NCBI RefSeq assembly: GCF_012290005.1
Contig: NZ_JAAXMS010000006.1
Span: 310,001 to 374,000, forward strand
DNA length: 64,000 bases
From: Crateriforma spongiae
Lineage (GTDB): Bacteria > Planctomycetota > Planctomycetia > Pirellulales > Pirellulaceae
Direction of reading: 5' to 3'
Below, piece by piece: positions 1 to 64,000 of this stretch; positions within the stretch are counted from its first letter, which is position 1, and each line of letters begins with the position of its first letter. The translations under genes and the position numbers were made by a program. A model generated the notes under the pieces. The model did not search any database and had not been told where the DNA came from. It saw only the letters and a list, made by a program, of their open reading frames with translations.

Positions 1-1
1 A

Positions 2-370
2 ATGGCCGGCACGTTCGCGGTCGCCGGCGCGTCGACGAACCGTGAAAAGTATGGCAACAAGGTTTTCCGCGCGTTGCTGAAGGCGGGCCGCGACGTCTTT
101 CCGCTGAACCCCGCGCAGGACGAAATCGAAGGCCATCGGGCGTATCCAAAGATCGATGCGTTGCCCACGCGGCCCGATGCTTTGTCGATCATCACGCCGC
201 CGCCGGTGACGCGATTGGTGGTGGCTGATGCGATCGCCGCCGGAGTCCGACACATCTGGATGCAGCCCGGCGCCGAAGATGACCAGGCCAGTCAAGCCGC
301 ACGTGAGGCAGGTTTGGACGTGATCGATGACTGCAGTTGCATCCTGGTCTTATTGGCTCGCGCGTCTTGA
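2..370 (+). CDS. CoA-binding domain protein (YccU-like), possibly missing its first residues
   Basis: The small Rossmann-fold protein of 122 residues reads like the CoA_binding_2 family. The N-terminal FAVAGAST segment is the nucleotide-binding glycine turn. The central 'DALSIITPPP' and the 'HIWMQPGAE' segment match the family, where the protein binds CoA or a related nucleotide and its cellular role is poorly defined. The first ATG lies at the second base of the window and family members usually have a few more N-terminal residues, so the true start may be upstream of the window. It ends with TGA and is followed by about 125 bases without a gene before the convergent chemoreceptor-like gene. 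Function beyond ligand binding cannot be read from the sequence. Confidence 0.8.
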   Translation: MAGTFAVAGASTNREKYGNKVFRALLKAGRDVFPLNPAQDEIEGHRAYPKIDALPTRPDALSIITPPPVTRLVVADAIAAGVRHIWMQPGAEDDQASQAAREAGLDVIDDCSCILVLLARAS

Positions 371-494
371 ACACGTTTGGGTTTCATCACAGCGGATCAG
401 CGGTGGTGATCGAAGCCGCCGTGTGGGACCATCCATTGGCGAAAACGCAATGATGGATTTTCTCTGGTTTGAAAATCCTGGTTCGAAAACACGG

Positions 495-1904
495 TCAGGC
501 GAAACAGGCAGACTGAAAGAAAGCCGCCGACTGGTCATTCATGGACGCCATGTCATCGATCAACTGCGCCTTGCAATCTTCCATGATGGCCACCGATGAC
601 CGTGCTTGGCGGGCGGCGGATCGCAATTCGCCACAGTCGTCGATCGTGCTTTGGATGTGCTTGTTGACGACGTCGAACAACCCACGGAACGGGTGCGATT
701 CATCCAAGCTGGCGGATTCTTTGACGCCCGCCATGCGGACAAAACGCAGGGTCTTTGCGTTTCGCTGTAAGCATTCGGTCAGCTTCGCAAGTTTTGCAAA
801 CCAGTCGTCGGCGTCTTGCAACCGTCGAATCAAGTCGTCGGCACAGCGACCGGCTTGATCCGTCAGCAATTGCACGTGGCCGAGTGCTTCGGAATTGGCG
901 TCGTCCGTATGCACGTGCAGTTCACGCAGAAACGTCGTGTTCGTTTCGCTTTGCAATGCGGCGGCGGACAATTCGAAAGACAACGCGTCCAGTGAATCGA
1001 CCAGTTGGTCGACCGATTGGTGGATGGCTGCGATCGCTTCGCGGTTTTCCGATTCGGATTCCGCCAACGCGACAGCGATGGCTTCGCGCGGTGCAGAGTC
1101 GGCGGAGACGCGGGCGTTGATCGCGACCAAACCGATCTTGTCTGAAAACTGGCTCATCCGCTGATTGATGGCTTGGATCGTCGTGGTCGCGGTGCGGATT
1201 TTTGCCAGCGAATCTAACATTCGGTCCAGGGATCGGGTGCACCTTTGGTTGCAGCGCAGCATCGATGCGACCGAAGAATCACCGATGACGGCGTCACCGG
1301 ATCGGGGGTGGTGCGACATGGCGTCGGGGGCTGGTGATCCCTCCGCCAACACTTTGCGACGCGATGCCATTTCCGTCGAAAGCGCGTATCGCATGAACGA
1401 CGGGTAATCGGCAAAGCCCAGCTGTTGGATCTCGCGACTGGCCGCTTCCAATCCGATGTCGGACACTTCGTCTTTGGATGCGCCGCCCTCTGCCGCTTCG
1501 ATTTCGATCTGTCGCACCCGATCGTAGACGCCGATTACCGTTTCCAGTAATTGGCTGGTGGGTTTCAGACGCACCGAAAGGTGGCCATCGTTGATCATCG
1601 TGGCAAAGGCCATGACCCAGTAGTAGCTGCCGTCTTTCGCGCGGTTTTTCACGTATGCAGCAACGGTGCCATCGTTTTCCAGCAATTGCCAGAACAAGCG
1701 AAACACGCCACGTGGCATATCCGGATGACGAATGATGCTGTGGGCTTTGCCGATCAGTTCGTCTTCCTTGAATTTCGACACGCGAACGAAAACTTCGTTT
1801 CCAAACCGGACGACGCCGCGACGGTCGGTGGTCGAAAAGAACAGTTCATCGACACCGAACGGACTTTCCTGGTCGATGCAATGTTGGGATCGGGGTTGGT
1901 GCAT
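495..1904 (-). CDS. Aer-like PAS-domain chemoreceptor, soluble, with degenerate signalling tip
   Basis: The 469-residue protein has an N-terminal PAS domain (about residues 15-115) with the Aer signature: 'ELIGKAHSIIRHPDMPRGVF', then 'VKNRAKDGSYYWV'. In aerotaxis receptors this fold binds FAD and senses redox state. No membrane helix is visible, so it should be cytoplasmic. The C-terminal half is helical and contains 'IGLVAINARVSADSA', which resembles a degraded version of the conserved MCP tip ('LLALNAAIEAARAG'). Whether it still contacts CheW or CheA is therefore doubtful. It stands alone; no che genes are seen in the window. It could be a redox-sensing adaptor rather than a true chemoreceptor. 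Confidence 0.75.
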   Translation of the reverse strand: MHQPRSQHCIDQESPFGVDELFFSTTDRRGVVRFGNEVFVRVSKFKEDELIGKAHSIIRHPDMPRGVFRLFWQLLENDGTVAAYVKNRAKDGSYYWVMAFATMINDGHLSVRLKPTSQLLETVIGVYDRVRQIEIEAAEGGASKDEVSDIGLEAASREIQQLGFADYPSFMRYALSTEMASRRKVLAEGSPAPDAMSHHPRSGDAVIGDSSVASMLRCNQRCTRSLDRMLDSLAKIRTATTTIQAINQRMSQFSDKIGLVAINARVSADSAPREAIAVALAESESENREAIAAIHQSVDQLVDSLDALSFELSAAALQSETNTTFLRELHVHTDDANSEALGHVQLLTDQAGRCADDLIRRLQDADDWFAKLAKLTECLQRNAKTLRFVRMAGVKESASLDESHPFRGLFDVVNKHIQSTIDDCGELRSAARQARSSVAIMEDCKAQLIDDMASMNDQSAAFFQSACFA

Positions 1905-2288
1905 GGTGAGTCAGAACGCGACACGAAAGGGGCACAAGTCACGGATGTTCATCTGAAACCTGTCATAGGATTTCCTTGCCGCGGCGACCAATGGGCGATT
2001 TGTCGGCTGATTCCAATTTTGCCGGGCCGCCAGATCGTCACCGGAAAGGAATGTTGCGACTGTGATGCCACTGCCCCCACGAAAGGGGCGGTGGTTGCGT
2101 CCGGTGTCACGGCCGCTGAGAAGCTGGCAAGTAGCGACGGTGTGGGAAATCTCCTGGCGAATGGTGTGTTCGCAGGCACCCGGTCCGGGTTCGCCATGGG
2201 GGGCGAATCGCGTACACTGTCGCCGCGAAAGACGCCGACCAGCGGCCTTGTCACAAGGCGGTTGTTGTCAGCAGAAAGTCGACGCGTC
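1905..2288. other. Gene-free stretch upstream of the PAS gene and the tRNA
   Basis: No convincing coding sequence is seen in these 384 bases. The stretch holds the upstream regions of the minus-strand PAS receptor and the plus-strand tRNA. A short hairpin (CCTTG-TCA-CAAGG) lies close to the tRNA. Confidence 0.5.
2190..2218 (+). promoter_or_regulatory. Possible sigma-70-type promoter for the tRNA gene
   Basis: TTCGCC at 2190-2195 and TACACT at 2213-2218 are separated by 17 bases, about 70 bases before the tRNA. The -10 matches the consensus at 4 of 6 positions and the -35 at 3 of 6, so this is only suggestive. Confidence 0.3.
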
Positions 2289-2362
2289 GGGCCAGTAGCT
2301 CAGTTGGTTAGAGCAGGGCACTCATAATGCCTGGGTCGCGGGTTCAAGTCCTGCCTGGCCTA
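2289..2362 (+). tRNA. tRNA with CAU anticodon (Met elongator or Ile2)
   Basis: A complete 74-base cloverleaf can be folded. The acceptor arm is GGGCCAG/CTGGCCT, with a G-U first pair. The D stem is GCTC/GAGC. The anticodon stem GGGCA/TGCCT encloses the loop CTCATAA, giving anticodon CAT. The T stem GCGGG/CCTGC encloses TTCAAGT, and the discriminator base is A. CCA is not encoded. The anticodon stem lacks the three consecutive G-C pairs of initiator tRNA, so it is an elongator methionine tRNA or a lysidine-modified tRNA-Ile. The two cannot be separated by eye. A run of seven T residues follows directly and may end transcription. Confidence 0.93.
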
Positions 2363-2510
2363 TTTTTTTCACGCACCGTGTTGGGCAAGCGGTGGATACC
2401 GTGGGCTGTTGCCTGGCCGGGCATCTGCCGCCACGCCGGGCACCCATCACCAAGCCGGCTGAACCGGTTGGGGCAGACGGCTTTTGGGAATCAGTTCCGG
2501 ACAGACCGAT

Positions 2511-3281
2511 TTAGGCCTCGGTGGGCAGTGCAGCTGCGGCGGCTCGGTCGACGATGAAGGTCGCGTTGGGGTGCCGTTGCAGGAACGACGCCGGACAATC
2601 GGGCGTCACCGGCCCGGCCACCGCGTCGGCGATCGCTTGTGCCTTGGCCGCGCCGAAGGCCATCAGGACCAACCGCTTGGCTTTCAGAATCGTAGCGATG
2701 CCCATCGTGATCGCTTGGCGAGGCACATCATCGGGCGAATCGAAGAATCGCGAATTGGCTTCGATCGTTTCATCGGCCAATTCGACCAGCCGCGTCCCGC
2801 TTTCGCCGGGTGACCCCGGTTCGTTAAATCCGATGTGGCCGTTGTCGCCGATGCCCAGCAATTGCCAGTCGATGCCGCCGGAGGTTTGAATCTTCTTTTC
2901 GAACAATTCGGCGGTCGACAGAAAATCGTTCGCCACGCCCGCCGGGATGTGGGTGTGATGATCGGGAACGTCGATGGCGTCGAACAGGTGCGTTCGCATG
3001 AACGCCGCGAAGCTTTGTGGATGCTCCGGCGACAAGCCGACGTATTCGTCCAAATTGAACGTCGTGATTTTTGAAAAGTCGACGTCGCCGGCACGATACC
3101 GACGGATCAATTCTTCGTACACCGCAATGGGTGTGCTGCCGGTGGCCAATCCCAGGACGGCCGACGGTTTCGCGCCGACCAACTGAATGATTTCGTCGGC
3201 GACGTGGTGCGATGCCTGCTGGATGTCGTCGAAGACAAGCATCCGTTTGGCATCGAAGGACGGGCGAGGCGTTGAGTTCAT
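2511..3281 (-). CDS. nagB: Glucosamine-6-phosphate deaminase
   Basis: NagB converts glucosamine-6-phosphate to fructose-6-phosphate and ammonia in the cytoplasm, the entry of amino sugars into glycolysis. The 256 residues match the family length. Visible landmarks are the phosphate-binding loop 'GLATGSTP' (44-51), 'NLDEYVGL' with catalytic Asp78, and 'GIGDNGHIGFNEPGS' (143-157), which carries the catalytic His149 and Glu154 in the Bacillus-type arrangement. The start codon overlaps the stop of the upstream HD-hydrolase gene by four bases (ATGA), so the two are probably translated together. No nagA or transporter lies beside it. Confidence 0.95.
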   Translation of the reverse strand: MNSTPRPSFDAKRMLVFDDIQQASHHVADEIIQLVGAKPSAVLGLATGSTPIAVYEELIRRYRAGDVDFSKITTFNLDEYVGLSPEHPQSFAAFMRTHLFDAIDVPDHHTHIPAGVANDFLSTAELFEKKIQTSGGIDWQLLGIGDNGHIGFNEPGSPGESGTRLVELADETIEANSRFFDSPDDVPRQAITMGIATILKAKRLVLMAFGAAKAQAIADAVAGPVTPDCPASFLQRHPNATFIVDRAAAAALPTEA

Positions 3282-4624
3282 ACGATTTCTTTCTCTGCTT
3301 GGTCGATCGCGCGGGCGACCAAACCTTCGACGGCTTCGGGGGAATCCAAGCTGCGCATCAACGGTGTCTTCAAATCGGGTCGGACGAACAGGCGAACACG
3401 CTTGACGTGCCGATCGAATTGCCGGTTGGCCAGGACCGAAGCGACGGGGCTTAACCGGCCCAGGGGGCGAACCTGGGCATCATCGTCGACGATATCGATA
3501 TTGATGTCGACTTCTAATTTGACCGGCGGTGCGTCGATCAGGACATCCGATGCATGAACCGCCAAGCCGGTTTCGGTCGACATCAACCGTGCCAAATTTT
3601 CCGCCGCCGCGACAAGCCACCAGTACGGCCGCCGCGCCAATCGACAGTGTAGCGATTCACCCTCAATGACGTCGAATTGCGCCAGGCGTTTATGCAGACA
3701 TCGACGGGGACCAAACAGCCCTTCGGCCAGGGGTTCGGCCATACTGCCGGCGGCCATCCGGCGGATCATGGCGATCCAAGTTGCATCATCCATCCGGAAC
3801 GACGATTCCAGATCGACACGGTTTTGAAGCAGGAAAACACAGCGTTGAAGCATCGCGGTGGCCGATCGTACCGCATGGTGCCAATACACTTCGCTGAACA
3901 TGACGTAACGCGCAAAGACCATCATCTCCGCCGCCGTTCGTCCTTTTTGGTGGATCGCCAATTCCGGACGCTCGGGGTGCACCACCATCGAATGGACCAG
4001 ACGATCGGCGTCGAAATTGCGTCCGTACGGCACGCCCGCATGCCAGCTGTCGCGTTGCAAATAATCCAGCTTGTCGACGTCGATCGGACCGCTAAGACAA
4101 CTGGTCAAAAAACGACAGGCGTCATCGTTTGCCCAAGCATTGTTGTGACGTCCGGTCAGAAAACCCATCACTTGGTCGGGCGTGCAGCGCCAGTCCTGTT
4201 CGAACGCTTCGGTGATTTCCGCGTCGTTCATCCAGAGTGCCGCGTGGTCTTCGTGGCGGCTGAGTCCGCCAAGCTGCATGTCTTCGATCGGGTGGCAAAA
4301 CGGCCAGTGCCCGACATCATGTAGCAACGTTGCCAACAGAAACGCTTCGCCGACCGCCGGATCGGCGAAACGGTCATCGATGGCAAATCGATCCAGCAGC
4401 TTCAGCCCGTAATGGTACACGCCCAGAGAATGTTCCCACCGACTGTGTGTCGCGCCGGGATAGACCAACGCGACCATGCCCAGCTGGCTGATCGATGCAA
4501 GTCGTCGCACCGGAGCGGTGTCCAGGATGCGACGGATGCGCGGTGTGATCGGGACGTCTTGCCGATCTGGAATGCGGACGACCGATTCGGGACGTCGCAG
4601 GGCGGTGATTTCGGGCAGATCCAT
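3278..4624 (-). CDS. HD-superfamily phosphohydrolase (COG1078, dNTPase-like)
   Basis: The 448-residue protein carries the metal-binding HD signature of SAMHD1/dGTPase-like hydrolases: 'HSRWEHSLGVYHY' (His60, His65) and 'LLHDVGHWPFCHPIED' (His102-Asp103). A further conserved stretch, 'DVDKLDYLQRDSWHAGV', fits this family. Such enzymes cleave phosphate or triphosphate from nucleotides; the substrate cannot be told here. The start was placed at the ATG giving 'MDLPEITALRR'. The reading frame stays open a further 97 codons upstream but that part runs into the neighbouring membrane-protein gene and has no family-like sequence. The stop overlaps nagB by four bases, indicating an operon. A link to amino-sugar metabolism is not obvious. 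Confidence 0.88.
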   Translation of the reverse strand: MDLPEITALRRPESVVRIPDRQDVPITPRIRRILDTAPVRRLASISQLGMVALVYPGATHSRWEHSLGVYHYGLKLLDRFAIDDRFADPAVGEAFLLATLLHDVGHWPFCHPIEDMQLGGLSRHEDHAALWMNDAEITEAFEQDWRCTPDQVMGFLTGRHNNAWANDDACRFLTSCLSGPIDVDKLDYLQRDSWHAGVPYGRNFDADRLVHSMVVHPERPELAIHQKGRTAAEMMVFARYVMFSEVYWHHAVRSATAMLQRCVFLLQNRVDLESSFRMDDATWIAMIRRMAAGSMAEPLAEGLFGPRRCLHKRLAQFDVIEGESLHCRLARRPYWWLVAAAENLARLMSTETGLAVHASDVLIDAPPVKLEVDINIDIVDDDAQVRPLGRLSPVASVLANRQFDRHVKRVRLFVRPDLKTPLMRSLDSPEAVEGLVARAIDQAEKEIV

Positions 4625-4655
4625 CAGTGCGATTGGGCCTTTCGGATTCCGACGC

Positions 4656-5492
4656 TTAAACGTTCCGCGACGATTCGACGTCTTGCAGCAATTTGTTGAT
4701 TGGCGGAATCGCCGCAAGCGATGACGAGGTGGATGGCAACGCGGTCGCTGCTGCCGGTGCGGCCCGTGGTCCCGGGCGGTCATCCACTTCGCGTCCGGCC
4801 AACACCACGCCGGCGACCAATGCCAACAAGACAACCGACAGGAAATACAGACCGCTGATGACCAGGCCGCTGGGGAATTCCAAATCAAACGCAGCCAGTG
4901 CGGCGAAGGCGCCACCGATGATCATCACGGCGAACGCGATCCCCGCGACCATCCAAGACATCTCTGATGCTTGGTCCAGATCCAATACATAGGCCGGCGC
5001 GAACGCATAGACGGCCCACAACACGGCAAAGACGGCCGACACGATCCCGACACGCTGCCACAATTCGGTGCCGCGGTACGGTTCCAATTCGCGGTCGTAA
5101 ACCAAGTTGTATCCGGACCAAACCAGCGGTGGTGCCAACAATAGGATCCCCGCGATGGATGCCCAGATCGGCGTTTGGTCGGGGCCGGACATCATCCGGA
5201 CGCCGACCGCAGCGGCAAAGATGGCGATGACCGAAACGATCGTCAGGATCAAGCCTTTGCGCGTGACATCGGTGTCTTCACGCGTGATGGGCTTCAGTAC
5301 GCTGCGACCTTTGGAATCGGTCGGGGCGTCACTGGGGGCTTCGTGAATGACGACCTGTTCTTCGGCCGACGGGACCCTGATGACGTTCTTGCAATTCGGG
5401 CATGGCCCCTCTTTTCCCGCGAATTTGTCACTGACTTGGAATCGCTTCAGGCACTTGGGACAGGTGACTTGGATCGGCATGGTGGCGGTCAA
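4656..5492 (-). CDS. Zinc-ribbon membrane protein of unknown function
   Basis: The 278 residues begin with a rubredoxin-like zinc ribbon with Cys11, Cys14, Cys31 and Cys34 ('CPKCLKRF' and 'CPNCKNVI'). An acidic linker and then about six hydrophobic segments follow (roughly residues 85-245), ending in a Pro/Ala/Ser-rich tail. The ribbon would face the cytoplasm. This architecture is common in planctomycetes, where zinc ribbons of this MJ0042 kind are fused to many membrane proteins, but no function is assigned. It is 31 bases upstream of the HD-hydrolase gene on the same strand and may share its transcript. A second ATG four codons in (MPIQVTCP) could be the real start. Confidence 0.75.
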   Translation of the reverse strand: MTATMPIQVTCPKCLKRFQVSDKFAGKEGPCPNCKNVIRVPSAEEQVVIHEAPSDAPTDSKGRSVLKPITREDTDVTRKGLILTIVSVIAIFAAAVGVRMMSGPDQTPIWASIAGILLLAPPLVWSGYNLVYDRELEPYRGTELWQRVGIVSAVFAVLWAVYAFAPAYVLDLDQASEMSWMVAGIAFAVMIIGGAFAALAAFDLEFPSGLVISGLYFLSVVLLALVAGVVLAGREVDDRPGPRAAPAAATALPSTSSSLAAIPPINKLLQDVESSRNV

Positions 5493-5711
5493 TCAGTGAC
5501 GTCGAATCTCAATCGCGAAGGATCGACAGGGGGATTACAGACAAGGAAAGACAATCAGGGGGGGGCAAGCCGCGATGAAAGTTGGCTGCGGCAGTCAGCC
5601 GCGCTCGCATAGTTTCCCATGGCTCGATCGTTGCCCGCAACCCAGCGTTGACGAACCCGTCGCGTCCGATCCAATAGGCCGGCAAACCCCGACGCAAGAG
5701 ATTCACCCCGC

Positions 5712-6206
5712 ATGAACGATTCGACCCAAACCGGTGCGGCCGATCCGCCGGCCCACGTGGTGCTGTATCAGCCGGAGATCCCACAAAACACGGGCAACAT
5801 CGGGCGAACCTGCGTGGCGACCGGAGCGCATCTTTGGCTGGTCCGGCCGATGGGGTTTCGCATCGACGAACGGCGGTTGCGACGCGCCGGGCTGGATTAT
5901 TGGCAACATCTGACGTGGCATGACGTGCCCGATTGGGACCACTTGCGTCAGACGCATCAGGGACGTCGCATGTTCTATTTTTCCAAGACGGCCCAGCGGA
6001 CGCTTTGGGATGCGGATTTTCGGCACGGGGACGTGTTCGTGTTCGGTCGCGAAACATCTGGCTTGCCACCGGAGATCTTGGATCCCAGCGACAGCCATGC
6101 GTTGCGGTTGCCGATGCAACCGGAGGTTCGCAGCTTGAATCTGTCCGTCACCGTCGGAATCGCGCTGTACGAACACCAACGACAGATGCTCCGGCAACAG
6201 GCTTGA
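5712..6206 (+). CDS. trmL: tRNA (cytidine/uridine(34)-2'-O)-methyltransferase
   Basis: TrmL methylates the wobble ribose of tRNA-Leu using S-adenosylmethionine. The 164 residues match the family length and show the SPOUT knot motifs: 'LYQPEIPQNTGNIGRTC' near the N-terminus, 'FVFGRETSGLPPEIL' in the middle, and 'RLPMQPEVRSLNLSVTVGIA' at the C-terminus, which together bind the cofactor. The protein is normally a dimer. It is divergent from the zinc-ribbon gene with about 220 bases between them, and a weak AGAG element precedes the ATG. The assignment over other SpoU members rests on the short length and absence of an N-terminal RNA-binding extension. Confidence 0.92.
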   Translation: MNDSTQTGAADPPAHVVLYQPEIPQNTGNIGRTCVATGAHLWLVRPMGFRIDERRLRRAGLDYWQHLTWHDVPDWDHLRQTHQGRRMFYFSKTAQRTLWDADFRHGDVFVFGRETSGLPPEILDPSDSHALRLPMQPEVRSLNLSVTVGIALYEHQRQMLRQQA

Positions 6207-6284
6207 AGCGATTCGATCCAGCGTCGATCAAACCCGCTAGGCTGCTTCGTCTTCAGTTTTCTGTGGGATTTCCAATGCGTCCGT

Positions 6285-6451
6285 GAAGGAGGTCTCTCAC
6301 AGAGGCACGAAGGCACGGAGGTTTTGTTCGAGGTTCGGATGGAAAGCCGTGCTGGACCGATCGCTGGATCAAGCGTTCTGCAGCGTCCGCCCGACTCCCG
6401 GTTCTTTCCTCCGTGTCTTTGTGCCTCTGTGCGAGGCCCATCTCGTCCGGG
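6285..6451. repeat. Intergenic repeat unit, copy 1, with inverted internal arms
   Basis: First copy of a 167-base unit repeated directly in tandem. The arm at 6298-6321 (CACAGAGGCACGAAGGCACG and on) pairs with 6408-6431 at 22 of 24 positions, so each unit can form a large stem around an 86-base loop. The 'agaggcacgaaggcacggagg' theme resembles a short repeat I know from planctomycete and related genomes. No transposase is present. Confidence 0.85.
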
Positions 6452-6618
6452 GAAGGAGGTCTCTCACTGAGGCACGAAGGCACAGAGGTTTTGTTCGAAA
6501 TTCGGATGGAAAGCCGTGCTGGACCGATCGCTGGATCAAGCCTTCTGCGGCGTCCTGCCAACTCTCCATACTTTCCTCCGTGTCTTTGTGCCTCCGTGCG
6601 CGGCAAACCGCACCCGGG
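6452..6618. repeat. Intergenic repeat unit, copy 2
   Basis: Second tandem copy, offset by exactly 167 bases and almost identical to copy 1 over its first 100 bases. It ends with the same CCTCCGTGTCTTTGTGCCTC arm. A degenerate third arm lies at 6635-6655 (GAAGTCACGGAGTCACAGAGG). The block fills the gap between trmL and the convergent aquaporin gene and may act as a transcription end or structural spacer. Confidence 0.85.
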
Positions 6619-6681
6619 AAAGGGAATCTTTAAAGAAGTCACGGAGTCACAGAGGATTGGTCCGCGGATGATCCGTCGGCA

Positions 6682-7368
6682 TCAGTCTTCCGCTGTGTCG
6701 CATTCCGTGACGCAGCGGATCCATTTGTACAACGCCATTCCGGTGAGAGATCCCAGGACCGTGGCGATCAAATAGACCCAGATGTTGGTCAAGTTGCCTG
6801 ACACCAACGCGGGACCCAACGAACGAAATGGGTTCATCGAAGCGCCGGTCATTGGGCCCGCCGTCATCGCTTCCATTCCGATCACCGCACCGACCGCCAA
6901 GCCTGCGGTGATCGATTTTTCCTTGGCGCCTGTCGAAACGCCCATCACGACGAACATCAAAATCAGCGTCATCATGAATTCGATCGCAAAGCCGCCAGCC
7001 ACCGTGATGACCGGGTTGATCGCTGTCGAACCCAAGTTGGTTGAATCCACGCCGAACACCGCACGCAACGCTGCCGCACCAGCGATCGCACCGGCCAACT
7101 GTGCGATCGCGTACGGTCCGACTTCCCGCAACGGGAATCGGCCGGCCGCAGCAAAACCGATCGTGACCGATGGATTGATATGACATCCGCTGATATCGCC
7201 GATCGCGTAGATCAGCACCAGCACGACCAACCCCCAGACGATCGCCACGCCTTCGTGAGTCAGCGGTTCGACGAGTCCGGCGACGACCACGGCGCCACAA
7301 CCGATGACGATCAAAAACATCGTCCCCAGGAACTCGGCGACGCAGCGGTGAAACAGTGGTGTTTGCAT
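6682..7368 (-). CDS. Aquaporin / glyceroporin family channel with altered NPA motifs
   Basis: A 228-residue MIP-family channel with six predicted membrane helices in the inner membrane. The two pore half-helices are 'HINPSVTIG' (Asn65) and 'GASMNPFRSLGPAL' (Asn179), so the usual NPA pair is NPS and NPF. Aligning with E. coli AqpZ by spacing from the two Asn residues gives a selectivity filter of Trp45, Ala167, Ala176 and Arg182. This is wider and more hydrophobic than the water-specific Phe/His/Thr/Arg filter and closer to plant NIP channels. Small solutes such as glycerol, ammonia or metalloid acids are therefore possible cargo; this is inference. It lies 21 bases downstream of the large heme-propeller gene on the same strand and may be co-transcribed. 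Confidence 0.88.
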   Translation of the reverse strand: MQTPLFHRCVAEFLGTMFLIVIGCGAVVVAGLVEPLTHEGVAIVWGLVVLVLIYAIGDISGCHINPSVTIGFAAAGRFPLREVGPYAIAQLAGAIAGAAALRAVFGVDSTNLGSTAINPVITVAGGFAIEFMMTLILMFVVMGVSTGAKEKSITAGLAVGAVIGMEAMTAGPMTGASMNPFRSLGPALVSGNLTNIWVYLIATVLGSLTGMALYKWIRCVTECDTAED

Positions 7369-7389
7369 GGGCGAAAGCGTATCAGCCGG

Positions 7390-10300
7390 TCACCGGCCGT
7401 AAACCGCACCTTGGTAAAGATGAAACGTCCCGCCCTCGGGCAGTCCCACGCGAATGAAACGTCCACGGGTGTTCGGCGGCAATTCGATCATCCACTGGCT
7501 TTGTGGCTTCTGTGCTTGCCAGACTTCGCGGTAATTCTTTCCGTCGTCCGAAACCCAAACCGTCAGTCCATCGGCACGTTCTTGCAACCCGGTTCGATTC
7601 CGCAACCACACGTAACGAATCTCCGATGGCCGAGCCAATCGAATGGTCACGTGCGGGTTGTCGGTATCGTGATCACTGTGGAACGCAAAGTCGAAGGCTT
7701 CGCGCGGCACGTCGCTTAGGAACAAGTACGACTCGTCATTCCATCCGGAATTGCTGAATCGCCCGCCGAAGCGAATGTGGGCGTCACGTGAGATTTCTTG
7801 GAAACCGTCGTGTGACCGCAGTTTGACGTCTTTCTGTTGCAGTCCGATCCAACCGTCACGGTCGCGTGTGCCGCGGATCGATTTTTGTGACGACAGGTAA
7901 CTGATCAAGTCCAAGAATTCGATCGGGGCGATGGTCTTGATCAAACCTTCAGGCATCGAACTGGCCTTTTTGGGCTGAACAAAATCGATGTCGTCCTGCA
8001 GGATGTCGACTTGTTTTCCGTCGGCGATGCCGAGTGACAGAACTTCATCGGTTTCCTTCAACACAAAACCCGTTTGCACCACGCCGTCCAGCGTCAATAC
8101 GGTCACCGTTTCGAATCCTTTGGCGATCGTGTCATTGGGATGGATGATCGCCGTGATCAGTTGCTCCTTCGTCATTCGCGATCCAATGTCGCTCAAGTCG
8201 GGGCCAAACTTTTTGCCCAGGTCACCGATCATGTGACAGGCCGAACAAACTTGTTTGAAAACGCCTTCGCCACGTCGGCTGCTGCCGCCGCGTAAGCCGG
8301 CCAAGGTGCGGATGGCGTTGTGCCGATCGATTTCGGATGCATCTTCGTTTTCGGCGATCTCCAGCGGTGTCACCGCCGCACCGCCCGGTCCGGTCTTGCG
8401 TTGAAAGCGAACCAGATAGTCTTTCGCCGTTTGCGACGAATCGGCCAGAAAGTCGTCACGTTTTTGGGCCGGTTCCCAGACGGGCTGTAACGCATGCAGG
8501 GTGTGTTCCAGCGTGTAATCGATCCAGTAATCCATCGATCGCTCGGCCGCGCTTAGCGCGATTTCCAGCGACCGCATGGTGTGGATGAAGCTGAGACCAC
8601 GGACCGCTTCCAAGCGGACGCGCGGGTGCGGGTCGTCCATCGCACGTTCCAGGTATTCGATCAGCGCCGGCTGGCGATCGCGTTCGTTGGTCAGGACATG
8701 GATCGCCGCGGCGCGAGCCCGATAGTCGTCGCACGCCAAGATGCGATCGACCAATGCAGTGTCGACGGCGCGGAACGCTTCCTGTAACCACAGTCCTTCG
8801 CACCATTGTTGCGGGTCGTCGGTCGCGTTGACGTGACGCTTCACCGCCGCCAAGACTTCCGTTCGGTCACGATCCCACAGTTCGCGTCGGGCGCGATAAC
8901 GTGTGCGGGGTTCGTAAACGCTGAGCTGTTGGACTAGTTCGTCCACCGTTTTGTCGGCTTGCGTGATCGGCTGCAGCAACGGTTTGTTCTTATTGACCAA
9001 TCGATACACACGACCGTGTTTGTGGTCGCGGTTGGGGTCACGTTGTGAATACTGCATGTGACCGATCAATGCGTTGCACCAATCGCCAAACCAAACCGCA
9101 CCGTCGGGACCGATCTTCGGATCGACCGGACGAAAAATGATGTCGGTCGATGACAACAGGTCATCCACACGCCGGCCGTCGAATCCCGCGCCGTCGGATT
9201 CGTTTTGCAATTCGAACCGTGGCATGCCGTGCATGTTGATCACGCACGCATAGATGAATTGCCCCTGCATGTCATCGGGCAGGTGTCGCGACAGCAAAAA
9301 TTCGTTGCCCACCGCCGGTCGCATGCCTTCGTTGTCGAAGTTCGGCTCCAGTGTCCGTCGGGTGTTCACTTCGAATCCCGACAGCGGGCTGGTCCAGTGT
9401 TGTTTGGCGTTGGTGCCATCGCCGACCATGCCGTTGCCCCAGGGATCAAATACCAGGCACCATGGATTGCCATAACCGGGAGTGCGAAAGTGTTGAAAGC
9501 TCAGGCTGTGAGGATCCAACACATAGCATCCGGCGGTTCCTTTGTTTCGAAACGCTCCCCAAGGTGTTTCCAGGGTGGTCGACAAAGAGATGCCTTCCAG
9601 CATGTGGAGCCGTCCACCGTGGGACCATTCCCAAGCGCCGACCGTGTGGTGAGTGTCATCGGTCGCGATGCCATCGACGACGGTTTCGACCAGATCGGCG
9701 CGGTCGTCGCCGTCGGTGTCTTTTAGAAACAAGATTCGCGGTTCGTCGACGACCAGGACGCCGCCATTGTAAAACTCAAATCCCGTTGGACAGATCAGCT
9801 TGTCATAGAACGTGATGCACTTGTCCGCCCGGCCGTCGTTGTCGCTGTCTTCGAAAATCAACAAACGGTCGCTGGGACGCTCGGCACCCGGTTGCCATTG
9901 AGGGTAATTCGGCATACACGAAACCCACAAACGCCCCCGGTTATCGAAAGCAATCTGGTTCGGGTTTGCCAGTTCGGGAAATTCACGCTCCGATGCAAAC
10001 AGTTGGACCTCCATGCCGTCGGGGACCGTCATCATCTGGATCGACTGTTCCGGCGTCGGGTATTCCAGCACCTCCGGTTCGCGCAGCTTGCGAAAATTTT
10101 CATCTCGCGTGCCGAACATCGTCTCCGGGGTGAACAGGTCGCCGGTGTTCGAATCGTCGGGCTGTTCGGGCACGTCACGACCGGCGGCCAAGTCCCAGAT
10201 GTATTGATCGCGGACTTCGACGATCCCGCGGATCTTTTTGTATTCTCTCGGGAACGTTTCGGTGTCCCAGGTGCGGCGGCCGCCATAGACATACCAACCG

Positions 10301-11049
10301 TTGAGCATTCGATAGTCTTGCAAGTGAAACCAAGACTTATCGTTGACCCAGCGGCGGACGTCTTCGAATTTGGACATCCCGATTCCGACCGGATGGTTGT
10401 CGCCAAAGATCGCCGTGTCGATCAGTCGGCCGACCAAGCGATCGCCCGCTTCGTTGACGTGAACACCGTTGATCGTGAACTGAGCCCCGGCTTCCTTTTG
10501 GAACTCGGCCAGCGTGGGCGTGAAAAGGTCGACAAAGCCGTGTCCGTCGTCGTCGGCCAGTTGCCGAATCGCTTCGGTGTACGCGGCCAGATTGCGATTG
10601 TGTTGGACGCCATTGGGCTGCAGCGGGTTGCCGGTCGGCTCAAACGCGATCGGGCTGACCAAGATGAACGAGGGCTGCCGGCCGTCTTGGGTGAAACGTT
10701 CGGTTTGCTGTTTCAGATAATCGCGATAGTCGGCGACGAAAGCTTCCAAAGCCGCCGGATCGGTACCGGCGAACGATTCATTGAACCCGAAGAAGCACAG
10801 GAACGTCTGGGGGTCGAACACCTCCAGCGGGTCGTCGATTTTGGTGTAATTGCTGGGGCGTTGTTGGTTTCCGACTTCGTCGGCCGGCCAACCGAAATTG
10901 CGAAAGCGAATTTGTTTGTCGGGAAAACGCGTGTGCAACAGCGCTTCGAAATGCCCGTACTGGTTCATCCGCTCGGCCAGCGAATTGCCGACCGCGACGA
11001 CTCGTTCATTTTGGCGAATCGGCCAAACTACGGCGTCTTTTTTTTTTCC
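7390..11049 (-). CDS. SGNH - PVC-type beta-propeller - HEAT - cytochrome c - discoidin-like protein; downstream half of a frameshifted ThuA fusion
   Basis: About 1219 residues follow the frameshift site. In order: an SGNH-hydrolase-like domain ('VVAVGNSLAERM', 'FFGFNESF', 'INGVHVNEAGDR'); a planctomycete membrane-bound-dehydrogenase propeller (DUF7133) with Ca-binding-like 'DSDNDGRADK' and 'DTDGDDRADL'; HEAT-like repeats; a class I cytochrome c with heme site CSACH near residue 932; and a C-terminal discoidin-like domain. No ATG, GTG or TTG lies in frame between 11130 and the SGNH Ser codon; the first in-frame ATG comes after it. Translation should therefore enter from the ThuA frame by a -1 shift on the A10 run. 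The likely role is extracytoplasmic sugar oxidation or hydrolysis passing electrons to the heme; the substrate is unknown. If no shift occurs this half is not made. Confidence 0.8.
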   Translation of the reverse strand, partial: GKKKDAVVWPIRQNERVVAVGNSLAERMNQYGHFEALLHTRFPDKQIRFRNFGWPADEVGNQQRPSNYTKIDDPLEVFDPQTFLCFFGFNESFAGTDPAALEAFVADYRDYLKQQTERFTQDGRQPSFILVSPIAFEPTGNPLQPNGVQHNRNLAAYTEAIRQLADDDGHGFVDLFTPTLAEFQKEAGAQFTINGVHVNEAGDRLVGRLIDTAIFGDNHPVGIGMSKFEDVRRWVNDKSWFHLQDYRMLNGWYVYGGRRTWDTETFPREYKKIRGIVEVRDQYIWDLAAGRDVPEQPDDSNTGDLFTPETMFGTRDENFRKLREPEVLEYPTPEQSIQMMTVPDGMEVQLFASEREFPELANPNQIAFDNRGRLWVSCMPNYPQWQPGAERPSDRLLIFEDSDNDGRADKCITFYDKLICPTGFEFYNGGVLVVDEPRILFLKDTDGDDRADLVETVVDGIATDDTHHTVGAWEWSHGGRLHMLEGISLSTTLETPWGAFRNKGTAGCYVLDPHSLSFQHFRTPGYGNPWCLVFDPWGNGMVGDGTNAKQHWTSPLSGFEVNTRRTLEPNFDNEGMRPAVGNEFLLSRHLPDDMQGQFIYACVINMHGMPRFELQNESDGAGFDGRRVDDLLSSTDIIFRPVDPKIGPDGAVWFGDWCNALIGHMQYSQRDPNRDHKHGRVYRLVNKNKPLLQPITQADKTVDELVQQLSVYEPRTRYRARRELWDRDRTEVLAAVKRHVNATDDPQQWCEGLWLQEAFRAVDTALVDRILACDDYRARAAAIHVLTNERDRQPALIEYLERAMDDPHPRVRLEAVRGLSFIHTMRSLEIALSAAERSMDYWIDYTLEHTLHALQPVWEPAQKRDDFLADSSQTAKDYLVRFQRKTGPGGAAVTPLEIAENEDASEIDRHNAIRTLAGLRGGSSRRGEGVFKQVCSACHMIGDLGKKFGPDLSDIGSRMTKEQLITAIIHPNDTIAKGFETVTVLTLDGVVQTGFVLKETDEVLSLGIADGKQVDILQDDIDFVQPKKASSMPEGLIKTIAPIEFLDLISYLSSQKSIRGTRDRDGWIGLQQKDVKLRSHDGFQEISRDAHIRFGGRFSNSGWNDESYLFLSDVPREAFDFAFHSDHDTDNPHVTIRLARPSEIRYVWLRNRTGLQERADGLTVWVSDDGKNYREVWQAQKPQSQWMIELPPNTRGRFIRVGLPEGGTFHLYQGAVYGR

Positions 11050-12098
11050 GGCCGGTCGCGTGCTTCGAAGACGGGCGACCCTTTCGGATCGGGCATGGAG
11101 GGTGACCGGCCCAAGCCGAAATCGGCGGGCTGTAGGTCGGCGTTCTTCCAGTACCCTTCGGTACGAATGAAGCCATAGAAGCTGGGATAGAACGGATCGA
11201 CGAATGCGACATCGGCCGACGCGGGGACGTCCAGGCCTGTCAAATGATACGTGGCATTGACCACCAAGCGTCGCAGGTCTTCGTCCGCCAAGTCGATTGC
11301 CGCGCCGGCGGTGGTGCAGAACGACGTGCCCGTGCCGCCGTCGGGGGCGGTGTAGGTGTGCAGCCAAGCAAACGGTTGCATCGGAGCGTTCAGTTCGCCG
11401 TCGACGTTGACGGACTTGGGATCCAACGATTCGGTGACCGCACCGCGAAGCAACACGCGGTCGGCGTCGGTCAAGTGGGTGACGCCGTACACGTCACTGG
11501 GCACAAAAATTTCGCCGACGCCGTTTAAGATCGGATGGTCGGCATATTCTTTCTGGACGACGCCGCGGGCCCCTTGGACTTTGTGTTTGCCGTGGTGATT
11601 CACCCATTCTTCGCCCAAGACACGCAGTCCCCATTTGTCATAAGAAATGTCGCCGCCGAAGGATTGGTCGCCTTTGAATCCGTGTGTCGATGTTCGCAAA
11701 CCGATGATCGGTTTTCCGGCGTTCAAGTAGGCCGTCATGTGGGCGGCGTCGGCCGCCGACGGCGTACGGAATCGTGTGCCGACGATGATCAGGTCGGCAT
11801 CGTCCAGCGTTTCCCAGCCGCGGACGCCGGTGTGATTGTTCGGGTCGATGTAGGTGCCGTCCTCGGACATCGAAAACAAGACGGTGCAATGAAAGCCATG
11901 CTTTTGGCTCAGGATCTTGCCCAGCATCGGCATCGCTTCTTCGGACCGATATTCCTCATCACCGCTGATCAGGACGACGTGTTTGCCGTTGCCGTCGCCC
12001 GGTGGGGTGAACACCAGCCGATCGTCGGCGGCGAAAACGGGGGACACAAGGAACATCGCGGAGCAAAACGCGACGACGCGAGACAGAACCGAGGACAT
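11028..12098 (-). CDS. ThuA-domain protein; upstream half of the frameshifted fusion
   Basis: 356 residues in the zero frame. The start 'MSSVLSRVVAFCSAMFLVSPVFA' is a signal peptide. The ThuA-like fold, a class-I-glutaminase-like domain seen in trehalose-utilisation proteins, follows: 'KHVVLISGDEEYRSEEAMPM', 'DDADLIIVGTRFR', 'KPIIGLRTSTHGF' and 'TYTAPDGGTGTSFCTTAGAA'. In planctomycetes such domains occur in secreted carbohydrate-linked proteins. The zero frame stops at TAG just after the A10 run, but a -1 shift there continues into the SGNH/propeller/heme frame for a total of about 1569 residues. The ATG at 12098 was chosen because the longer frame upstream is not family-like. The gene diverges from the GH-sulfatase gene across 370 bases. 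Confidence 0.85.
   Translation of the reverse strand: MSSVLSRVVAFCSAMFLVSPVFAADDRLVFTPPGDGNGKHVVLISGDEEYRSEEAMPMLGKILSQKHGFHCTVLFSMSEDGTYIDPNNHTGVRGWETLDDADLIIVGTRFRTPSAADAAHMTAYLNAGKPIIGLRTSTHGFKGDQSFGGDISYDKWGLRVLGEEWVNHHGKHKVQGARGVVQKEYADHPILNGVGEIFVPSDVYGVTHLTDADRVLLRGAVTESLDPKSVNVDGELNAPMQPFAWLHTYTAPDGGTGTSFCTTAGAAIDLADEDLRRLVVNATYHLTGLDVPASADVAFVDPFYPSFYGFIRTEGYWKNADLQPADFGLGRSPSMPDPKGSPVFEARDRPEKKKTP
11038..11047 (-). promoter_or_regulatory. Run of ten A residues joining the ThuA and SGNH frames (slippage site)
   Basis: On the minus strand the sequence is CCGGAAAAAAAAAAGACG. The zero frame reads GAA AAA AAA AAG ACG CCG TAG; the -1 frame reads GGA AAA AAA AAA GAC GCC and stays open for about 1,200 codons. 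Such runs support ribosomal -1 shifting or polymerase slippage that adds one A. A one-base homopolymer error in the assembly is the main alternative. Confidence 0.65.
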
Positions 12099-12468
12099 GG
12101 ACGCTCTGTTGAAACAGGTGGGGCTTGGACGGGGTGGGGACAGGCTGGCCTGTCGAGAAGTGTCGCAGTATAGATCAAACCGACGCCGGGGTGGCGTTGC
12201 CGATGGTCCACCAGGTCTGGCCGAATGCGGCCCGCCCAGCCGTCGGTGATATCTGTTCAGTGGCGGCGGCGTGCGGCACGAGCGCCGGGGTCTCGTGGCT
12301 GGTGGGTGCCGCGACTCTGGCGGATCGCCGCGATGGAGGTGGCTTTGACTTTTTTGACCATGACCGCTGTGCGATCGTCGTATGTTGTTGCGCACAAGCC
12401 TGTCGCGTGAATGCATCCCACGTTGCATCGACGCCAGGTCCCCGCCATTGCCTTCCTTCCCACCTTTG
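12099..12468. other. Divergent intergenic region between the ThuA and glycosidase-sulfatase genes
   Basis: These 370 bases hold the promoters of two large divergent genes. On the minus strand TATACT (12172 to 12167) is a reasonable -10 about 60 bases before the ThuA start, without a clear -35. No operator-like repeat was recognised. No credible gene is seen. Confidence 0.5.
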
Positions 12469-15400
12469 ATGCTCCTTCGATTCATGTCCCCCCGAATTTG
12501 GTTGATCGCGTTTCTTGCCGTCTGGTCCGTTCCACTTGCCACTCCCGTGTTGTGTTCCGCGGCGGATCGGACGTCCGACGGCGATGGCCCGGTTGATCCC
12601 GTCTTCAATCGTGCGCCGCTTGCGGCCAAGCCGTACAGCGAATTGCCGCTCGGTTCGATCCAGCCACGTGGCTGGCTGCGCGATGAATTGCAGCGGATGG
12701 CCGATGGGATGACCGGTCACCTGGACCAGTGGTATCCCGAAGTCTGTGGCGATCGCAACGCGTGGCTGGGTGGCGACGGGGACACGTGGGAGCGTGGTCC
12801 GTACTGGATCGATGGTCTGTATCCCCTGGCCAAGTTGTTGGACGACCGTGACTTGGAAGCCAAGGCGATGCGGTGGATCGAATGGACGTTGGCCAACCAG
12901 CGTGAAAGCGGTCAGATCGGCCCCTACGGAATCAAGTCCGCCGATCGCACCGTACCGCCGCCACGCGGTGCGCAAGTGTTGAAGCCGGACGATTGGTGGC
13001 CGCGGATGGTGATGTTGAAGATCTTGCAGCAACACTACATGGCCACCGGCGATCCGCGAGTGGTCGAAAGCTTGACACGGTACTTTCGATTCCAGTTAAG
13101 CGAACTTCCCGAGCGACCGTTGCATGATCCCGACAATCCGGCCAGCGGATCATGGTGGGCCGCCCAACGTGGTGGCGACAATTTGATGGTCGTGTTGTGG
13201 TTGTACAACGTGACCGGCGATGCGTTCTTGTTGGAATTGGCCGATCTGATCCATCAGCAAACCGTCCCGGTGACGGATTGGTTTTCGCCGGGCGTGGACA
13301 ACATGATCCGTCGCCGCGGTGACCAGGGGGACGCGCTGCACTGCGTCAACTTGGCCCAGATGATGAAGACGCCGGTGATCCGTTGGCAGCAGGACCAAGA
13401 CCATCGTCACCTGGCTGCGGTGGCCAACGCGCTGGCCGACATACGCACGTTCCACGGACAACCGCATGGGCTGTACGGTGGCGACGAAGCGATGCATGGC
13501 GATGCACCGGATCGTGGCAGTGAGCTGTGCACGGCGGTGGAGATGATGTATTCGCTGGAAAAAATGTTTGCGATCACCGGCGATGTTTCATTCGGCGACC
13601 GTCTGGAAAAGATCGCGTTCAACGCCTTGCCAACTCAGTGCACCGACGACCATCACGCAAGGCAATACTTCCAACAAACCAATCAGGTGCAGTGCACGTT
13701 CGGGTCGCGTGACTTTTTCAACGACCACGGCGACCGAGTCGTTTATGGGCTGTTGAGTGGTTATCCCTGTTGTACTTGTAATCTGCACCAGGGCTGGCCC
13801 AAGTTTGCACAGCATTTGTGGATGGCATCGGCCGACGGCGGGTTGGCTGCGGTCGCCTATGCACCGTCGGTGGTGACCACTCGGGTCGATGGCAATCGAA
13901 CGGTGACGCTTTCGATGGACACGGGGTACCCGTTCCACTCGGACATCGCAATCGATGTCAGTGTCGACGGCGGTGCGGTGTCATTTCCGCTGCACGTTCG
14001 GATTCCCGCGTGGGCCGAAGGTGCGCAGGTCCGCGTCAATGACGGAGCGATGCAATCGGTGGACGCCGGCACGATGCACGTGCTTGCGCGACGCTGGGAA
14101 TCGGGTGACCGTGTGGAATTGCGTTTCCCCATGCCCCTGCGCAGTACCACTTGGTTTGCGCGATCCAAGGCGATCGAACGCGGGCCGTTGGTGTTCGCCC
14201 TGGATGTCCCGGCCCGGTGGGATGACGTCATTCAGCCGCGTCCCGATGGGGTTCCCGAAACGGCGATGCACCGCGGCTATCGCGAAGCCCACCCGAAGCA
14301 GCGGTGGAATTACGCGTTGCCCGGCGCGGTTGTGAACCAGCCGGACGCCAATGTCCAGGTCGACGTCGCCGATTCGATCCCCGACAACCCGTGGACCAGC
14401 GAAACCGCCCCGGTGCGTTTGACGACCGTGGGGATCCGATTGCCCGATTGGACGGTTCATCGCAACAGCGCCGCGGTGCCACCGCTGAGCCCGGTGGATT
14501 TGCCCAAGGATTTCCAGCGTGACGAAATCACGTTGATCCCCTACGGCGCGACAACGCTGCGTGTGACCGAATTCCCGTGGGTTCGTAATGCGGATGCTTC
14601 GCTGGCGTTCACGCCGGATCAGTGGAAGTTTTCCCGTGCCTTTGCGTCGTACACGCACCCCAACAACACGGCCGATGCGGTGCGGATGCCGATCAAGCCG
14701 GTTTCTTCGTCTGACAAGTCGCGGCCGCGTTGGACCAGTTGGCCGCAACGTGGCCAGGATCAATGGATCGAAATTCGTTTTGATGGTCCCAGGGAATTGC
14801 GATCCTTGGGCGTCTATTTTTATGACGATCAACGCGGGATCCGTCCGCCGGGCGATTGGACCGTGCAAACTGACGACGGTGATGGCTGGAAAGACGTCAC
14901 GTTGCCGGCTGGTACGACGTACAAGGCCAAGATTGACCAGTACAACGACGTCGACTTGGGCGGCATCGTGACCAGGGCGGTTCGTTTGTCATTGCGGCCA
15001 TCCGGTACAGACAAATGCATCGGAGTGATGGACGTTCGCGTCGACAGCCGTCCGGCCGACACGTCATCGGCGTCACAAGAAGATTCGCAGGTCGGGGTGG
15101 CGTCGACCGACCCGCGTCCGAACTTTGTGTTCTTGATCACCGACGACATCAGTCCGGATGACCTGAGTATTTACGGCAACGGTTTTGTGTCGACGCCGAA
15201 CCTGAAGCGGCTGGCCGATCGTGGGCTGGTGTTTGACAACGCCTATTTGACGATCAGTTCTTGTTCGCCCAGTCGATGCAGCATGATCACCGGTCGGTAT
15301 CCGCATAATACCGGCGCTTCGGAGTTGCACCTGACGTTGCCGGAGGATCAAACCACGTTCGTCCAACTGCTGCGTGATGCCGGTTACCACACGATGATCT

Positions 15401-16476
15401 CGGGAAAGAACCACATGGCACCGCCGCAACAGTTGGGGTTCGTTGAATCCAGCGATGCCAAGCCCGCCGGGGCGGAAAAGTGGGTTCAGCACTTGCGGGA
15501 CCGTCCCGCCGATCGGCCGTTCTTCGCTTGGTTTGCTTCGCATGATGCCCACCGGGCGTTCGAGATCACCGACGACGCACCGGTTTACGATCCCGAGCAG
15601 GTGAAGGTGCCGCCGATGATGTACGACGGACCGGAAACGCGGGCCGAGCTGGCCGGTTTTTATCACGAAGTCAGTCGGACGGATCACTTCTTGGGCAAGG
15701 TCATGGATGAACTGCAGCGTCAGGGCATCACGGATAACACCTACGTGGTTTATTGCAGCGACAACGGTCGGCCGTTTCCCCGGTGCAAGACGTATCTGTA
15801 TGACAGTGGCATTCAAACCCCGTTGGTCGTCGCGGGCCCGGGGGTTGCCGTCGGGCGGACCGAATCGTTGGTCAGCTCGATTGACTATGCGGGGACGTTT
15901 TTGGAATTGGCGGGGCTGGAACATCCGGACACCGTTCAGGGCGTCAGTCTGGTGGACGTGTTCCAGGATCCGGACGCTCGCGTGCGAGACGTGGCGTTTG
16001 CAGAGCGAAACTGGCACGTTTACCAGAACCACCAGCGTGCCGTTCGTGCGGGCGACTGGTTGTACATTTGGAACGCGTGGCCGGACCGATACAGCGTCGC
16101 CGGCGAAAGTTCGTCGTACGTGTTTGCCGCGGTCCGTGAACTTTGGCAGGCGGCCGAGCGCGGCAAGCTGAATGACGCGCAGGCCTTGCTGACTCTGCCC
16201 CAACAGCCGGCGGAGATGCTGTTCAACGTCCGCAATGATCCCTACCAATTCGACAACTTGGCGGACGAAGCACGCTATGCGGAAACCCTGGCCACGATGC
16301 GAGGGCTGTTTCGTGATTGGGAACGCGAGACCGGCGACTGTGTGCCGCAGCAGCCCACGCCCGACCGGCAATCGCTGCACAAAGGCGGCGGTGGCAACAC
16401 CAAACGCGGCCAACAGCCGGGGCAGGCCAACGGTGCGACGGAGATCAATGCGGCGGGCCCGGTATGGATCGACTGA
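12469..16476 (+). CDS. Fusion of GH127/DUF1680-type glycosidase, discoidin-like domain and sulfatase
   Basis: 1335 residues, exported (signal peptide about 1-31, 'LIAFLAVWSVPLATPVLCSAA'). Residues about 45-660 are a DUF1680/beta-L-arabinofuranosidase-type barrel. 'GSELCTAVEMMYSLE' (near 350) and 'GYPCCTCNLHQGW' (near 432) carry the Glu, Cys and Cys-Cys set that binds zinc and supplies the Cys nucleophile in GH127. Residues about 705-845 resemble a discoidin (F5/8C) domain. From about 883 a type I sulfatase begins: 'RPNFVFLITDDISPDD', then CSPSRCSMITG with Cys932 as the predicted formylglycine. A low-complexity Gly/Gln tail ends the protein. The start could also be the ATG at 12484. Both activities on one chain suggest a sulfated, arabinose-type side chain, by inference. 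Confidence 0.9.
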   Translation: MLLRFMSPRIWLIAFLAVWSVPLATPVLCSAADRTSDGDGPVDPVFNRAPLAAKPYSELPLGSIQPRGWLRDELQRMADGMTGHLDQWYPEVCGDRNAWLGGDGDTWERGPYWIDGLYPLAKLLDDRDLEAKAMRWIEWTLANQRESGQIGPYGIKSADRTVPPPRGAQVLKPDDWWPRMVMLKILQQHYMATGDPRVVESLTRYFRFQLSELPERPLHDPDNPASGSWWAAQRGGDNLMVVLWLYNVTGDAFLLELADLIHQQTVPVTDWFSPGVDNMIRRRGDQGDALHCVNLAQMMKTPVIRWQQDQDHRHLAAVANALADIRTFHGQPHGLYGGDEAMHGDAPDRGSELCTAVEMMYSLEKMFAITGDVSFGDRLEKIAFNALPTQCTDDHHARQYFQQTNQVQCTFGSRDFFNDHGDRVVYGLLSGYPCCTCNLHQGWPKFAQHLWMASADGGLAAVAYAPSVVTTRVDGNRTVTLSMDTGYPFHSDIAIDVSVDGGAVSFPLHVRIPAWAEGAQVRVNDGAMQSVDAGTMHVLARRWESGDRVELRFPMPLRSTTWFARSKAIERGPLVFALDVPARWDDVIQPRPDGVPETAMHRGYREAHPKQRWNYALPGAVVNQPDANVQVDVADSIPDNPWTSETAPVRLTTVGIRLPDWTVHRNSAAVPPLSPVDLPKDFQRDEITLIPYGATTLRVTEFPWVRNADASLAFTPDQWKFSRAFASYTHPNNTADAVRMPIKPVSSSDKSRPRWTSWPQRGQDQWIEIRFDGPRELRSLGVYFYDDQRGIRPPGDWTVQTDDGDGWKDVTLPAGTTYKAKIDQYNDVDLGGIVTRAVRLSLRPSGTDKCIGVMDVRVDSRPADTSSASQEDSQVGVASTDPRPNFVFLITDDISPDDLSIYGNGFVSTPNLKRLADRGLVFDNAYLTISSCSPSRCSMITGRYPHNTGASELHLTLPEDQTTFVQLLRDAGYHTMISGKNHMAPPQQLGFVESSDAKPAGAEKWVQHLRDRPADRPFFAWFASHDAHRAFEITDDAPVYDPEQVKVPPMMYDGPETRAELAGFYHEVSRTDHFLGKVMDELQRQGITDNTYVVYCSDNGRPFPRCKTYLYDSGIQTPLVVAGPGVAVGRTESLVSSIDYAGTFLELAGLEHPDTVQGVSLVDVFQDPDARVRDVAFAERNWHVYQNHQRAVRAGDWLYIWNAWPDRYSVAGESSSYVFAAVRELWQAAERGKLNDAQALLTLPQQPAEMLFNVRNDPYQFDNLADEARYAETLATMRGLFRDWERETGDCVPQQPTPDRQSLHKGGGGNTKRGQQPGQANGATEINAAGPVWID

Positions 16477-16591
16477 CGCCGATGCGTCAAAACGGTGGAG
16501 CCACCGACGGCCTTGTTAATAATGTGGCCCCGCCGCCAGTGGGGCTTCTGAATATTGGATACACGTCACCCTGCGAAAAGTCGCCCCAGCT

Positions 16592-17419
16592 ATGCTCTGT
16601 TCGTCACGTCATTCATGGATTCGATGCATCGTTCCCGCACTGGTCTTGCCACTGGTGGTTTTGCCGGCCTTGGCCGTGGCGGCTGACGGTCGCGCCGAGG
16701 TCGATGCGGTGGAAACGCCTCAGGTGGCCGATGCGGAACTCACAATCCAGGCGACCGTCGTGTCCGATTTGCCGCACGGCGTGGTGCTGGCCCAGGGCGG
16801 TCAACAGAACGGGTATGCCCTGGGGTTTGATTACGGCCGTCCGGTCTTTTCGATTCGCCGCGACGGCAGGGTGACGGAGGTGGCCGGTCGCCAGGTGGTC
16901 ATCGGCCGCGTGGATCTGACGATCAACTGGGACGCCGAAAACGTGACGATTCAGGTCTTGGGTGGCGAGAAGGTTCAGGCGAAGTCGCCCGGTTTGCTGT
17001 CTCGCCAGCCCGGCGAACCGCTCAGCATCGGCCGCGACCGTGGCACCGCGGTCGGCAGCGACTGGGATCCCCGGGAATTCCGCGGCAAGGTGGTCTCGTG
17101 GGACGTCATGGTAGGGAAGGTGGCAGGGGAGCAGGTCGACGGGGGACAGGAAGAGGAGAAGGTGGCAGGGGAGCAGTTCGACGGGGGACAGGAAGACGGG
17201 GGACAGGAAGACGGGGGACAGGAAGACGGGGGACAGGAGGCGATGGAGGAATCGGCCGAGGAGTCAGGATCCGGAAACCCGTCTCCTGAGGACCCGTCTG
17301 CTGAGGACCCATCTGCTGAGGACCCGTCTGCTGAGGACCCGTCTGCTGAGGACCCGTCTGCTGAGGACCCGTCTGCTGAGGACCCGTCTGCTGAGGACCC
17401 GTCTCCTGAGAACCCGTGA
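16592..17419 (+). CDS. Secreted LamG-like protein with acidic pentapeptide repeats
   Basis: 275 residues. A signal peptide (about 1-31, ending 'PALAVAADG') precedes a beta-rich domain of about 130 residues: 'VVLAQGGQQNGYALGFDYG', 'GRDRGTAVGSDWDP', 'FRGKVVSWDVMV'. It resembles the concanavalin/LamG-like domain often found at the C-terminus of planctomycete sulfatases. The rest is repetitive and acidic: GGQED units, then SPEDP, seven SAEDP and SPENP, ending at the stop. It lies 115 bases after the glycosidase-sulfatase on the same strand, so it could be a detached carbohydrate-binding partner for that enzyme; this is inference. The tail may act as a flexible stalk. Confidence 0.7.
   Translation: MLCSSRHSWIRCIVPALVLPLVVLPALAVAADGRAEVDAVETPQVADAELTIQATVVSDLPHGVVLAQGGQQNGYALGFDYGRPVFSIRRDGRVTEVAGRQVVIGRVDLTINWDAENVTIQVLGGEKVQAKSPGLLSRQPGEPLSIGRDRGTAVGSDWDPREFRGKVVSWDVMVGKVAGEQVDGGQEEEKVAGEQFDGGQEDGGQEDGGQEDGGQEAMEESAEESGSGNPSPEDPSAEDPSAEDPSAEDPSAEDPSAEDPSAEDPSAEDPSPENP
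17115..17239 (+). repeat. In-frame tandem repeat, 15-base units
   Basis: A unit of about 42 bases beginning GTGGCAGGGGAGCAG occurs twice, then GACGGGGGACAGGAA is repeated four times back to back (17180-17239). An earlier single copy is at 17138-17152. It encodes DGGQE repeats. Confidence 0.9.
17281..17416 (+). repeat. In-frame tandem repeat, nine 15-base units
   Basis: GTCTGCTGAGGACCC is repeated with only point differences: one SPEDP unit, seven SAEDP units, one SPENP unit. Copies are nearly identical at the DNA level, which points to recent expansion by slippage. Copy number probably varies between strains. Confidence 0.93.
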
Positions 17420-17832
17420 TCAGCGGGGGCGTTCGGCCGTGCATAAATCGGGCCAAATTTGTGGGCTTTCCCCTTTTCGGTCCAATCTTATCTTGCTAGG
17501 TTACCGCGGTGATTATCGGCCCCGGATTTGCGCACTGCGTATTGCTTGATTCAGCCCTCTCCGGGCGGACGACTCTGTCCCGCCCCAAATACTGCCTGAC
17601 GAGGTTTCCCGACGTGGGTCGGCCGCCCTTGCGGTCTGACTTGGTGACGTCGCGGCGACTCCGCTGAACGTTCGCGCCGCAAACGCTTCGCACGCACGGA
17701 TGACATTCTTTCCAACTCACGCAGCCCAGATTCTTGATTCCGACCGCTTCGGCGGTGCCTGTCGTTAGATCCGACGCTGATTCTCCCTGACCCGAGCCAA
17801 TCGTTTTTCCTCTTTGGAGCCACCCACCCACT
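17420..17832. other. Leader region of rpoB
   Basis: 413 bases without a recognisable gene precede rpoB. The usual upstream ribosomal protein genes (rplJ, rplL) are absent, so the rpoBC promoter should lie here, but no convincing -35/-10 pair could be picked. A weak candidate -10 near 17490 (TATCTT) has no good -35. Confidence 0.4.
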
Positions 17833-20800
17833 ATGGCAACGACCAGCAAGCGACGCCTGGAACCGACCGAAATCCGCAGGTTTGGCACCGGCCTTGGAAG
17901 CTTCGAACTGCCAGATTTGACGGCCCTTCAAACCGCCTCGTATGCGGATTTCTTGCAGGAGGAAGTGGAGCCGCAGAAGCGAAAGGATTTTGGTCTAGAA
18001 AGTGTGCTTCGCGAAATCTTTCCGATCGAAAGCTACGACGGAAATACGACGCTGGAGTACCTGTACTACGAACTGGGCAAGCCCCGCTACACCAGTCAGG
18101 AATGTCGCCAGTTGCGACTGACCTACGGCCGGCCGCTGCGGATTTGGCTGCGGCTGAATCGCGAGGAACCGCACGAGGAAGAGGTCTACCTGGGCGACCT
18201 GCCGATCATGATGGGTGGCGGTGAATTCATCATCAACGGTGCCGAGCGAGTCGTCGTCAGCCAGTTGCACCGCAGCCCCGGTGTCGACTTTGTCTTGGAG
18301 CAAGACACGACGACCGACCGCAAGTTGCCCAGTTGCCGCGTGATCCCCGAGCGTGGTTCGTGGATCGAAGTCAACGTGACCAAGAAGGATTCGTTGACCG
18401 TCCGGATCGACCAGAGCGGTAAGTTCGCGGCGACCACGTTGCTGCGTGCGATGGACCCGCGTTTGTCGACCGACGCAGACCTGCTGAACGCATTCTACGA
18501 AACCTACACCGAGAAGCTGGACAGCAGTTCGGCCGAAAAGATCGAGGGCCGCATCGCCGTCGACGACATCGTGTACCCCCGTGGTCACGAACGTGCCGGT
18601 GAAATCTTTGTCGAAGCCGGTCACCGGATCAGCAAGGACGTTGCCGAAAAGATCGTCACCGCGGAGGTGAAGTCGGTCGAATTGATGAATGCCCCCAAGG
18701 TGCCGTTGATCTTCAACACCTTGGGTGAAGACAACACCGCCAGCCACGAAGAAGCGTTGCTGCGGATCTACCAGCGTCTGCGTCCGGGGAACCCGCCGCA
18801 ACTGGAAAAGGCCAAGACGCTGTTCGATGAAAAGTTCTACGACAGCAACCGTTATCGCTTGGGCAAGGTCGGTCGCTTCCGCTTGAATCGCAAGCTGGAT
18901 TTGGGCGTCGCCGAGTCGGAAATGACGCTGCGTCCGGACGACATGATCGCAGCGATACGCTACCTGATCGACTTGTTCGATCCGGACACCGGTGCGGAGA
19001 TCGATGACATTGACCACTTGGGCAACCGTCGTCTGCGAACGATCGACGAATTGGCCTGCGAAGAACTGCGCAAGGGCTTCCTGAAGCTGCGCCGGACCGT
19101 CCAGGAACGGATGAGCGTCAAGGATGCCCAGGACATGACCCCGCGTTCGCTGATCAATCCGAAGAGCGTTTCGGCGGCGATCGATTACTTCTTCGGTCGT
19201 GGCGAACTTTCCCAGGTCGTCGACCAGACCAACCCGTTGTCACAGCTGACTCACGAACGACGTTTGTCGGCGTTGGGTCCGGGCGGTTTGAACCGGAAAC
19301 GTGCGGGCTTCGAAGTCCGGGACGTCCACATTTCTCACTACGGTCGAATTTGTCCGATTGAAACGCCGGAAGGCACGAACATCGGTCTGATCAGTTCGTT
19401 GGCGATCTTCGCCGGCGTCGATGATTACGGTTTCTTGGTCACGCCCTATCGCAAGGTCGCCGAAGGGAAGGTCACCGACGACGTCGTTTGGCTGCGTGCC
19501 GACGAAGAAAGCGAGTCTTACGTCGCTCCGGCTGATACCGAGGTCAAGGACGGCGCGTTGGTGCCGGGGCCGAACATGATCGCCCGCTTCCGCAGCGACT
19601 TTGAAATTGTGCAGCCGACTCAGGTCCACTACATGGACGTCGCCCCGGCCCAGATGGTCGGTGTTTCGGCCGGTCTGATTCCTTTCCTGGAACACGACGA
19701 CGCGAACCGCGCGTTGATGGGGTCGAACATGCAGCGGCAAGCCGTGCCGCTGTTGGTCGCCGAACCCCCGATCGTCGGCACCGGGATGGAGCGCGAAGTC
19801 GCCAAGAACAGTTCGATGGTCATCCGTGCTCGGCGAGCCGGGAAGGTGACCCGCGCCGATGCGACCCGAATCGAAATCGGCAGCGACCACTACGAGCTGA
19901 AGAAATACCAGGGTCTGAACGAGCGGACCTGCCAAAACCAGAAGCCGCTGGTCACGGTCGGTGACAAGGTCGAAAAGGGCCAAATCATCGCCGACGGTGC
20001 CGCCACGCGGAACGGCGAATTGGCGCTTGGCCGAAACGTCTTGGTCGGGTTCATGTCTTTCGAAGGCTTCAATTACGAAGACGCGATCATCATCAGCGAA
20101 GAACTGGTTCGCAACGACACGTACACGTCGATCCACATCGAAGACTTCGACGTGGAGATTCGCGAAACCAAGCTGGGTCGCGAAGAATTCACTCGCGATA
20201 TTCCCAACGTTTCCGAAAAAGCGTTGGCCGCGTTGGACGAAAGTGGCATCGTTCAGGTCGGAACCTATGTGAAGCCGGGTGACATCCTGGTCGGCAAGGT
20301 TTCACCGAAGTCGAAGACGGAATTGACGCCGGAAGAAAAACTGTTGCACGCGATCTTTGGTCGTGCCGGTGAAGACGTGAAGAACGATTCGCTGGAAGTC
20401 CCCTCGGGGATCGAAGGGATCGTCATCGACACCCAGAAGTTCTCGCGTCGTATGAGTCTGTCGGACGAAGAACGCAAGGCGTTCGAGCGTGAGCTGAAGG
20501 AGACCGAAACGACGGGCAACGCGGAAATCGCCAGCACCTTCGAATCGTTCGTTCGCGACCTTGAAGAAGCGGCCGGCAAAAAGCTGAAGGACACCACCGG
20601 GACCCCGCTGGCCGACGGCCAAGATCCCAAGTTCGTCGCCGAACGGGCCAACGTGTTCCGCATCGACCACGTCATGGACCAAGTCGAAGACGAGGAAAAG
20701 AAGCAAGCCGTCCACCAGGTTTACAAAAACCAGTGGGGGAACGTCGAAAACGCGCTGGATAACCGCGACCGCAAGCTGAACAGCATGAAGCGGGGGGATG

Positions 20801-21552
20801 AACTTCGCAGCGGCGTGTTGCAGATGGTCAAGGTTTACATCGCGACCAAGCGTTGCATCAGCGTCGGCGACAAGATGGCCGGTCGTCACGGGAACAAGGG
20901 TGTGATCGCCAAAATCTTGCCGATCGAAGACATGCCCTTCCTGCCCGACGGCACGCCGATCCAAATCATGTTGAACCCGCTGGGCGTTCCCAGCCGGATG
21001 AACGTGGGTCAGATTTTGGAAACCCACTTGGGCTGGGCCGGTGCCAAGATGGGCTTCCAAGCGATCACGCCGGTGTTCGACGGTGCCAGCGAAGAAGACA
21101 TCAACAAGGTGTTGGCCGACGCCGAATTGCCCGCTCACGGTAAGGTTCGACTGCGTGACGGTCGCACCGGTGAACCGATGGAGCAGGAAACCACGGTGGG
21201 TTACATCTACATGTTGAAGCTGCACCACTTGGTCGACGACAAGGTTCACGCACGTTCCACGGGCCCGTATTCGTTGATCACCCAGCAACCGCTGGGCGGC
21301 AAGGCTCGCTTCGGCGGCCAACGTTTCGGGGAAATGGAAGTCTGGGCACTGGAAGCTTACGGTGCCGCTTACATCCTGCAGGAACTGTTGACGGTGAAGT
21401 CCGACGACGTCGAAGGTCGTACGAAGATCTACGAATCGATGGTCAAGGGCGAAAACACGTTGGAAGCCGGCACGCCCGCCAGCTTTGACGTGTTGACCAA
21501 TGAAATCCGCGGCCTGGCGTTGAACATGCAGCTGGAGAAACGCCCGATCTGA
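17833..21552 (+). CDS. rpoB: DNA-directed RNA polymerase subunit beta
   Basis: The catalytic beta subunit, 1239 residues. Landmarks: 'RSPGVDFV' in the N-terminal lobes; the rifampicin-pocket region '[20 protein letters not shown]' followed by '[20 protein letters not shown]'; '[16 protein letters not shown]'; 'GYNYEDAI'-type segment as '[12 protein letters not shown]'; '[13 protein letters not shown]'; and the C-terminal '[20 protein letters not shown]'. It forms the RNA polymerase core with the downstream rpoC product. The start ATG follows CCACCCACT without a strong ribosome site, normal for planctomycetes. The E. coli pocket residues F514 and M515 are both Val here, and S509 and Q510 are Gly and Glu. 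Confidence 0.98.
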
Positions 21553-21661
21553 TACGAGGTGAAAGGTAACGGCTCGGCAGCCCCATCGGTCGGCCGGCCG
21601 TTATCGATCAGCGACGTCCCAAACCAGTCACCTGAAACCCAAAACCTGACACCTTTCCATC

Positions 21662-24600
21662 ATGAGCATCGGCGAAACCAGCAATTACGATCGCATCAAC
21701 GATTACGCCAGCGTTCGGATCTCGCTTGCCCGTCCCCAGGACATCAAAAGTTGGTCGTTCGGCGAAGTCAAAAAGCCGGAAACGATCAACTACCGGACTT
21801 ATCGTCCGGAAAAAGACGGACTGTTTTGCGAACGGATTTTCGGACCTGAAAAGGACTGGGAATGCGCCTGCGGTAAATACCGTGGGATGAAATACAAGGG
21901 CATGATCTGTGATCGTTGTGGCGTGAAAGTCACACACAGCCGTGTCCGCCGTAAGCGAATGGGCCACATCGAATTGGCCGCTCCGGTCGTGCACATTTGG
22001 TTCTTCAAAGCCATGCCGTCGCGATTGGGCAACCTGTTGGCGATGAAGACCAGTTCGCTGGAAAAGGTCATCTACTTCCAAGATTACGTCGTGATCGACA
22101 AGGGATCGACGGACCTGGAAGAACAGCAGCTGTTGACCGAAGAGGAATACCGCGCCGCGCGGACGCAGTACGGACCCGGTTCGTTCGAAGCCGACATGGG
22201 TGCCGAAGCGGTCCGCAAGCTGTTGAACAAGTTGAATTTGGTCGAACTGTCCGAGCAGTTGCGCAAAGAGCTGGATGAGACCGGCAGCAAGCAAAAGAAA
22301 AAGGACTTGATCAACCGGCTGAAGATCGTTGAATCGATCCGTGACAGCGACAACCGTCCGGAATGGATGGTGCTGGACGTGATCCCCGTGATCCCGCCGG
22401 ATCTGCGTCCGCTGGTCTTGTTGGACAGTGGCAACTTCGCCACCAGCGATTTGAATGACCTGTACCGCCGGATCATCAACCGAAACAACCGGCTGCGCAA
22501 GCTGGTCGATCTGAACGCGCCGGAAGTCATCATTCGCAACGAAAAGCGGATGTTGCAGCAGTCCGTCGATGCGTTGTTCGACAACAACCGCTGCAAGCGT
22601 CCGGTGTTGGGTTCGTCCAATCGCCCGCTGAAATCCTTGACCGACATGATCAAGGGGAAACAAGGTCGATTCCGAGAAAACCTGTTGGGCAAGCGTGTCG
22701 ATTACTCGGCACGTAGCGTGATCGTGGTCGGTCCGCGTTTGAAGCTGCACCAGTGTGGTTTGCCCAAAAAGATCGCGCTGGAACTGTACCAGCCGTTCAT
22801 CATCCGTCGCCTGAAGGAACTGGGCCACGCCGACACGATCAAGTCGGCCAAGAAGATGCTGGAACGGAAGGATGAAGAGGTCTGGGATATCCTGGAACAA
22901 GTCATCACCAACCACCCCGTGTTGCTGAACCGGGCACCGACGCTTCACCGGATGGGTATCCAAGCGTTCGAACCGACCTTGGTCGAAGGCAACGCGATCC
23001 ACTTGCACCCGTTGGTTTGCAAAGGTTTCAACGCCGACTTCGACGGTGACCAGATGGCGGTCCACTTGCCGCTTTCGATCGAAGCCCAGGTGGAAGCCCA
23101 CACGTTGATGATGTCGACCAACAACGTGTTCGCGCCGTCCAACGGTAAGCCGATCATGAGTCCGTCGCAGGACATCGTCATGGGTTGCTATTACGCGACC
23201 TGTGAATTGCCCGGTCGTCCCGGCGAAGGCATGGTGTTCGGGACGTTCGAAGAAGTCGAAATGGCTTTGGCCCAGGGCAAGGTGGAACTGCATACGAAGA
23301 TCAAGATGCGGTTGCCCAAGTACCAACGTCTGAAAACTGAAGACGACAGCGCCAAATACGGTGCGGTTATTGAAACCACGCCGGGCCGCGTTCGCTTCAA
23401 CGAAATGCTGCCCAAGGGCATGGACTTCTACAACAAGGCCATGCGAAGCGGTGATTTGGCCGAATCGATCAGTGATTGTTACCAACGGTTGGGGCGTCGC
23501 GCGACGATCCACTTGTTGGACGACATGATGCAGATGGGCTTCCGCGAATCGACCCGCAGCGGTTTGTCCTTCGCGACCGACGACTTGGTGACCCCCGAAA
23601 CCAAGCAGGACTACATCAAGTCCGCGGAAAAGGAGGTCATGAAGTACAAGAAGGCCTATGACCGCGGTCAAATGACCGGCAAGGAACGTTACAACCAGGT
23701 CTTGGACGCTTGGACCAACGCCCGCGAAGCCATCACCAAGGACATGATGGACGCGATGGAAAACGACATCCGCGAAGGCGGTTGGTACATCAACCCGGTG
23801 TACCTGATGTCACACTCCGGTGCTCGTGGTGGTATCGCTCAGATTCGACAGTTGGCCGGGATGCGTGGTCTGATGGCCAAGCCCACCGGTGAAATCATCG
23901 AAACGCCCATTAAGGCGAACTTCCGTGAAGGCCTGTCGGTGCTGGAATACTTCAGTTCCACCCACGGTGCCCGAAAGGGTCTGGCCGATACCGCGCTGAA
24001 GACCGCCGACAGTGGTTACCTGACTCGGAAATTGGCCGACGTCGCGCAGAACGTCGTCATCACGATGGAAGACTGTGGCACCACCCAAGGGATCACCAAG
24101 GGTGTGGTGTACCGCGGCGAAAAGGTCGAAGTCCGCTTGGCCGATTCGATTAACGGTCGCGTCAGCCTGCAGTCGATCGTCAACCCGGTGACCGACGAAG
24201 TCATCGTGGCCGAAGGCGAAATGATCACTCCGGTCATTGCACGCAAGATCGAAGCGATGGGATTGGAAAAGATCCAAGTCCGGTCGCCCATGTGCTGCGA
24301 TGCTCCGCTGGGGGTCTGTCGCCGCTGCTACGGCATGGACATGTCCACCGGTGCGATGGTCGAAGAAGGCATGGCCGTCGGTATCATCGCCGCCCAGTCG
24401 ATCGGTGAACCCGGTACTCAGCTGACCATGCGGACGTTCCACATCGGTGGTTCGGTGTCCAAACAGGTCGAAGAATCCGACATCAAGTCGAAGAAGGCCG
24501 GGAAGATTCGTTTGACCCGGATGCGAAGCGTCACCAACGCCAATGGCCGCGACATCGCGTTGACGCGAAACGGCGAAATCATGTTGGTCGATGACCGCGA

Positions 24601-26011
24601 TCGTGAAATCGAATCGTACGAAGTCCCGCTCGGGTCGACCTTGATGGTCCAGGACGGCGATTCCGTCACGGCTGGTCAAATCTTGTGCGAATGGAACCCG
24701 TATGCGATTCCGATTTTGTCAGAAACGACCGGGAAGATTCGTTTCGAGGACGTCGTCGATGGCGAAACCGCGCGGACCGAACGCGAAGCGTCCGGTAACG
24801 AACGGGTGATGATCATTGACCACAAAGGTGACCTGCACCCGCAGATCGTCATCGAAGACGAAGACGGCAAGCCGCTGGATGTCCAGTACCTGCCGGAGCG
24901 TGCGTCGATCAGCGTTAAGGAAGGTGCGGAAGTCACCCCCGGTACGGTCCTGGCCGAAATGCCGCGTGAAGGCGGTGGTGTCCACGACATCACCGGTGGT
25001 CTGCCTCGGGTCACCGAAATCTTCGAAGCTCGTAAGCCCAAGGATCCGGCCGTGATCGCCGAGGTCGATGGCGAGGTCGAGATTTTGACCGAACGCAAAC
25101 GCGGCAAGCGGACGATCATCGTTCGCAGCGAATCCGGGATCGAACGTGAGCACTTGGTGCCGCACGGGAAGCACTTCCTGGTGCACAGCGGCGACATCGT
25201 CAAAGCCGGACAGGCACTGGTCGATGGCCCGTTGGTCCCGCACGACATCCTACGTGTCAGTGGCGAGGAAGCCGTGCAGCAATATTTGTTGCACGAAATC
25301 CAGCAGGTGTACCAATCGCAGCGTGTGGAAATCAACGATAAGCACGCCGAAATCATCATCGCGCGAATGCTGCGGAAGGTGAAGATCGAAACCAGCGGCG
25401 ACACCAACCTGTTGCCCGGCTTGGTCATGGACCGGTTCCAGTTCCGTCAAGCAAACCAGGAACTTTCCGGTCGCATCAAGATCAAGGATCCCGGCGACAG
25501 CGATTTCACCGAAGGTCAGATCATCCCGAAGGATTTGTTGGAACAAACCAACGCCGAAATCGAAGCCTTGGGCGGCACACCCGCCAAGGGCAAGCGGCCC
25601 AAGAGTGCGACCGCATCGACTCAGTTGCTGGGGATCACCAAGGCGGCGGTTCAGTCCAACAGTTTCATCAGTGCTGCGTCGTTCCAAGAAACCACCAAGG
25701 TGCTGACCGAGGCCGCGTTGGCCGGAAAGGTCGACCGTCTGGTGGGTCTGAAGGAAAACGTGATTTTGGGTCACCTGATTCCGGCCGGTACTGGTTTCCG
25801 CGTCTTCCAGGAATCCGAGGTGAACTATCGCCGCGAAGCTCTGGAGGAACTGGCCAACGCCCCGGCACAGATGATGGAAGAAAGCTTCCCGCTGCTTAGC
25901 GAGGGCGCCGACGCGTCATCGGCCGCCGAAGGTGCAACGCCACAGCCCGCACCCGGCGAATTGGGTTCGACCGGCGAGACGCTGGACAGCCACAGCGGCG
26001 GACAAGACTGA
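21662..26011 (+). CDS. rpoC: DNA-directed RNA polymerase subunit beta'
   Basis: 1449 residues. The N-terminal zinc finger ('CACGKYRG' and 'ICDRCGVKV') comes first. Then come the rudder and lid region and the active-site loop '[15 protein letters not shown]', whose three Asp residues hold the catalytic magnesium. The bridge helix and trigger loop region includes '[22 protein letters not shown]' in shortened form, followed by the second zinc site ('[14 protein letters not shown]'). The C-terminus ends in an acidic, Ala/Ser-rich tail beyond the usual family end. It is 109 bases downstream of rpoB and shares its transcript, which ends at the terminator after it. Confidence 0.98.
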
Positions 26012-26143
26012 TCGTCACCGGCCCGGGACTCCACACGCCGTCGGTGCCGATGGCGTGTGGCGGCGAGTTCCGGTCGTGTGCCACCAGGCCGTCTTCGCCG
26101 TCCGGGGCTGCCGCCAGGGACGACATGGAATGAACTTCGAAAG

Positions 26144-26182
26144 CCCGGCAGTCAACCGTCATCGGTGGCTGCCGGGTTTTTT
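26144..26182 (+). terminator. Intrinsic terminator of the rpoBC operon
   Basis: An 8-base perfect GC-rich stem, CCCGGCAG (26144-26151) with CTGCCGGG (26169-26176), is followed by six T residues. It lies about 130 bases after the rpoC stop. Confidence 0.88.
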
Positions 26183-26930
26183 CGTGCGCGGTACCGTCTG
26201 TCCGCATTTTGCGGTGCGGCCATTCGACGCAGGTCCGGTCTGACGCGCGGTCGCGCAGAGCGTGCGGATTGGGCGATCCGGTGTGCGGATGTGGGTCAGG
26301 CGAAGGGCCAGGATTGACCAGATTTTGCAGTATTTTGCGACATCGTTGTCCCAGGCCGCCGATCCCGAACTCGGGGCGAAAAGAAAAATGCGGCAGAATG
26401 TCGCGGAGGCGTGCGTGGCCTTGCCACGAACTCAACTTCGCGGTGATACTGCCGACCCGCAACTGCGACAATTTTTCGTCGGCGACCGGTACGGACGACA
26501 TCAGGAACGATGACGGTCCGGATTTGTTCCGCCCCTGGAATAGGGATTTTCCTTTTTCGGCGGCGTTGGCAGGATCGGTCAACGATGACTTGGCTTTGCG
26601 ATCGGTATTCCGGCGTGCCAGTGATGGCGGGTCGGCCGCGTGAAATGGCTCGGGCGATGCGTCGGCAATGGTGCATTGAATCGGGCGTCCGACGCGGGCC
26701 TTACCGGTGAATCGTCAAGTGATGGCGTCGACCGCATCGCGGTTGATCCGGAAACCGATTGGACGCGGCGACGGCGCCGACGGTCGGGGACCGACGCGAT
26801 GGCTGATCGGGATGTAACCGCCGGCCGAAAACTCGCGTGTCCATGACCGGCCTGTCGCCGGTGCGGATGAATGGACACTGACAACGAATCTTGACCGAAA
26901 CTTGAAGAAGCCTCTCTGAGGCGAACGAGC
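26183..26930. other. Long non-coding stretch upstream of the respiratory cluster
   Basis: About 750 bases between the rpoC terminator and actA show no reading frame with protein-like composition. The promoter of the respiratory operon should lie here. The only structure seen is the nested inverted repeat at 26837-26878. Confidence 0.5.
26837..26878. promoter_or_regulatory. Nested inverted repeat just upstream of actA
   Basis: The outer arms GTGTCCAT (26837-26844) and ATGGACAC (26871-26878) are perfect. Inside them ACCGGC (26846-26851) pairs with GCCGGT (26857-26862) around CTGTC. The structure ends 52 bases before the actA start. No T run follows, so it is not a standard terminator. It could be a leader hairpin or a protein-binding site. 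Confidence 0.5.
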
Positions 26931-27617
26931 ATGCAACGGTTTCTGTTTCCCCGCTGGGTCAACCCTTTTCTAGCGGTGCTCGGTTTGGCCGCAATCGGCG
27001 GCGCGGGCTATGCCGCGGTGATGGGCGGTTTGATCACCGACCCTGAAACGCTGAACGTCGGATACAAGCCGGAACAACCGGTGCCGTTCAGCCACGCGCT
27101 GCACGCCGGCCAGTTGAAGATGGATTGTCGCTATTGCCACAACACCGTCTTCGATGCGGCCCACGCGGCGGTGCCTCCGACGGCGACGTGCATCAATTGC
27201 CACAGCCCGGCCAATGCCGACGGGCAAACCGCACTGGCGGCGGTGCGCACCGACAGTCCCAAGTTGTTGCCGATCCACGAAAGCTGGTTGACGGGCAAAA
27301 GCGTCGCTTGGAAACGGGTGCACAACCTGCCGGAATACGTTTACTTCAACCACGCGGCCCACGTGAATTCCGGGGTCAGTTGCAAGACGTGTCACGGTCG
27401 GATCGACCAGATGGAAGTCGTCTATCAGCACGAACAACTGTCGATGGCGTGGTGCATCGATTGTCACCGCAATTTCAAGAAGGAACTGCGGCCCCAAGAG
27501 TTTGTCACCAAGTTGGACTGGCAGCCGCCGGCCGACTGGGATGAAGAAGCCATTGAGGCTCACGTCCAGGAATTCAATATCAATCCACAAGTCCACTGTG
27601 CGGTGTGTCACCGCTGA
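26931..27617 (+). CDS. actA: Alternative complex III subunit A, pentaheme cytochrome c
   Basis: ActA carries electrons in the quinol:cytochrome c oxidoreductase that replaces bc1 in many bacteria. The 228 residues have an N-terminal membrane anchor (about 12-33) and five CxxCH heme sites: CRYCH (66-70), CINCH (87-91), CKTCH, CIDCH and a last CAVCH at the extreme C-terminus. The 'PVPFSHALHAG' and 'VYFNHAAHV' segments supply further His ligands, as in cytochrome c3-like proteins. It is the first gene of the respiratory cluster, 52 bases after a nested hairpin, and precedes actB by about 155 bases. Confidence 0.92.
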   Translation: MQRFLFPRWVNPFLAVLGLAAIGGAGYAAVMGGLITDPETLNVGYKPEQPVPFSHALHAGQLKMDCRYCHNTVFDAAHAAVPPTATCINCHSPANADGQTALAAVRTDSPKLLPIHESWLTGKSVAWKRVHNLPEYVYFNHAAHVNSGVSCKTCHGRIDQMEVVYQHEQLSMAWCIDCHRNFKKELRPQEFVTKLDWQPPADWDEEAIEAHVQEFNINPQVHCAVCHR

Positions 27618-27773
27618 TCGGCCGCCCGGTGGCCTTCGCTGATTCGGTGGTCGGGGCGATCGACGCCACCGCCGAATCGCACCCAGGCAGCACGGCAATT
27701 TGCAATGGATCGCCTCCGCGGCGGTCAAAGCGTCAACAAGCCAACTCCTTTCTGAATCGCAGACCAGTTCGAC

Positions 27774-30700
27774 ATGGCTCGTCCTTCTGAAACATCATCG
27801 TCCGCCGCCGCCAACGGCCGACCGGCATCGTCATCCAAGAACCGTTCGCGGTTTTGGCGAAGTCTGTCCGATTGGCAGCAAAGCGAAGACTTTGACCAGT
27901 ACCTGCATCGCGAATTTCCGGTCGCCGCATCGGAGTTTCCCGAAGGCGTGTCGCGTCGTCGGTGGATGCAAATCATGGGCGCTTCGCTGGCCATGGCCGG
28001 CGTGGCCGGGTGTCGGTATCCGGAAGAACTGATTGCGCCGTTCGTGCTGCGTCCCGAGGGCCGTGTTCCCGGTGAACGATACCTGCGGGCGACCAACATC
28101 GAATTGGCCGGCCGCGTTTATCACTTGCTGATCAGTTGTGTTGACGGTCGGCCGCTGAAGGTCGAACCGAATACCGATCACCCCGCCGGTGGCGGCACTG
28201 ATGTTTATTCGCAAGCGTCGATTTTGTCGCTGTTCGATCCCGACCGTGCCCGCGTCGACGATGGTCCATTGGCCAAAGCGTCCGAGAACGGACGACGCGT
28301 TGCCGCCGGCTGGGATGAATTCACACGTTACGGCCAAGCCCTGATTCGCACAGCGGAATCCAGCAAAGGCCGCTCGTTTGCTTTGTTGATGCAACCCACG
28401 CGATCCCCGTCGACCGTGCGGATGATCAAGCAGTTGCAGTCGAAGTTGCCCGAGATGACGATCGCCCGTTACGACTCGGTCACCAACGAAGTCATGCGGA
28501 AAGCGACGACCCAGGCGTTCGGCAAGCCCGCACAGCAAGTCCTGAATCTGGCCGACGCCAAGACGATCGTCACGTTGGAAGCCGACGTGCTGGGCCGTGA
28601 TGCCGGGTTCGTCAACAACGCCGCCGGCTTTGCCCAGTCGCGGGATCCGAATTCAGAATCAATGAGCCGGTTGTACGTCGTCGAAGGCGGGTACACCCAA
28701 ACCGGCGCAACGGCCGACGCGCGGTTGTCGCTGCGTCCCAGCCAAATGGCGGCCTTCTTGGCCGAACTGGAACGTCGCGTCGATGCGGCGTCGGGTGAAT
28801 CGGCTGATGAAGAGACCAAAGCTGACACGGCCTACGACCAACTGGATCACGCCGGCCGACTGAAACGCTTCATCGAAAGTTTGGCAAGCGACATCGCCGC
28901 TTCGCCCGCGGACAGCGTGGTCGTCGTCGGCGAACATTTGGGGCCCGAGGCGATCGCCGCTGGCATTCGGCTGAACCAAAAGCTTGGTTCGCTTGGCAAG
29001 CTGCAAACGTTTACTTCGCCCGCCGACGCCGAAATCGAAGACTCGGTTTCGGTCGCCGAATTGGCCGACAAGATTGGTGCCGGCGAAATTGATTCGCTGG
29101 TCATCGTTGACGGCAACCCGGTGTTCACCGCACCGGCCGACGTGGACCTGGCGGCCGCGATCGCCGCGGTCGACAACTCGGTTTACTTGGGCGAATACGA
29201 CGACGAAACCGGTGCCGTTTGCAAATGGTCGGTTCCGGTCAGTCATCCGTTGGAAAGCTGGAACGACACCGTCGACGACCACGGCTATTACGGCGTCACC
29301 CAGCCCCAGATCCTGCCGCTGCTTTCCGGCAAAACGGTTCCCGAAGCACTGGCCGTGATGATGGGCTTGCCTGTTACGTCAGGCGAACAGATTGTCCGTG
29401 CCACGGCCGAACAGGTCTCCGGTGCGTCGATCAGTAACCGCCAATGGCGAAAATTGCTGCACGACGGTTATGCCGAAGACTTGAAGCAAGACGACGAGGA
29501 ATTCACGCCCAGCGGTGACGCCCCCACGGCGGACGCCGACGCACTGGTCGTCGTTGAACAAGCCGACAAGGATGACATCGAAGTCATCTTCCATGCCGCT
29601 GATGGCATTTTTGACGGTCGTTTTGCCAACAACGGTTGGCTGCAAGAATTGCCACAGTCGATCACCAAGGTGACCTGGGACAACGCGGCGGTAATGAGCC
29701 CGTCGACGGCGTCGGTGATCGACATTCATCACGGTCAAATGGTGACCATCCGCAACAGCGACGGCGTCAAGGTGACGTTGCCGGTTTACGAGTTGCCCGG
29801 ATGTGCCCCCGGTGTGATCAGCGTGCCGATCGGCTACGGTCGCGAGCGGGCCGGAATGGTCGGCGGACTTGTCAGCGAAGAAATCGAAGCGGTCGGTGTG
29901 GATGTCCAGCCGATTCGGTTCAGCGACGCGATGTTGCTGGCCACGTCGATGGAAGCACGCCGTGTCGAAACCACCTACGACTTGGCAACGACCCAGGATC
30001 ACTGGGCGATCGACGAACTGGGACGCGAAGAAACCGAAGCCCGCAGTTTCAGCCTGGTCCGCGAAGGCACCACGGCACTGTTGAAGAAGCTGCCCGAGTT
30101 CGTGGAGGCCAAGTCGCCGCACGTGCCCGCGGTCGGACCCGCCGGTTCGCTGTGGGAAGAACCGATCAACACGATCGAAAAGGAAGAGCCGAACTTGCCG
30201 CAATGGGGCATGTCGATCGACCTGACCAAGTGCATCGGCTGTAACGCCTGTATGGTGGCCTGCCAAAGCGAAAATAACGTGCCGATTGTCGGGCGTGAAC
30301 AGGTCAAGAACAGTCGCGAAATGCACTGGCTGCGGATCGACCGGTACTTCCAAGGCGATTCCGAGTTCGCCGATGTGGTCCAGGAACCGGTCGCCTGCAT
30401 GCACTGTGAAACGGCACCCTGTGAACAGGTCTGCCCGGTCGCCGCGACAGTGCACACCGACGAAGGCCTGAACGCAATGGCGTACAACCGCTGCATCGGA
30501 ACGCGGTACTGTGCCAACAACTGTCCGTTCAAAGTTCGACGGTTCAATTACTTCAACTACAACAGCGACGTCGGCGTCGGCTACGGCATCGATGCATACG
30601 AAAGCAACATTGAAAACGCCAGTCGTAAGCTGCAAGCTCTGGTCTTGAACCCCGACGTCACGGTTCGCGGCCGTGGGGTGATGGAAAAGTGCACGTACTG

Positions 30701-31169
30701 TGTCCAGCGGATCGAAGCCGCCAAGATCAACGCCCGCAAAGACGGCGGACGACCGATCGAAGACGGTGAAGTCGTCACCGCTTGTCAGTCGGCTTGTCCC
30801 ACCCGGGCGATCGAATTCGGCAACGTCGGCGATTCGGAATCCAAGGTCAGCAAGGCACGCGAAGACATCCGCAGCTACGGCATGCTGCCGCAGTTGAACG
30901 TCAAGCCGCGGACGACGTACATGGCCCGCATTCGCAACACGCCGGCGTCGTTGATGACGACGGCACAGTTGCACGACTTGGAACACCTGGAAGCGCCGCA
31001 TCACGGCGACCACCACCATGGCGATGGCGACCACGACGATCACGGCGATCATGGTCATGGCGATCAGGGGCATGGCGAACAGGGGCACGGCGATCACGAC
31101 CATGGCGAATCGGGGCACGATCACGACGCACATGACGCCGGATCGGCCAAGCCCGCCGAGACGACTTAG
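27774..31169 (+). CDS. actB: Alternative complex III subunit B, molybdopterin-like plus iron-sulfur domains
   Basis: 1131 residues. The N-terminus has a TAT-like signal ending in a lipobox-like Cys ('[21 protein letters not shown]', about 59-79). A large molybdopterin-oxidoreductase-like domain (B1) follows; in this complex it is known to lack the cofactor. The C-terminal ferredoxin-type domain (B2) has the cluster motifs '[14 protein letters not shown]', '[14 protein letters not shown]', '[20 protein letters not shown]' and '[12 protein letters not shown]'. The final 45 residues are an unusual run of His, Asp and Gly (near 1085-1130) that could bind metal. It faces the periplasm-like compartment and passes quinol electrons toward the heme subunits. 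Confidence 0.93.
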
Positions 31170-31260
31170 ACAATCGACGGTTTTTACGGACTGACTTTCA
31201 AGGCTGGCCCAGCCGATTTTATCTGGCAACCTTTCACCGCTAACTGCATAACCGCTGATC

Positions 31261-32673
31261 ATGGCACTTGCCGTACCCACAGGACTGGACAACACCAAAG
31301 AACGGCCGGGCGAACGCGCCCCGTTGGTGTTGGGTGATACGACGTATCACGACATCACTGAAATGGTTTCCAGCATTGCAGAAAAGCCACCCGGCCGGGC
31401 TTGGGTGCTGGGATTCATCGTGGCGTTCGCCCTGCTAAACATGCTGGGCCTTTGCATCCTGTATTTGATCTACACCGGTGTCGGCGTCTGGGGAAACCGG
31501 GCACCGATTTTCTGGGGCTGGCCCATTGTGAACTTCGTGTTCTGGGTCGGGATCGGTCACGCGGGAACGTTGATCAGCGCGATTCTGTATCTGTTCCGGC
31601 AAGAATGGCGAACCAGCATCAACCGTGCGGCCGAAGCGATGACGATCTTTGCGGTCGTTTGTGCGGGAACCTTTCCTGGGATTCACGTCGGTCGGGCTTG
31701 GTTGGCTTACTGGTTGGCACCGTATCCCAGTTTGAACCTTTGGATGTGGCCACAATTCCGCAGCCCGCTGTTGTGGGACGTGTTCGCGGTCAGCACCTAC
31801 GCGACCGTGTCGCTGTTGTTCTGGTACATGGGGATGGTGCCCGACTTGGCAACGTTCCGCGACCGCAGCAAGAACAAATGGCGGCGAATGGCCTACGGCA
31901 TTCTGTGTCTGGGATGGAGCGGTTCGTCGCGTCACTGGATGCGATATGAAAAGGCCTACGCCTTGTTGGCCGCTTTTGCCGCCCCGCTGGTTTTGTCGGT
32001 GCACACGATCGTGTCGTTTGACTTTGCGGTTTCACAGGTCCCCGGATGGCACACCACGATCTTCCCGCCGTACTTTGTCGCCGGGGCGATCTTCAGCGGT
32101 TTCGCGATGGTGATCACGCTGATGGTTCCGGCCCGAAAGATCTTCAGTCTGGAAAAGATCATCACGCTGCGGCACTTGGACAACATGACCCGGATCATCT
32201 TGGCCACCGGCATGATCGTCGGTTTGGCGTACGGGACCGAGTTCTTCATTGCCTGGTACGGCCAAGTCCCCGAAGAAAAATTCGCGTTCATCAACCGTGC
32301 GTTCGGGCCTTACGCCTGGGCGTACTGGACAATGATCACTTGCAACGTGATCAGCCCTAACCTGTTCTGGTTCAAGAAGGTTCGCACGACGCCCTGGATG
32401 ATGTGGGTCGTGTCGATCTTCGTGAACATCGGCATGTGGTTTGAACGTTTCGTGATCACGGTGACCAGTTTGTCACGTGATTACTTGCCCAGTGCATGGG
32501 CCTACTTTGAACCGACCTGGGTCGACTGGGCGATGTTGGTCGGATCGTTCGGCCTGTTCTTCACCCTGTTCTTGTTGTTCTGCAAGTTCATGCCGGTCGT
32601 GAACATGGCGGAAACCAAAGCGACGTTGGCACACGAGCTTCACCTTTCGCACTCCGGACACGGGGGGCACTGA
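31261..32673 (+). CDS. actC: Alternative complex III subunit C, NrfD-like quinol-binding membrane subunit
   Basis: 470 residues with about ten membrane helices in the NrfD/PsrC fold. Family-like segments include '[12 protein letters not shown]'-type start ('[16 protein letters not shown]'), '[20 protein letters not shown]', '[13 protein letters not shown]', '[20 protein letters not shown]' and 'FFIAWYGQ'. Conserved His and Asp residues in these stretches form the quinol site in known structures. It follows actB by about 90 bases and is eight bases upstream of the next gene. A His-rich C-terminus ('[10 protein letters not shown]') is short. Confidence 0.95.
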
Positions 32674-32680
32674 CGCAACG

Positions 32681-34192
32681 ATGACTGAGCAAACCAAAGA
32701 CAAGAAAGTTCACGGCGTCGTCGCCGAATACACGGATGTTGATTCGTTGATGGCTGCGTGCCGCCGGATCCGCGACGCGGGTTACAAGCGGACCGATGCC
32801 TTCACGCCCTTTCCGGTTCACGGGATCGATGACGCGTTGGGCATCAAGCCGACCGTGTTGCCGTGGATCGCGCTCGGTGCGGGTGCAACCGGAACGATGA
32901 TCGCTTTGGCGATGCAGATCTGGATGAACGGCATCGATTACCAATACATCATTTCGGGCAAGCCGTTCATCAGTCTGCCGGCCTTCATCCCGGTCGCCTT
33001 TGAATTGACGATTCTGTTGGCTTCCTTCGGGACGTTCTTCGGAATGTGGGCGCTTAACGGGTTGCCGCGTTTCAGCAATCCGATTTTCACCAACCCGCGT
33101 TTTGATCGGGCGACCGACGATACGTTTTTCTTGTACATCGACGCCAAAGATCCTCAGTTCGATCAGGCCGGTGTCGAACGGTTGCTTGGTGACGCCGGGG
33201 GCGAACAGATCACCGCGGTTGTCGATGATGACACGCCGACAAAGATTCCGCGTTTCTTGTTGACCGCGATCGTTTCGGTCATCGCCCTGTCGATGATTCC
33301 GGCGTTGATCGTGGCCAAGATGCGGGTGACGACCAGCGACAAGCCTCGTTTCCACATCTTCATGGACATGGACTTGTCGCCCGCCAAAGACGCACAGCAA
33401 ACGTCAACGCTGTTCGCCGATTTGCGTGCGATGCGTCCCGACGTTCCCGGAACCGTCGCGCGTGGTGCGTTTGACGGCAATCTGGATTACCTGACCGGCA
33501 TCGACATGGAAGAACTGTCGATGACCGATGCCCCACGCGCACAGCGGTTGGTGGCCGCTTACGCCCAGGGCGATGACGCTTCGGGTCAGGAAGGTGGTGA
33601 CGACGAATCGGCAGATTCCGGTGACGCCGCCGCCCAGACGGACAAGACGCCTTGGCTGAAGTACAACCCGCTAGACGTCGACATGGACGTGCTGCAGCGT
33701 GGCCAAACCCAATTCGGAATCTACTGTGCCACCTGTCACGGTCTGGATGGTCGCGGCAACGGATTGGTCAACCAGCGTGCCCAACGCATTCTGGCCACGG
33801 CCTGGGTACCGCCGTCGAACATGCACGATCCGACGCTGTACCAAGACCAGTATCCCGACGGAAAACTGTTCAGCACGATCACCAATGGCGTCCGTAAGAT
33901 GGCCGGATACGCGTCACAGATCGAACCGGAAGACCGCTGGGCGATCGTGGCTTATGTCCGGGCGTTGCAGAAGAGTCAGAACGCTTCGCTGGACGAAGTT
34001 CCGTCGGCTGACCGCGGCACGATCGAGCAAGAAGTGGCCGACGTGAAGCAACAGTTGAAGGAGGCCGCGGAGGCCGAGCGTCAACGCCAAGAAGAAGCGG
34101 CCGCCAAAGCGGCGGCGGAAGAAGCCGAGCAGGCGGAAGAGGCTGCCGCCAAGGAAGCCGAGTCCGCCGAAGCCGAAAACACCGAAGAATAG
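32681..34192 (+). CDS. Fused ActD-ActE: DUF3341 membrane subunit plus monoheme cytochrome c
   Basis: 503 residues combine two subunits that are separate genes in many genomes. Residues 1-175 are ActD (DUF3341): 'HGVVAEYTDVDSLMAACR', two membrane helices, 'LPRFSNPIF'. After another helix near 190-210 and a linker, a cytochrome c domain with 'FGIYCATCHGLDGRGNG' (CATCH site) and Met-containing 'GVRKMAGYASQI' forms ActE. The last 70 residues are a charged Glu/Ala/Lys-rich stretch likely to form a helix or coiled coil. It begins eight bases after actC. The monoheme domain probably delivers electrons to the caa3 oxidase. Confidence 0.9.
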   Translation: MTEQTKDKKVHGVVAEYTDVDSLMAACRRIRDAGYKRTDAFTPFPVHGIDDALGIKPTVLPWIALGAGATGTMIALAMQIWMNGIDYQYIISGKPFISLPAFIPVAFELTILLASFGTFFGMWALNGLPRFSNPIFTNPRFDRATDDTFFLYIDAKDPQFDQAGVERLLGDAGGEQITAVVDDDTPTKIPRFLLTAIVSVIALSMIPALIVAKMRVTTSDKPRFHIFMDMDLSPAKDAQQTSTLFADLRAMRPDVPGTVARGAFDGNLDYLTGIDMEELSMTDAPRAQRLVAAYAQGDDASGQEGGDDESADSGDAAAQTDKTPWLKYNPLDVDMDVLQRGQTQFGIYCATCHGLDGRGNGLVNQRAQRILATAWVPPSNMHDPTLYQDQYPDGKLFSTITNGVRKMAGYASQIEPEDRWAIVAYVRALQKSQNASLDEVPSADRGTIEQEVADVKQQLKEAAEAERQRQEEAAAKAAAEEAEQAEEAAAKEAESAEAENTEE

Positions 34193-34313
34193 TGATTCGT
34201 GGTGTCGGTTTCCGTTGCCGCCGCATGTGGCATCGGCCCCCGACGCTCGCCTGAAATAACCGACGTCCCGTTCGTTCCAACCCGTTCGTTCAAACAAGCA
34301 TCCTGCGGTTCCG

Positions 34314-35573
34314 ATGTCCGATCACGCGATCCAATCCAAACCCGCCGACGACCCGGCTTTTCAACTGCCGTCGTTGTTACAGGGCCTGACTTTTCCGCTG
34401 ATCATCGCCGGTGTGTTGGCGTTGATCGCCGGTGCGGCCTTGGGCCACTTTGGCGTCAATCCCACGTTCGGCATGTCGGTCTACCTGACGTCGGTGATGT
34501 ACGTGTTGACGATCGCCATCGGCGCGTTGTTCTTCGTGCTGATTCAGCACTTGTGCAAAGCGGGCTGGAGCGTGGTCGTCCGGCGTGTCGCTGAATTGAT
34601 GATGGTCATGATCATCCCGTTGGCGGTGTTGTTCATACCCATTCTGGTTTCGTTCACCGGCGAAGGCGTGTTGTACAAGTGGGACGACCCGGGCTATGCC
34701 GCCGCGACCGGGATCGACACCACGGTATGGGGTGAAAAATCACGGTGGCTGACGCCCGGTTGGTTCATCGTTCGCACGGTGCTTTATTTCGCGATCTGGG
34801 GGGGATTGGCCGTCTGGTATTTCCGCCGCAGCCGAACGCAAGATGAAACCGGCGAACGCACGCTGACCGAATCGATGCAGGGTGCCGCCGGGCCGGCGAT
34901 CATCGCATTCGCCTTTGTGACCTCGTTCGCCGCCTTCGATTGGTTGATGAGCCTGGCACCGATGTGGTTCTCCACGATGTTCGGTGTTTACATTTTCACC
35001 GGCGGGATCTTGTCAGCACACTGCGCGATCGCGTTGTTCACCTACCTGTTGCAGCGTCAGGGTGCCCTGCGTGACGAGGTGACCAAGGAACACTATCACG
35101 ACCTGGGCAAACTGATCTTCGGATTCATTTGCTTCTGGGGATACATCTCGTTCAGCCAGTACATGTTGATCTGGTACGGGAACATTCCGGAAGAAACGCA
35201 TTGGTTCTACGAGCGATCACAGGGGCCATTCCTGTCGATCAGCGCGATCTTGATTGTCGCCCACTGGGCGGTTCCGTTCCTGGCGATCATGAGCCGTCAT
35301 GTTCGTCGCCGGCCGGCGTTGGTCGCCATCATCGCGGCGTACATTTTGGTGATGCACTTCATTGACATCTATTGGGTGGTGATTCCCGAAGCCGATCACG
35401 CCCACGAAGGTCTTGGCGTCGGCGGTGCGGTGGGCGTGCTGGCCAGTCTGGTGTGCGTGCTGGGCATGGTCATGTTGATGGTCGGCCTGATGTTGAAGGT
35501 CGCCGGCAACACCCGTTTGATTGCCGTCCGCGATCCGCGGCTGCAAGAATCCTTGGCTTTCCACAACATCTGA
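34314..35573 (+). CDS. actF: Alternative complex III subunit F, second large membrane subunit
   Basis: 419 residues with about ten membrane helices, related to ActC but lacking NrfD motifs. Recognisable stretches are 'SWFIVRTVLYF'-like 'GWFIVRTVLYFAIW', 'FAAFDWLMSLAPMWFSTMFG', 'HDLGKLIFGFICFWGYISFS' and 'QYMLIWYGNIPEET'. In the known complex ActF packs against ActC and may help proton movement. It follows the ActDE fusion after about 120 bases and is followed by a small membrane protein gene. Confidence 0.93.
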   Translation: MSDHAIQSKPADDPAFQLPSLLQGLTFPLIIAGVLALIAGAALGHFGVNPTFGMSVYLTSVMYVLTIAIGALFFVLIQHLCKAGWSVVVRRVAELMMVMIIPLAVLFIPILVSFTGEGVLYKWDDPGYAAATGIDTTVWGEKSRWLTPGWFIVRTVLYFAIWGGLAVWYFRRSRTQDETGERTLTESMQGAAGPAIIAFAFVTSFAAFDWLMSLAPMWFSTMFGVYIFTGGILSAHCAIALFTYLLQRQGALRDEVTKEHYHDLGKLIFGFICFWGYISFSQYMLIWYGNIPEETHWFYERSQGPFLSISAILIVAHWAVPFLAIMSRHVRRRPALVAIIAAYILVMHFIDIYWVVIPEADHAHEGLGVGGAVGVLASLVCVLGMVMLMVGLMLKVAGNTRLIAVRDPRLQESLAFHNI

Positions 35574-35686
35574 TCGGCTACCAATCCCCCCCGGAAGTGC
35601 TGCCCACCGGCGTGCAGAGCTCCTCGGGGGACGAATGAAAACGACGCGATTCGCGATCAAGAAATTTTGCAAAGGCACTGAAACCG

Positions 35687-36004
35687 ATGGCACAATACGA
35701 TGACCTCAACGGCGGACGAATTGCCCTGGTCGGGGTGATCTCCGTGGTCGTGACTGCGGTTACTGCACTGGCGGTCCAAGTCGCGTTTTATGCGATGGCT
35801 TCCTACAACGACGCCAAGAAGCAGGCCGAAAGCGATTACCGTCGACAAAACGAGTTCCTGATGAGCCAGGAAACGGAACTGGCCCAGTACGGCGTGGACC
35901 CCAGCAACGCCAACGTGACCATCCCGATCGAAAAGGCGATGGAACTGGTGGCGGCCGAAAGCCATTCGGAATCCCACGACGACGATTCAAACAACGAAAT
36001 CTGA
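35687..36004 (+). CDS. Small single-pass membrane protein of the ACIII-oxidase cluster
   Basis: 105 residues. One hydrophobic helix (about 12-35, 'LVGVISVVVTAVTALAVQVAFY') follows 'YDDLNGGRIA', and the remainder is polar and acidic with a Ser/His/Asp-rich end. It sits between actF and the SCO gene, so it is probably an accessory or assembly subunit of the complex. I do not recognise a named family; it could correspond in position to ActG/H-like small subunits. It begins 113 bases after actF. Confidence 0.7.
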   Translation: MAQYDDLNGGRIALVGVISVVVTAVTALAVQVAFYAMASYNDAKKQAESDYRRQNEFLMSQETELAQYGVDPSNANVTIPIEKAMELVAAESHSESHDDDSNNEI

Positions 36005-36023
36005 ACAACCCGCTGACACTGAC

Positions 36024-37031
36024 GTGACTGTAAAGCTTCCCCAACAACGAATCGGCAATCTCGGCGACACGCCGGGGCGACGCGCACGACAGGTTTCGTG
36101 CGCCCGGCCGGGCTTCATCGCGGCCTGGGCCGCGATGATCGTGTTGCTGGGGGTGGTCATGTTCGTTGGGACCGCGTCCGCCCAACCGCTGCAAAGCGGC
36201 GAAGGGGTGTCGCTGAACAACTCGATTCCTCGCGAGGTTCGTTCGGTCACCGTGACGCAAAAGCTGGGTGAAAACATCCCCGCCGACGTCGTGATGACGG
36301 ACTCGTCAGGAAAGTCCCTCTCGACCGGCGACCTGTTGGATGGTGAAATCCCGCTGTTGATCACGCTGAATTACAGCGACTGTCCGATGCTGTGCAACGT
36401 CCAGTTGAATGCTTTGGTTCAGTCGCTTGACGAACTGGAATTGAAGATCGGCAAAGACTTTCGGCTCCTCTCGCTCAGCATTGATCCGACCGAACCAACC
36501 GAAAAGGTCGCGCAGACCAAAGACCGTTATCTGCAGGAGGTGCCCCGTCAAAGCGGTGCCGCCGAAGGATGGCGGTTCTGTACCGCCCAGCAGGAACAGA
36601 TCACCAAATTGGCCGATGCCCTTGGGTTCAGTTACGTCTACGACGAGCAATCCGGTGAATACTACCACCCGGCCATGTTGGCTTATGTCAGCCCCGATGG
36701 CGTCATCGTCCGTTATTCGCTGGACGTCGGTTTTCCGGTCGACCAGTTGAAGCTGTCGATCGTCGAAGCGGGCCAAGGCAAGGTCGGATCGGCCGTCGAC
36801 CAGTTCGTGCTGTGGTGTTACAGCTACGACCCGAACAAGAACAGTTATGTCCCGCAAGCTTGGAAACTGATGCGGCTGGGCGGTTTTGTGACCGTCGGCG
36901 CGTTGGTGACGGCCCTGTTGCCGTTTTGGGTGGGACGACGTCGCCGCCCCGCCGGTGACCCGGCGAATGCATCCAGCGTTCCCCACGGTTCGCAACCCGA
37001 TTCCGATTCCGACTCCGACGCGGCAAATTGA
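36024..37031 (+). CDS. SCO1/SenC-family copper chaperone with C-terminal anchor
   Basis: SCO proteins load copper into the CuA centre of cytochrome oxidase. The thioredoxin-like domain has the copper ligands CPMLC ('NYSDCPMLCNVQL') and the His of 'GEYYHPAMLAYV'. The N-terminus holds a hydrophobic segment near 30-52 ending 'TASAQ', probably a signal peptide. A second helix near 287-307 followed by Arg residues ('FWVGRRRRP') would anchor the C-terminus, with a Ser/Asp-rich tail. The 335-residue frame starts at GTG; an ATG at 36135 just before the hydrophobic segment is a plausible alternative start. It lies directly before coxB, fitting its role. Confidence 0.9.
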   Translation: MTVKLPQQRIGNLGDTPGRRARQVSCARPGFIAAWAAMIVLLGVVMFVGTASAQPLQSGEGVSLNNSIPREVRSVTVTQKLGENIPADVVMTDSSGKSLSTGDLLDGEIPLLITLNYSDCPMLCNVQLNALVQSLDELELKIGKDFRLLSLSIDPTEPTEKVAQTKDRYLQEVPRQSGAAEGWRFCTAQQEQITKLADALGFSYVYDEQSGEYYHPAMLAYVSPDGVIVRYSLDVGFPVDQLKLSIVEAGQGKVGSAVDQFVLWCYSYDPNKNSYVPQAWKLMRLGGFVTVGALVTALLPFWVGRRRRPAGDPANASSVPHGSQPDSDSDSDAAN

Positions 37032-37145
37032 CGCACAAGCCCCGCCGGACCATTGAATTATTTGGCGTCAGACGTGATCGTCGCACGATAGCAACGCGGT
37101 TCAATTTGTCGCACCGCCACGCAACCAACCCCATTCCGAAAAGAA

Positions 37146-38216
37146 ATGTTGGACCACAATCAACTGCCGCTGGCTGATGTCAACAAAAGCCTCTGGTTCC
37201 CCGAGCAAGCGTCGTCGTTTGCCGAAGGTGTGGACTGGGTCTATGACACGATTCTTTACATCAGCCTCGTTTTCTTCGTCGGCATCGTGATCGCCTTGGT
37301 TTGGTTTGCGATCAAGTACCACAAGAAGAAGGGCGAACCGGCCGAAAGCCAGACTTCGCACCACACGCCTTTGGAATTGTTGTGGTCGATCGGTCCGTCA
37401 TTCCTGTTGGTCTACATGTTCGTCGTCGGTGCGATCAGCTACCTGGACATGCGGACTCCGCCCGAAGGATCGTACGAGATCGGCGTCGAGGCCTACAAAT
37501 GGGGCTGGACGATGGATTACGGCGGCGGGACCTACCACCCCGAACTGCACCTGTTGTTGGATGAGCCCACCAAGCTGTCGATGCGCAGCAGCGACGTGAT
37601 CCACAGCCTGTTTATCCCGGCCTTCCGAGCCAAGAAGGACATCGTGCCGGGGCGATACAACTACATGTGGTTCAAGCCGACCGTCGCCAGCGAAAAGGTG
37701 TCCGACGAGGAACTGGCCAAGGCCAAGAAGGCAACCGGTACCGACGCTTGGGACTACGACGAGTATCAATTCACGCCCGACGGTTATCGCTTCTTCGATC
37801 TTTACTGTGCGGAATACTGTGGCAAAAGTCACAGCGAAATGCAGACGGTCGTGGTCGTTCACGAAACCCAAGAAGAACTGGACGCCTGGATCAAAGAAAA
37901 GGCATCGCGTCCTGACGATGTGGCACCCGAAGCTTGGGGAAAGACGCTCTACAACCAACGCGGTTGTGCCAGCTGTCACTCCATCGACGGCAGCAAGCGT
38001 GTCGGTCCGTCGTTCAAGGATTTGGCCGGTTCCACGCACGCGTTGGCCGACGGATCCAGTGTGACGGTTGACCCGAACTACATCCGTGAATCGATCCTGG
38101 AACCCAAGGCGAAGGTGGTCGCAGGCTACAACCCTGTGATGCCCAGCTACAAAGGCCAACTGAGTGACGACGATATCGATTCGATCATCGCTTATCTGAA
38201 AACCCTGGCTGAGTGA
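37146..38216 (+). CDS. coxB: Cytochrome c oxidase subunit II with fused cytochrome c (caa3-type)
   Basis: 356 residues. Two membrane helices (about 35-60 and 78-100) precede the cupredoxin domain. CuA ligands are visible: His in 'SSDVIHSLFIP' and 'CAEYCGKSHSEMQ', with the two Cys, a His and a Met. The C-terminal part is a class I cytochrome c ('GCASCHSIDG', then 'YNPVMPSYKG' with the Met ligand), so electrons can arrive through an attached heme as in caa3 oxidases. It follows the SCO gene by about 115 bases and precedes coxA. Confidence 0.96.
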   Translation: MLDHNQLPLADVNKSLWFPEQASSFAEGVDWVYDTILYISLVFFVGIVIALVWFAIKYHKKKGEPAESQTSHHTPLELLWSIGPSFLLVYMFVVGAISYLDMRTPPEGSYEIGVEAYKWGWTMDYGGGTYHPELHLLLDEPTKLSMRSSDVIHSLFIPAFRAKKDIVPGRYNYMWFKPTVASEKVSDEELAKAKKATGTDAWDYDEYQFTPDGYRFFDLYCAEYCGKSHSEMQTVVVVHETQEELDAWIKEKASRPDDVAPEAWGKTLYNQRGCASCHSIDGSKRVGPSFKDLAGSTHALADGSSVTVDPNYIRESILEPKAKVVAGYNPVMPSYKGQLSDDDIDSIIAYLKTLAE

Positions 38217-38287
38217 CGAAAATCGTTACCCCGCCCGATAACCATTCATCGTATTTGTTTAAACCGTTTATCGAGGTCCGCTGAAGT

Positions 38288-40048
<1,761 letters not shown>

Positions 40049-40241
40049 TCATTGATCGACGCGGTCCTATCCGCGTCTTAAACATGGGCCGCAGCGATCC
40101 GTCCGTGGTTGTTGTGGTCCGCTTCGTAGCCGGCTTGACCGGTCGTGCGAAAACACTTGCATTGGCTATAACTTTCGATCATCGCTGCGGATCAAGACGA
40201 CCGCATCCTACAAATGTCGACGACCATCGACGCGAAAAGGC

Positions 40242-41465
40242 ATGTCAACCACTGATGTTCAAACGACGGAGACCGGTGCTTCAGCGTCCGCGTCGTCCGA
40301 TTCGACCCACGGGCATGATCACGATCACCCGTCGTTCCTGGCTCACCACTTCGACACGCCCGAGCAGCAGTTCGACAGTGGAAAGTTGGGCATGTGGCTG
40401 TTTTTGGTCACGGAAGTCCTGTTTTTCAGCGGGATGTTCTGTGCCTATGCGATCTTTCGGATGTTGCGGCCGGAGGTCTTTGAAGGCTGCAGCCAGTTCC
40501 TGAACACCAAGCTGGGCGCGATCAACACGGGCGTCCTGCTGTTCAGTTCGCTGACCATGGCGTGGGCCGTTCGATGTGCCCAAACGGAAGAGTACAAGAA
40601 GCTGACCGCCCTGCTGGCCACGACGCTGTCCTGTGCGATGGTTTTCTTGGGCGTGAAGTCGATCGAGTACTCGCACAAGTGGGGCATGGGTCTGAACCCG
40701 GCCGGTCTGTTCACTTACGACCCGGCCAACCCTCATCCCGGCGGTCACCCCAACTATTTGTTGTGGCTGTGCATTCCGTTCATCGCGATCACGATCGGCG
40801 TGGCCATCTGGTTGGTCGTTTCGTTTTTGAAGAAGAACACGTTCCAGTTTGAATGTGCCAAGCCGCTGTTGGTCGTCTGCCTCAGCTTCTTCGCCGGCGT
40901 CGGGCTGGGAACGATCTTGGAAAGCGGCGAATCTGCCGAACACCACGCCGCCGCCGGTGATCACGGCGACGGGGATGCCCACGCGGAACATGGTGATGGC
41001 GACCACGCGGACCACGCAGTGGCGGATCATGATGCCGATGTGGATTCGGCCGTTGCCGCAATGGAAGATTCGGGCGATCTGGTTGCTCTGGAAACCCTGG
41101 CGGCCGACGAATCCAACACCGGGCTTCAAAACCAACTGGACGCCCGACGTCGACAGTACGAAGTTGCCGGCAGTTCCGTGGTCAGCGACGTTGACGAAGT
41201 GGACGGTACGATCGAGAAGGCGACACAGAACGTGTTCACGCCTCGGACCGCCGGAGTCTTCTTCAGCATCTATTACTGTATGACTGGCATCCACGCGATT
41301 CACATCTTGGCGGGGATCGGTGTTTTGGTTTGGTTGCTGGTGCGTTCGATTCGCCAGGACTTCAATCGTCAATACTTTGGCCCGGTGGATTACGTCGGAC
41401 TGTATTGGCACTTGGTCGACTTGATTTGGATTTACCTGTTCCCGTTGCTGTACTTGATCCGCTAA
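40242..41465 (+). CDS. coxC: Cytochrome c oxidase subunit III with His/Asp-rich insert
   Basis: 407 residues, longer than typical subunit III of 200-270. Helices include 'KLGMWLFLVTEVLFFSGMFC', 'GAINTGVLLFSSLTMAW' and 'GIHAIHILAGIGVLVWL', ending 'YVGLYWHLVDLIWIYLFPLL', all family-like. Between the helices near 220 and 335 lies a loop of about 110 residues rich in His, Asp and Glu ('HHAAAGDHGDGDAHAEHGDG'), followed by a polar Glu/Asp stretch. The insert is not expected in the fold and could bind metal or interact with neighbours. It is about 190 bases after coxA. Confidence 0.92.
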   Translation: MSTTDVQTTETGASASASSDSTHGHDHDHPSFLAHHFDTPEQQFDSGKLGMWLFLVTEVLFFSGMFCAYAIFRMLRPEVFEGCSQFLNTKLGAINTGVLLFSSLTMAWAVRCAQTEEYKKLTALLATTLSCAMVFLGVKSIEYSHKWGMGLNPAGLFTYDPANPHPGGHPNYLLWLCIPFIAITIGVAIWLVVSFLKKNTFQFECAKPLLVVCLSFFAGVGLGTILESGESAEHHAAAGDHGDGDAHAEHGDGDHADHAVADHDADVDSAVAAMEDSGDLVALETLAADESNTGLQNQLDARRRQYEVAGSSVVSDVDEVDGTIEKATQNVFTPRTAGVFFSIYYCMTGIHAIHILAGIGVLVWLLVRSIRQDFNRQYFGPVDYVGLYWHLVDLIWIYLFPLLYLIR

Positions 41466-41531
41466 TCCGCAGGTCAAAAACACCGGTCTCTCATTTCTTT
41501 TTGACGTTCGATTTCACTAAGCGACTTCATC

Positions 41532-41894
41532 ATGTCAGGTCACGGACACAGCGACGACGGAACCGATTTTGCGCACCCGATCCCGCTGCCACTGCTTTTC
41601 GGTGTTTTCTTTGCGTTGGTGTTTTTGACCATCGTCACCGTGGCACAGGCCAGCTTCGATCTGGGCAGTCTGGATGTGGCGGTCGTGATGGCCATCGCGA
41701 CGATCAAAGCGATCTTGGTCGCGTTGTTCTTCATGCACCTAGCATTCGACAAACCCTTTAACATCATCGTGTTCGTCGGCTCGTTTGTTTTTGTCGGACT
41801 GTTTGTGATTTTCACGCTCAGCGATAGTCAGTTGACGTCGGATTCTTTCGAACCAAAGATCGACGAACCGGTCGTCGCCGAAGCATCGATGTGA
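41532..41894 (+). CDS. Cytochrome c oxidase subunit IV (bacterial COX4/CyoD-like)
   Basis: 120 residues with three helices ('LLFGVFFALVFLTIVTVAQA', 'VAVVMAIATIKAILVALFFM', 'IIVFVGSFVFVGLFVIFTL'), matching the prokaryotic COX4 family. The 'KAILVALFFMHLAFDKPFN' segment is the most diagnostic. The His-rich N-terminus ('SGHGHSDDGTDF') is short. It is the last gene of the respiratory cluster, 66 bases after coxC, and a terminator follows about 115 bases later. Confidence 0.88.
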   Translation: MSGHGHSDDGTDFAHPIPLPLLFGVFFALVFLTIVTVAQASFDLGSLDVAVVMAIATIKAILVALFFMHLAFDKPFNIIVFVGSFVFVGLFVIFTLSDSQLTSDSFEPKIDEPVVAEASM

Positions 41895-42009
41895 TTGTCG
41901 GGCCGCGCCGAACGATCGGAGGTTTCTGAATCGTCGCAGGTGTCGCCTAGTCCGCCGGTTCTGCGGGCCGTTGTCGATCGACCGGCCAGCACTTGAGTAC
42001 AATACGAAG

Positions 42010-42042
42010 CGTCACTTTGCGAAATGCAGAGTGACGTTTTTT
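42010..42042 (+). terminator. Terminator of the respiratory cluster
   Basis: The stem CGTCACTTTGC (42010-42020) pairs with GCAGAGTGACG (42026-42036) with one mismatch around GAAAT, followed by six T residues. Confidence 0.85.
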
Positions 42043-42144
42043 CGTGGACACGTCCGATCGATTCGTCTGGTCGAAATCCGCGACGCCTTCCACCGATCCA
42101 TCCTTCCTGCACCTTTCTCCCACCTGTAACGTTTGGAACCCATC

Positions 42145-42816
42145 ATGCCCGTTGTGCGTTTGACTTGCTTGTTTGCTTTGGCCGTCTGTTCTTTCACCAC
42201 CGCGTTTGGCGAATCAACCGCAACGAAATCCGGCTGGACCGTGCTGTTCGATGGGGCCAACACCGACGCGTTTCGGAATTACCAGTCCGACACGATCTCA
42301 TCGGGATGGAAGATTCAGGATGGCGCTTTGGTGCGTGCCGAAAAAGGTGCCGGTGACATCATCACCAAGGAAAAGTTTGGCGCATTTGAGTTGGAACTGG
42401 AGTACAAGATCTCACCCGAAGGCAATAGCGGCGTGATGTTTCATGTCACCGAAGACAACCCGAAGCCGTGGCAAAGTGGGCCGGAGATTCAGGTGCAAGA
42501 CAACACCGCAGGCCATGATCCGCAAAAAGCCGGGTGGTTGTACCAGTTGTACAAAGCCGACGTTGATGCCACGAAACCGGCCGGACAATGGAACCAGCTT
42601 CGGATTTTGATCACGCCCGAAAAGTGCGCTCACTACGTTAACGGCGTGAAGTACTTCGAATATGTCAAAGGCAGCGATGACTGGGATCAGCGCGTCGCAA
42701 AAAGCAAGTTCTCGAAATTCGAAGGCTTTGGTGAAGCGACCAGCGGCCACATCGCATTGCAAGACCACGGCGACGAAGTGGCCTATCGGAACATTCGCGT
42801 CCGCAAATTGGATTGA
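42145..42816 (+). CDS. DUF1080 (3-keto-disaccharide hydrolase-like) secreted protein
   Basis: 223 residues from the chosen ATG. A signal peptide (about 1-22, 'LTCLFALAVCSFTTAFG') precedes the jelly-roll DUF1080 domain: 'GWTVLFDGANTDAFRNY', 'GDIITKEKFGAFELELEYKI', 'GNSGVMFHVTE', 'GPEIQVQDN' and 'GHIALQDHGDEVAYRNIRVR' at the end, which is the family closing signature. Some members hydrolyse 3-keto-glycosides. Catalytic assignment is not possible here. It stands between the oxidase terminator and its own terminator. An ATG 12 bases earlier exists but adds only MEPI. Confidence 0.9.
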   Translation: MPVVRLTCLFALAVCSFTTAFGESTATKSGWTVLFDGANTDAFRNYQSDTISSGWKIQDGALVRAEKGAGDIITKEKFGAFELELEYKISPEGNSGVMFHVTEDNPKPWQSGPEIQVQDNTAGHDPQKAGWLYQLYKADVDATKPAGQWNQLRILITPEKCAHYVNGVKYFEYVKGSDDWDQRVAKSKFSKFEGFGEATSGHIALQDHGDEVAYRNIRVRKLD

Positions 42817-42870
42817 CGTTTCCGCTTGATCTTGATCCTTTGTTGATCAGATATCTGTTTGTCGGCTTTG

Positions 42871-42920
42871 ATGCCGGCGCCGCCGCCAGATTCAATCGGG
42901 CATCGGCGCCGGCATTTTTT
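42871..42920 (+). terminator. Strong terminator after the DUF1080 gene
   Basis: The 11-base perfect stem ATGCCGGCGCC (42871-42881) with GGCGCCGGCAT (42905-42915) is followed by T residues. It lies between convergent genes and may serve both. Confidence 0.85.
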
Positions 42921-42998
42921 GATATGACGAAGCTTTGTGTGGATGGGCTTCGATGAAGCCTGTGACGCTATGCTGGCGCGAACGCTTCAAGACAGCGA

Positions 42999-43778
42999 CT
43001 ATGAAGCTGCGCTGCCGTGGCTTGATGGATTCGACAATCCGGGGCTGTTCCCTGTCCCGTTCGATGTGCCGGTTGCCCGTTCTTGGGGATAGCCAAAATT
43101 TCGATAGTCGCGTCGGTAGATCGAGTGAACCTTTGCCAGGGCATGTGCACCCAGTTCGGGGATTGGTGTGGTGTCTTGCCGATTGAATCCATGCAACGAC
43201 GCCGAAATCCCAAGTCGCTTGCCGATCGGTTCAAAGCCGTCGGGAAGCGATTCAACTTTCACGACATCGTCCACCATCAACTTGTCCGCGTCGGTGCACA
43301 AGAAAAAGCTTTGTGGGACGAAGTGCACCCAGCGATAGGCAAAGGCTTGGTCAAGAACGTTGCAAACGAAGTCTTCGAACGATCCAGACGCGGCCCGAAT
43401 AACATCGCCGCATTTTGCATCGGCGCGACCTTTGCCACCGGATAGCACATATCGGTAGGCGGAAAACAGGCGAGTCAACGGCGATCGGACGAGCGAAAAC
43501 TTGTAGTAGTTCTCGAATCGCAGTGGGTCGTAACGTTGGTACACGAAATACGGGTAGTGACCGATGATGTCGGTTCCGAAAACCAGTCGCCCAATACTTG
43601 ATCCCGCCGCTTTGGGGACGTGAATGAAGATCACTTTCTTTGCGACGGACCGCGGGTGATAAACCGATGCGATTCCAGTCCGTTCCCGAACACGAAGCGA
43701 CCAGCCGAGCGGCAGGAATCTTGGCAATCGATAGCGATGGCGTAGGAACGATGCTTGGCGAAACTGCGATGGAGTCAT
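42999..43778 (-). CDS. Sulfotransferase family 2-type protein
   Basis: 259 residues. The PAPS-binding loop 'IFIHVPKAAGSSIGRLVFG' (about 50-68, Lys56) and the 3'-phosphate motif 'FSLVRSPLTRLFSAYRYV' (Arg98, Ser99) define the family, which adds sulfate to carbohydrates. 'FNRQDTTPIPEL' and 'IYRRDYRNFGY' near the end are also family-like. After the normal end comes a tail of about 25 Gly/Ser/Asn-rich residues. No signal peptide is apparent. It stands apart from other genes on its strand, next to a 260-base stretch without a gene, so recent arrival is possible. A PAPS synthesis gene is not nearby. Confidence 0.85.
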   Translation of the reverse strand: MTPSQFRQASFLRHRYRLPRFLPLGWSLRVRERTGIASVYHPRSVAKKVIFIHVPKAAGSSIGRLVFGTDIIGHYPYFVYQRYDPLRFENYYKFSLVRSPLTRLFSAYRYVLSGGKGRADAKCGDVIRAASGSFEDFVCNVLDQAFAYRWVHFVPQSFFLCTDADKLMVDDVVKVESLPDGFEPIGKRLGISASLHGFNRQDTTPIPELGAHALAKVHSIYRRDYRNFGYPQERATGTSNGTGNSPGLSNPSSHGSAAS

Positions 43779-44039
43779 GCGCCTATCGTAAAAGCGCGTT
43801 CACTGATCAGAAAGGTCCCGGCGATCCAGTCGATCGCCTGTGCATCCGATACGGCTGCGCAAACTTCATCGGGGTAGCCACTGGTATGACTTGGTCAGTG
43901 GACACCCTGTTTCGGAAAGCGAAAGATGCCGGCGTCACTGCGGGAGCATCCCGTGGGCGACGTCGGCATCATTCGTTGGGCAGAGCGGTGGTGGAGCGAT
44001 TCCTAGCTTTGTAGTCAAACCATTGATCGCTCGACGGAA

Positions 44040-44477
44040 TTACTCCAGATAGCTCTTCAACATCCAAACCGTTTTTTCGTGCACTTGGATGCGAGCGATC
44101 ATCAAGTCTTCCGATTCGGAGTCGTCCGCGTCGCCGGCGACATCGCGTGCGGCTTTTAAATCGGTCAGCAGTTTGTCGTAGCATTTGATCAAGTGGCGAA
44201 CCATGTCATCGGCGGACGCATCTTCGGCCACTTCATCGATGGCTGCCAGCTTTGCAAGGTTGGCCAAACCGCCGGGGGCCAATGCCCCGATCGAACGGAT
44301 ACGTTCGGCGATTTCATCAACCGCTTCGAACATCTCGGTGTATTGTTCTTCGAACGCATTGTGCAGCCCAAAAAACGAACGTCCGCGAACGTTCCAGTGG
44401 CACAGATGCGTTTGTCCCATCACCGCGTAGGTGTCGGCGACCACGCGGCGAAGCGATTCAACCAGTTTTTCACTCAT
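44040..44477 (-). CDS. Dps-family DNA-binding ferritin-like protein
   Basis: 145 residues from the chosen ATG ('MSEKLVESL'). Dps proteins form twelve-subunit shells that oxidise and store iron and protect DNA under stress. The ferroxidase signature is clear: 'THLCHWNVRGRSFFGLHNAF' followed by 'EEQYTEMFEAVDEIAERIR', with the conserved His and Glu ligands. The N-terminus lacks the Lys-rich tail used for DNA binding in E. coli Dps, so it may only store iron. A longer frame starts nine codons upstream but is not needed. Confidence 0.93.
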   Translation of the reverse strand: MSEKLVESLRRVVADTYAVMGQTHLCHWNVRGRSFFGLHNAFEEQYTEMFEAVDEIAERIRSIGALAPGGLANLAKLAAIDEVAEDASADDMVRHLIKCYDKLLTDLKAARDVAGDADDSESEDLMIARIQVHEKTVWMLKSYLE

Positions 44478-44647
44478 CAGAAATTCTCTTGGCGACAACG
44501 GCATACATATCGATGAATCGGATAGACGTATTGTCGACGTTCCGATTCGATTTCACTCATCATGGCAATGTCGCTTTGAATCATTCAACCGCTGCGGCAT
44601 GTTGACGCGGACGGGCGAGCAAAGGGCCGGTCACGGTTTAATTCGTC

Positions 44648-46162
44648 CTAGGTGCCGACCTGAATGACGATGCGTCGATAGTCGGTCAGCGGATATGGTC
44701 GGCCCGTGTCGGTGATTTCAAGAACCAAGTGAATGGTGTGGCCGTTGGCGTCTTGCGGAACATCGAAGCTTGGCGTTGCTGTTTCGTCGTCGCGGATCGC
44801 AGGCAATTCGCCCGCGTAGGATCCCGCTTCGGGATAGAACCACCAGCGAAACTGCAGCGGATCTCCGTCGGGATCGGTGGACATTGTGGCGTCAAGCGAT
44901 AGTTGTTGTCCCGCCGTACCGCCGCGAAACACAATGGTGTCGCCGGCGTCATCGCCAACTGCGGCGACAGGATGATGGTTGGCTTGGTCGTAGGAACGAA
45001 CACACCAGTCCAATCGTGCGGCAAAATCGTTCCACGTCGCCCGACGGAACCTCCACACGGGTGCAAAGATTCCGCTGAAATCTTCACCGGTTTCCGGATC
45101 CATCCAGTGATCCTCCGCTTCGGCATAGACCTTGAAGGGACGACCGGTTTGTTCGTCGTCTCGTACGCTGCGGTGTTTGGACCAATAGTTGGATGCCTTT
45201 TCGGGTTCAAACCGTCCCGACCAGCCGCCCCAATTCACGTGATCGACGGAAAAGAGTCCTTTGTTAACCAAGCCCAACCACGGCACCGTTCCACCGCCTT
45301 CGAGGAAGGAGAGGCGGCCGCCGGCAAACTGACGCAGTGGCCAAGCGACACCCAGCGGCCCGTTGTCTGATTTGATGTGATCGAGCGCCCAGTGGTGTTG
45401 CCCCAGACCCGAGTATTCGTAGGGTTTCCAGATGTGAGGTCCCAGCGATTGGCGTGACCCGCGATTGTCTTTCTTGCCATCGCCGCCCGGACCGCCATAG
45501 GCATAGGTTTGATAGTTGCTGCGGATCCAGTGGATGTCGGGAAACTCGGCACAGATCCATGCACCGGAGTTGTCCTGGGCTCCATTTTCAAAGACTCGCA
45601 ATCGCGATACGAAATCCGCGACTTCTGCGGCGGTGTGACTGGCCCGAAAGTCGATCAATGCTTGGGCCAGGGTGTTGGATCCCGCATTGACGACCACCCA
45701 AAGTGGTCTCCGGTCGTCCTTGGTCACCGCGTCAATGATCCGCTTTGAACCGGCGGTCGATTTGCCGGGGCCCGTGTCTTCGATTCCATAGCCGGTCTGA
45801 CCCGATGCGACGACCGACCGCAGATGATCAGGATCTGCCCATCCGTCGGCATGCTTCTTCAGGTTGGGAAGCGCCTTTTCGTACGCGTCGATGATCTGGT
45901 GGAACAGTTCGGGGTGAAGTCTTTGGCGATAGGCCGTCGGGGAACCCGGATGCAGGTACTTCCCGGTGACGGCGATCAAACCCTCCACGTCGAACTCGTT
46001 GCAGCAGGCCATCAAATGGACGATCTGCTGTTCTTCGTCCGGTTCGTTGCCCATGTCGGCCAGGACTAGCATCCGGGCGCGTCCGGCGGTGGTGGTTTCG
46101 GCAGCGGACGAAGGTTCGCCCAGATAAGATATCAACAACAACGCAGCGCAGATCATTCTCAT
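44648..46162 (-). CDS. DUF1593 nucleoside-hydrolase-like secreted protein
   Basis: 504 residues. Signal peptide ('MICAALLLISYLGEPSSAAE'), then the DUF1593 domain, related to inosine-uridine nucleoside hydrolases: 'MLVLADMGNEPDEEQQIVHL' supplies the Asp residues for calcium, followed by 'EGLIAVTGKYLHPG' and 'LWVVVNAGSNTLAQAL'. The C-terminal part from about residue 395 is an immunoglobulin-like domain ('LSLDATMSTDPDGDPLQFRW'). Members occur with polysaccharide-degrading genes and a sugar substrate is likely. Two close ATG codons (46162 and 46156) could start it. It diverges from the sulfatase at 46394. Confidence 0.85.
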   Translation of the reverse strand: MRMICAALLLISYLGEPSSAAETTTAGRARMLVLADMGNEPDEEQQIVHLMACCNEFDVEGLIAVTGKYLHPGSPTAYRQRLHPELFHQIIDAYEKALPNLKKHADGWADPDHLRSVVASGQTGYGIEDTGPGKSTAGSKRIIDAVTKDDRRPLWVVVNAGSNTLAQALIDFRASHTAAEVADFVSRLRVFENGAQDNSGAWICAEFPDIHWIRSNYQTYAYGGPGGDGKKDNRGSRQSLGPHIWKPYEYSGLGQHHWALDHIKSDNGPLGVAWPLRQFAGGRLSFLEGGGTVPWLGLVNKGLFSVDHVNWGGWSGRFEPEKASNYWSKHRSVRDDEQTGRPFKVYAEAEDHWMDPETGEDFSGIFAPVWRFRRATWNDFAARLDWCVRSYDQANHHPVAAVGDDAGDTIVFRGGTAGQQLSLDATMSTDPDGDPLQFRWWFYPEAGSYAGELPAIRDDETATPSFDVPQDANGHTIHLVLEITDTGRPYPLTDYRRIVIQVGT

Positions 46163-46393
46163 GATCGAATTCTTTGAAGGAACTGAAGCAACGCGGTGCC
46201 TGCGACCGCCATCACGAGTGGCTAGCGTAGCGGATTTTTTGGCCTGGCATTGGTCGATACCGGGCGACGCGGCTGCGTATGGGATGGGGTGTGACATCCT
46301 ATGCCGTTACTGCCGGTCAACCGATTCCGATGTGGCGTGGATGGTGAATTGATTGGTGTCGTCCGTTTCCGTTTGTGGAAAGATTTGTGTCTT

Positions 46394-47845
46394 ATGAGAA
46401 TGCTTGGCACCATCTGTTTGCTGGTTGTCGCCACTGTGACGATGGAGAATCGGGTAGTTGCGAAGGATCGGCCCAACATCATTGTCTTTCTGGTCGACGA
46501 CATGGGTTGGACGGACAGTTCGGTCTATGGCAGCACCTTTTACGAAACGCCGAATCTGTCACGCTTGGCCGGCCAGGGCATGCGGATGACCCAAGCGTAC
46601 GCACAACCCTTGTGTTCGCCGTCACGGGCCGCGTTGTTGACCGGAAAGTATCCGGCCAGGATCGGGATGCATCAGGCGATCACCGGGCAAAGCAAGCCAC
46701 ATCCGATCGTTCCCGCGGCGGCGAATCCGCGGCAGAGCGTGGTGTGGCCGCAAAGCCGATCGCACTTGCCCCTGGCGGAGCGAACCATCGCCGAAGTCCT
46801 GCGAGAGGTTGGCTATCAGACTTGCTTTTTGGGCAAATGGCATTTGGGAGCGTCACCACGTTTCTGGCCCCAACAGCAAGGCTTTGAAACCGTGATCGGC
46901 GTTGGCGGTGCCGGACCCAGCGGCGGCTATTTCGCGCCCAACAACATTCCCGCGTTGCAACCCGGTCCGGACGGCGAATACATCTGTGAACGCTTGACCG
47001 ACGAAGCGTGTTCGCTGATCAGTCGGCGCGGCGAAGATCCGTTGTTCTTGTATCTGTCACACTTCAACGTTCATTCGCCCTACGAAGCGCCTGCCGAACA
47101 GATCGAACGTTTTGCGGCGAAGATGGATCCGGAAAACAAACACCAAAATCCCGTGATGGCTGCGATGCTGTATGCAATGGATCAAAGCCTTGGGAAGATC
47201 ATGAAGCGGTTGGACGACGAAGGGATTGCGGATGATACGTGGTTGTTCTTTTTGTCGGACAACGGCGGGATTCACTGGCACAACATGAAAGGCCAGTATG
47301 CCCAGCGTTATCCCGTTCCGGTCACATCCAATGCACCGCTGCGCGGTGGTAAAGCTTGTTTCTATGAAGGCGGCATTCGTGTGCCGATGGTTGTTCGCAA
47401 GCCTGGCAAAATTGCCGCGGGGTCGGTTTGCGATGTGCCTGTCCATATGATCGATCTGTATCCGACGATCTGCCAGATCGCCGGCGCGGATGTGTCTCGG
47501 GAACTTTCGGTTGACGGGGTCAGTTTGCTGCCGATCTTGACCGAAACTGGTTCGCTGGATCGTTCACGTCTGTTCTGTCACTTTCCCCGATCCAAAACGT
47601 TGGCCGGAACGGTGGGCGGATCGTTCGTTCGAGATGGAGATTACAAGCTGATTCGCTTGTGGTTCGGCGGTGATAAAGGTATGCACGCCTATGAACTGTA
47701 CAACCTGAAACAAGACGTGGGTGAACAGTCGAACCTGGCCGAACAAATGCCACAGAAGGTGGCGGAGATGGCGGAAGTCCTCGATGGTTGGCTGGACATG
47801 ACGGGCGCTTTGGTGCCGCATCCCAACCCGTCGTCCAAACGCTAG
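46394..47845 (+). CDS. Sulfatase, type I formylglycine-dependent
   Basis: 483 residues. A signal peptide ('MLGTICLLVVATVTMENRVV', about 1-24) is followed by 'RPNIIVFLVDDMGWTDSSVY', where the Asp pair binds calcium. The signature CSPSRAALLTG has Cys74 as the formylglycine precursor, followed by 'GKYPARIGMHQ'. 'CFLGKWHLGA' and the C-terminal 'FFLSDNGGIHWHNM' supply the substrate-sulfate and metal ligands. The start was moved to the ATG at 46394 because the upstream 31 codons are not signal-like. It is divergent from the DUF1593 gene over about 230 bases. The sulfated substrate cannot be read from sequence. Confidence 0.93.
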   Translation: MRMLGTICLLVVATVTMENRVVAKDRPNIIVFLVDDMGWTDSSVYGSTFYETPNLSRLAGQGMRMTQAYAQPLCSPSRAALLTGKYPARIGMHQAITGQSKPHPIVPAAANPRQSVVWPQSRSHLPLAERTIAEVLREVGYQTCFLGKWHLGASPRFWPQQQGFETVIGVGGAGPSGGYFAPNNIPALQPGPDGEYICERLTDEACSLISRRGEDPLFLYLSHFNVHSPYEAPAEQIERFAAKMDPENKHQNPVMAAMLYAMDQSLGKIMKRLDDEGIADDTWLFFLSDNGGIHWHNMKGQYAQRYPVPVTSNAPLRGGKACFYEGGIRVPMVVRKPGKIAAGSVCDVPVHMIDLYPTICQIAGADVSRELSVDGVSLLPILTETGSLDRSRLFCHFPRSKTLAGTVGGSFVRDGDYKLIRLWFGGDKGMHAYELYNLKQDVGEQSNLAEQMPQKVAEMAEVLDGWLDMTGALVPHPNPSSKR

Positions 47846-47920
47846 CCCCTGGTGATTCGGGGCCGGTGATGTGATCGCGTCACCCCAAGGAACTGTCATC
47901 GGTGGCGTCGATCTGACGCA

Positions 47921-48397
47921 CTAGTACGGTTGGCGTCCGTATTCGTCATAACGGCCGCCGTCGCGAGGCGGTGCGGGTTCGTTGTTCCAAGGCGGACGCC
48001 GATTGGAATAGGTTTCGCCGCTGTATCGATCGTCGCGGTAAGCCGTTCCCTGATAATCACGATCCCAGCTGGATCGATCGTCTTGCCAAGACTGTGCCGT
48101 GCGGTCGTCGTTCCAGCGGTCGTCTTGGTACGCTTGGTTGCGATCGTCGAATCCCGAATCGGGTTGCGACCGCCATTGGTCGGTCCAGCTCGCTTCGTCG
48201 CCCTGACCACCTTCACCGTTTTCGGTGCGGTGCTTGTCCAGGTATTCGCGGCCGCGTTCGCGCAGCTTGCTCAGGTCGCTTTTGATTTCACTGGTGTCGA
48301 ATTTGATGCCGGTATCCTCACCGTCTTTTTCGATGGTGAACCAGCCGGCCGTGGAGGCTCCGACAACCAGCAGACCGATGATGAAAAGGTTGCGCAT
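47921..48397 (-). CDS. Membrane-anchored hydrophilic protein, unknown function
   Basis: 158 residues from the chosen ATG. A single N-terminal hydrophobic stretch ('MRNLFIIGLLVVGASTAGWF') precedes 'FTIEKDGEDTGIKFDTSEI', then a charged helix and a very polar Asp/Arg/Tyr/Trp/Gln-rich region with repeated 'DDR' motifs. I recall similar small proteins from other planctomycetes but no named family. An ATG at 48430 adds eleven residues and is a possible start. Disorder is likely in the C-terminal half. Confidence 0.6.
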   Translation of the reverse strand: MRNLFIIGLLVVGASTAGWFTIEKDGEDTGIKFDTSEIKSDLSKLRERGREYLDKHRTENGEGGQGDEASWTDQWRSQPDSGFDDRNQAYQDDRWNDDRTAQSWQDDRSSWDRDYQGTAYRDDRYSGETYSNRRPPWNNEPAPPRDGGRYDEYGRQPY

Positions 48398-48776
48398 TCC
48401 TGGGTCCGTGCATGCGACGTGAAGAGACATTCCGTTACGTCGTCATCCTAGAAAACCCACGCCAGATGGGGAAGAGTGATTTGTCGGCCGGCGATGGGGC
48501 ACTGGAGTTGACCCGCGTGGTCTGAAGACCACATCGGCAACCTCGTCTCCGGTGCAAAAACCGGTATTTCTCCTGTTTTTGCAAGGCCGGGATGCTCGTG
48601 CGAAACCAAAACAGACTGCGGATCCGCTGGAGAACACGGTCCCGTCGATGGATGAGACATTTCCGAAAGGCGAATGCTAGCGATTCCGCCGCCCCTACCG
48701 GCCGTCTCTGTTTCACGCCAGTTTCAGCCAGGCCGTGCATCCACCAGATCGGGCATCCGCGTTTCATGATGCGTCA
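48398..48776. other. Gene-free stretch with two short inverted repeats
   Basis: No credible gene is seen. GTGGTCT-GA-AGACCAC lies at 48517-48532. GCAAAAAC (48554-48561) pairs with GTTTTTGC (48575-48582). Neither is followed by a T run. Confidence 0.5.
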
Positions 48777-49787
48777 TCAATCGCGGTCGAGCACGATCCG
48801 GTATCGGGCGTTGCCTTCGCGCAGGTGCTCCATCGCATCGTTGACCTTGCTCATCGGAAAATGCTCGGTCACCGGAGTGATTTGGTGCCGCTGTGCGAAA
48901 TCCAACATCGTGCGAATCGTCGCGGGGCTGCCCACGGGCGAGGCTCCTGCGGACAAGTCGCCAAAGATCATCGGCATCAGGTCCAGTTCCACCGGATCAG
49001 TGACGGCACCCAAAAAATGCAGGCGGCCGTCGGGACGCAAGGTTTTCAAGAATAGTGACCAATTCAGGTTCACGTTCACGGTCGACAGCAGCATGTCGAA
49101 CTGACCCGCGGCGGCTTCGATTGCGTCGTCGTCACGGGAGTTGATCGTTTCGTGCGCCCCCAACTTCTTGGCCTCGTCCATCTTGGGACCGCTGGAGGTA
49201 AATGCAGTCACATGGCATCCCCAAGCGTTGGCAAACATCAACGCCATGTGTCCAAGGCCCCCGATACCGATGACACCAACGCGTGAGGTCGGCGAAAGCT
49301 GTTTGGTCAGCATGGGGTTGAACACCGTCACACCGCCACACAGCATCGGGCCGACTTCCGCGGCATCCAAGTCGTCGGGGATCTTGGTGACCGCCGCCGC
49401 TTGGGCCCGGACCCGATCGGCAAATCCGCCGTGGTGTCCGACGATGGTTCCCACAGCGTTTGCACATCGGTTGTGGTGTCCCTGCATGCATTGATCGCAG
49501 GTCATGCAGTACTGCGAATGCCAGCCCAGACCTACACGATCGCCGGGGCTGACATACGTCACCGATTCGCCCACGGCGTCGATCGTTCCGGTCACTTCAT
49601 GGCCGGGCACCAGTGGATAGGCACTGATGCCCCAGTCGTTGTCCAGCATGCTGACGTCGCTGTGACAGATGCCGCATGATTCAACTTTGATATCGACTTG
49701 GTCGGGTTCAAGGTCGCCCAACTCGTATTCAAACGGTTCCAATTCTCCTTTGGCCTCGGTCGCGGCATAGGCATGAACAGTTGGCAT
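48777..49787 (-). CDS. Zinc-dependent alcohol dehydrogenase (cinnamyl/YahK type)
   Basis: 336 residues. Catalytic zinc ligands sit in '[11 protein letters not shown]' and '[16 protein letters not shown]'. Structural zinc is held by '[16 protein letters not shown]'. The Rossmann motif '[20 protein letters not shown]' and '[10 protein letters not shown]' downstream, with a Ser rather than Asp at the second strand, suggest NADP(H). These enzymes reduce many aldehydes. The ATG at 49787 ('MPTVHAYA') was chosen; the frame upstream for 31 codons is not family-like. It diverges from the sulfatase at 50061. Confidence 0.93.
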
Positions 49788-50060
49788 GGTCAAAGGTCTC
49801 TCTTGTTCGGGTGGTGTTGCAGTTGGCGGTGGTCGTGCTGCTGTCATGTTAGAATTACCGTCAATCGCTGGAGCCCGCACCTGTCACGTTGATTCAACGT
49901 TGGGGTGTCATCGCCTGGCTCATCGGTCCGTTGTGCAAACGGTCACAGTTCCTCGTTACCGGGCGTTCGGTGATGGGTCGGCGACCCATTTGGTTGGCCA
50001 CTTGCCATGAAATGGTCGCAATGCGATCAACGTTTTCATCCTCCGATGTTCACCGGATCA

Positions 50061-51719
50061 ATGAAAAAATTCTCAACGAAATGGACGGTTTGGTTTTGTG
50101 GATGGCTTTTCCCGCTTGCGCTGTTGCACGTCTTGGGCATGCAATCCGTGTCGGCCGGCGACCCATCACGGCCGAACATTGTGTTGATCATGGCCGATGA
50201 CATGGGGTTTTCGGATATCGGATGTTACGGCGGTGAAATCCAAACGCCGAACATCGATCGCTTGGCCGCCGGCGGAATCCGATTCACACAGTTCTATAAC
50301 ACCGGGCGTTGTTGCCCGACACGAGCGTCACTGATGACCGGGCTGTATCCGCATGAAGCGGGACTGGGGCACATGGTCTATCGTGATCGCGGCGCCGGTT
50401 ATCACCCCTATTTGAATCGCCAGACCGTCACGATCGCTGAAGTACTGAAGGACGCCGGCTATCGCACGATGATGGCGGGCAAATGGCACGTCGGGCATGA
50501 AAAGGGACAGTGGCCGACCGATCGCGGATTCGAACACTTCTATGGCATTCACATACACGTCGACAGCTATTTCAAAGTGCTGCCGGGGTGCCCGGTCTAT
50601 CACAACGATCGTCTGGTGATTGATGCGACCGAAGCACCACCCAACACGTTGCATCCCGATCAGCCTTGGTACACCACCGATGTGTTCACCGATTGGTCGC
50701 TTAAGTTCTTGGATGACGCGGCCGATGATGAGCGACCGTTCTTCTTGTACACGGCTTACAATTCGCCGCACTGGCCGTTGGAAGCACCCGATGAAAACAT
50801 CAGCAAGTGCGAGGGGCGATACGACGAGGGTTGGGATCAATTGCGTCGCGAAAAACTGGAACGCATGATCCAGATGGGCGTCGTTGATGCGGACACCACA
50901 TTGCCCGATAGCCAATGCCCCGCTTGGGCAGATCTGTCGGCGTCGGACCAAACCGAATCGGCGTTTCGACGCGAGATCTATGCGGCCCAGATCGAACGGA
51001 TGGATCAAAACATCGGACGGATCATCGAGAAATTGGATCAGGCCGGCCGACTGGACAATACGCTGATTCTGTTCCTCTCGGACAACGGGTGCTGTGCCGA
51101 AGGTGGCATGTTCGGCTATCGCTGGAATGAAAATACCAAGGGCAACCATGATCAATGGCGAAACCAGAGTGGCCGCAGCAGCAGCATGGGCGAAGCTTGG
51201 TCCAATGCCTCCAACACGCCGTTCCGATTGCACAAACGCTGGGTACACGAAGGCGGTATCGCGACGCCGCTGATCGCCCATTGGCCCGACGGTATCGACC
51301 AGCCTGACCGTTGGTGCCGGCGACCGGGGCACGTCGTCGATGTTCTGGTCACCTGCGTCGATGTCGCCGGTGCCAAGTATCCAACGCAATTCGACGGCGA
51401 AGCGATCAAGCCGACGCCGGGTATCAGCCTGAAATCAGCCTTTGGATCGGTCGATGATTCATCGACCGATTCGCGTCCGCTGTTCTGGGAACACGAATCA
51501 CACGCCGCGGTTCGGCAAGGCAAATGGAAACTGGTGACGCTGAATGCGACCGACGTCGATGCTTGGGAGTTGTACGACATCGTCCGTGATCGGACCGAGC
51601 AAAACGATGTCGCACCATCGCATCCTAAGGTGGTCCAAAGATTACGTGACCAATGGACCCGCTGGGCGAGACAAGCCAACGTGCTGCCATGGCCGAAGGA
51701 TCGTACCGAGAAAAACTAA
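50061..51719 (+). CDS. Sulfatase, arylsulfatase type
   Basis: 552 residues. Signal peptide ('VWFCGWLFPLALLHVLGMQSV' and on, about 1-33). 'RPNIVLIMADDMGFSDIGCY' gives the calcium-binding Asp residues, and CCPTRASLMTG holds the predicted formylglycine at Cys84, here with the CxPTR form. 'MAGKWHVGHEK' and 'LFLSDNGCCAEGG' are the other catalytic blocks. The long C-terminal part ('FWEHESHAAVRQGKWKLV', 'WELYDIVRDRTEQND') is typical of planctomycete arylsulfatases. Several ATG codons exist; 50061 was picked because the signal peptide follows at the usual spacing. Confidence 0.93.
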   Translation: MKKFSTKWTVWFCGWLFPLALLHVLGMQSVSAGDPSRPNIVLIMADDMGFSDIGCYGGEIQTPNIDRLAAGGIRFTQFYNTGRCCPTRASLMTGLYPHEAGLGHMVYRDRGAGYHPYLNRQTVTIAEVLKDAGYRTMMAGKWHVGHEKGQWPTDRGFEHFYGIHIHVDSYFKVLPGCPVYHNDRLVIDATEAPPNTLHPDQPWYTTDVFTDWSLKFLDDAADDERPFFLYTAYNSPHWPLEAPDENISKCEGRYDEGWDQLRREKLERMIQMGVVDADTTLPDSQCPAWADLSASDQTESAFRREIYAAQIERMDQNIGRIIEKLDQAGRLDNTLILFLSDNGCCAEGGMFGYRWNENTKGNHDQWRNQSGRSSSMGEAWSNASNTPFRLHKRWVHEGGIATPLIAHWPDGIDQPDRWCRRPGHVVDVLVTCVDVAGAKYPTQFDGEAIKPTPGISLKSAFGSVDDSSTDSRPLFWEHESHAAVRQGKWKLVTLNATDVDAWELYDIVRDRTEQNDVAPSHPKVVQRLRDQWTRWARQANVLPWPKDRTEKN

Positions 51720-51770
51720 GGCTCCGCTGGCAAATCGAATGGCGATGCCGCCGGCTAGACGCCGGTGATT

Positions 51771-52421
51771 TCAGGCAGTTGATTCGGTCGATTCGGCTTG
51801 ACCAGCTTGGCTGGCTTTCCAAGCATCACGCAACAGCGGATAGCTGTCACGTCCCAAGCGTTCGAAGGTGGCCAGGAATTCGCCCAGGTCGACGTCGATG
51901 TTGGTGACCTGTTCCGATTTCAGGAAGCCAAACGTCCCGCTCCACGGATCCGGTGATCCGGGGAAATAGACGGTGACACGACCATCGTCGCTGCGTTCGA
52001 TTTCCAGCCCGGGTCGATAGACGCCCATGTGATCGATCAACACAGGCTTCATTCGATCACGGCCCAGTTCGCCGCCGATGCCGCCGGCCACTTGGTCTTT
52101 GTAGATCGAGTACCGCGGAAAGATCATGATCAGATGCTTTTCCACGATCCCGCTGAATTTCTTGCCGATGGCCAACTGGGCGGCGACGCCGGCGCCAAAG
52201 CACAGGATGATCAGTACCGCGATGGCGGCCATCAGCAGCACGGTGTAACCGTGGACCGTGCGGATTTCGAAGGTCTCGTTCAGGAACTGAGCGATCCAGT
52301 AGACGATCGATCCGACTTGGCCGAGCAGGTAGCCGACGACGATCAGAGGCAACAGAAAGACGATGCCGCCGATCGCCGTGGACCGTAAAAATCCGAACTG
52401 TCGTTCGACGTGTTCACGCAT
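51771..52421 (-). CDS. DUF502 membrane protein
   Basis: 216 residues with two membrane helices (about 16-40 'GGIVFLLPLIVVGYLLGQVG' and 58-85 'GYTVLLMAAIAVLIILCFGA'), a motif 'FPRYSIYKDQVA' and 'VYFPGSPDPWSGTFGF', matching DUF502. The family is widespread and uncharacterised. It converges with the sulfatase, with 51 bases between the ends, where a short CCGGC-TAGAC-GCCGG stem lies. Confidence 0.85.
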   Translation of the reverse strand: MREHVERQFGFLRSTAIGGIVFLLPLIVVGYLLGQVGSIVYWIAQFLNETFEIRTVHGYTVLLMAAIAVLIILCFGAGVAAQLAIGKKFSGIVEKHLIMIFPRYSIYKDQVAGGIGGELGRDRMKPVLIDHMGVYRPGLEIERSDDGRVTVYFPGSPDPWSGTFGFLKSEQVTNIDVDLGEFLATFERLGRDSYPLLRDAWKASQAGQAESTESTA

Positions 52422-52523
52422 AGGAATTGGTGTTTACCGAAAAGGGTGAAGACGCCGGAGCCCTTGGCGTCGATGCCCTATTCTGACGTAAAACACAGCA
52501 ATGTGCCTATGTCGGTTCCGCGT

Positions 52524-53912
52524 TTAGGCTTCGATCACGTATTCGAATTTCTTGTTGATCCCCGGCTTGGGAATCGGATACAAGCCGTCCGCATCGGGCA
52601 TGACGGGGGCCGGGCCGTCCATCGTCATCTTGTCTGCATCGGGGGCAAACATTTGCGGACATTCACGCATTTGTTCGATGGTGATTTCTTGGCCGGTGTG
52701 TGCCGCCATGCGTCCCATGCTGGTCACCAAGCTGGCTTCGACGCCACGCGGGACTTCGTTGTATGGCTTGTCGTTGACAATCGCATCGACGAAATCTTCC
52801 CACTCCAAATCGTACGGGCTCAGCTTCGGGGTGTCGTATTCCCAGATGCGCTGGCGGCGATTCTGTTCTTGATCCTTGTATGAGCTGACGCCGCGTGGCG
52901 AGTGACCAAATTTGCTGACGAACGCCGATCCCTTGGTGCCGTGAACCACGCTGGACATTTCGTTTTGGCAGCCCAGCATGTTGCGGCCGTCGAAGAACAG
53001 TTTGGTGCCGTCGGGATAGGTGTATTCGACCGAATAGGTGTCAAAGTTCTGGTCGACGTACAGTTCGCCGTCTTCGTTGTGGCGATAGTGACGCCCGCCG
53101 ACGGCGTGGGCCTTGATCGGAAACGCGTTCTTCATCCATGACGTCTCATCGATCTGGTGAATGTAGAAATCGCTGAAGCTGCCGCCGCTGGCCCATAAGA
53201 AACTGTGGAAGCGTTCGATTTGCCATTCGACTTCGGATTTGTGTTCGGGCTTCTTTGTGGAGAAGCAGGATCCGATGACGCCCTGCATTCGGTAGGCACG
53301 CATCGCAATGATGTCACCAATTTCGCCGTCTTGGATGCGTTGGTGCAATTGTTGGCGACCACGGCAGTGGCGAATCATCAGGCCGACCGCGCACTTCAGG
53401 TTTTTCTCGTCAGCCTTCTTGGACAGTTCCAGCATGCGTTTGGCGCTGGGGCCGTCGGCGATCAGCGGCTTTTCCATGAAAACATGGAGACCCTTTTCGA
53501 TCGCTTTTTGGAAGTGGACCCAGCGGAACGCCAGCGGGGTGGCGAACACGGCGATGTCGCCCGGGTTCAATGCGTCCAAGGCTTTTTCGTAGGCGTCGAA
53601 ACCGACGTGTCGCCGATCCTTGGGCACGTTGACCTTGTCGGGCGTTTCGCGGAATTCATTGTTCAATGCCGAAAGGCTGATTTCCAAGCGATTTTCAAAG
53701 ACGTCGGCCATCGCCACCAACTTGGTCGGGCCGTTGCCGACACGCAGCGCGTTGCTGGCCGCGCCGGTACCGCGTCCACCGCAACCGATCAGTGCCACTT
53801 GAAGGGTGTCATTGGTGGCTTGGCCATAAACCTTGGGGACGGCCATCGCGCCGACGGCGGCGGTGGTTCCGGCGGCACTGCGAATGAAATCACGACGGGG
53901 CAGATCGGTCAT
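52524..53912 (-). CDS. Gfo/Idh/MocA-family oxidoreductase, TAT-exported
   Basis: 462 residues. A twin-arginine signal ('PRRDFIRSAAGTTAAVGAMA', Arg6-Arg7) directs it out of the cytoplasm already folded. The NAD(P)-binding motif 'VALIGCGGRGTGAASNALRV' and the 'HVFMEKPLIAD' Glu-Lys-Pro motif, whose Lys is catalytic, define the family. The C-terminal domain includes 'GCQNEMSSVVHGTKGSAFVS'. Such planctomycete proteins oxidise or epimerise sugars, possibly with a tightly bound cofactor. The ATG at 53912 was selected; the open frame further upstream belongs to non-coding sequence. It may be transcribed with the FGE-like gene 124 bases upstream. Confidence 0.93.
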   Translation of the reverse strand: MTDLPRRDFIRSAAGTTAAVGAMAVPKVYGQATNDTLQVALIGCGGRGTGAASNALRVGNGPTKLVAMADVFENRLEISLSALNNEFRETPDKVNVPKDRRHVGFDAYEKALDALNPGDIAVFATPLAFRWVHFQKAIEKGLHVFMEKPLIADGPSAKRMLELSKKADEKNLKCAVGLMIRHCRGRQQLHQRIQDGEIGDIIAMRAYRMQGVIGSCFSTKKPEHKSEVEWQIERFHSFLWASGGSFSDFYIHQIDETSWMKNAFPIKAHAVGGRHYRHNEDGELYVDQNFDTYSVEYTYPDGTKLFFDGRNMLGCQNEMSSVVHGTKGSAFVSKFGHSPRGVSSYKDQEQNRRQRIWEYDTPKLSPYDLEWEDFVDAIVNDKPYNEVPRGVEASLVTSMGRMAAHTGQEITIEQMRECPQMFAPDADKMTMDGPAPVMPDADGLYPIPKPGINKKFEYVIEA

Positions 53913-54036
53913 GGTAAGAAAACCTGATGGAAATGGGTGGGGAAACGAAACAAGGTGGGATTCGTTGACGCCGGTGGGCGACCGCGCCGGCCGCATCGAC
54001 GTCGCGGGTGAAGTGATCGTGCAGGGGAAGTGCTCG

Positions 54037-55203
54037 CTAGCGGGCATCGGTGGCGCTATTCCAAAACGCGTCCATTGTTTTGACGTCGGGAACCTGCATC
54101 GGACGAACGACTCGGAACCCGACCCATAGGGCGTCGGTGTGGTACCAGATGCTGCGGGGCAACTGCGGGTCTTGATCTTTCCAGGACGGATCGCTGCCGC
54201 GGCGATAGGCGGATCGCAATTGTTCGGGATCGTCGTACCAGCTGCCGCCACGAACACTGCGGGGATACAGCTTGATCGGCCGCACGATCGGGTTGGTGGT
54301 GTTGTCCGCGATGCGATCAAAGTAATCGTCTTCGTATTGGTCGGCGGTCCATTCCATGACGTTGCCGTGCATGTCGTGCAGACCGAACGGGTTGGGTTTC
54401 AGCTGGCCGACCTGTTGATACTTGTCATCGCTGTTGTCATAGAACCACGCATAGTCTTCCATCGCGTCGGCATCGAACGAATAGGGGCCGGTGGTTCCCG
54501 CGCGACAGGCGTATTCCCATTCGGCTTCGGTGGGCAGCCGATAAAAGTGACCCGTCTGGGCGCTCAACCATTGGCAATACTTGTTGGCCGCGTGCTGGGT
54601 CATGCTGATCGCCGGGTAACCGGTCTGCCCCATGCCGAAACTCATTTCGGTGTACGGCGGTGTCGGCTGGCTGACGCCATCAACGATGTCGTCGGTGGCC
54701 GGGTCGTAATCCTTGCGGGCACCATTTTTTTCACGCGGTGCTTGAGTGATCATGTACGGTTCGTATTCGTCCCAAGTCACTTCGCACTTGCCCATCCAAA
54801 ACGGTGACACCGTGACCTGTTGCTGGGGGCCTTCGTTGTCTTCGCGGTCTTCTTCGTCTTCGGGACTGCCCATCATGAAGCTGCCGCCGGGGACCGCCAC
54901 CATTTCAAACTCGACTCCGGTGCGAGGAATGGTTTGGCGATAGTTTTTAAAATCGTCTTGGCTGACCTCGCCCGACGTTTCAAGAATCTGTTGATGAATC
55001 TTGGTCAAGAGTTCAGCGTTATCGGGCGACGTCGTTGCCGTTTGCGCACCGGCGGGATTGCACAGTGATGTCACGGACAGGATGCACAAAAACGCAAAAG
55101 CAACAGGAGCCGAACACCGCAGTGGACTGGATCCGATGCGTCGAAGGACACACCGGCGGCAGGATGGGCGGGAGGAAATTGCCGATCGGCGAATCGGAGG
55201 CAT
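54037..55203 (-). CDS. SUMF1/FGE-like protein lacking both active-site cysteines
   Basis: 388 residues. A signal peptide-like segment ('CSAPVAFAFLCILSVTSLC', near 30-50) is followed by the formylglycine-generating-enzyme fold: 'VAVPGGSFMMGSPEDEEDRE', 'FWMGKCEVTWDEYEPY', 'YPAISMTQHAANKYCQWLSA', 'RLPTEAEWEYACRAGT', 'GLHDMHGNVMEWTAD' and 'SVRGGSWYDDPEQLRSAY'. Human FGE has its copper-binding Cys336 and Cys341 in the last block; the equivalents here are Asp and Leu. It is therefore unlikely to activate sulfatases and may have a structural or binding role. The ATG at 55203 is chosen; the frame upstream crosses a repeat element. Confidence 0.85.
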   Translation of the reverse strand: MPPIRRSAISSRPSCRRCVLRRIGSSPLRCSAPVAFAFLCILSVTSLCNPAGAQTATTSPDNAELLTKIHQQILETSGEVSQDDFKNYRQTIPRTGVEFEMVAVPGGSFMMGSPEDEEDREDNEGPQQQVTVSPFWMGKCEVTWDEYEPYMITQAPREKNGARKDYDPATDDIVDGVSQPTPPYTEMSFGMGQTGYPAISMTQHAANKYCQWLSAQTGHFYRLPTEAEWEYACRAGTTGPYSFDADAMEDYAWFYDNSDDKYQQVGQLKPNPFGLHDMHGNVMEWTADQYEDDYFDRIADNTTNPIVRPIKLYPRSVRGGSWYDDPEQLRSAYRRGSDPSWKDQDPQLPRSIWYHTDALWVGFRVVRPMQVPDVKTMDAFWNSATDAR

Positions 55204-55657
55204 GGGCGTGTAGCGTGAAGATGGAAAGGTAGGTGGAAATCTGGGCTCGATATGACGGCGTCGTCTACGCAGCCGGACGGGAGTTTCGCGACCAATGGAA
55301 ACCCGGCGCGTAAGCGAGGAACGAACCGGCGAAAAACGCGGTCTCTCGCTTACACGTCGGGCTACTAAATTCAAAAAAAAATCTGTCCGCCTGCCTCGGA
55401 ACCAAGGTGGCAACAGTGTAACCCAAAACTTGCTTGGATACTGTCAACGATCCGACGAGGTGTTCGTGATGAGCCTATACTGCGGATCGCTGACAGCCGA
55501 CGCAATTCTGGATGCCGCCCCGGCGTGCCATGGGTGCTGCGTCGACTTGTCACAGCAACGAAAACTTGATGGGTTCGGCGATCGACCGGCGGCGCTTTTC
55601 CTACGCCCCTGTGCCGATTCCGCCGTGCCCGTGTCTTCATGAAAGGACAGCAACGTG
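55204..55657. other. Gene-free region between the FGE-like gene and a sulfatase, containing a repeat
   Basis: 454 bases with no protein-like reading frame. It carries the 5' regions of two divergent genes and the inverted repeat at 55299-55362. Confidence 0.5.
55299..55362. repeat. Palindromic intergenic repeat element
   Basis: The arm AACCCGGCGCGTAAGCGAGG (from 55299) is a near inverted copy of CTCTCGCTTACACGTCGGGC (to about 55361), with about 24 bases between. A similar 'TAGCCCGACGTGTAAGCGAG' repeat is familiar from Pirellulaceae genomes; this rests on memory, not a search. Confidence 0.75.
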
Positions 55658-57232
55658 ATGGGATTGCAACGAGTTCCCCGGTGGGTGAAACCGGTGTGCG
55701 TGATCTTGGGGATGGCCTTGGGCATCGGGGGCGCCTCGGTCGCCTGTGCCGAACGTCCCAACATTGTCTTCATCTTTACCGATGACCACTGCCAACAGGC
55801 GTTGAGTGCGTATGACGATTCGCGGACCACGACGCCGAATTTGGATCGGATCGCCAAAGGCGGTATGCGTTTCGACCGTTGCTACGTCACGAATTCGATT
55901 TGTGGTCCCAGCCGGGCGGTGATTCAAACGGGCAAGTACAGCCATGTGAACGGATTCAAGACCAACCGCGACACGTTCAATGGCGACCAGCAGACGTTCC
56001 CCAAGCTGTTGCAGGCGGTCGGGTATCAAACGGCGGTGATCGGCAAGTGGCACTTGAAATCCACGCCGCAGGGATACGACTATTACGACGTGCTTCAGGG
56101 ACAAGGGCCGTATTACAACCCGCCGATGTTGACCGCCGGTCCGGATGGCCAGCCCGTCAAGCGTGAACACACCGGTTACACCACCGACATCATCACCGAA
56201 AAAACGGTCCGTTGGTTGAAGGAAGGTCGTGATCCCGATCGTCCGTTCATGGTCATGTTCCAGCACAAGGCACCTCACCGAAACTGGATGCCGGGACCGA
56301 AGTATCTGAATTGGCTGGATGACGTCACGATTCCGGAACCGGAAACAATGTGGGACGATTATTCCGGGCGGACCCGATCGGCCGCCGCACAGGCGATGAC
56401 CATGGCTCGTCACCTGAATGATCGCGATTTGAAGTTGGCCGGGTCAGGCATCTTGAATGCCCAGCAGCGAAAGGTTTGGGACGCGGCGTACGGGCCCAAG
56501 AATGAGGCTTATTTGAAGGCTCGTGAATCGATGACCGAGAAGGAAATCGTGCAGTGGAAGTATCAGCGTTATGTGAAGGATTACTTGCGATGCGTTCGCA
56601 GTGTCGATGATGGCGTGGGTGTGGTGCTGGACTATTTGGATGACGCCGGTTTGGCCGACAACACCGTCGTTATCTACAGCAGCGACCAGGGGTGGTATTT
56701 GGGCGAACACGGTTGGTTCGACAAACGCTGGATGTACGAAGAATCGCTGAAAACGCCGCTGATGATTCGTTGGCCCGGCGTGACACAGGCGGGCAGCACT
56801 AATGACGACATCGTCAGCAATCTGGACTTTGCCGAAACCTTCCTGGACTTGGCCGGTGTCCCGGTGCCCGATGAGATGCAGGGCCGGTCATTGGTGCCGC
56901 TGCTGCGTGGCCAAACGCCTGCGGATTGGCGAAAGGACTTCTATTACCACTACTACGAAAATCCCGGCGCGCATAACGTGGCTCGTCACTGCGGTGTGAC
57001 CGACGGTCGTTACAAGCTGATTCACTTTTATGCGCTGGAAGGCAAACCGATCGACGACTGGGAATTGTTCGATCTGCAAAAAGATCCGAACGAACTATCC
57101 AGCATCGCCGATGACCCCGAGTATGCCTCCGTTCGCAGCCGAATGACCGAGCGGTTGACGCAGATGCAGGAAATGTATCAAGTTCCCAAAGACACGATCC
57201 AACCGGTCAAGCGTCGCAGGGCGCGAAACTGA
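55658..57232 (+). CDS. Sulfatase, N-acetylglucosamine/iduronate-type
   Basis: 524 residues. Signal peptide ('[20 protein letters not shown]', about 12-31). '[20 protein letters not shown]' binds calcium, and [15 protein letters not shown] carries Cys82 as the formylglycine precursor. '[20 protein letters not shown]' and '[20 protein letters not shown]' complete the active site and, with '[13 protein letters not shown]', resemble heparan/GlcNAc-6-sulfatases. An AAAGGA element precedes the start; a GTG one codon upstream is the alternative. It is the fourth sulfatase in the window. Confidence 0.93.
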
Positions 57233-57332
57233 TTCGCGGCAGGTTTGCAACCGTGGCGAATTAGAGTCGCGGCGATCATGCATTGGCCGGTCGGTCGTAA
57301 TCCACCATCACGATGCGAACTGGCTGGCCGAG

Positions 57333-58295
57333 ATGAAGATTGTCGTAACTGATGCCCACACCGCGAACCCCGGTGACCTTTCTTGGGACGCACTATCGAC
57401 CATGGGCGATGTGCAGGTTTATCCTCGCACCGCCGTCGATGAAATCATACCGCGTTGCCAAGACGCCGATGTGGTGCTGACCAACAAAGTGCCACTGAAT
57501 GCCGAGACACTGGCGGCGTTGCCACAACTGCGATACATCGGCGTCACCGCGACGGGCACGAACATCATCGACTTGGAAGCCGCGTCGCAGCGTGGCATCG
57601 TGGTGACCAACGTTCCGGATTACAGTTCCCGTTCGGTTGCCCAGCATGTCTTTGCCATGGTGTTGGAACTGGCCAACCAAGTCGGACGCCACAACGACGC
57701 GGTGCAAGACGGGCAATGGCAACGATGTCCGGATTTCAGCTTTACGACTGGCCCGCTGATCGAATTGGCGGGATCGACGATGGGCATCATCGGGTTTGGT
57801 TCGATCGGACGGTGTACCGCCGCGATCGCCCGGGCGTTGGGGATGAATGTCTTGGCGTACTCTCGCACGCCGCCGAAGCCGGATCCCAATGATCCCGATG
57901 CGTTCACACCGGTCGGATTGGATGATTTGCTTGGGCAAAGCGATGTCGTTTCGTTGCATTGTCCATTGACGCCACAGACGCATCATTTGATCAACGCACA
58001 ACGGTTGTCGACGATGAAGTCGTCGGCGTGGCTGGTCAACACATCGCGGGGACCGGTGATCGACGAAGACGCGTTGGCATCGGCGCTGCGAAACGGTGTC
58101 ATCGGTGCCGCGGCCCTGGACGTATTGGACAGCGAACCGATGAAGCCGGACCATCCGCTGATGGGCCTGGACCGTTGCATCATCACGCCCCACGTCGCCT
58201 GGGCCACGGTCCAAGCGCGCCGACGCTTGATTGACACGGTGACCGCCAACGTTCGCCAATGGATCGATGGCGATGCCGTCAATGTCGTCAACTGA
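57333..58295 (+). CDS. D-2-hydroxyacid dehydrogenase (hydroxypyruvate reductase-like)
   Basis: 320 residues. NAD-binding motif 'GIIGFGSIGRCTAAIARALG'. The catalytic set of the family is present: Arg in 'LVNTSRGPVIDEDAL', Glu in 'LDVLDSEPMKPDHPLM', His in 'CIITPHVAWAT'. 'VTATGTNIIDLEAA' is the hydroxypyruvate/glycerate-type segment, so it probably converts hydroxypyruvate or glyoxylate to the D-hydroxyacid. It follows the sulfatase by 100 bases and ends 25 bases before the convergent TerC gene. Confidence 0.93.
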   Translation: MKIVVTDAHTANPGDLSWDALSTMGDVQVYPRTAVDEIIPRCQDADVVLTNKVPLNAETLAALPQLRYIGVTATGTNIIDLEAASQRGIVVTNVPDYSSRSVAQHVFAMVLELANQVGRHNDAVQDGQWQRCPDFSFTTGPLIELAGSTMGIIGFGSIGRCTAAIARALGMNVLAYSRTPPKPDPNDPDAFTPVGLDDLLGQSDVVSLHCPLTPQTHHLINAQRLSTMKSSAWLVNTSRGPVIDEDALASALRNGVIGAAALDVLDSEPMKPDHPLMGLDRCIITPHVAWATVQARRRLIDTVTANVRQWIDGDAVNVVN

Positions 58296-58300
58296 TCGAA

Positions 58301-58330
58301 GGTGCTTACTGGGCCGGTGCTTACTGGGCC
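58301..58330. repeat. Tandem 15-base duplication spanning the end of the TerC gene
   Basis: GGTGCTTACTGGGCC occurs twice back to back (58301-58315 and 58316-58330). The TAA stop of the minus-strand TerC gene lies within the second copy, and the first copy carries the same triplet. Confidence 0.9.
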
Positions 58331-59259
58331 GCGGAGGTCAGTGAACCTGTTTCGCCTTCGCCCTGACTGGGACGAATTCGTTTGGTCTTCATGCGTAGAT
58401 TCAGAAATTCGACGCACAGAGAAAACGCCATCGCAAAGTAGACGTAGCCTTTGTTGATCGGTTCGCCGATCGCGTCGCTTAGCAATACCACGCTGATCAG
58501 GATCAAAAACGACAACGCCAGCATTTTCACCGTCGGGTGCTGTTGAACAAAATCGCTGATCTGATTCGCAAAGATGATCATGATGCCGACGCTGATGATC
58601 ACGGCGGTGACCATGATTTCGATGTGCGATGCCATGCCGACGGCCGTGATCACGCTGTCGAGCGAAAAGATCACGTCCATGAACGCGATCCGAAACAGGA
58701 CCCCGCCGACGGTGATCTTGCCTGATCCAGATGCGGGCGGATCGATGCCGTCGGCCGAACCCCCGGTGTCACCCGGCAAATTCCCAATTTCGTGTTCCAG
58801 TTCGCCGCCTTCGATCTTGTGGTGAATCTCGCGGACCGCGGTGTACATCAGGAACAGGCCGCCGACCAACAGGATCAGATCGCGACCGGAAACCTGATTG
58901 ACTTCTTCGTGTTCGGCCAGCCATTGGCCAAGGCCGCCAAAGGAAACGTAATCGCTTAGCGTGATCAAGGCGTCTTCCAGGCCCATCAGCCAGCCGATCA
59001 TCATCAACAGCAAAATCCGCATCCCCATCGCCAGGAACAGCCCGAACCGACGCGCGAAGGACCGTTTGTCCTGGGGAAGCCGACCGGTGATGATTGCGAT
59101 GAAGACAATGTTGTCGATTCCCAAGACGATTTCCATCGCCGTCAACGCGAACAAGGCGATGGCCGATTCCATCGACACCAGTGGGGCATCACTGGCGATT
59201 TGGACACCGGACGCCAGCCAGGAAACGCTTGCGAAATCCATTGACAGAAAATCCCACAT
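58321..59259 (-). CDS. TerC-family integral membrane protein
   Basis: 312 residues with about seven helices. The acidic intramembrane motif 'TAMEIVLGIDNIVFIAIITG' and 'AFMDVIFSLDSVITAVGMA' with their conserved Asp residues define TerC/Alx-type proteins, recently tied to manganese efflux and loading of exported enzymes. A Gly/Asp/Glu-rich loop lies near 170-200. It converges with the dehydrogenase gene. A link to sulfatase metal supply is possible but unproven. Confidence 0.92.
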   Translation of the reverse strand: MWDFLSMDFASVSWLASGVQIASDAPLVSMESAIALFALTAMEIVLGIDNIVFIAIITGRLPQDKRSFARRFGLFLAMGMRILLLMMIGWLMGLEDALITLSDYVSFGGLGQWLAEHEEVNQVSGRDLILLVGGLFLMYTAVREIHHKIEGGELEHEIGNLPGDTGGSADGIDPPASGSGKITVGGVLFRIAFMDVIFSLDSVITAVGMASHIEIMVTAVIISVGIMIIFANQISDFVQQHPTVKMLALSFLILISVVLLSDAIGEPINKGYVYFAMAFSLCVEFLNLRMKTKRIRPSQGEGETGSLTSAAQ

Positions 59260-59423
59260 GAATCGACTCGATGCACCGGAGTGTGACGTGATTGGGCCGC
59301 TCTAATGGGCCGCAGACAGGATGAATTTAGCAAACGCTGCGTGGATGCGGATCGACGGTTGCACTAGCCCCGTCGCAAGCCAGATATCCGATTGTCAGTG
59401 GCCGAGTTTACGGTCCTCGGTTT

Positions 59424-60179
59424 TCACCGCAGCCACGGCGACGCCAGCCCCGACACGCCCAACATCAACAACAGCCCCAGCGTCAGCAGTCGCAAACGCT
59501 GGCGTCCCAGTCGCGTGCCGAATCGCAGCCCCAAATTGGTCACCACGATCAGCCAGGGCGTCAATGCGGCCGCCGCAATTCCCGGGCCGATGATTCGGTC
59601 GCCGAAAAACAAATACAGAACCGTCAACGCGGGGGCCAAGCTGATCAGATACATCCCGAACAGAAAACCGCGGATTTGACGCGTGTCCCAGTCGTGGGCC
59701 TGGACCCAGAACACCATCGCCGGGCCACCCATGCCGACGACGCCCTGAAAAAAGCCCGACAGTGGAAACGCCAGGAACGCCCAGCCGGGGTGAAGACGAG
59801 CCCGCGGGACAGGACGAAAATAGATCGTCGCCAAGGTGGCCGTCAGGACGAATCCGCCGACGATCTGGCGAAGCGTCGTGATCGACACCGATTCCAGATT
59901 TTGAAGCGTCCAGACGCCCAAGGGCAAAAACACCAATCGTCCCAGCCCCGGCCAAGCAATTTGTTTAGGCGTCAAACAGTCACGGAATTTCCAAACGCCC
60001 CAAGCATTCTGAGGGATCGTCGCGACCAATAATGCCGTTTGCGCTTCGGGGATGCTGTAACCGCACCACAGAAGGCTGGGGACGATCAATAGACCCGCGG
60101 CAAAACCGGCGGCGGACTGAACGAATACGCCGACCGAAAGGATCAACGCCAGCGGCAAGAATTCGGAAAGCGATTCCAT
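59424..60179 (-). CDS. TauE/SafE-family sulfite/sulfonate exporter-like protein
   Basis: 251 residues with about eight helices. Family-like repeats are seen: 'SAAGFAAGLLIVPSLLWCGY' and 'PLSGFFQGVVGMGGPAMVFW', the duplicated Gly-rich motif of TauE/SafE. Members move sulfite, sulfoacetate or other organosulfur anions. In this sulfatase-rich region it could export sulfur oxyanions; this is inference. It is downstream of the TerC gene in reverse order on the same strand, about 164 bases away. Confidence 0.88.
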   Translation of the reverse strand: MESLSEFLPLALILSVGVFVQSAAGFAAGLLIVPSLLWCGYSIPEAQTALLVATIPQNAWGVWKFRDCLTPKQIAWPGLGRLVFLPLGVWTLQNLESVSITTLRQIVGGFVLTATLATIYFRPVPRARLHPGWAFLAFPLSGFFQGVVGMGGPAMVFWVQAHDWDTRQIRGFLFGMYLISLAPALTVLYLFFGDRIIGPGIAAAALTPWLIVVTNLGLRFGTRLGRQRLRLLTLGLLLMLGVSGLASPWLR

Positions 60180-60272
60180 GTCGCGAAGACTAACGCATCG
60201 TTCGTGATGACGTCAGCGGGACTGGACGATCGCGAATTTGCTATCGTGCGTGGGGGTGCCGTCATGCGAACA

Positions 60273-61430
60273 TCAATGGGTGTCCTGACGCCATCCATCG
60301 GCGTCAAAAAAATGAACCGCGTCGTTGGCGAAGACCATCCGCACGGGGCGACCGGGCTCGGCCGATTTCGTCGCTTCGTCATGACCGGCGACGTTCAAGC
60401 GCAGAAGTGCTTCTGTATCGCCTTCGTCCGATCGGCCGTGCGTGTGAATCGGCAGCGATACCGTGAAGCGGTTGGATACACGACGAACCAGGTTTCCGAC
60501 GATCGCCCATCGGTCCCCACCGATGCGTTGCAATGTTGGTCGAACGTTTGCCGGCATCGGCGTGGATGATGATTCGATGCACTCGACTGAAACCGCTTGG
60601 GGCAAGATGCAAACGGTCGGCGTGGTGTCCATGTCTTGGTCGGACAACTTATCGAGCTCGATCCGATTCGATCCGCTTTCGGACGCAGAGGCAAACGCAA
60701 ACTCATTCAGACCCCACGGTGTCAAAAGCCGACAGGTCGCGCGGTGCTCGGGCTTGTCCAGCAACACCCCGGGGTCATCCTTTTGAACGATTCGGCCGTC
60801 ATGCAAGACCGCGATGGAATCCGCGACTCGCACGGCTTCCTGTCCGTCATGCGTCACGTGCAGCGTCACCCCACCGCCGCGTTGATGGACCTTGGTCAAA
60901 AAATCTGCCAGCGTCTGTCGGTGCGACGCATCGATTCCCGACAAAGGTTCATCCAGCAATCGCACACCCGCATTGCGGATCAACGCTTTGGCCAGACCGA
61001 CTCGTTTCAGTTCGCCACCGCTAAGCCCATCGGCGAACCGATCCAGTAGACCTTCGATGCGGGTGAACCGAACGATGTCGGAAAGTCGGGCCGAATCGCG
61101 AGCGTTCGTTTTGGCTCGACCGACCGACAGTTGTCGGGCGACCGACAGATGGGGATACAACGCATCGCCCTGAAACACCATTGCGACGTCTCGGCGATGG
61201 GGGGGCACACCGTCGACATCGACTCCGCCGATGCGAATGGTGCCCGCGTCGGGACGAAGCAACCCTGCGATCAACCGCAATAGCGTTGATTTTCCGGACC
61301 CGCTGTTGCCGACCAGACAGACGTATTGGCCGTCGGCAATGTCCAAATCGATGCCCGACAACAGCCCCGTCGCGGCGGGGATTGGATCTGGATAGTCGAA
61401 TCGAACGGCGGAAAGCTGGACTTGTGGCAT
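60273..61430 (-). CDS. ABC transporter ATP-binding protein, sugar/MalK-like, orphan
   Basis: 385 residues. Walker A 'GNSGSGKST' (about 42-50), signature 'LSGGELKRVGLAKAL', Walker B 'VRLLDEPLSGID' and switch His in 'LHVTHDGQEAV' are all present. The C-terminal part has TOBE-like beta-rich sequence as in MalK/UgpC, though diverged. No permease or binding-protein gene is beside it, so its partner must be encoded elsewhere. It precedes the TauE/SafE gene by 93 bases on the same strand. Confidence 0.9.
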   Translation of the reverse strand: MPQVQLSAVRFDYPDPIPAATGLLSGIDLDIADGQYVCLVGNSGSGKSTLLRLIAGLLRPDAGTIRIGGVDVDGVPPHRRDVAMVFQGDALYPHLSVARQLSVGRAKTNARDSARLSDIVRFTRIEGLLDRFADGLSGGELKRVGLAKALIRNAGVRLLDEPLSGIDASHRQTLADFLTKVHQRGGGVTLHVTHDGQEAVRVADSIAVLHDGRIVQKDDPGVLLDKPEHRATCRLLTPWGLNEFAFASASESGSNRIELDKLSDQDMDTTPTVCILPQAVSVECIESSSTPMPANVRPTLQRIGGDRWAIVGNLVRRVSNRFTVSLPIHTHGRSDEGDTEALLRLNVAGHDEATKSAEPGRPVRMVFANDAVHFFDADGWRQDTH

Positions 61431-61609
61431 AAAATGTCAGTGTCGGGCGGAGTGATTCGGTCGTGGGCCATTTTTACGTGGCATTCCGACCCGCCGTTCG
61501 CCACGATGGATAGCGGCGGATCGCAACGCCAACTGGCACGTCATCCTTGTTCATTATTGGTGGACGGACGCATCGCGTTCGCACCGCCGACCGTTTTCGG
61601 AGAGATACG

Positions 61610-62266
61610 ATGCAACGCAAATCGCTTTTCTCGATTTTGTCAGCCGCCGCCATTGTGGCCGTTTTGACGGGGGTTTGGGGATCGGTCGATTCCCGGGCGG
61701 TGTTGGCACAGGATTCCGATTCGTCGCGAAAGCAATCTGGTGCGGCGGAGGAAAAGGCCAAGCCGTATCGCCCGAAGTCCAAAGCACAACTGCGACGCGA
61801 ACTGTCGCCGATCCAGTACAACGTCACCCAAAATGAAGGCACCGAACCGGCATTCCAGAACCGGTATTGGAACAACAAACGCGAAGGCCAGTACGAATGT
61901 GTCGTTTGTGGTCAACCTTTGTTTACCAGCAAGACGAAATTCAAATCGGGAACCGGATGGCCCAGCTTCTTTGCACCGCTTAGCCCCGATTCGGTGGGGA
62001 CCAAAAAGGATTGGAAGCTGTTCTACACCCGCGTGGAAGTCCACTGCAGTCGCTGCAAGGCTCACCTGGGACACGTGTTCGAAGACGGTCCACGGCCGAC
62101 CGGTTTACGTTACTGCATGAACAGTGCTTCGCTGAATTTTGTCGATCAAGCGACGCTGGATCGACGCAAGGCTGAACAGGAAGCGGCCAAGAAAAAGGCG
62201 GCCGAGTCTGAAGATGCGGAGTCCACCGAGACGTCCGACGAAGCATCCGCTGCGGACGCCGAATAG
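61610..62266 (+). CDS. msrB: Exported peptide-methionine (R)-S-oxide reductase
   Basis: 218 residues. A signal peptide ('LFSILSAAAIVAVLTGVWG', about 6-24) puts the enzyme outside the cytoplasm. The MsrB fold has zinc ligands Cys97, Cys100, Cys146 and Cys149, and the catalytic Cys169 in 'RYCMNSASLNF'. Also conserved are 'GTGWPSFFAP' and 'RCKAHLGHVFEDGP'. It repairs oxidised methionine in exported proteins. A Lys/Glu/Ala-rich tail of about 40 residues follows. GGAGAG seven bases before the ATG at 61610 decides the start over an earlier in-frame ATG at 61547. Confidence 0.93.
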   Translation: MQRKSLFSILSAAAIVAVLTGVWGSVDSRAVLAQDSDSSRKQSGAAEEKAKPYRPKSKAQLRRELSPIQYNVTQNEGTEPAFQNRYWNNKREGQYECVVCGQPLFTSKTKFKSGTGWPSFFAPLSPDSVGTKKDWKLFYTRVEVHCSRCKAHLGHVFEDGPRPTGLRYCMNSASLNFVDQATLDRRKAEQEAAKKKAAESEDAESTETSDEASAADAE

Positions 62267-62479
62267 CAGGCACAAGCGATTCGGGTACCTTTGTTCGTTG
62301 GTCGACCGGTGGTGACGCAACGCTTGTTCGGGCTGTTCGGGTTATGCGGCGAAAGCATGCATGGACTGTTTTCAGCAGATGGATTGGTCGAAGGTCTTTT
62401 AACGAGTGGGTGCCCGTGTGATTTTGGGCATCTGTTCGATGCGATCTGACGAGCCGATCCGCCGTGCAAGGAAGCACTT

Positions 62480-63367
62480 ATGCGTGTCCGTAACGAAAAC
62501 GAAACTCCATCCTGTTTACAACGCACAGACGGGTCGCGTGTCGATGACCAACCGATGCAGCGTCGCCGTCGTTTGTGGCGTGCCTTGGTTTTGAAAAGTC
62601 TGGGCGGTTTGACGCTGGCCGTCGGCATCGGTTGTTGTTCGCTTGCCGGGGCGGCCGAACCGAGCGGTGCGTTTGCGGCCAATCTGATGGAACCCGCCAA
62701 TGCGTTTTCCACCGCATGGTTGAACGAACTGGATCCGCCGGATTCGTCGGCGGATGACGTCGATCCGCTGGATGACTTTGACGATCCGGCGGAGGATTAC
62801 GGATCGGATGACCCGGGCAAAATCGATGAAGACGACATGGACGGTCGGCTGAGCAAGTCGATCTATGGTGACCGCAATGCTCGCGTACCTTCGGTCGAGG
62901 GCGGCCGGTTCTTGTTGCCCAAGTTGGAAGCCCCCACGACGGACATGACCGAAATCGGCAACGGGCGTCTGCCGGACAACTTCCGTGGTAACGCACCGAC
63001 GCCTGTGATGGCGTTGCCCGAAAGTTTGTTCGATCGCGGCTTGCCAGCCTCGTGGACGGTCAAACACTGGGCCGCGCCGAACACGTTTTCTTTGCCGCGG
63101 TACTTCGAAGATCGAATGCTGGAACGCCACGGTCACGAGCGGTTCCCCTGTGCGACTCCTTTGATCAGTGGTGCCAGGTTCTTTGCGACGATTCCGATGC
63201 TGCCGTACCTTGCGACCGTTCGACCGCCGTGCGATTGCGAATACACAATGGGCTATTACAGGGTCGGCAGCTGTGCACCGCGTATGTTGCAACGTCCACC
63301 TTATGAAAAGCGTGCGGTGATTGCCGAAGCCGCCGCGATCGCCGGTGCGGCAGTGGCTTTGCCCTAG
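62480..63367 (+). CDS. Exported planctomycete protein of unknown function
   Basis: 295 residues. A basic N-terminus and a hydrophobic helix (near 36-58, 'ALVLKSLGGLTLAVGIGCCS') suggest export or anchoring. Next comes an acidic Asp-rich stretch (85-122), then a region with 'WAAPNTFSLPRYFEDRMLER', 'SGARFFATIPMLPYL' and 'CDCEYTMGYYRVGSCAP'. Similar 'LYFED..LERHG..' proteins are recurrent in Pirellulaceae by my recollection, with no function known. The Cys-containing end could bind a cofactor or form disulfides. A terminator follows. Confidence 0.6.
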   Translation: MRVRNENETPSCLQRTDGSRVDDQPMQRRRRLWRALVLKSLGGLTLAVGIGCCSLAGAAEPSGAFAANLMEPANAFSTAWLNELDPPDSSADDVDPLDDFDDPAEDYGSDDPGKIDEDDMDGRLSKSIYGDRNARVPSVEGGRFLLPKLEAPTTDMTEIGNGRLPDNFRGNAPTPVMALPESLFDRGLPASWTVKHWAAPNTFSLPRYFEDRMLERHGHERFPCATPLISGARFFATIPMLPYLATVRPPCDCEYTMGYYRVGSCAPRMLQRPPYEKRAVIAEAAAIAGAAVALP

Positions 63368-63404
63368 CTTTCTTCGACCGACGAATCCAATCGAATCATC
63401 GCCT

Positions 63405-63432
63405 CGCCGCAAAGGTCATCCCCTTTGCGGCG
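63405..63432 (+). terminator. Probable terminator after the unknown-function gene
   Basis: The perfect 11-base stem CGCCGCAAAGG (63405-63415) and CCTTTGCGGCG (63422-63432) has a six-base loop. Only a short T-rich stretch (TTTCTC) follows, so strength is uncertain. Confidence 0.65.
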
Positions 63433-63779
63433 TTTCTCGTGCGCTGACGCCAGAATCGCGATTGTGAACGCGTGTCATCTCATCGCCCGCCGCTTGGGTT
63501 CGATCTGATCGGCCAGACGTCGGGTCGATCGTTGCATAACCGTCAAAGCTTGACTGCTTTGACAGGTGGCCGAATATGCCGGTTATGCCTTGTATCGGGC
63601 TTGTTCGGTGTGAGTACGGTTGTTCGCCGCGCTTCGGGCGCCGGTCGTTCCAGAAATGCGGTGTGTATGTCCGATGACGGTGCTGACGACGGTAGCGGAA
63701 AATTCGTCCCGAGCGATATTCGGATGTCCGTCGTCTGTACCGCAGCACCACAAGCGTTCCTGATCGAGGCGACCTCGCT
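63433..63779. other. Gene-free stretch before the last, truncated gene
   Basis: About 350 bases with no protein-like reading frame. They should hold the promoter of the gene starting at 63780. Confidence 0.45.
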
Positions 63780-64000
63780 ATGTCAGACACGACATCCCCG
63801 CACAGCTCTGCCGATGCATCGACGAAGCGTCGCAGTCGACGCTTTGAACGAAAGCGAGCCCTGGTTGCAGCCATGGTGATCGGGACCGTCGTGCAATCGA
63901 TCGGGGGATGCGGCGTGTTTCGCCATCTGCCCGATGGGCCTCACGACACCAAGACGTCGTATCACGACAATTCGGCCCTGCGGATCGAATACCCCGAAGT
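63780..64000 (+). CDS. N-terminal fragment of an exported protein, possibly a TolC-like lipoprotein
   Basis: 73 complete codons and one partial codon are visible before the window ends. The N-terminus is basic ('KRRSRRFERKRALVAAMVIG'), then a hydrophobic stretch ends in 'SIGGC', a plausible lipobox, suggesting a lipoprotein signal. The last residues, 'DNSALRIEYPE', resemble the start of planctomycete TolC-family outer-membrane efflux proteins; I am not sure of this. The frame is open to the window edge. Confidence 0.55.
   Translation, partial: MSDTTSPHSSADASTKRRSRRFERKRALVAAMVIGTVVQSIGGCGVFRHLPDGPHDTKTSYHDNSALRIEYPE

Follow-up and report, generated by a model that had tools for sequence, protein, structure and literature searches.

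The A10 run and its two reading frames

The window analysed here, a stretch of 64,000 nt from Crateriforma spongiae (assembly GCF_012290005.1, contig NZ_JAAXMS010000006.1, forward-strand positions 310,001-374,000), carries on its minus strand a ThuA frame that closes just past a run of ten A residues and, one base off this frame, a long frame that continues beyond the run (Table 1). The ThuA protein has a signal-like sequence at its N-terminus and a likely start at ATG 12098, both judged by eye, and at the run its frame reads ...DRP GAA AAA AAA AAG ACG CCG TAG. An earlier note on this DNA had described a zero frame that stops immediately past ten A residues and a -1 frame that stays open far beyond them, and both descriptions hold. 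The modules in the downstream frame are an SGNH hydrolase (PF13472), a DUF7133/TIGR02604 propeller, HEAT, a CxxCH heme domain (TIGR02603) and F5/8 type C, and the downstream half passes the cut-offs of both TIGR02604 (171.8 bits; cut-off 122.2) and TIGR02603 (105.2 bits; cut-off 68.15).

Table 1 Features of the ThuA A10 locus (window positions)
Feature	Position	Strand	Detail
A10 run (T10 on the plus strand), proposed RNA-polymerase slippage site	11038..11047	-	zero frame GAA AAA AAA AAG
Short product, ThuA (PF06283) protein of 356 aa	11028..12098	-	ATG 12098, end ...PEKKKTP*
TAG, stop of the templated (A10) frame, third codon past the run	11028..11030	-	sequence read
TGA, third-frame stop (A9/A12 transcripts), tenth codon past the run	11006..11008	-	frame distances, sequence read
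Downstream frame, 1215 codons plus stop, one base off the ThuA frame	7390..11037	-	stop-free from the A run to 7390

The further statement that the downstream frame offers no ATG, GTG or TTG from 11130 to the SGNH Ser codon is also borne out: none lies between TTG 11367 and ATG 10968, and the latter is already past the Ser codon at 10983. Rarer start-like codons do occur in this interval, e.g. ATT 11019. TTG 11367 itself was rejected as a start, as its use needs approx. 110 residues of ThuA sequence to be read out of frame. By arithmetic on the coordinates, an A11 transcript read from ATG 12098 gives 1569 aa, and either A11 or A8 brings the window gene into the fusion frame. Programmed transcriptional realignment (PTR) demands a homopolymer of at least nine A/T at the frame transition, which is present as A10 in the window and in a sister species, and stops close past the run in the non-fusion frames, which lie at the third and tenth codons in both species. 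As a background for such closure, both other frames stop within 10 codons at 467 of 9222 codon positions (5.1%) when window genes only are counted. The run is more than a chance feature, as the window genome (6.87 Mb) contains only six runs of A10 or longer, three of them in long sense frames.

The sister gene and selection on both halves

The same-genus comparison comprised one other species, over 5.3 kb at 94.6% identity. Its gene has an A10 run at the same place with one G fewer before it, and is consequently off frame as well, by another offset, so that A9 or A12 (the loss of one A or the gain of two) would be needed to enter the fusion frame. The difference between the two species is either the missing G or a substitution combined with the loss of one A, and not a plain change in tract length. 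The sister gene keeps both alternative stops at the third and tenth codons past the run. Conservation of the run together with both frames, a further feature of PTR, is found within the genus only (two of two species), and the conserved length of A10 was rejected as sole proof of function, as it could persist by chance at approx. 95% identity.

The comparison of the two species gives a dN/dS of 0.120 for ThuA (346 codons) and 0.060 for the downstream half, the 1216 codons of which contain neither an indel nor a premature stop. Calculated over the same regions as intact fused control pairs, the window pair gives 0.131 (ThuA) and 0.078 (downstream), and the controls 0.025 and 0.041 (L077/L078) and 0.065 and 0.069 (L027/L028); of the six pairs run, one returned no value owing to saturated synonymous sites and two were uninformative, with dS near or above 1. 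The values of the window pair are somewhat above those of the two informative controls, yet far from neutral, and purifying selection acts on both the ThuA and the downstream halves.

Orthologues and paralogues

A search of 241 genomes of the family with the ThuA protein (E ≤ 1e-80) matched 100 genomes, including the two of the genus, at 102 places; 100 of these places lie outside the genus, of which we examined 68. The SGNH-propeller half follows ThuA at 19 of these 68 loci, and at all 19, which are distinct, the two modules form one in-frame ORF with no single-base run of six or longer in the linker stretch, and so no A run. Two further contigs (L006 and L017), duplicates of two among the 19, are also fused in frame. 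No downstream partner was found on the stretch examined at the other 49 loci, and 19 of 21 matches to the downstream protein had no ThuA match on the stretch examined. Outside the genus, therefore, adjacent modules take the fused form, and the A10 run of this orthologue is seen only in the genus of the window, where the sister species has it too.

Related fusions were also considered. Two paralogous fusions of the window genome itself (L256 and L264) are fused with no run. Among 13 loci of a DUF1080-cytochrome family, an A10 run occurs only in genome G007, where it is off frame; two loci are fused and have no run, two have their modules in different frames, also with no run (and are perhaps separate genes), and eight gave no downstream match. 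In a ThuA-NPCBM family, A9 or A10 is present at the linker in ten of the best-scoring 30 loci, three of these being off frame.

dnaX and a PfaA-like gene carry the same run

The window genome has six runs of A10 or longer and that of the sister species has five; each has three within long sense frames, located in the same three genes, namely the ThuA gene, dnaX (TIGR02397, 428.6 bits against a cut-off of 250) and a PKS/PUFA-synthase gene, the best match of which is TIGR02813 PfaA at 454.5 bits, below the cut-off of 1010. At both dnaX and the PfaA-like gene, both genomes read an in-frame A10. dnaX is the textbook slippage gene, and it was matched in 219 genomes of the family. In the best-scoring 30 loci, which include those of the window's genus, the run is A10 without exception, and each of the other two frames meets a stop within 10 codons. 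In 20 further dnaX loci, chosen partly for short open frames, a run of A9-A11 is present in 16, one (L177) has no run and three (L165-L167) lie at contig ends. An A9 run is in frame in the more distant L174, L175, L176 and L178, and dnaX is off frame in genomes G152 and G159 (A9) and G026 (A11). One dnaX locus with A10 (L164) has every frame closed within 16 codons.

The PfaA-like gene is present in 20 of 239 genomes, with a run of A9-A11 between ACP and KR in 19 (A10 in 17; L199 has no run), and both other frames are closed within 10 codons at all 19 runs. Two of the 19 are off frame (L182 with A9 and L197 with A10). Genome G152 has A9 and is off frame at this gene as well as at dnaX; together with the off-frame dnaX genes of G159 and G026, this hints at homopolymer errors in part of the assemblies.

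A survey of A10 runs in 18 genomes

We then surveyed all runs of A10 or longer in 18 of the 241 genomes (the two of the genus, a set of eight, and a second set of eight supplemented by five extra stretches), which gave 72 distinct runs. A run was called coding-like when the A strand was open for at least 150 codons before it and at least 100 after it. This applied to 44 of the 72, all of which matched one of four gene classes by tblastn, for which the class references derived from the genus genomes and the first eight others. These classes are dnaX (18 runs, one per genome, all in frame), the ACP-KR linker of PKS/PUFA synthases (nine runs), an aminotransferase-thioesterase linker (four runs; in L230, for example, PP-binding and Aminotran_3 precede the run and Thioesterase follows it) and secreted ThuA/DUF1080-heme-propeller proteins (13 runs, distributed over 12 genes). 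The choice of the second set was not blind, since nine of its 22 coding-like runs were already known and genomes G204 and G206 were chosen with their off-frame sites known; the 13 runs that were new at the time of choice all fell into the four classes.

Both unused frames are closed within 10 codons at 41 of the 44 runs and within 15 codons at every one, against the background of 5.1% within 10, and the second set alone gives 19/22 and 22/22 respectively. Twelve of the 44 runs are off frame, distributed as 0/18 for dnaX, 3/9 for the ACP-KR linker, 0/4 for the thioesterase linker and 9/13 for the ThuA/DUF1080 proteins. The contrast between the secreted fusions and dnaX has a Fisher p value of 3.5e-5, or 3.7e-4 (7/11 and 0/16) when G204 and G206 are removed, although these tests ignore shared ancestry and, as the surveyed genomes are related, neither counts nor p values are independent. 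In 11 of the 12 off-frame cases one additional A is needed, the exception being the sister gene (-1 or +2). Off-frame examples in single-contig genomes are ThuA-A10-NPCBM-propeller in G170, DUF1080-A10-heme-GSDH in G007 and PKS ACP-A10-KR in G166. A gene in G167 has two A10 sites, in the order DUF1080-A10-ThuA-A10-propeller, and both are in frame.

As a strand control, six runs were coding-like when the T strand was considered; each of them was coding-like on the A strand as well, so that the six provide no independent case. As a length control, the two genus genomes contain nine and ten exact A9 runs, none of which is in a sense open frame of at least 250 codons; several (L107/L123 and L117, also L110 and L114) are found in sense open frames that span 203-239 codons, and A9 thus offers no good coding control. 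Of 15 runs of at least A9 in genome G000, five have an orthologous counterpart of equal length in G001 (three A10 and two A9). Two near misses of the coding rule, L286 (103 codons before the run and 281 after) and L291 (205 and 62), are open in frame and matched no Pfam family; coding A10 runs exist beyond the four classes if either is a gene. A third (L063, 180 and 97) was rejected as a coding A10, as a stop at the run divides it into two distinct open frames.

Proposed slippage at the A10 run and its alternatives

We consider it likely that the A10 run is a programmed RNA-polymerase slippage site in an inter-module linker, giving ThuA alone and a 1569-residue fusion. In the mechanism that we propose, RNA polymerase would make transcripts with a varying number of A residues at the run. 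Those with the templated A10 (and A9 or A12) would stop three or ten codons past it and yield an exported ThuA protein of approx. 356 aa, and those with A11 (or A8) would join the frames into an exported ThuA-SGNH-propeller-cytochrome fusion of approx. 1569 aa, slippage thereby controlling how much ThuA is free and how much is tethered. The heterogeneous transcripts, the production and export of both proteins, and their roles are proposed from the nucleotide sequence. A short ThuA protein and a fusion of about 1569 residues made by slippage, as the earlier note had put it, is the reading best supported by the sequence evidence. That note had named ribosomal -1 shifting beside polymerase slippage; slippage is supported, with the polymerase favoured and the ribosome the weaker candidate, since an identical A10 in the sister gene has a different offset and both alternative frames are closed in the A10 genes of the family. 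Polymerase slippage would account for these two features and also for dnaX sharing the signal. Against slippage can be set the restriction of the orthologue's run to this genus among the loci examined, the need of the sister gene for -1 or +2 unlike the 11 other off-frame cases, the fusion of the window genome's own paralogues without a run and the somewhat raised dN/dS of the window pair; an A10 kept between two species of approx. 95% identity is also weak by itself.

The fusion could likewise arise from a programmed -1 shift of the ribosome at A_AAA_AAG, the mechanism of E. coli dnaX, and the heptamer does sit in the zero frame GAA AAA AAA AAG. In addition, a shift equivalent to -1 would restore 11 of the 12 off-frame A10 genes, and a 22-nt hairpin past the run folds, when taken alone, with a z score of -2.06 (6/200 shuffles fold as well). 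However, the same shift gives no fusion in the sister gene, which needs -1 A or +2 A, so that the conserved shift direction that such frameshifting demands is absent, and closure of both alternative frames in the A10 genes goes beyond what -1 alone involves. Longer downstream stretches are no better than shuffles (z -1.16, -0.52 and +0.45), and the hairpin does not appear in the predicted sister fold, which is a different one (z -1.32). We did not accept the hairpin (TTTGGC-CGATTC-GCCAAA) as a conserved stimulatory signal, and regard ribosomal frameshifting as unlikely, but the ribosome may still contribute, as the hairpin folds better than most shuffles. Phase variation, in which replication changes the tract length and each cell is either ON or OFF, would suit a homopolymer in the gene for an exported-looking protein and two species that are off frame with different offsets. 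It is quite improbable given that the tract is exactly A10 in the best-scoring 30 dnaX loci and in 17 of 20 PfaA-like loci, that dnaX is in frame in all 18 surveyed genomes (with A9 in frame in some more distant dnaX genes) and that the window and sister genes do not differ by a plain tract-length change.

The earlier note had offered a one-base homopolymer error or a real inactivating deletion as the rival to slippage, and both fit poorly; a lone sequencing error is unlikely, as the sister gene is also A10 and off frame while both halves are under purifying selection. A sequencing or assembly error in a truly intact frame would suit the error-prone nature of homopolymers, as at the off-frame dnaX genes of G152, G159 and G026 and the PfaA-like gene of G152. 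Such errors should not spare dnaX (0/18) yet strike the secreted fusions (9/13), both genus genomes read an in-frame A10 at dnaX and the PfaA-like gene, and off-frame A10 junctions recur in single-contig genomes with an in-frame dnaX A10, which together make an error here very improbable. A real inactivating frameshift, leaving the downstream half as a pseudogene or expressed from its own internal start, would agree with the zero frame stopping right past the run, but is hardly credible for 1216 codons that have acquired neither a premature stop nor an indel between species at a dN/dS of 0.060. An internal start would also have to lie in an interval free of ATG, GTG and TTG from 11367 to beyond the SGNH Ser codon, and its product would have no signal sequence, which a c-type heme domain requires for export.

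Comparison with known systems and possible meaning of the site

Judged from the sequence, the A10 run is a real recoding site and probably a functional one; its kind is known, its setting is new, and it apparently recurs across a bacterial family. In the slippage papers considered here (PMC1088944, PMC4256274, PMC5009743, PMC3711429), poly-A slippage concerns dnaX, IS elements, genes for secretion and the frameshifted genes of endosymbionts. Published extents are approx. 50% at the A9 of Thermus dnaX (PMC1088944), approx. 25% at the A11 of tssM1 (PMC4256274) and, for endosymbiont poly-A genes, 12-50% of transcripts corrected, with up to six extra bases at runs of nine (PMC5009743); we take these as the expected range for the window gene and not as values for it. 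Thermus thermophilus dnaX (A9) resembles the window gene in its poly-A run, near stops in the other frames, and short and long products (PMC1088944, PMC5009743), but its templated frame gives the long product whereas that of the window gene gives the short one, and the window gene encodes an exported-looking protein. In tssM1 of Citrobacter rodentium (A11) and in two-ORF dnaX genes with ten A residues (GeneTack; PMC3711429), the long product needs slippage and a stop follows soon past the run, as here (PMC4256274, PMC3711429). The window gene differs from these in being a ThuA-SGNH-heme-propeller fusion with intact-fusion relatives, and its genome and that of the sister species carry the same A10 in other genes. 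E. coli dnaX shares the A_AAA_AAG heptamer, but at the window gene no conserved stimulatory structure was found and the sister gene would need another shift. The downstream half resembles the PVC-type heme-binding CxxCH proteins (TIGR02604/TIGR02603), scoring above both cut-offs, but has an N-terminal ThuA joined via the A10 junction. The main text of PMC3711429 mentions neither 'ThuA' nor 'Rhodopirellula', and a search of titles and the beginnings of abstracts in the open-licence literature found no paper on A10 slippage in this planctomycete family.

On balance, we lean towards regarding A10 as a portable optional-fusion element of this family, placed in linkers within a small number of multi-module genes (dnaX, PKS/PUFA synthases and ThuA/DUF1080-heme-propeller enzymes), where slippage would release shorter proteins or add distal modules and the templated frame would set the default, long for dnaX and mostly short for the ThuA/DUF1080 enzymes. 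ThuA is linked to 3-keto sugars. Among the characterized DUF1080 proteins are a 3-ketotrehalose hydrolase and an endo-xanthanase/lichenase (PMC9007349). We infer that ThuA and DUF1080 are sugar modules and the propeller a heme dehydrogenase-like partner, so that a sugar-acting module would be either released or tethered to its heme partner. If this is correct, large-genome bacteria possess a recurrent slippage device, with A10 determining the proportion of a sugar-acting enzyme that is joined to a heme module and the extent to which a megasynthase is lengthened. Genes of the family that now read as broken would then be real, and assembly polishing or gene calling that 'corrects' A10 sites would conceal working genes. 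The gene in G167 with two A10 sites could make three products.

Homopolymeric A runs in other genes of related genomes

A gene of the family genome G167 (loci L305/L306) carries two runs of ten A residues (A10), which lie between its DUF1080, ThuA and NPCBM-propeller modules, and this gene possibly gives rise to three products. In PKS/PUFA-synthase genes, the ACP and KR halves were found to be off frame with respect to each other at an A10 run at L197 (G210), L204/L229 (G166), L278 (G167) and L308 (G168). Runs of A9 or A11 in dnaX or PfaA-like genes were also off frame (L160, L163, L182 and L168, in G159, G152 and G026), and these may be either assembly errors or real. Two further A10 runs lie within in-frame open stretches of 388 (L286, G167) and 271 codons (L291, G162), neither of which had a Pfam match and which may represent either genes or chance.

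Surroundings of the A10 run in the window

Features near the A10 run
Feature	Window position	Strand
GH127-type glycosidase–sulfatase fusion	12382-16476	+
ORF with short repeats	16592-17419	+
rpoB	17833-21552	+
rpoC	21662-26011	+

The glycosidase and sulfatase are joined in one gene, divergent from the ThuA gene. The repeat-bearing ORF had no Pfam match, and its C-terminal third is formed by short repeats of the GGQED and SAEDP type. Approx. 7-15 kb from the A10 run are rpoB and rpoC, which code for parts of RNA polymerase, the enzyme proposed to slip at this run.
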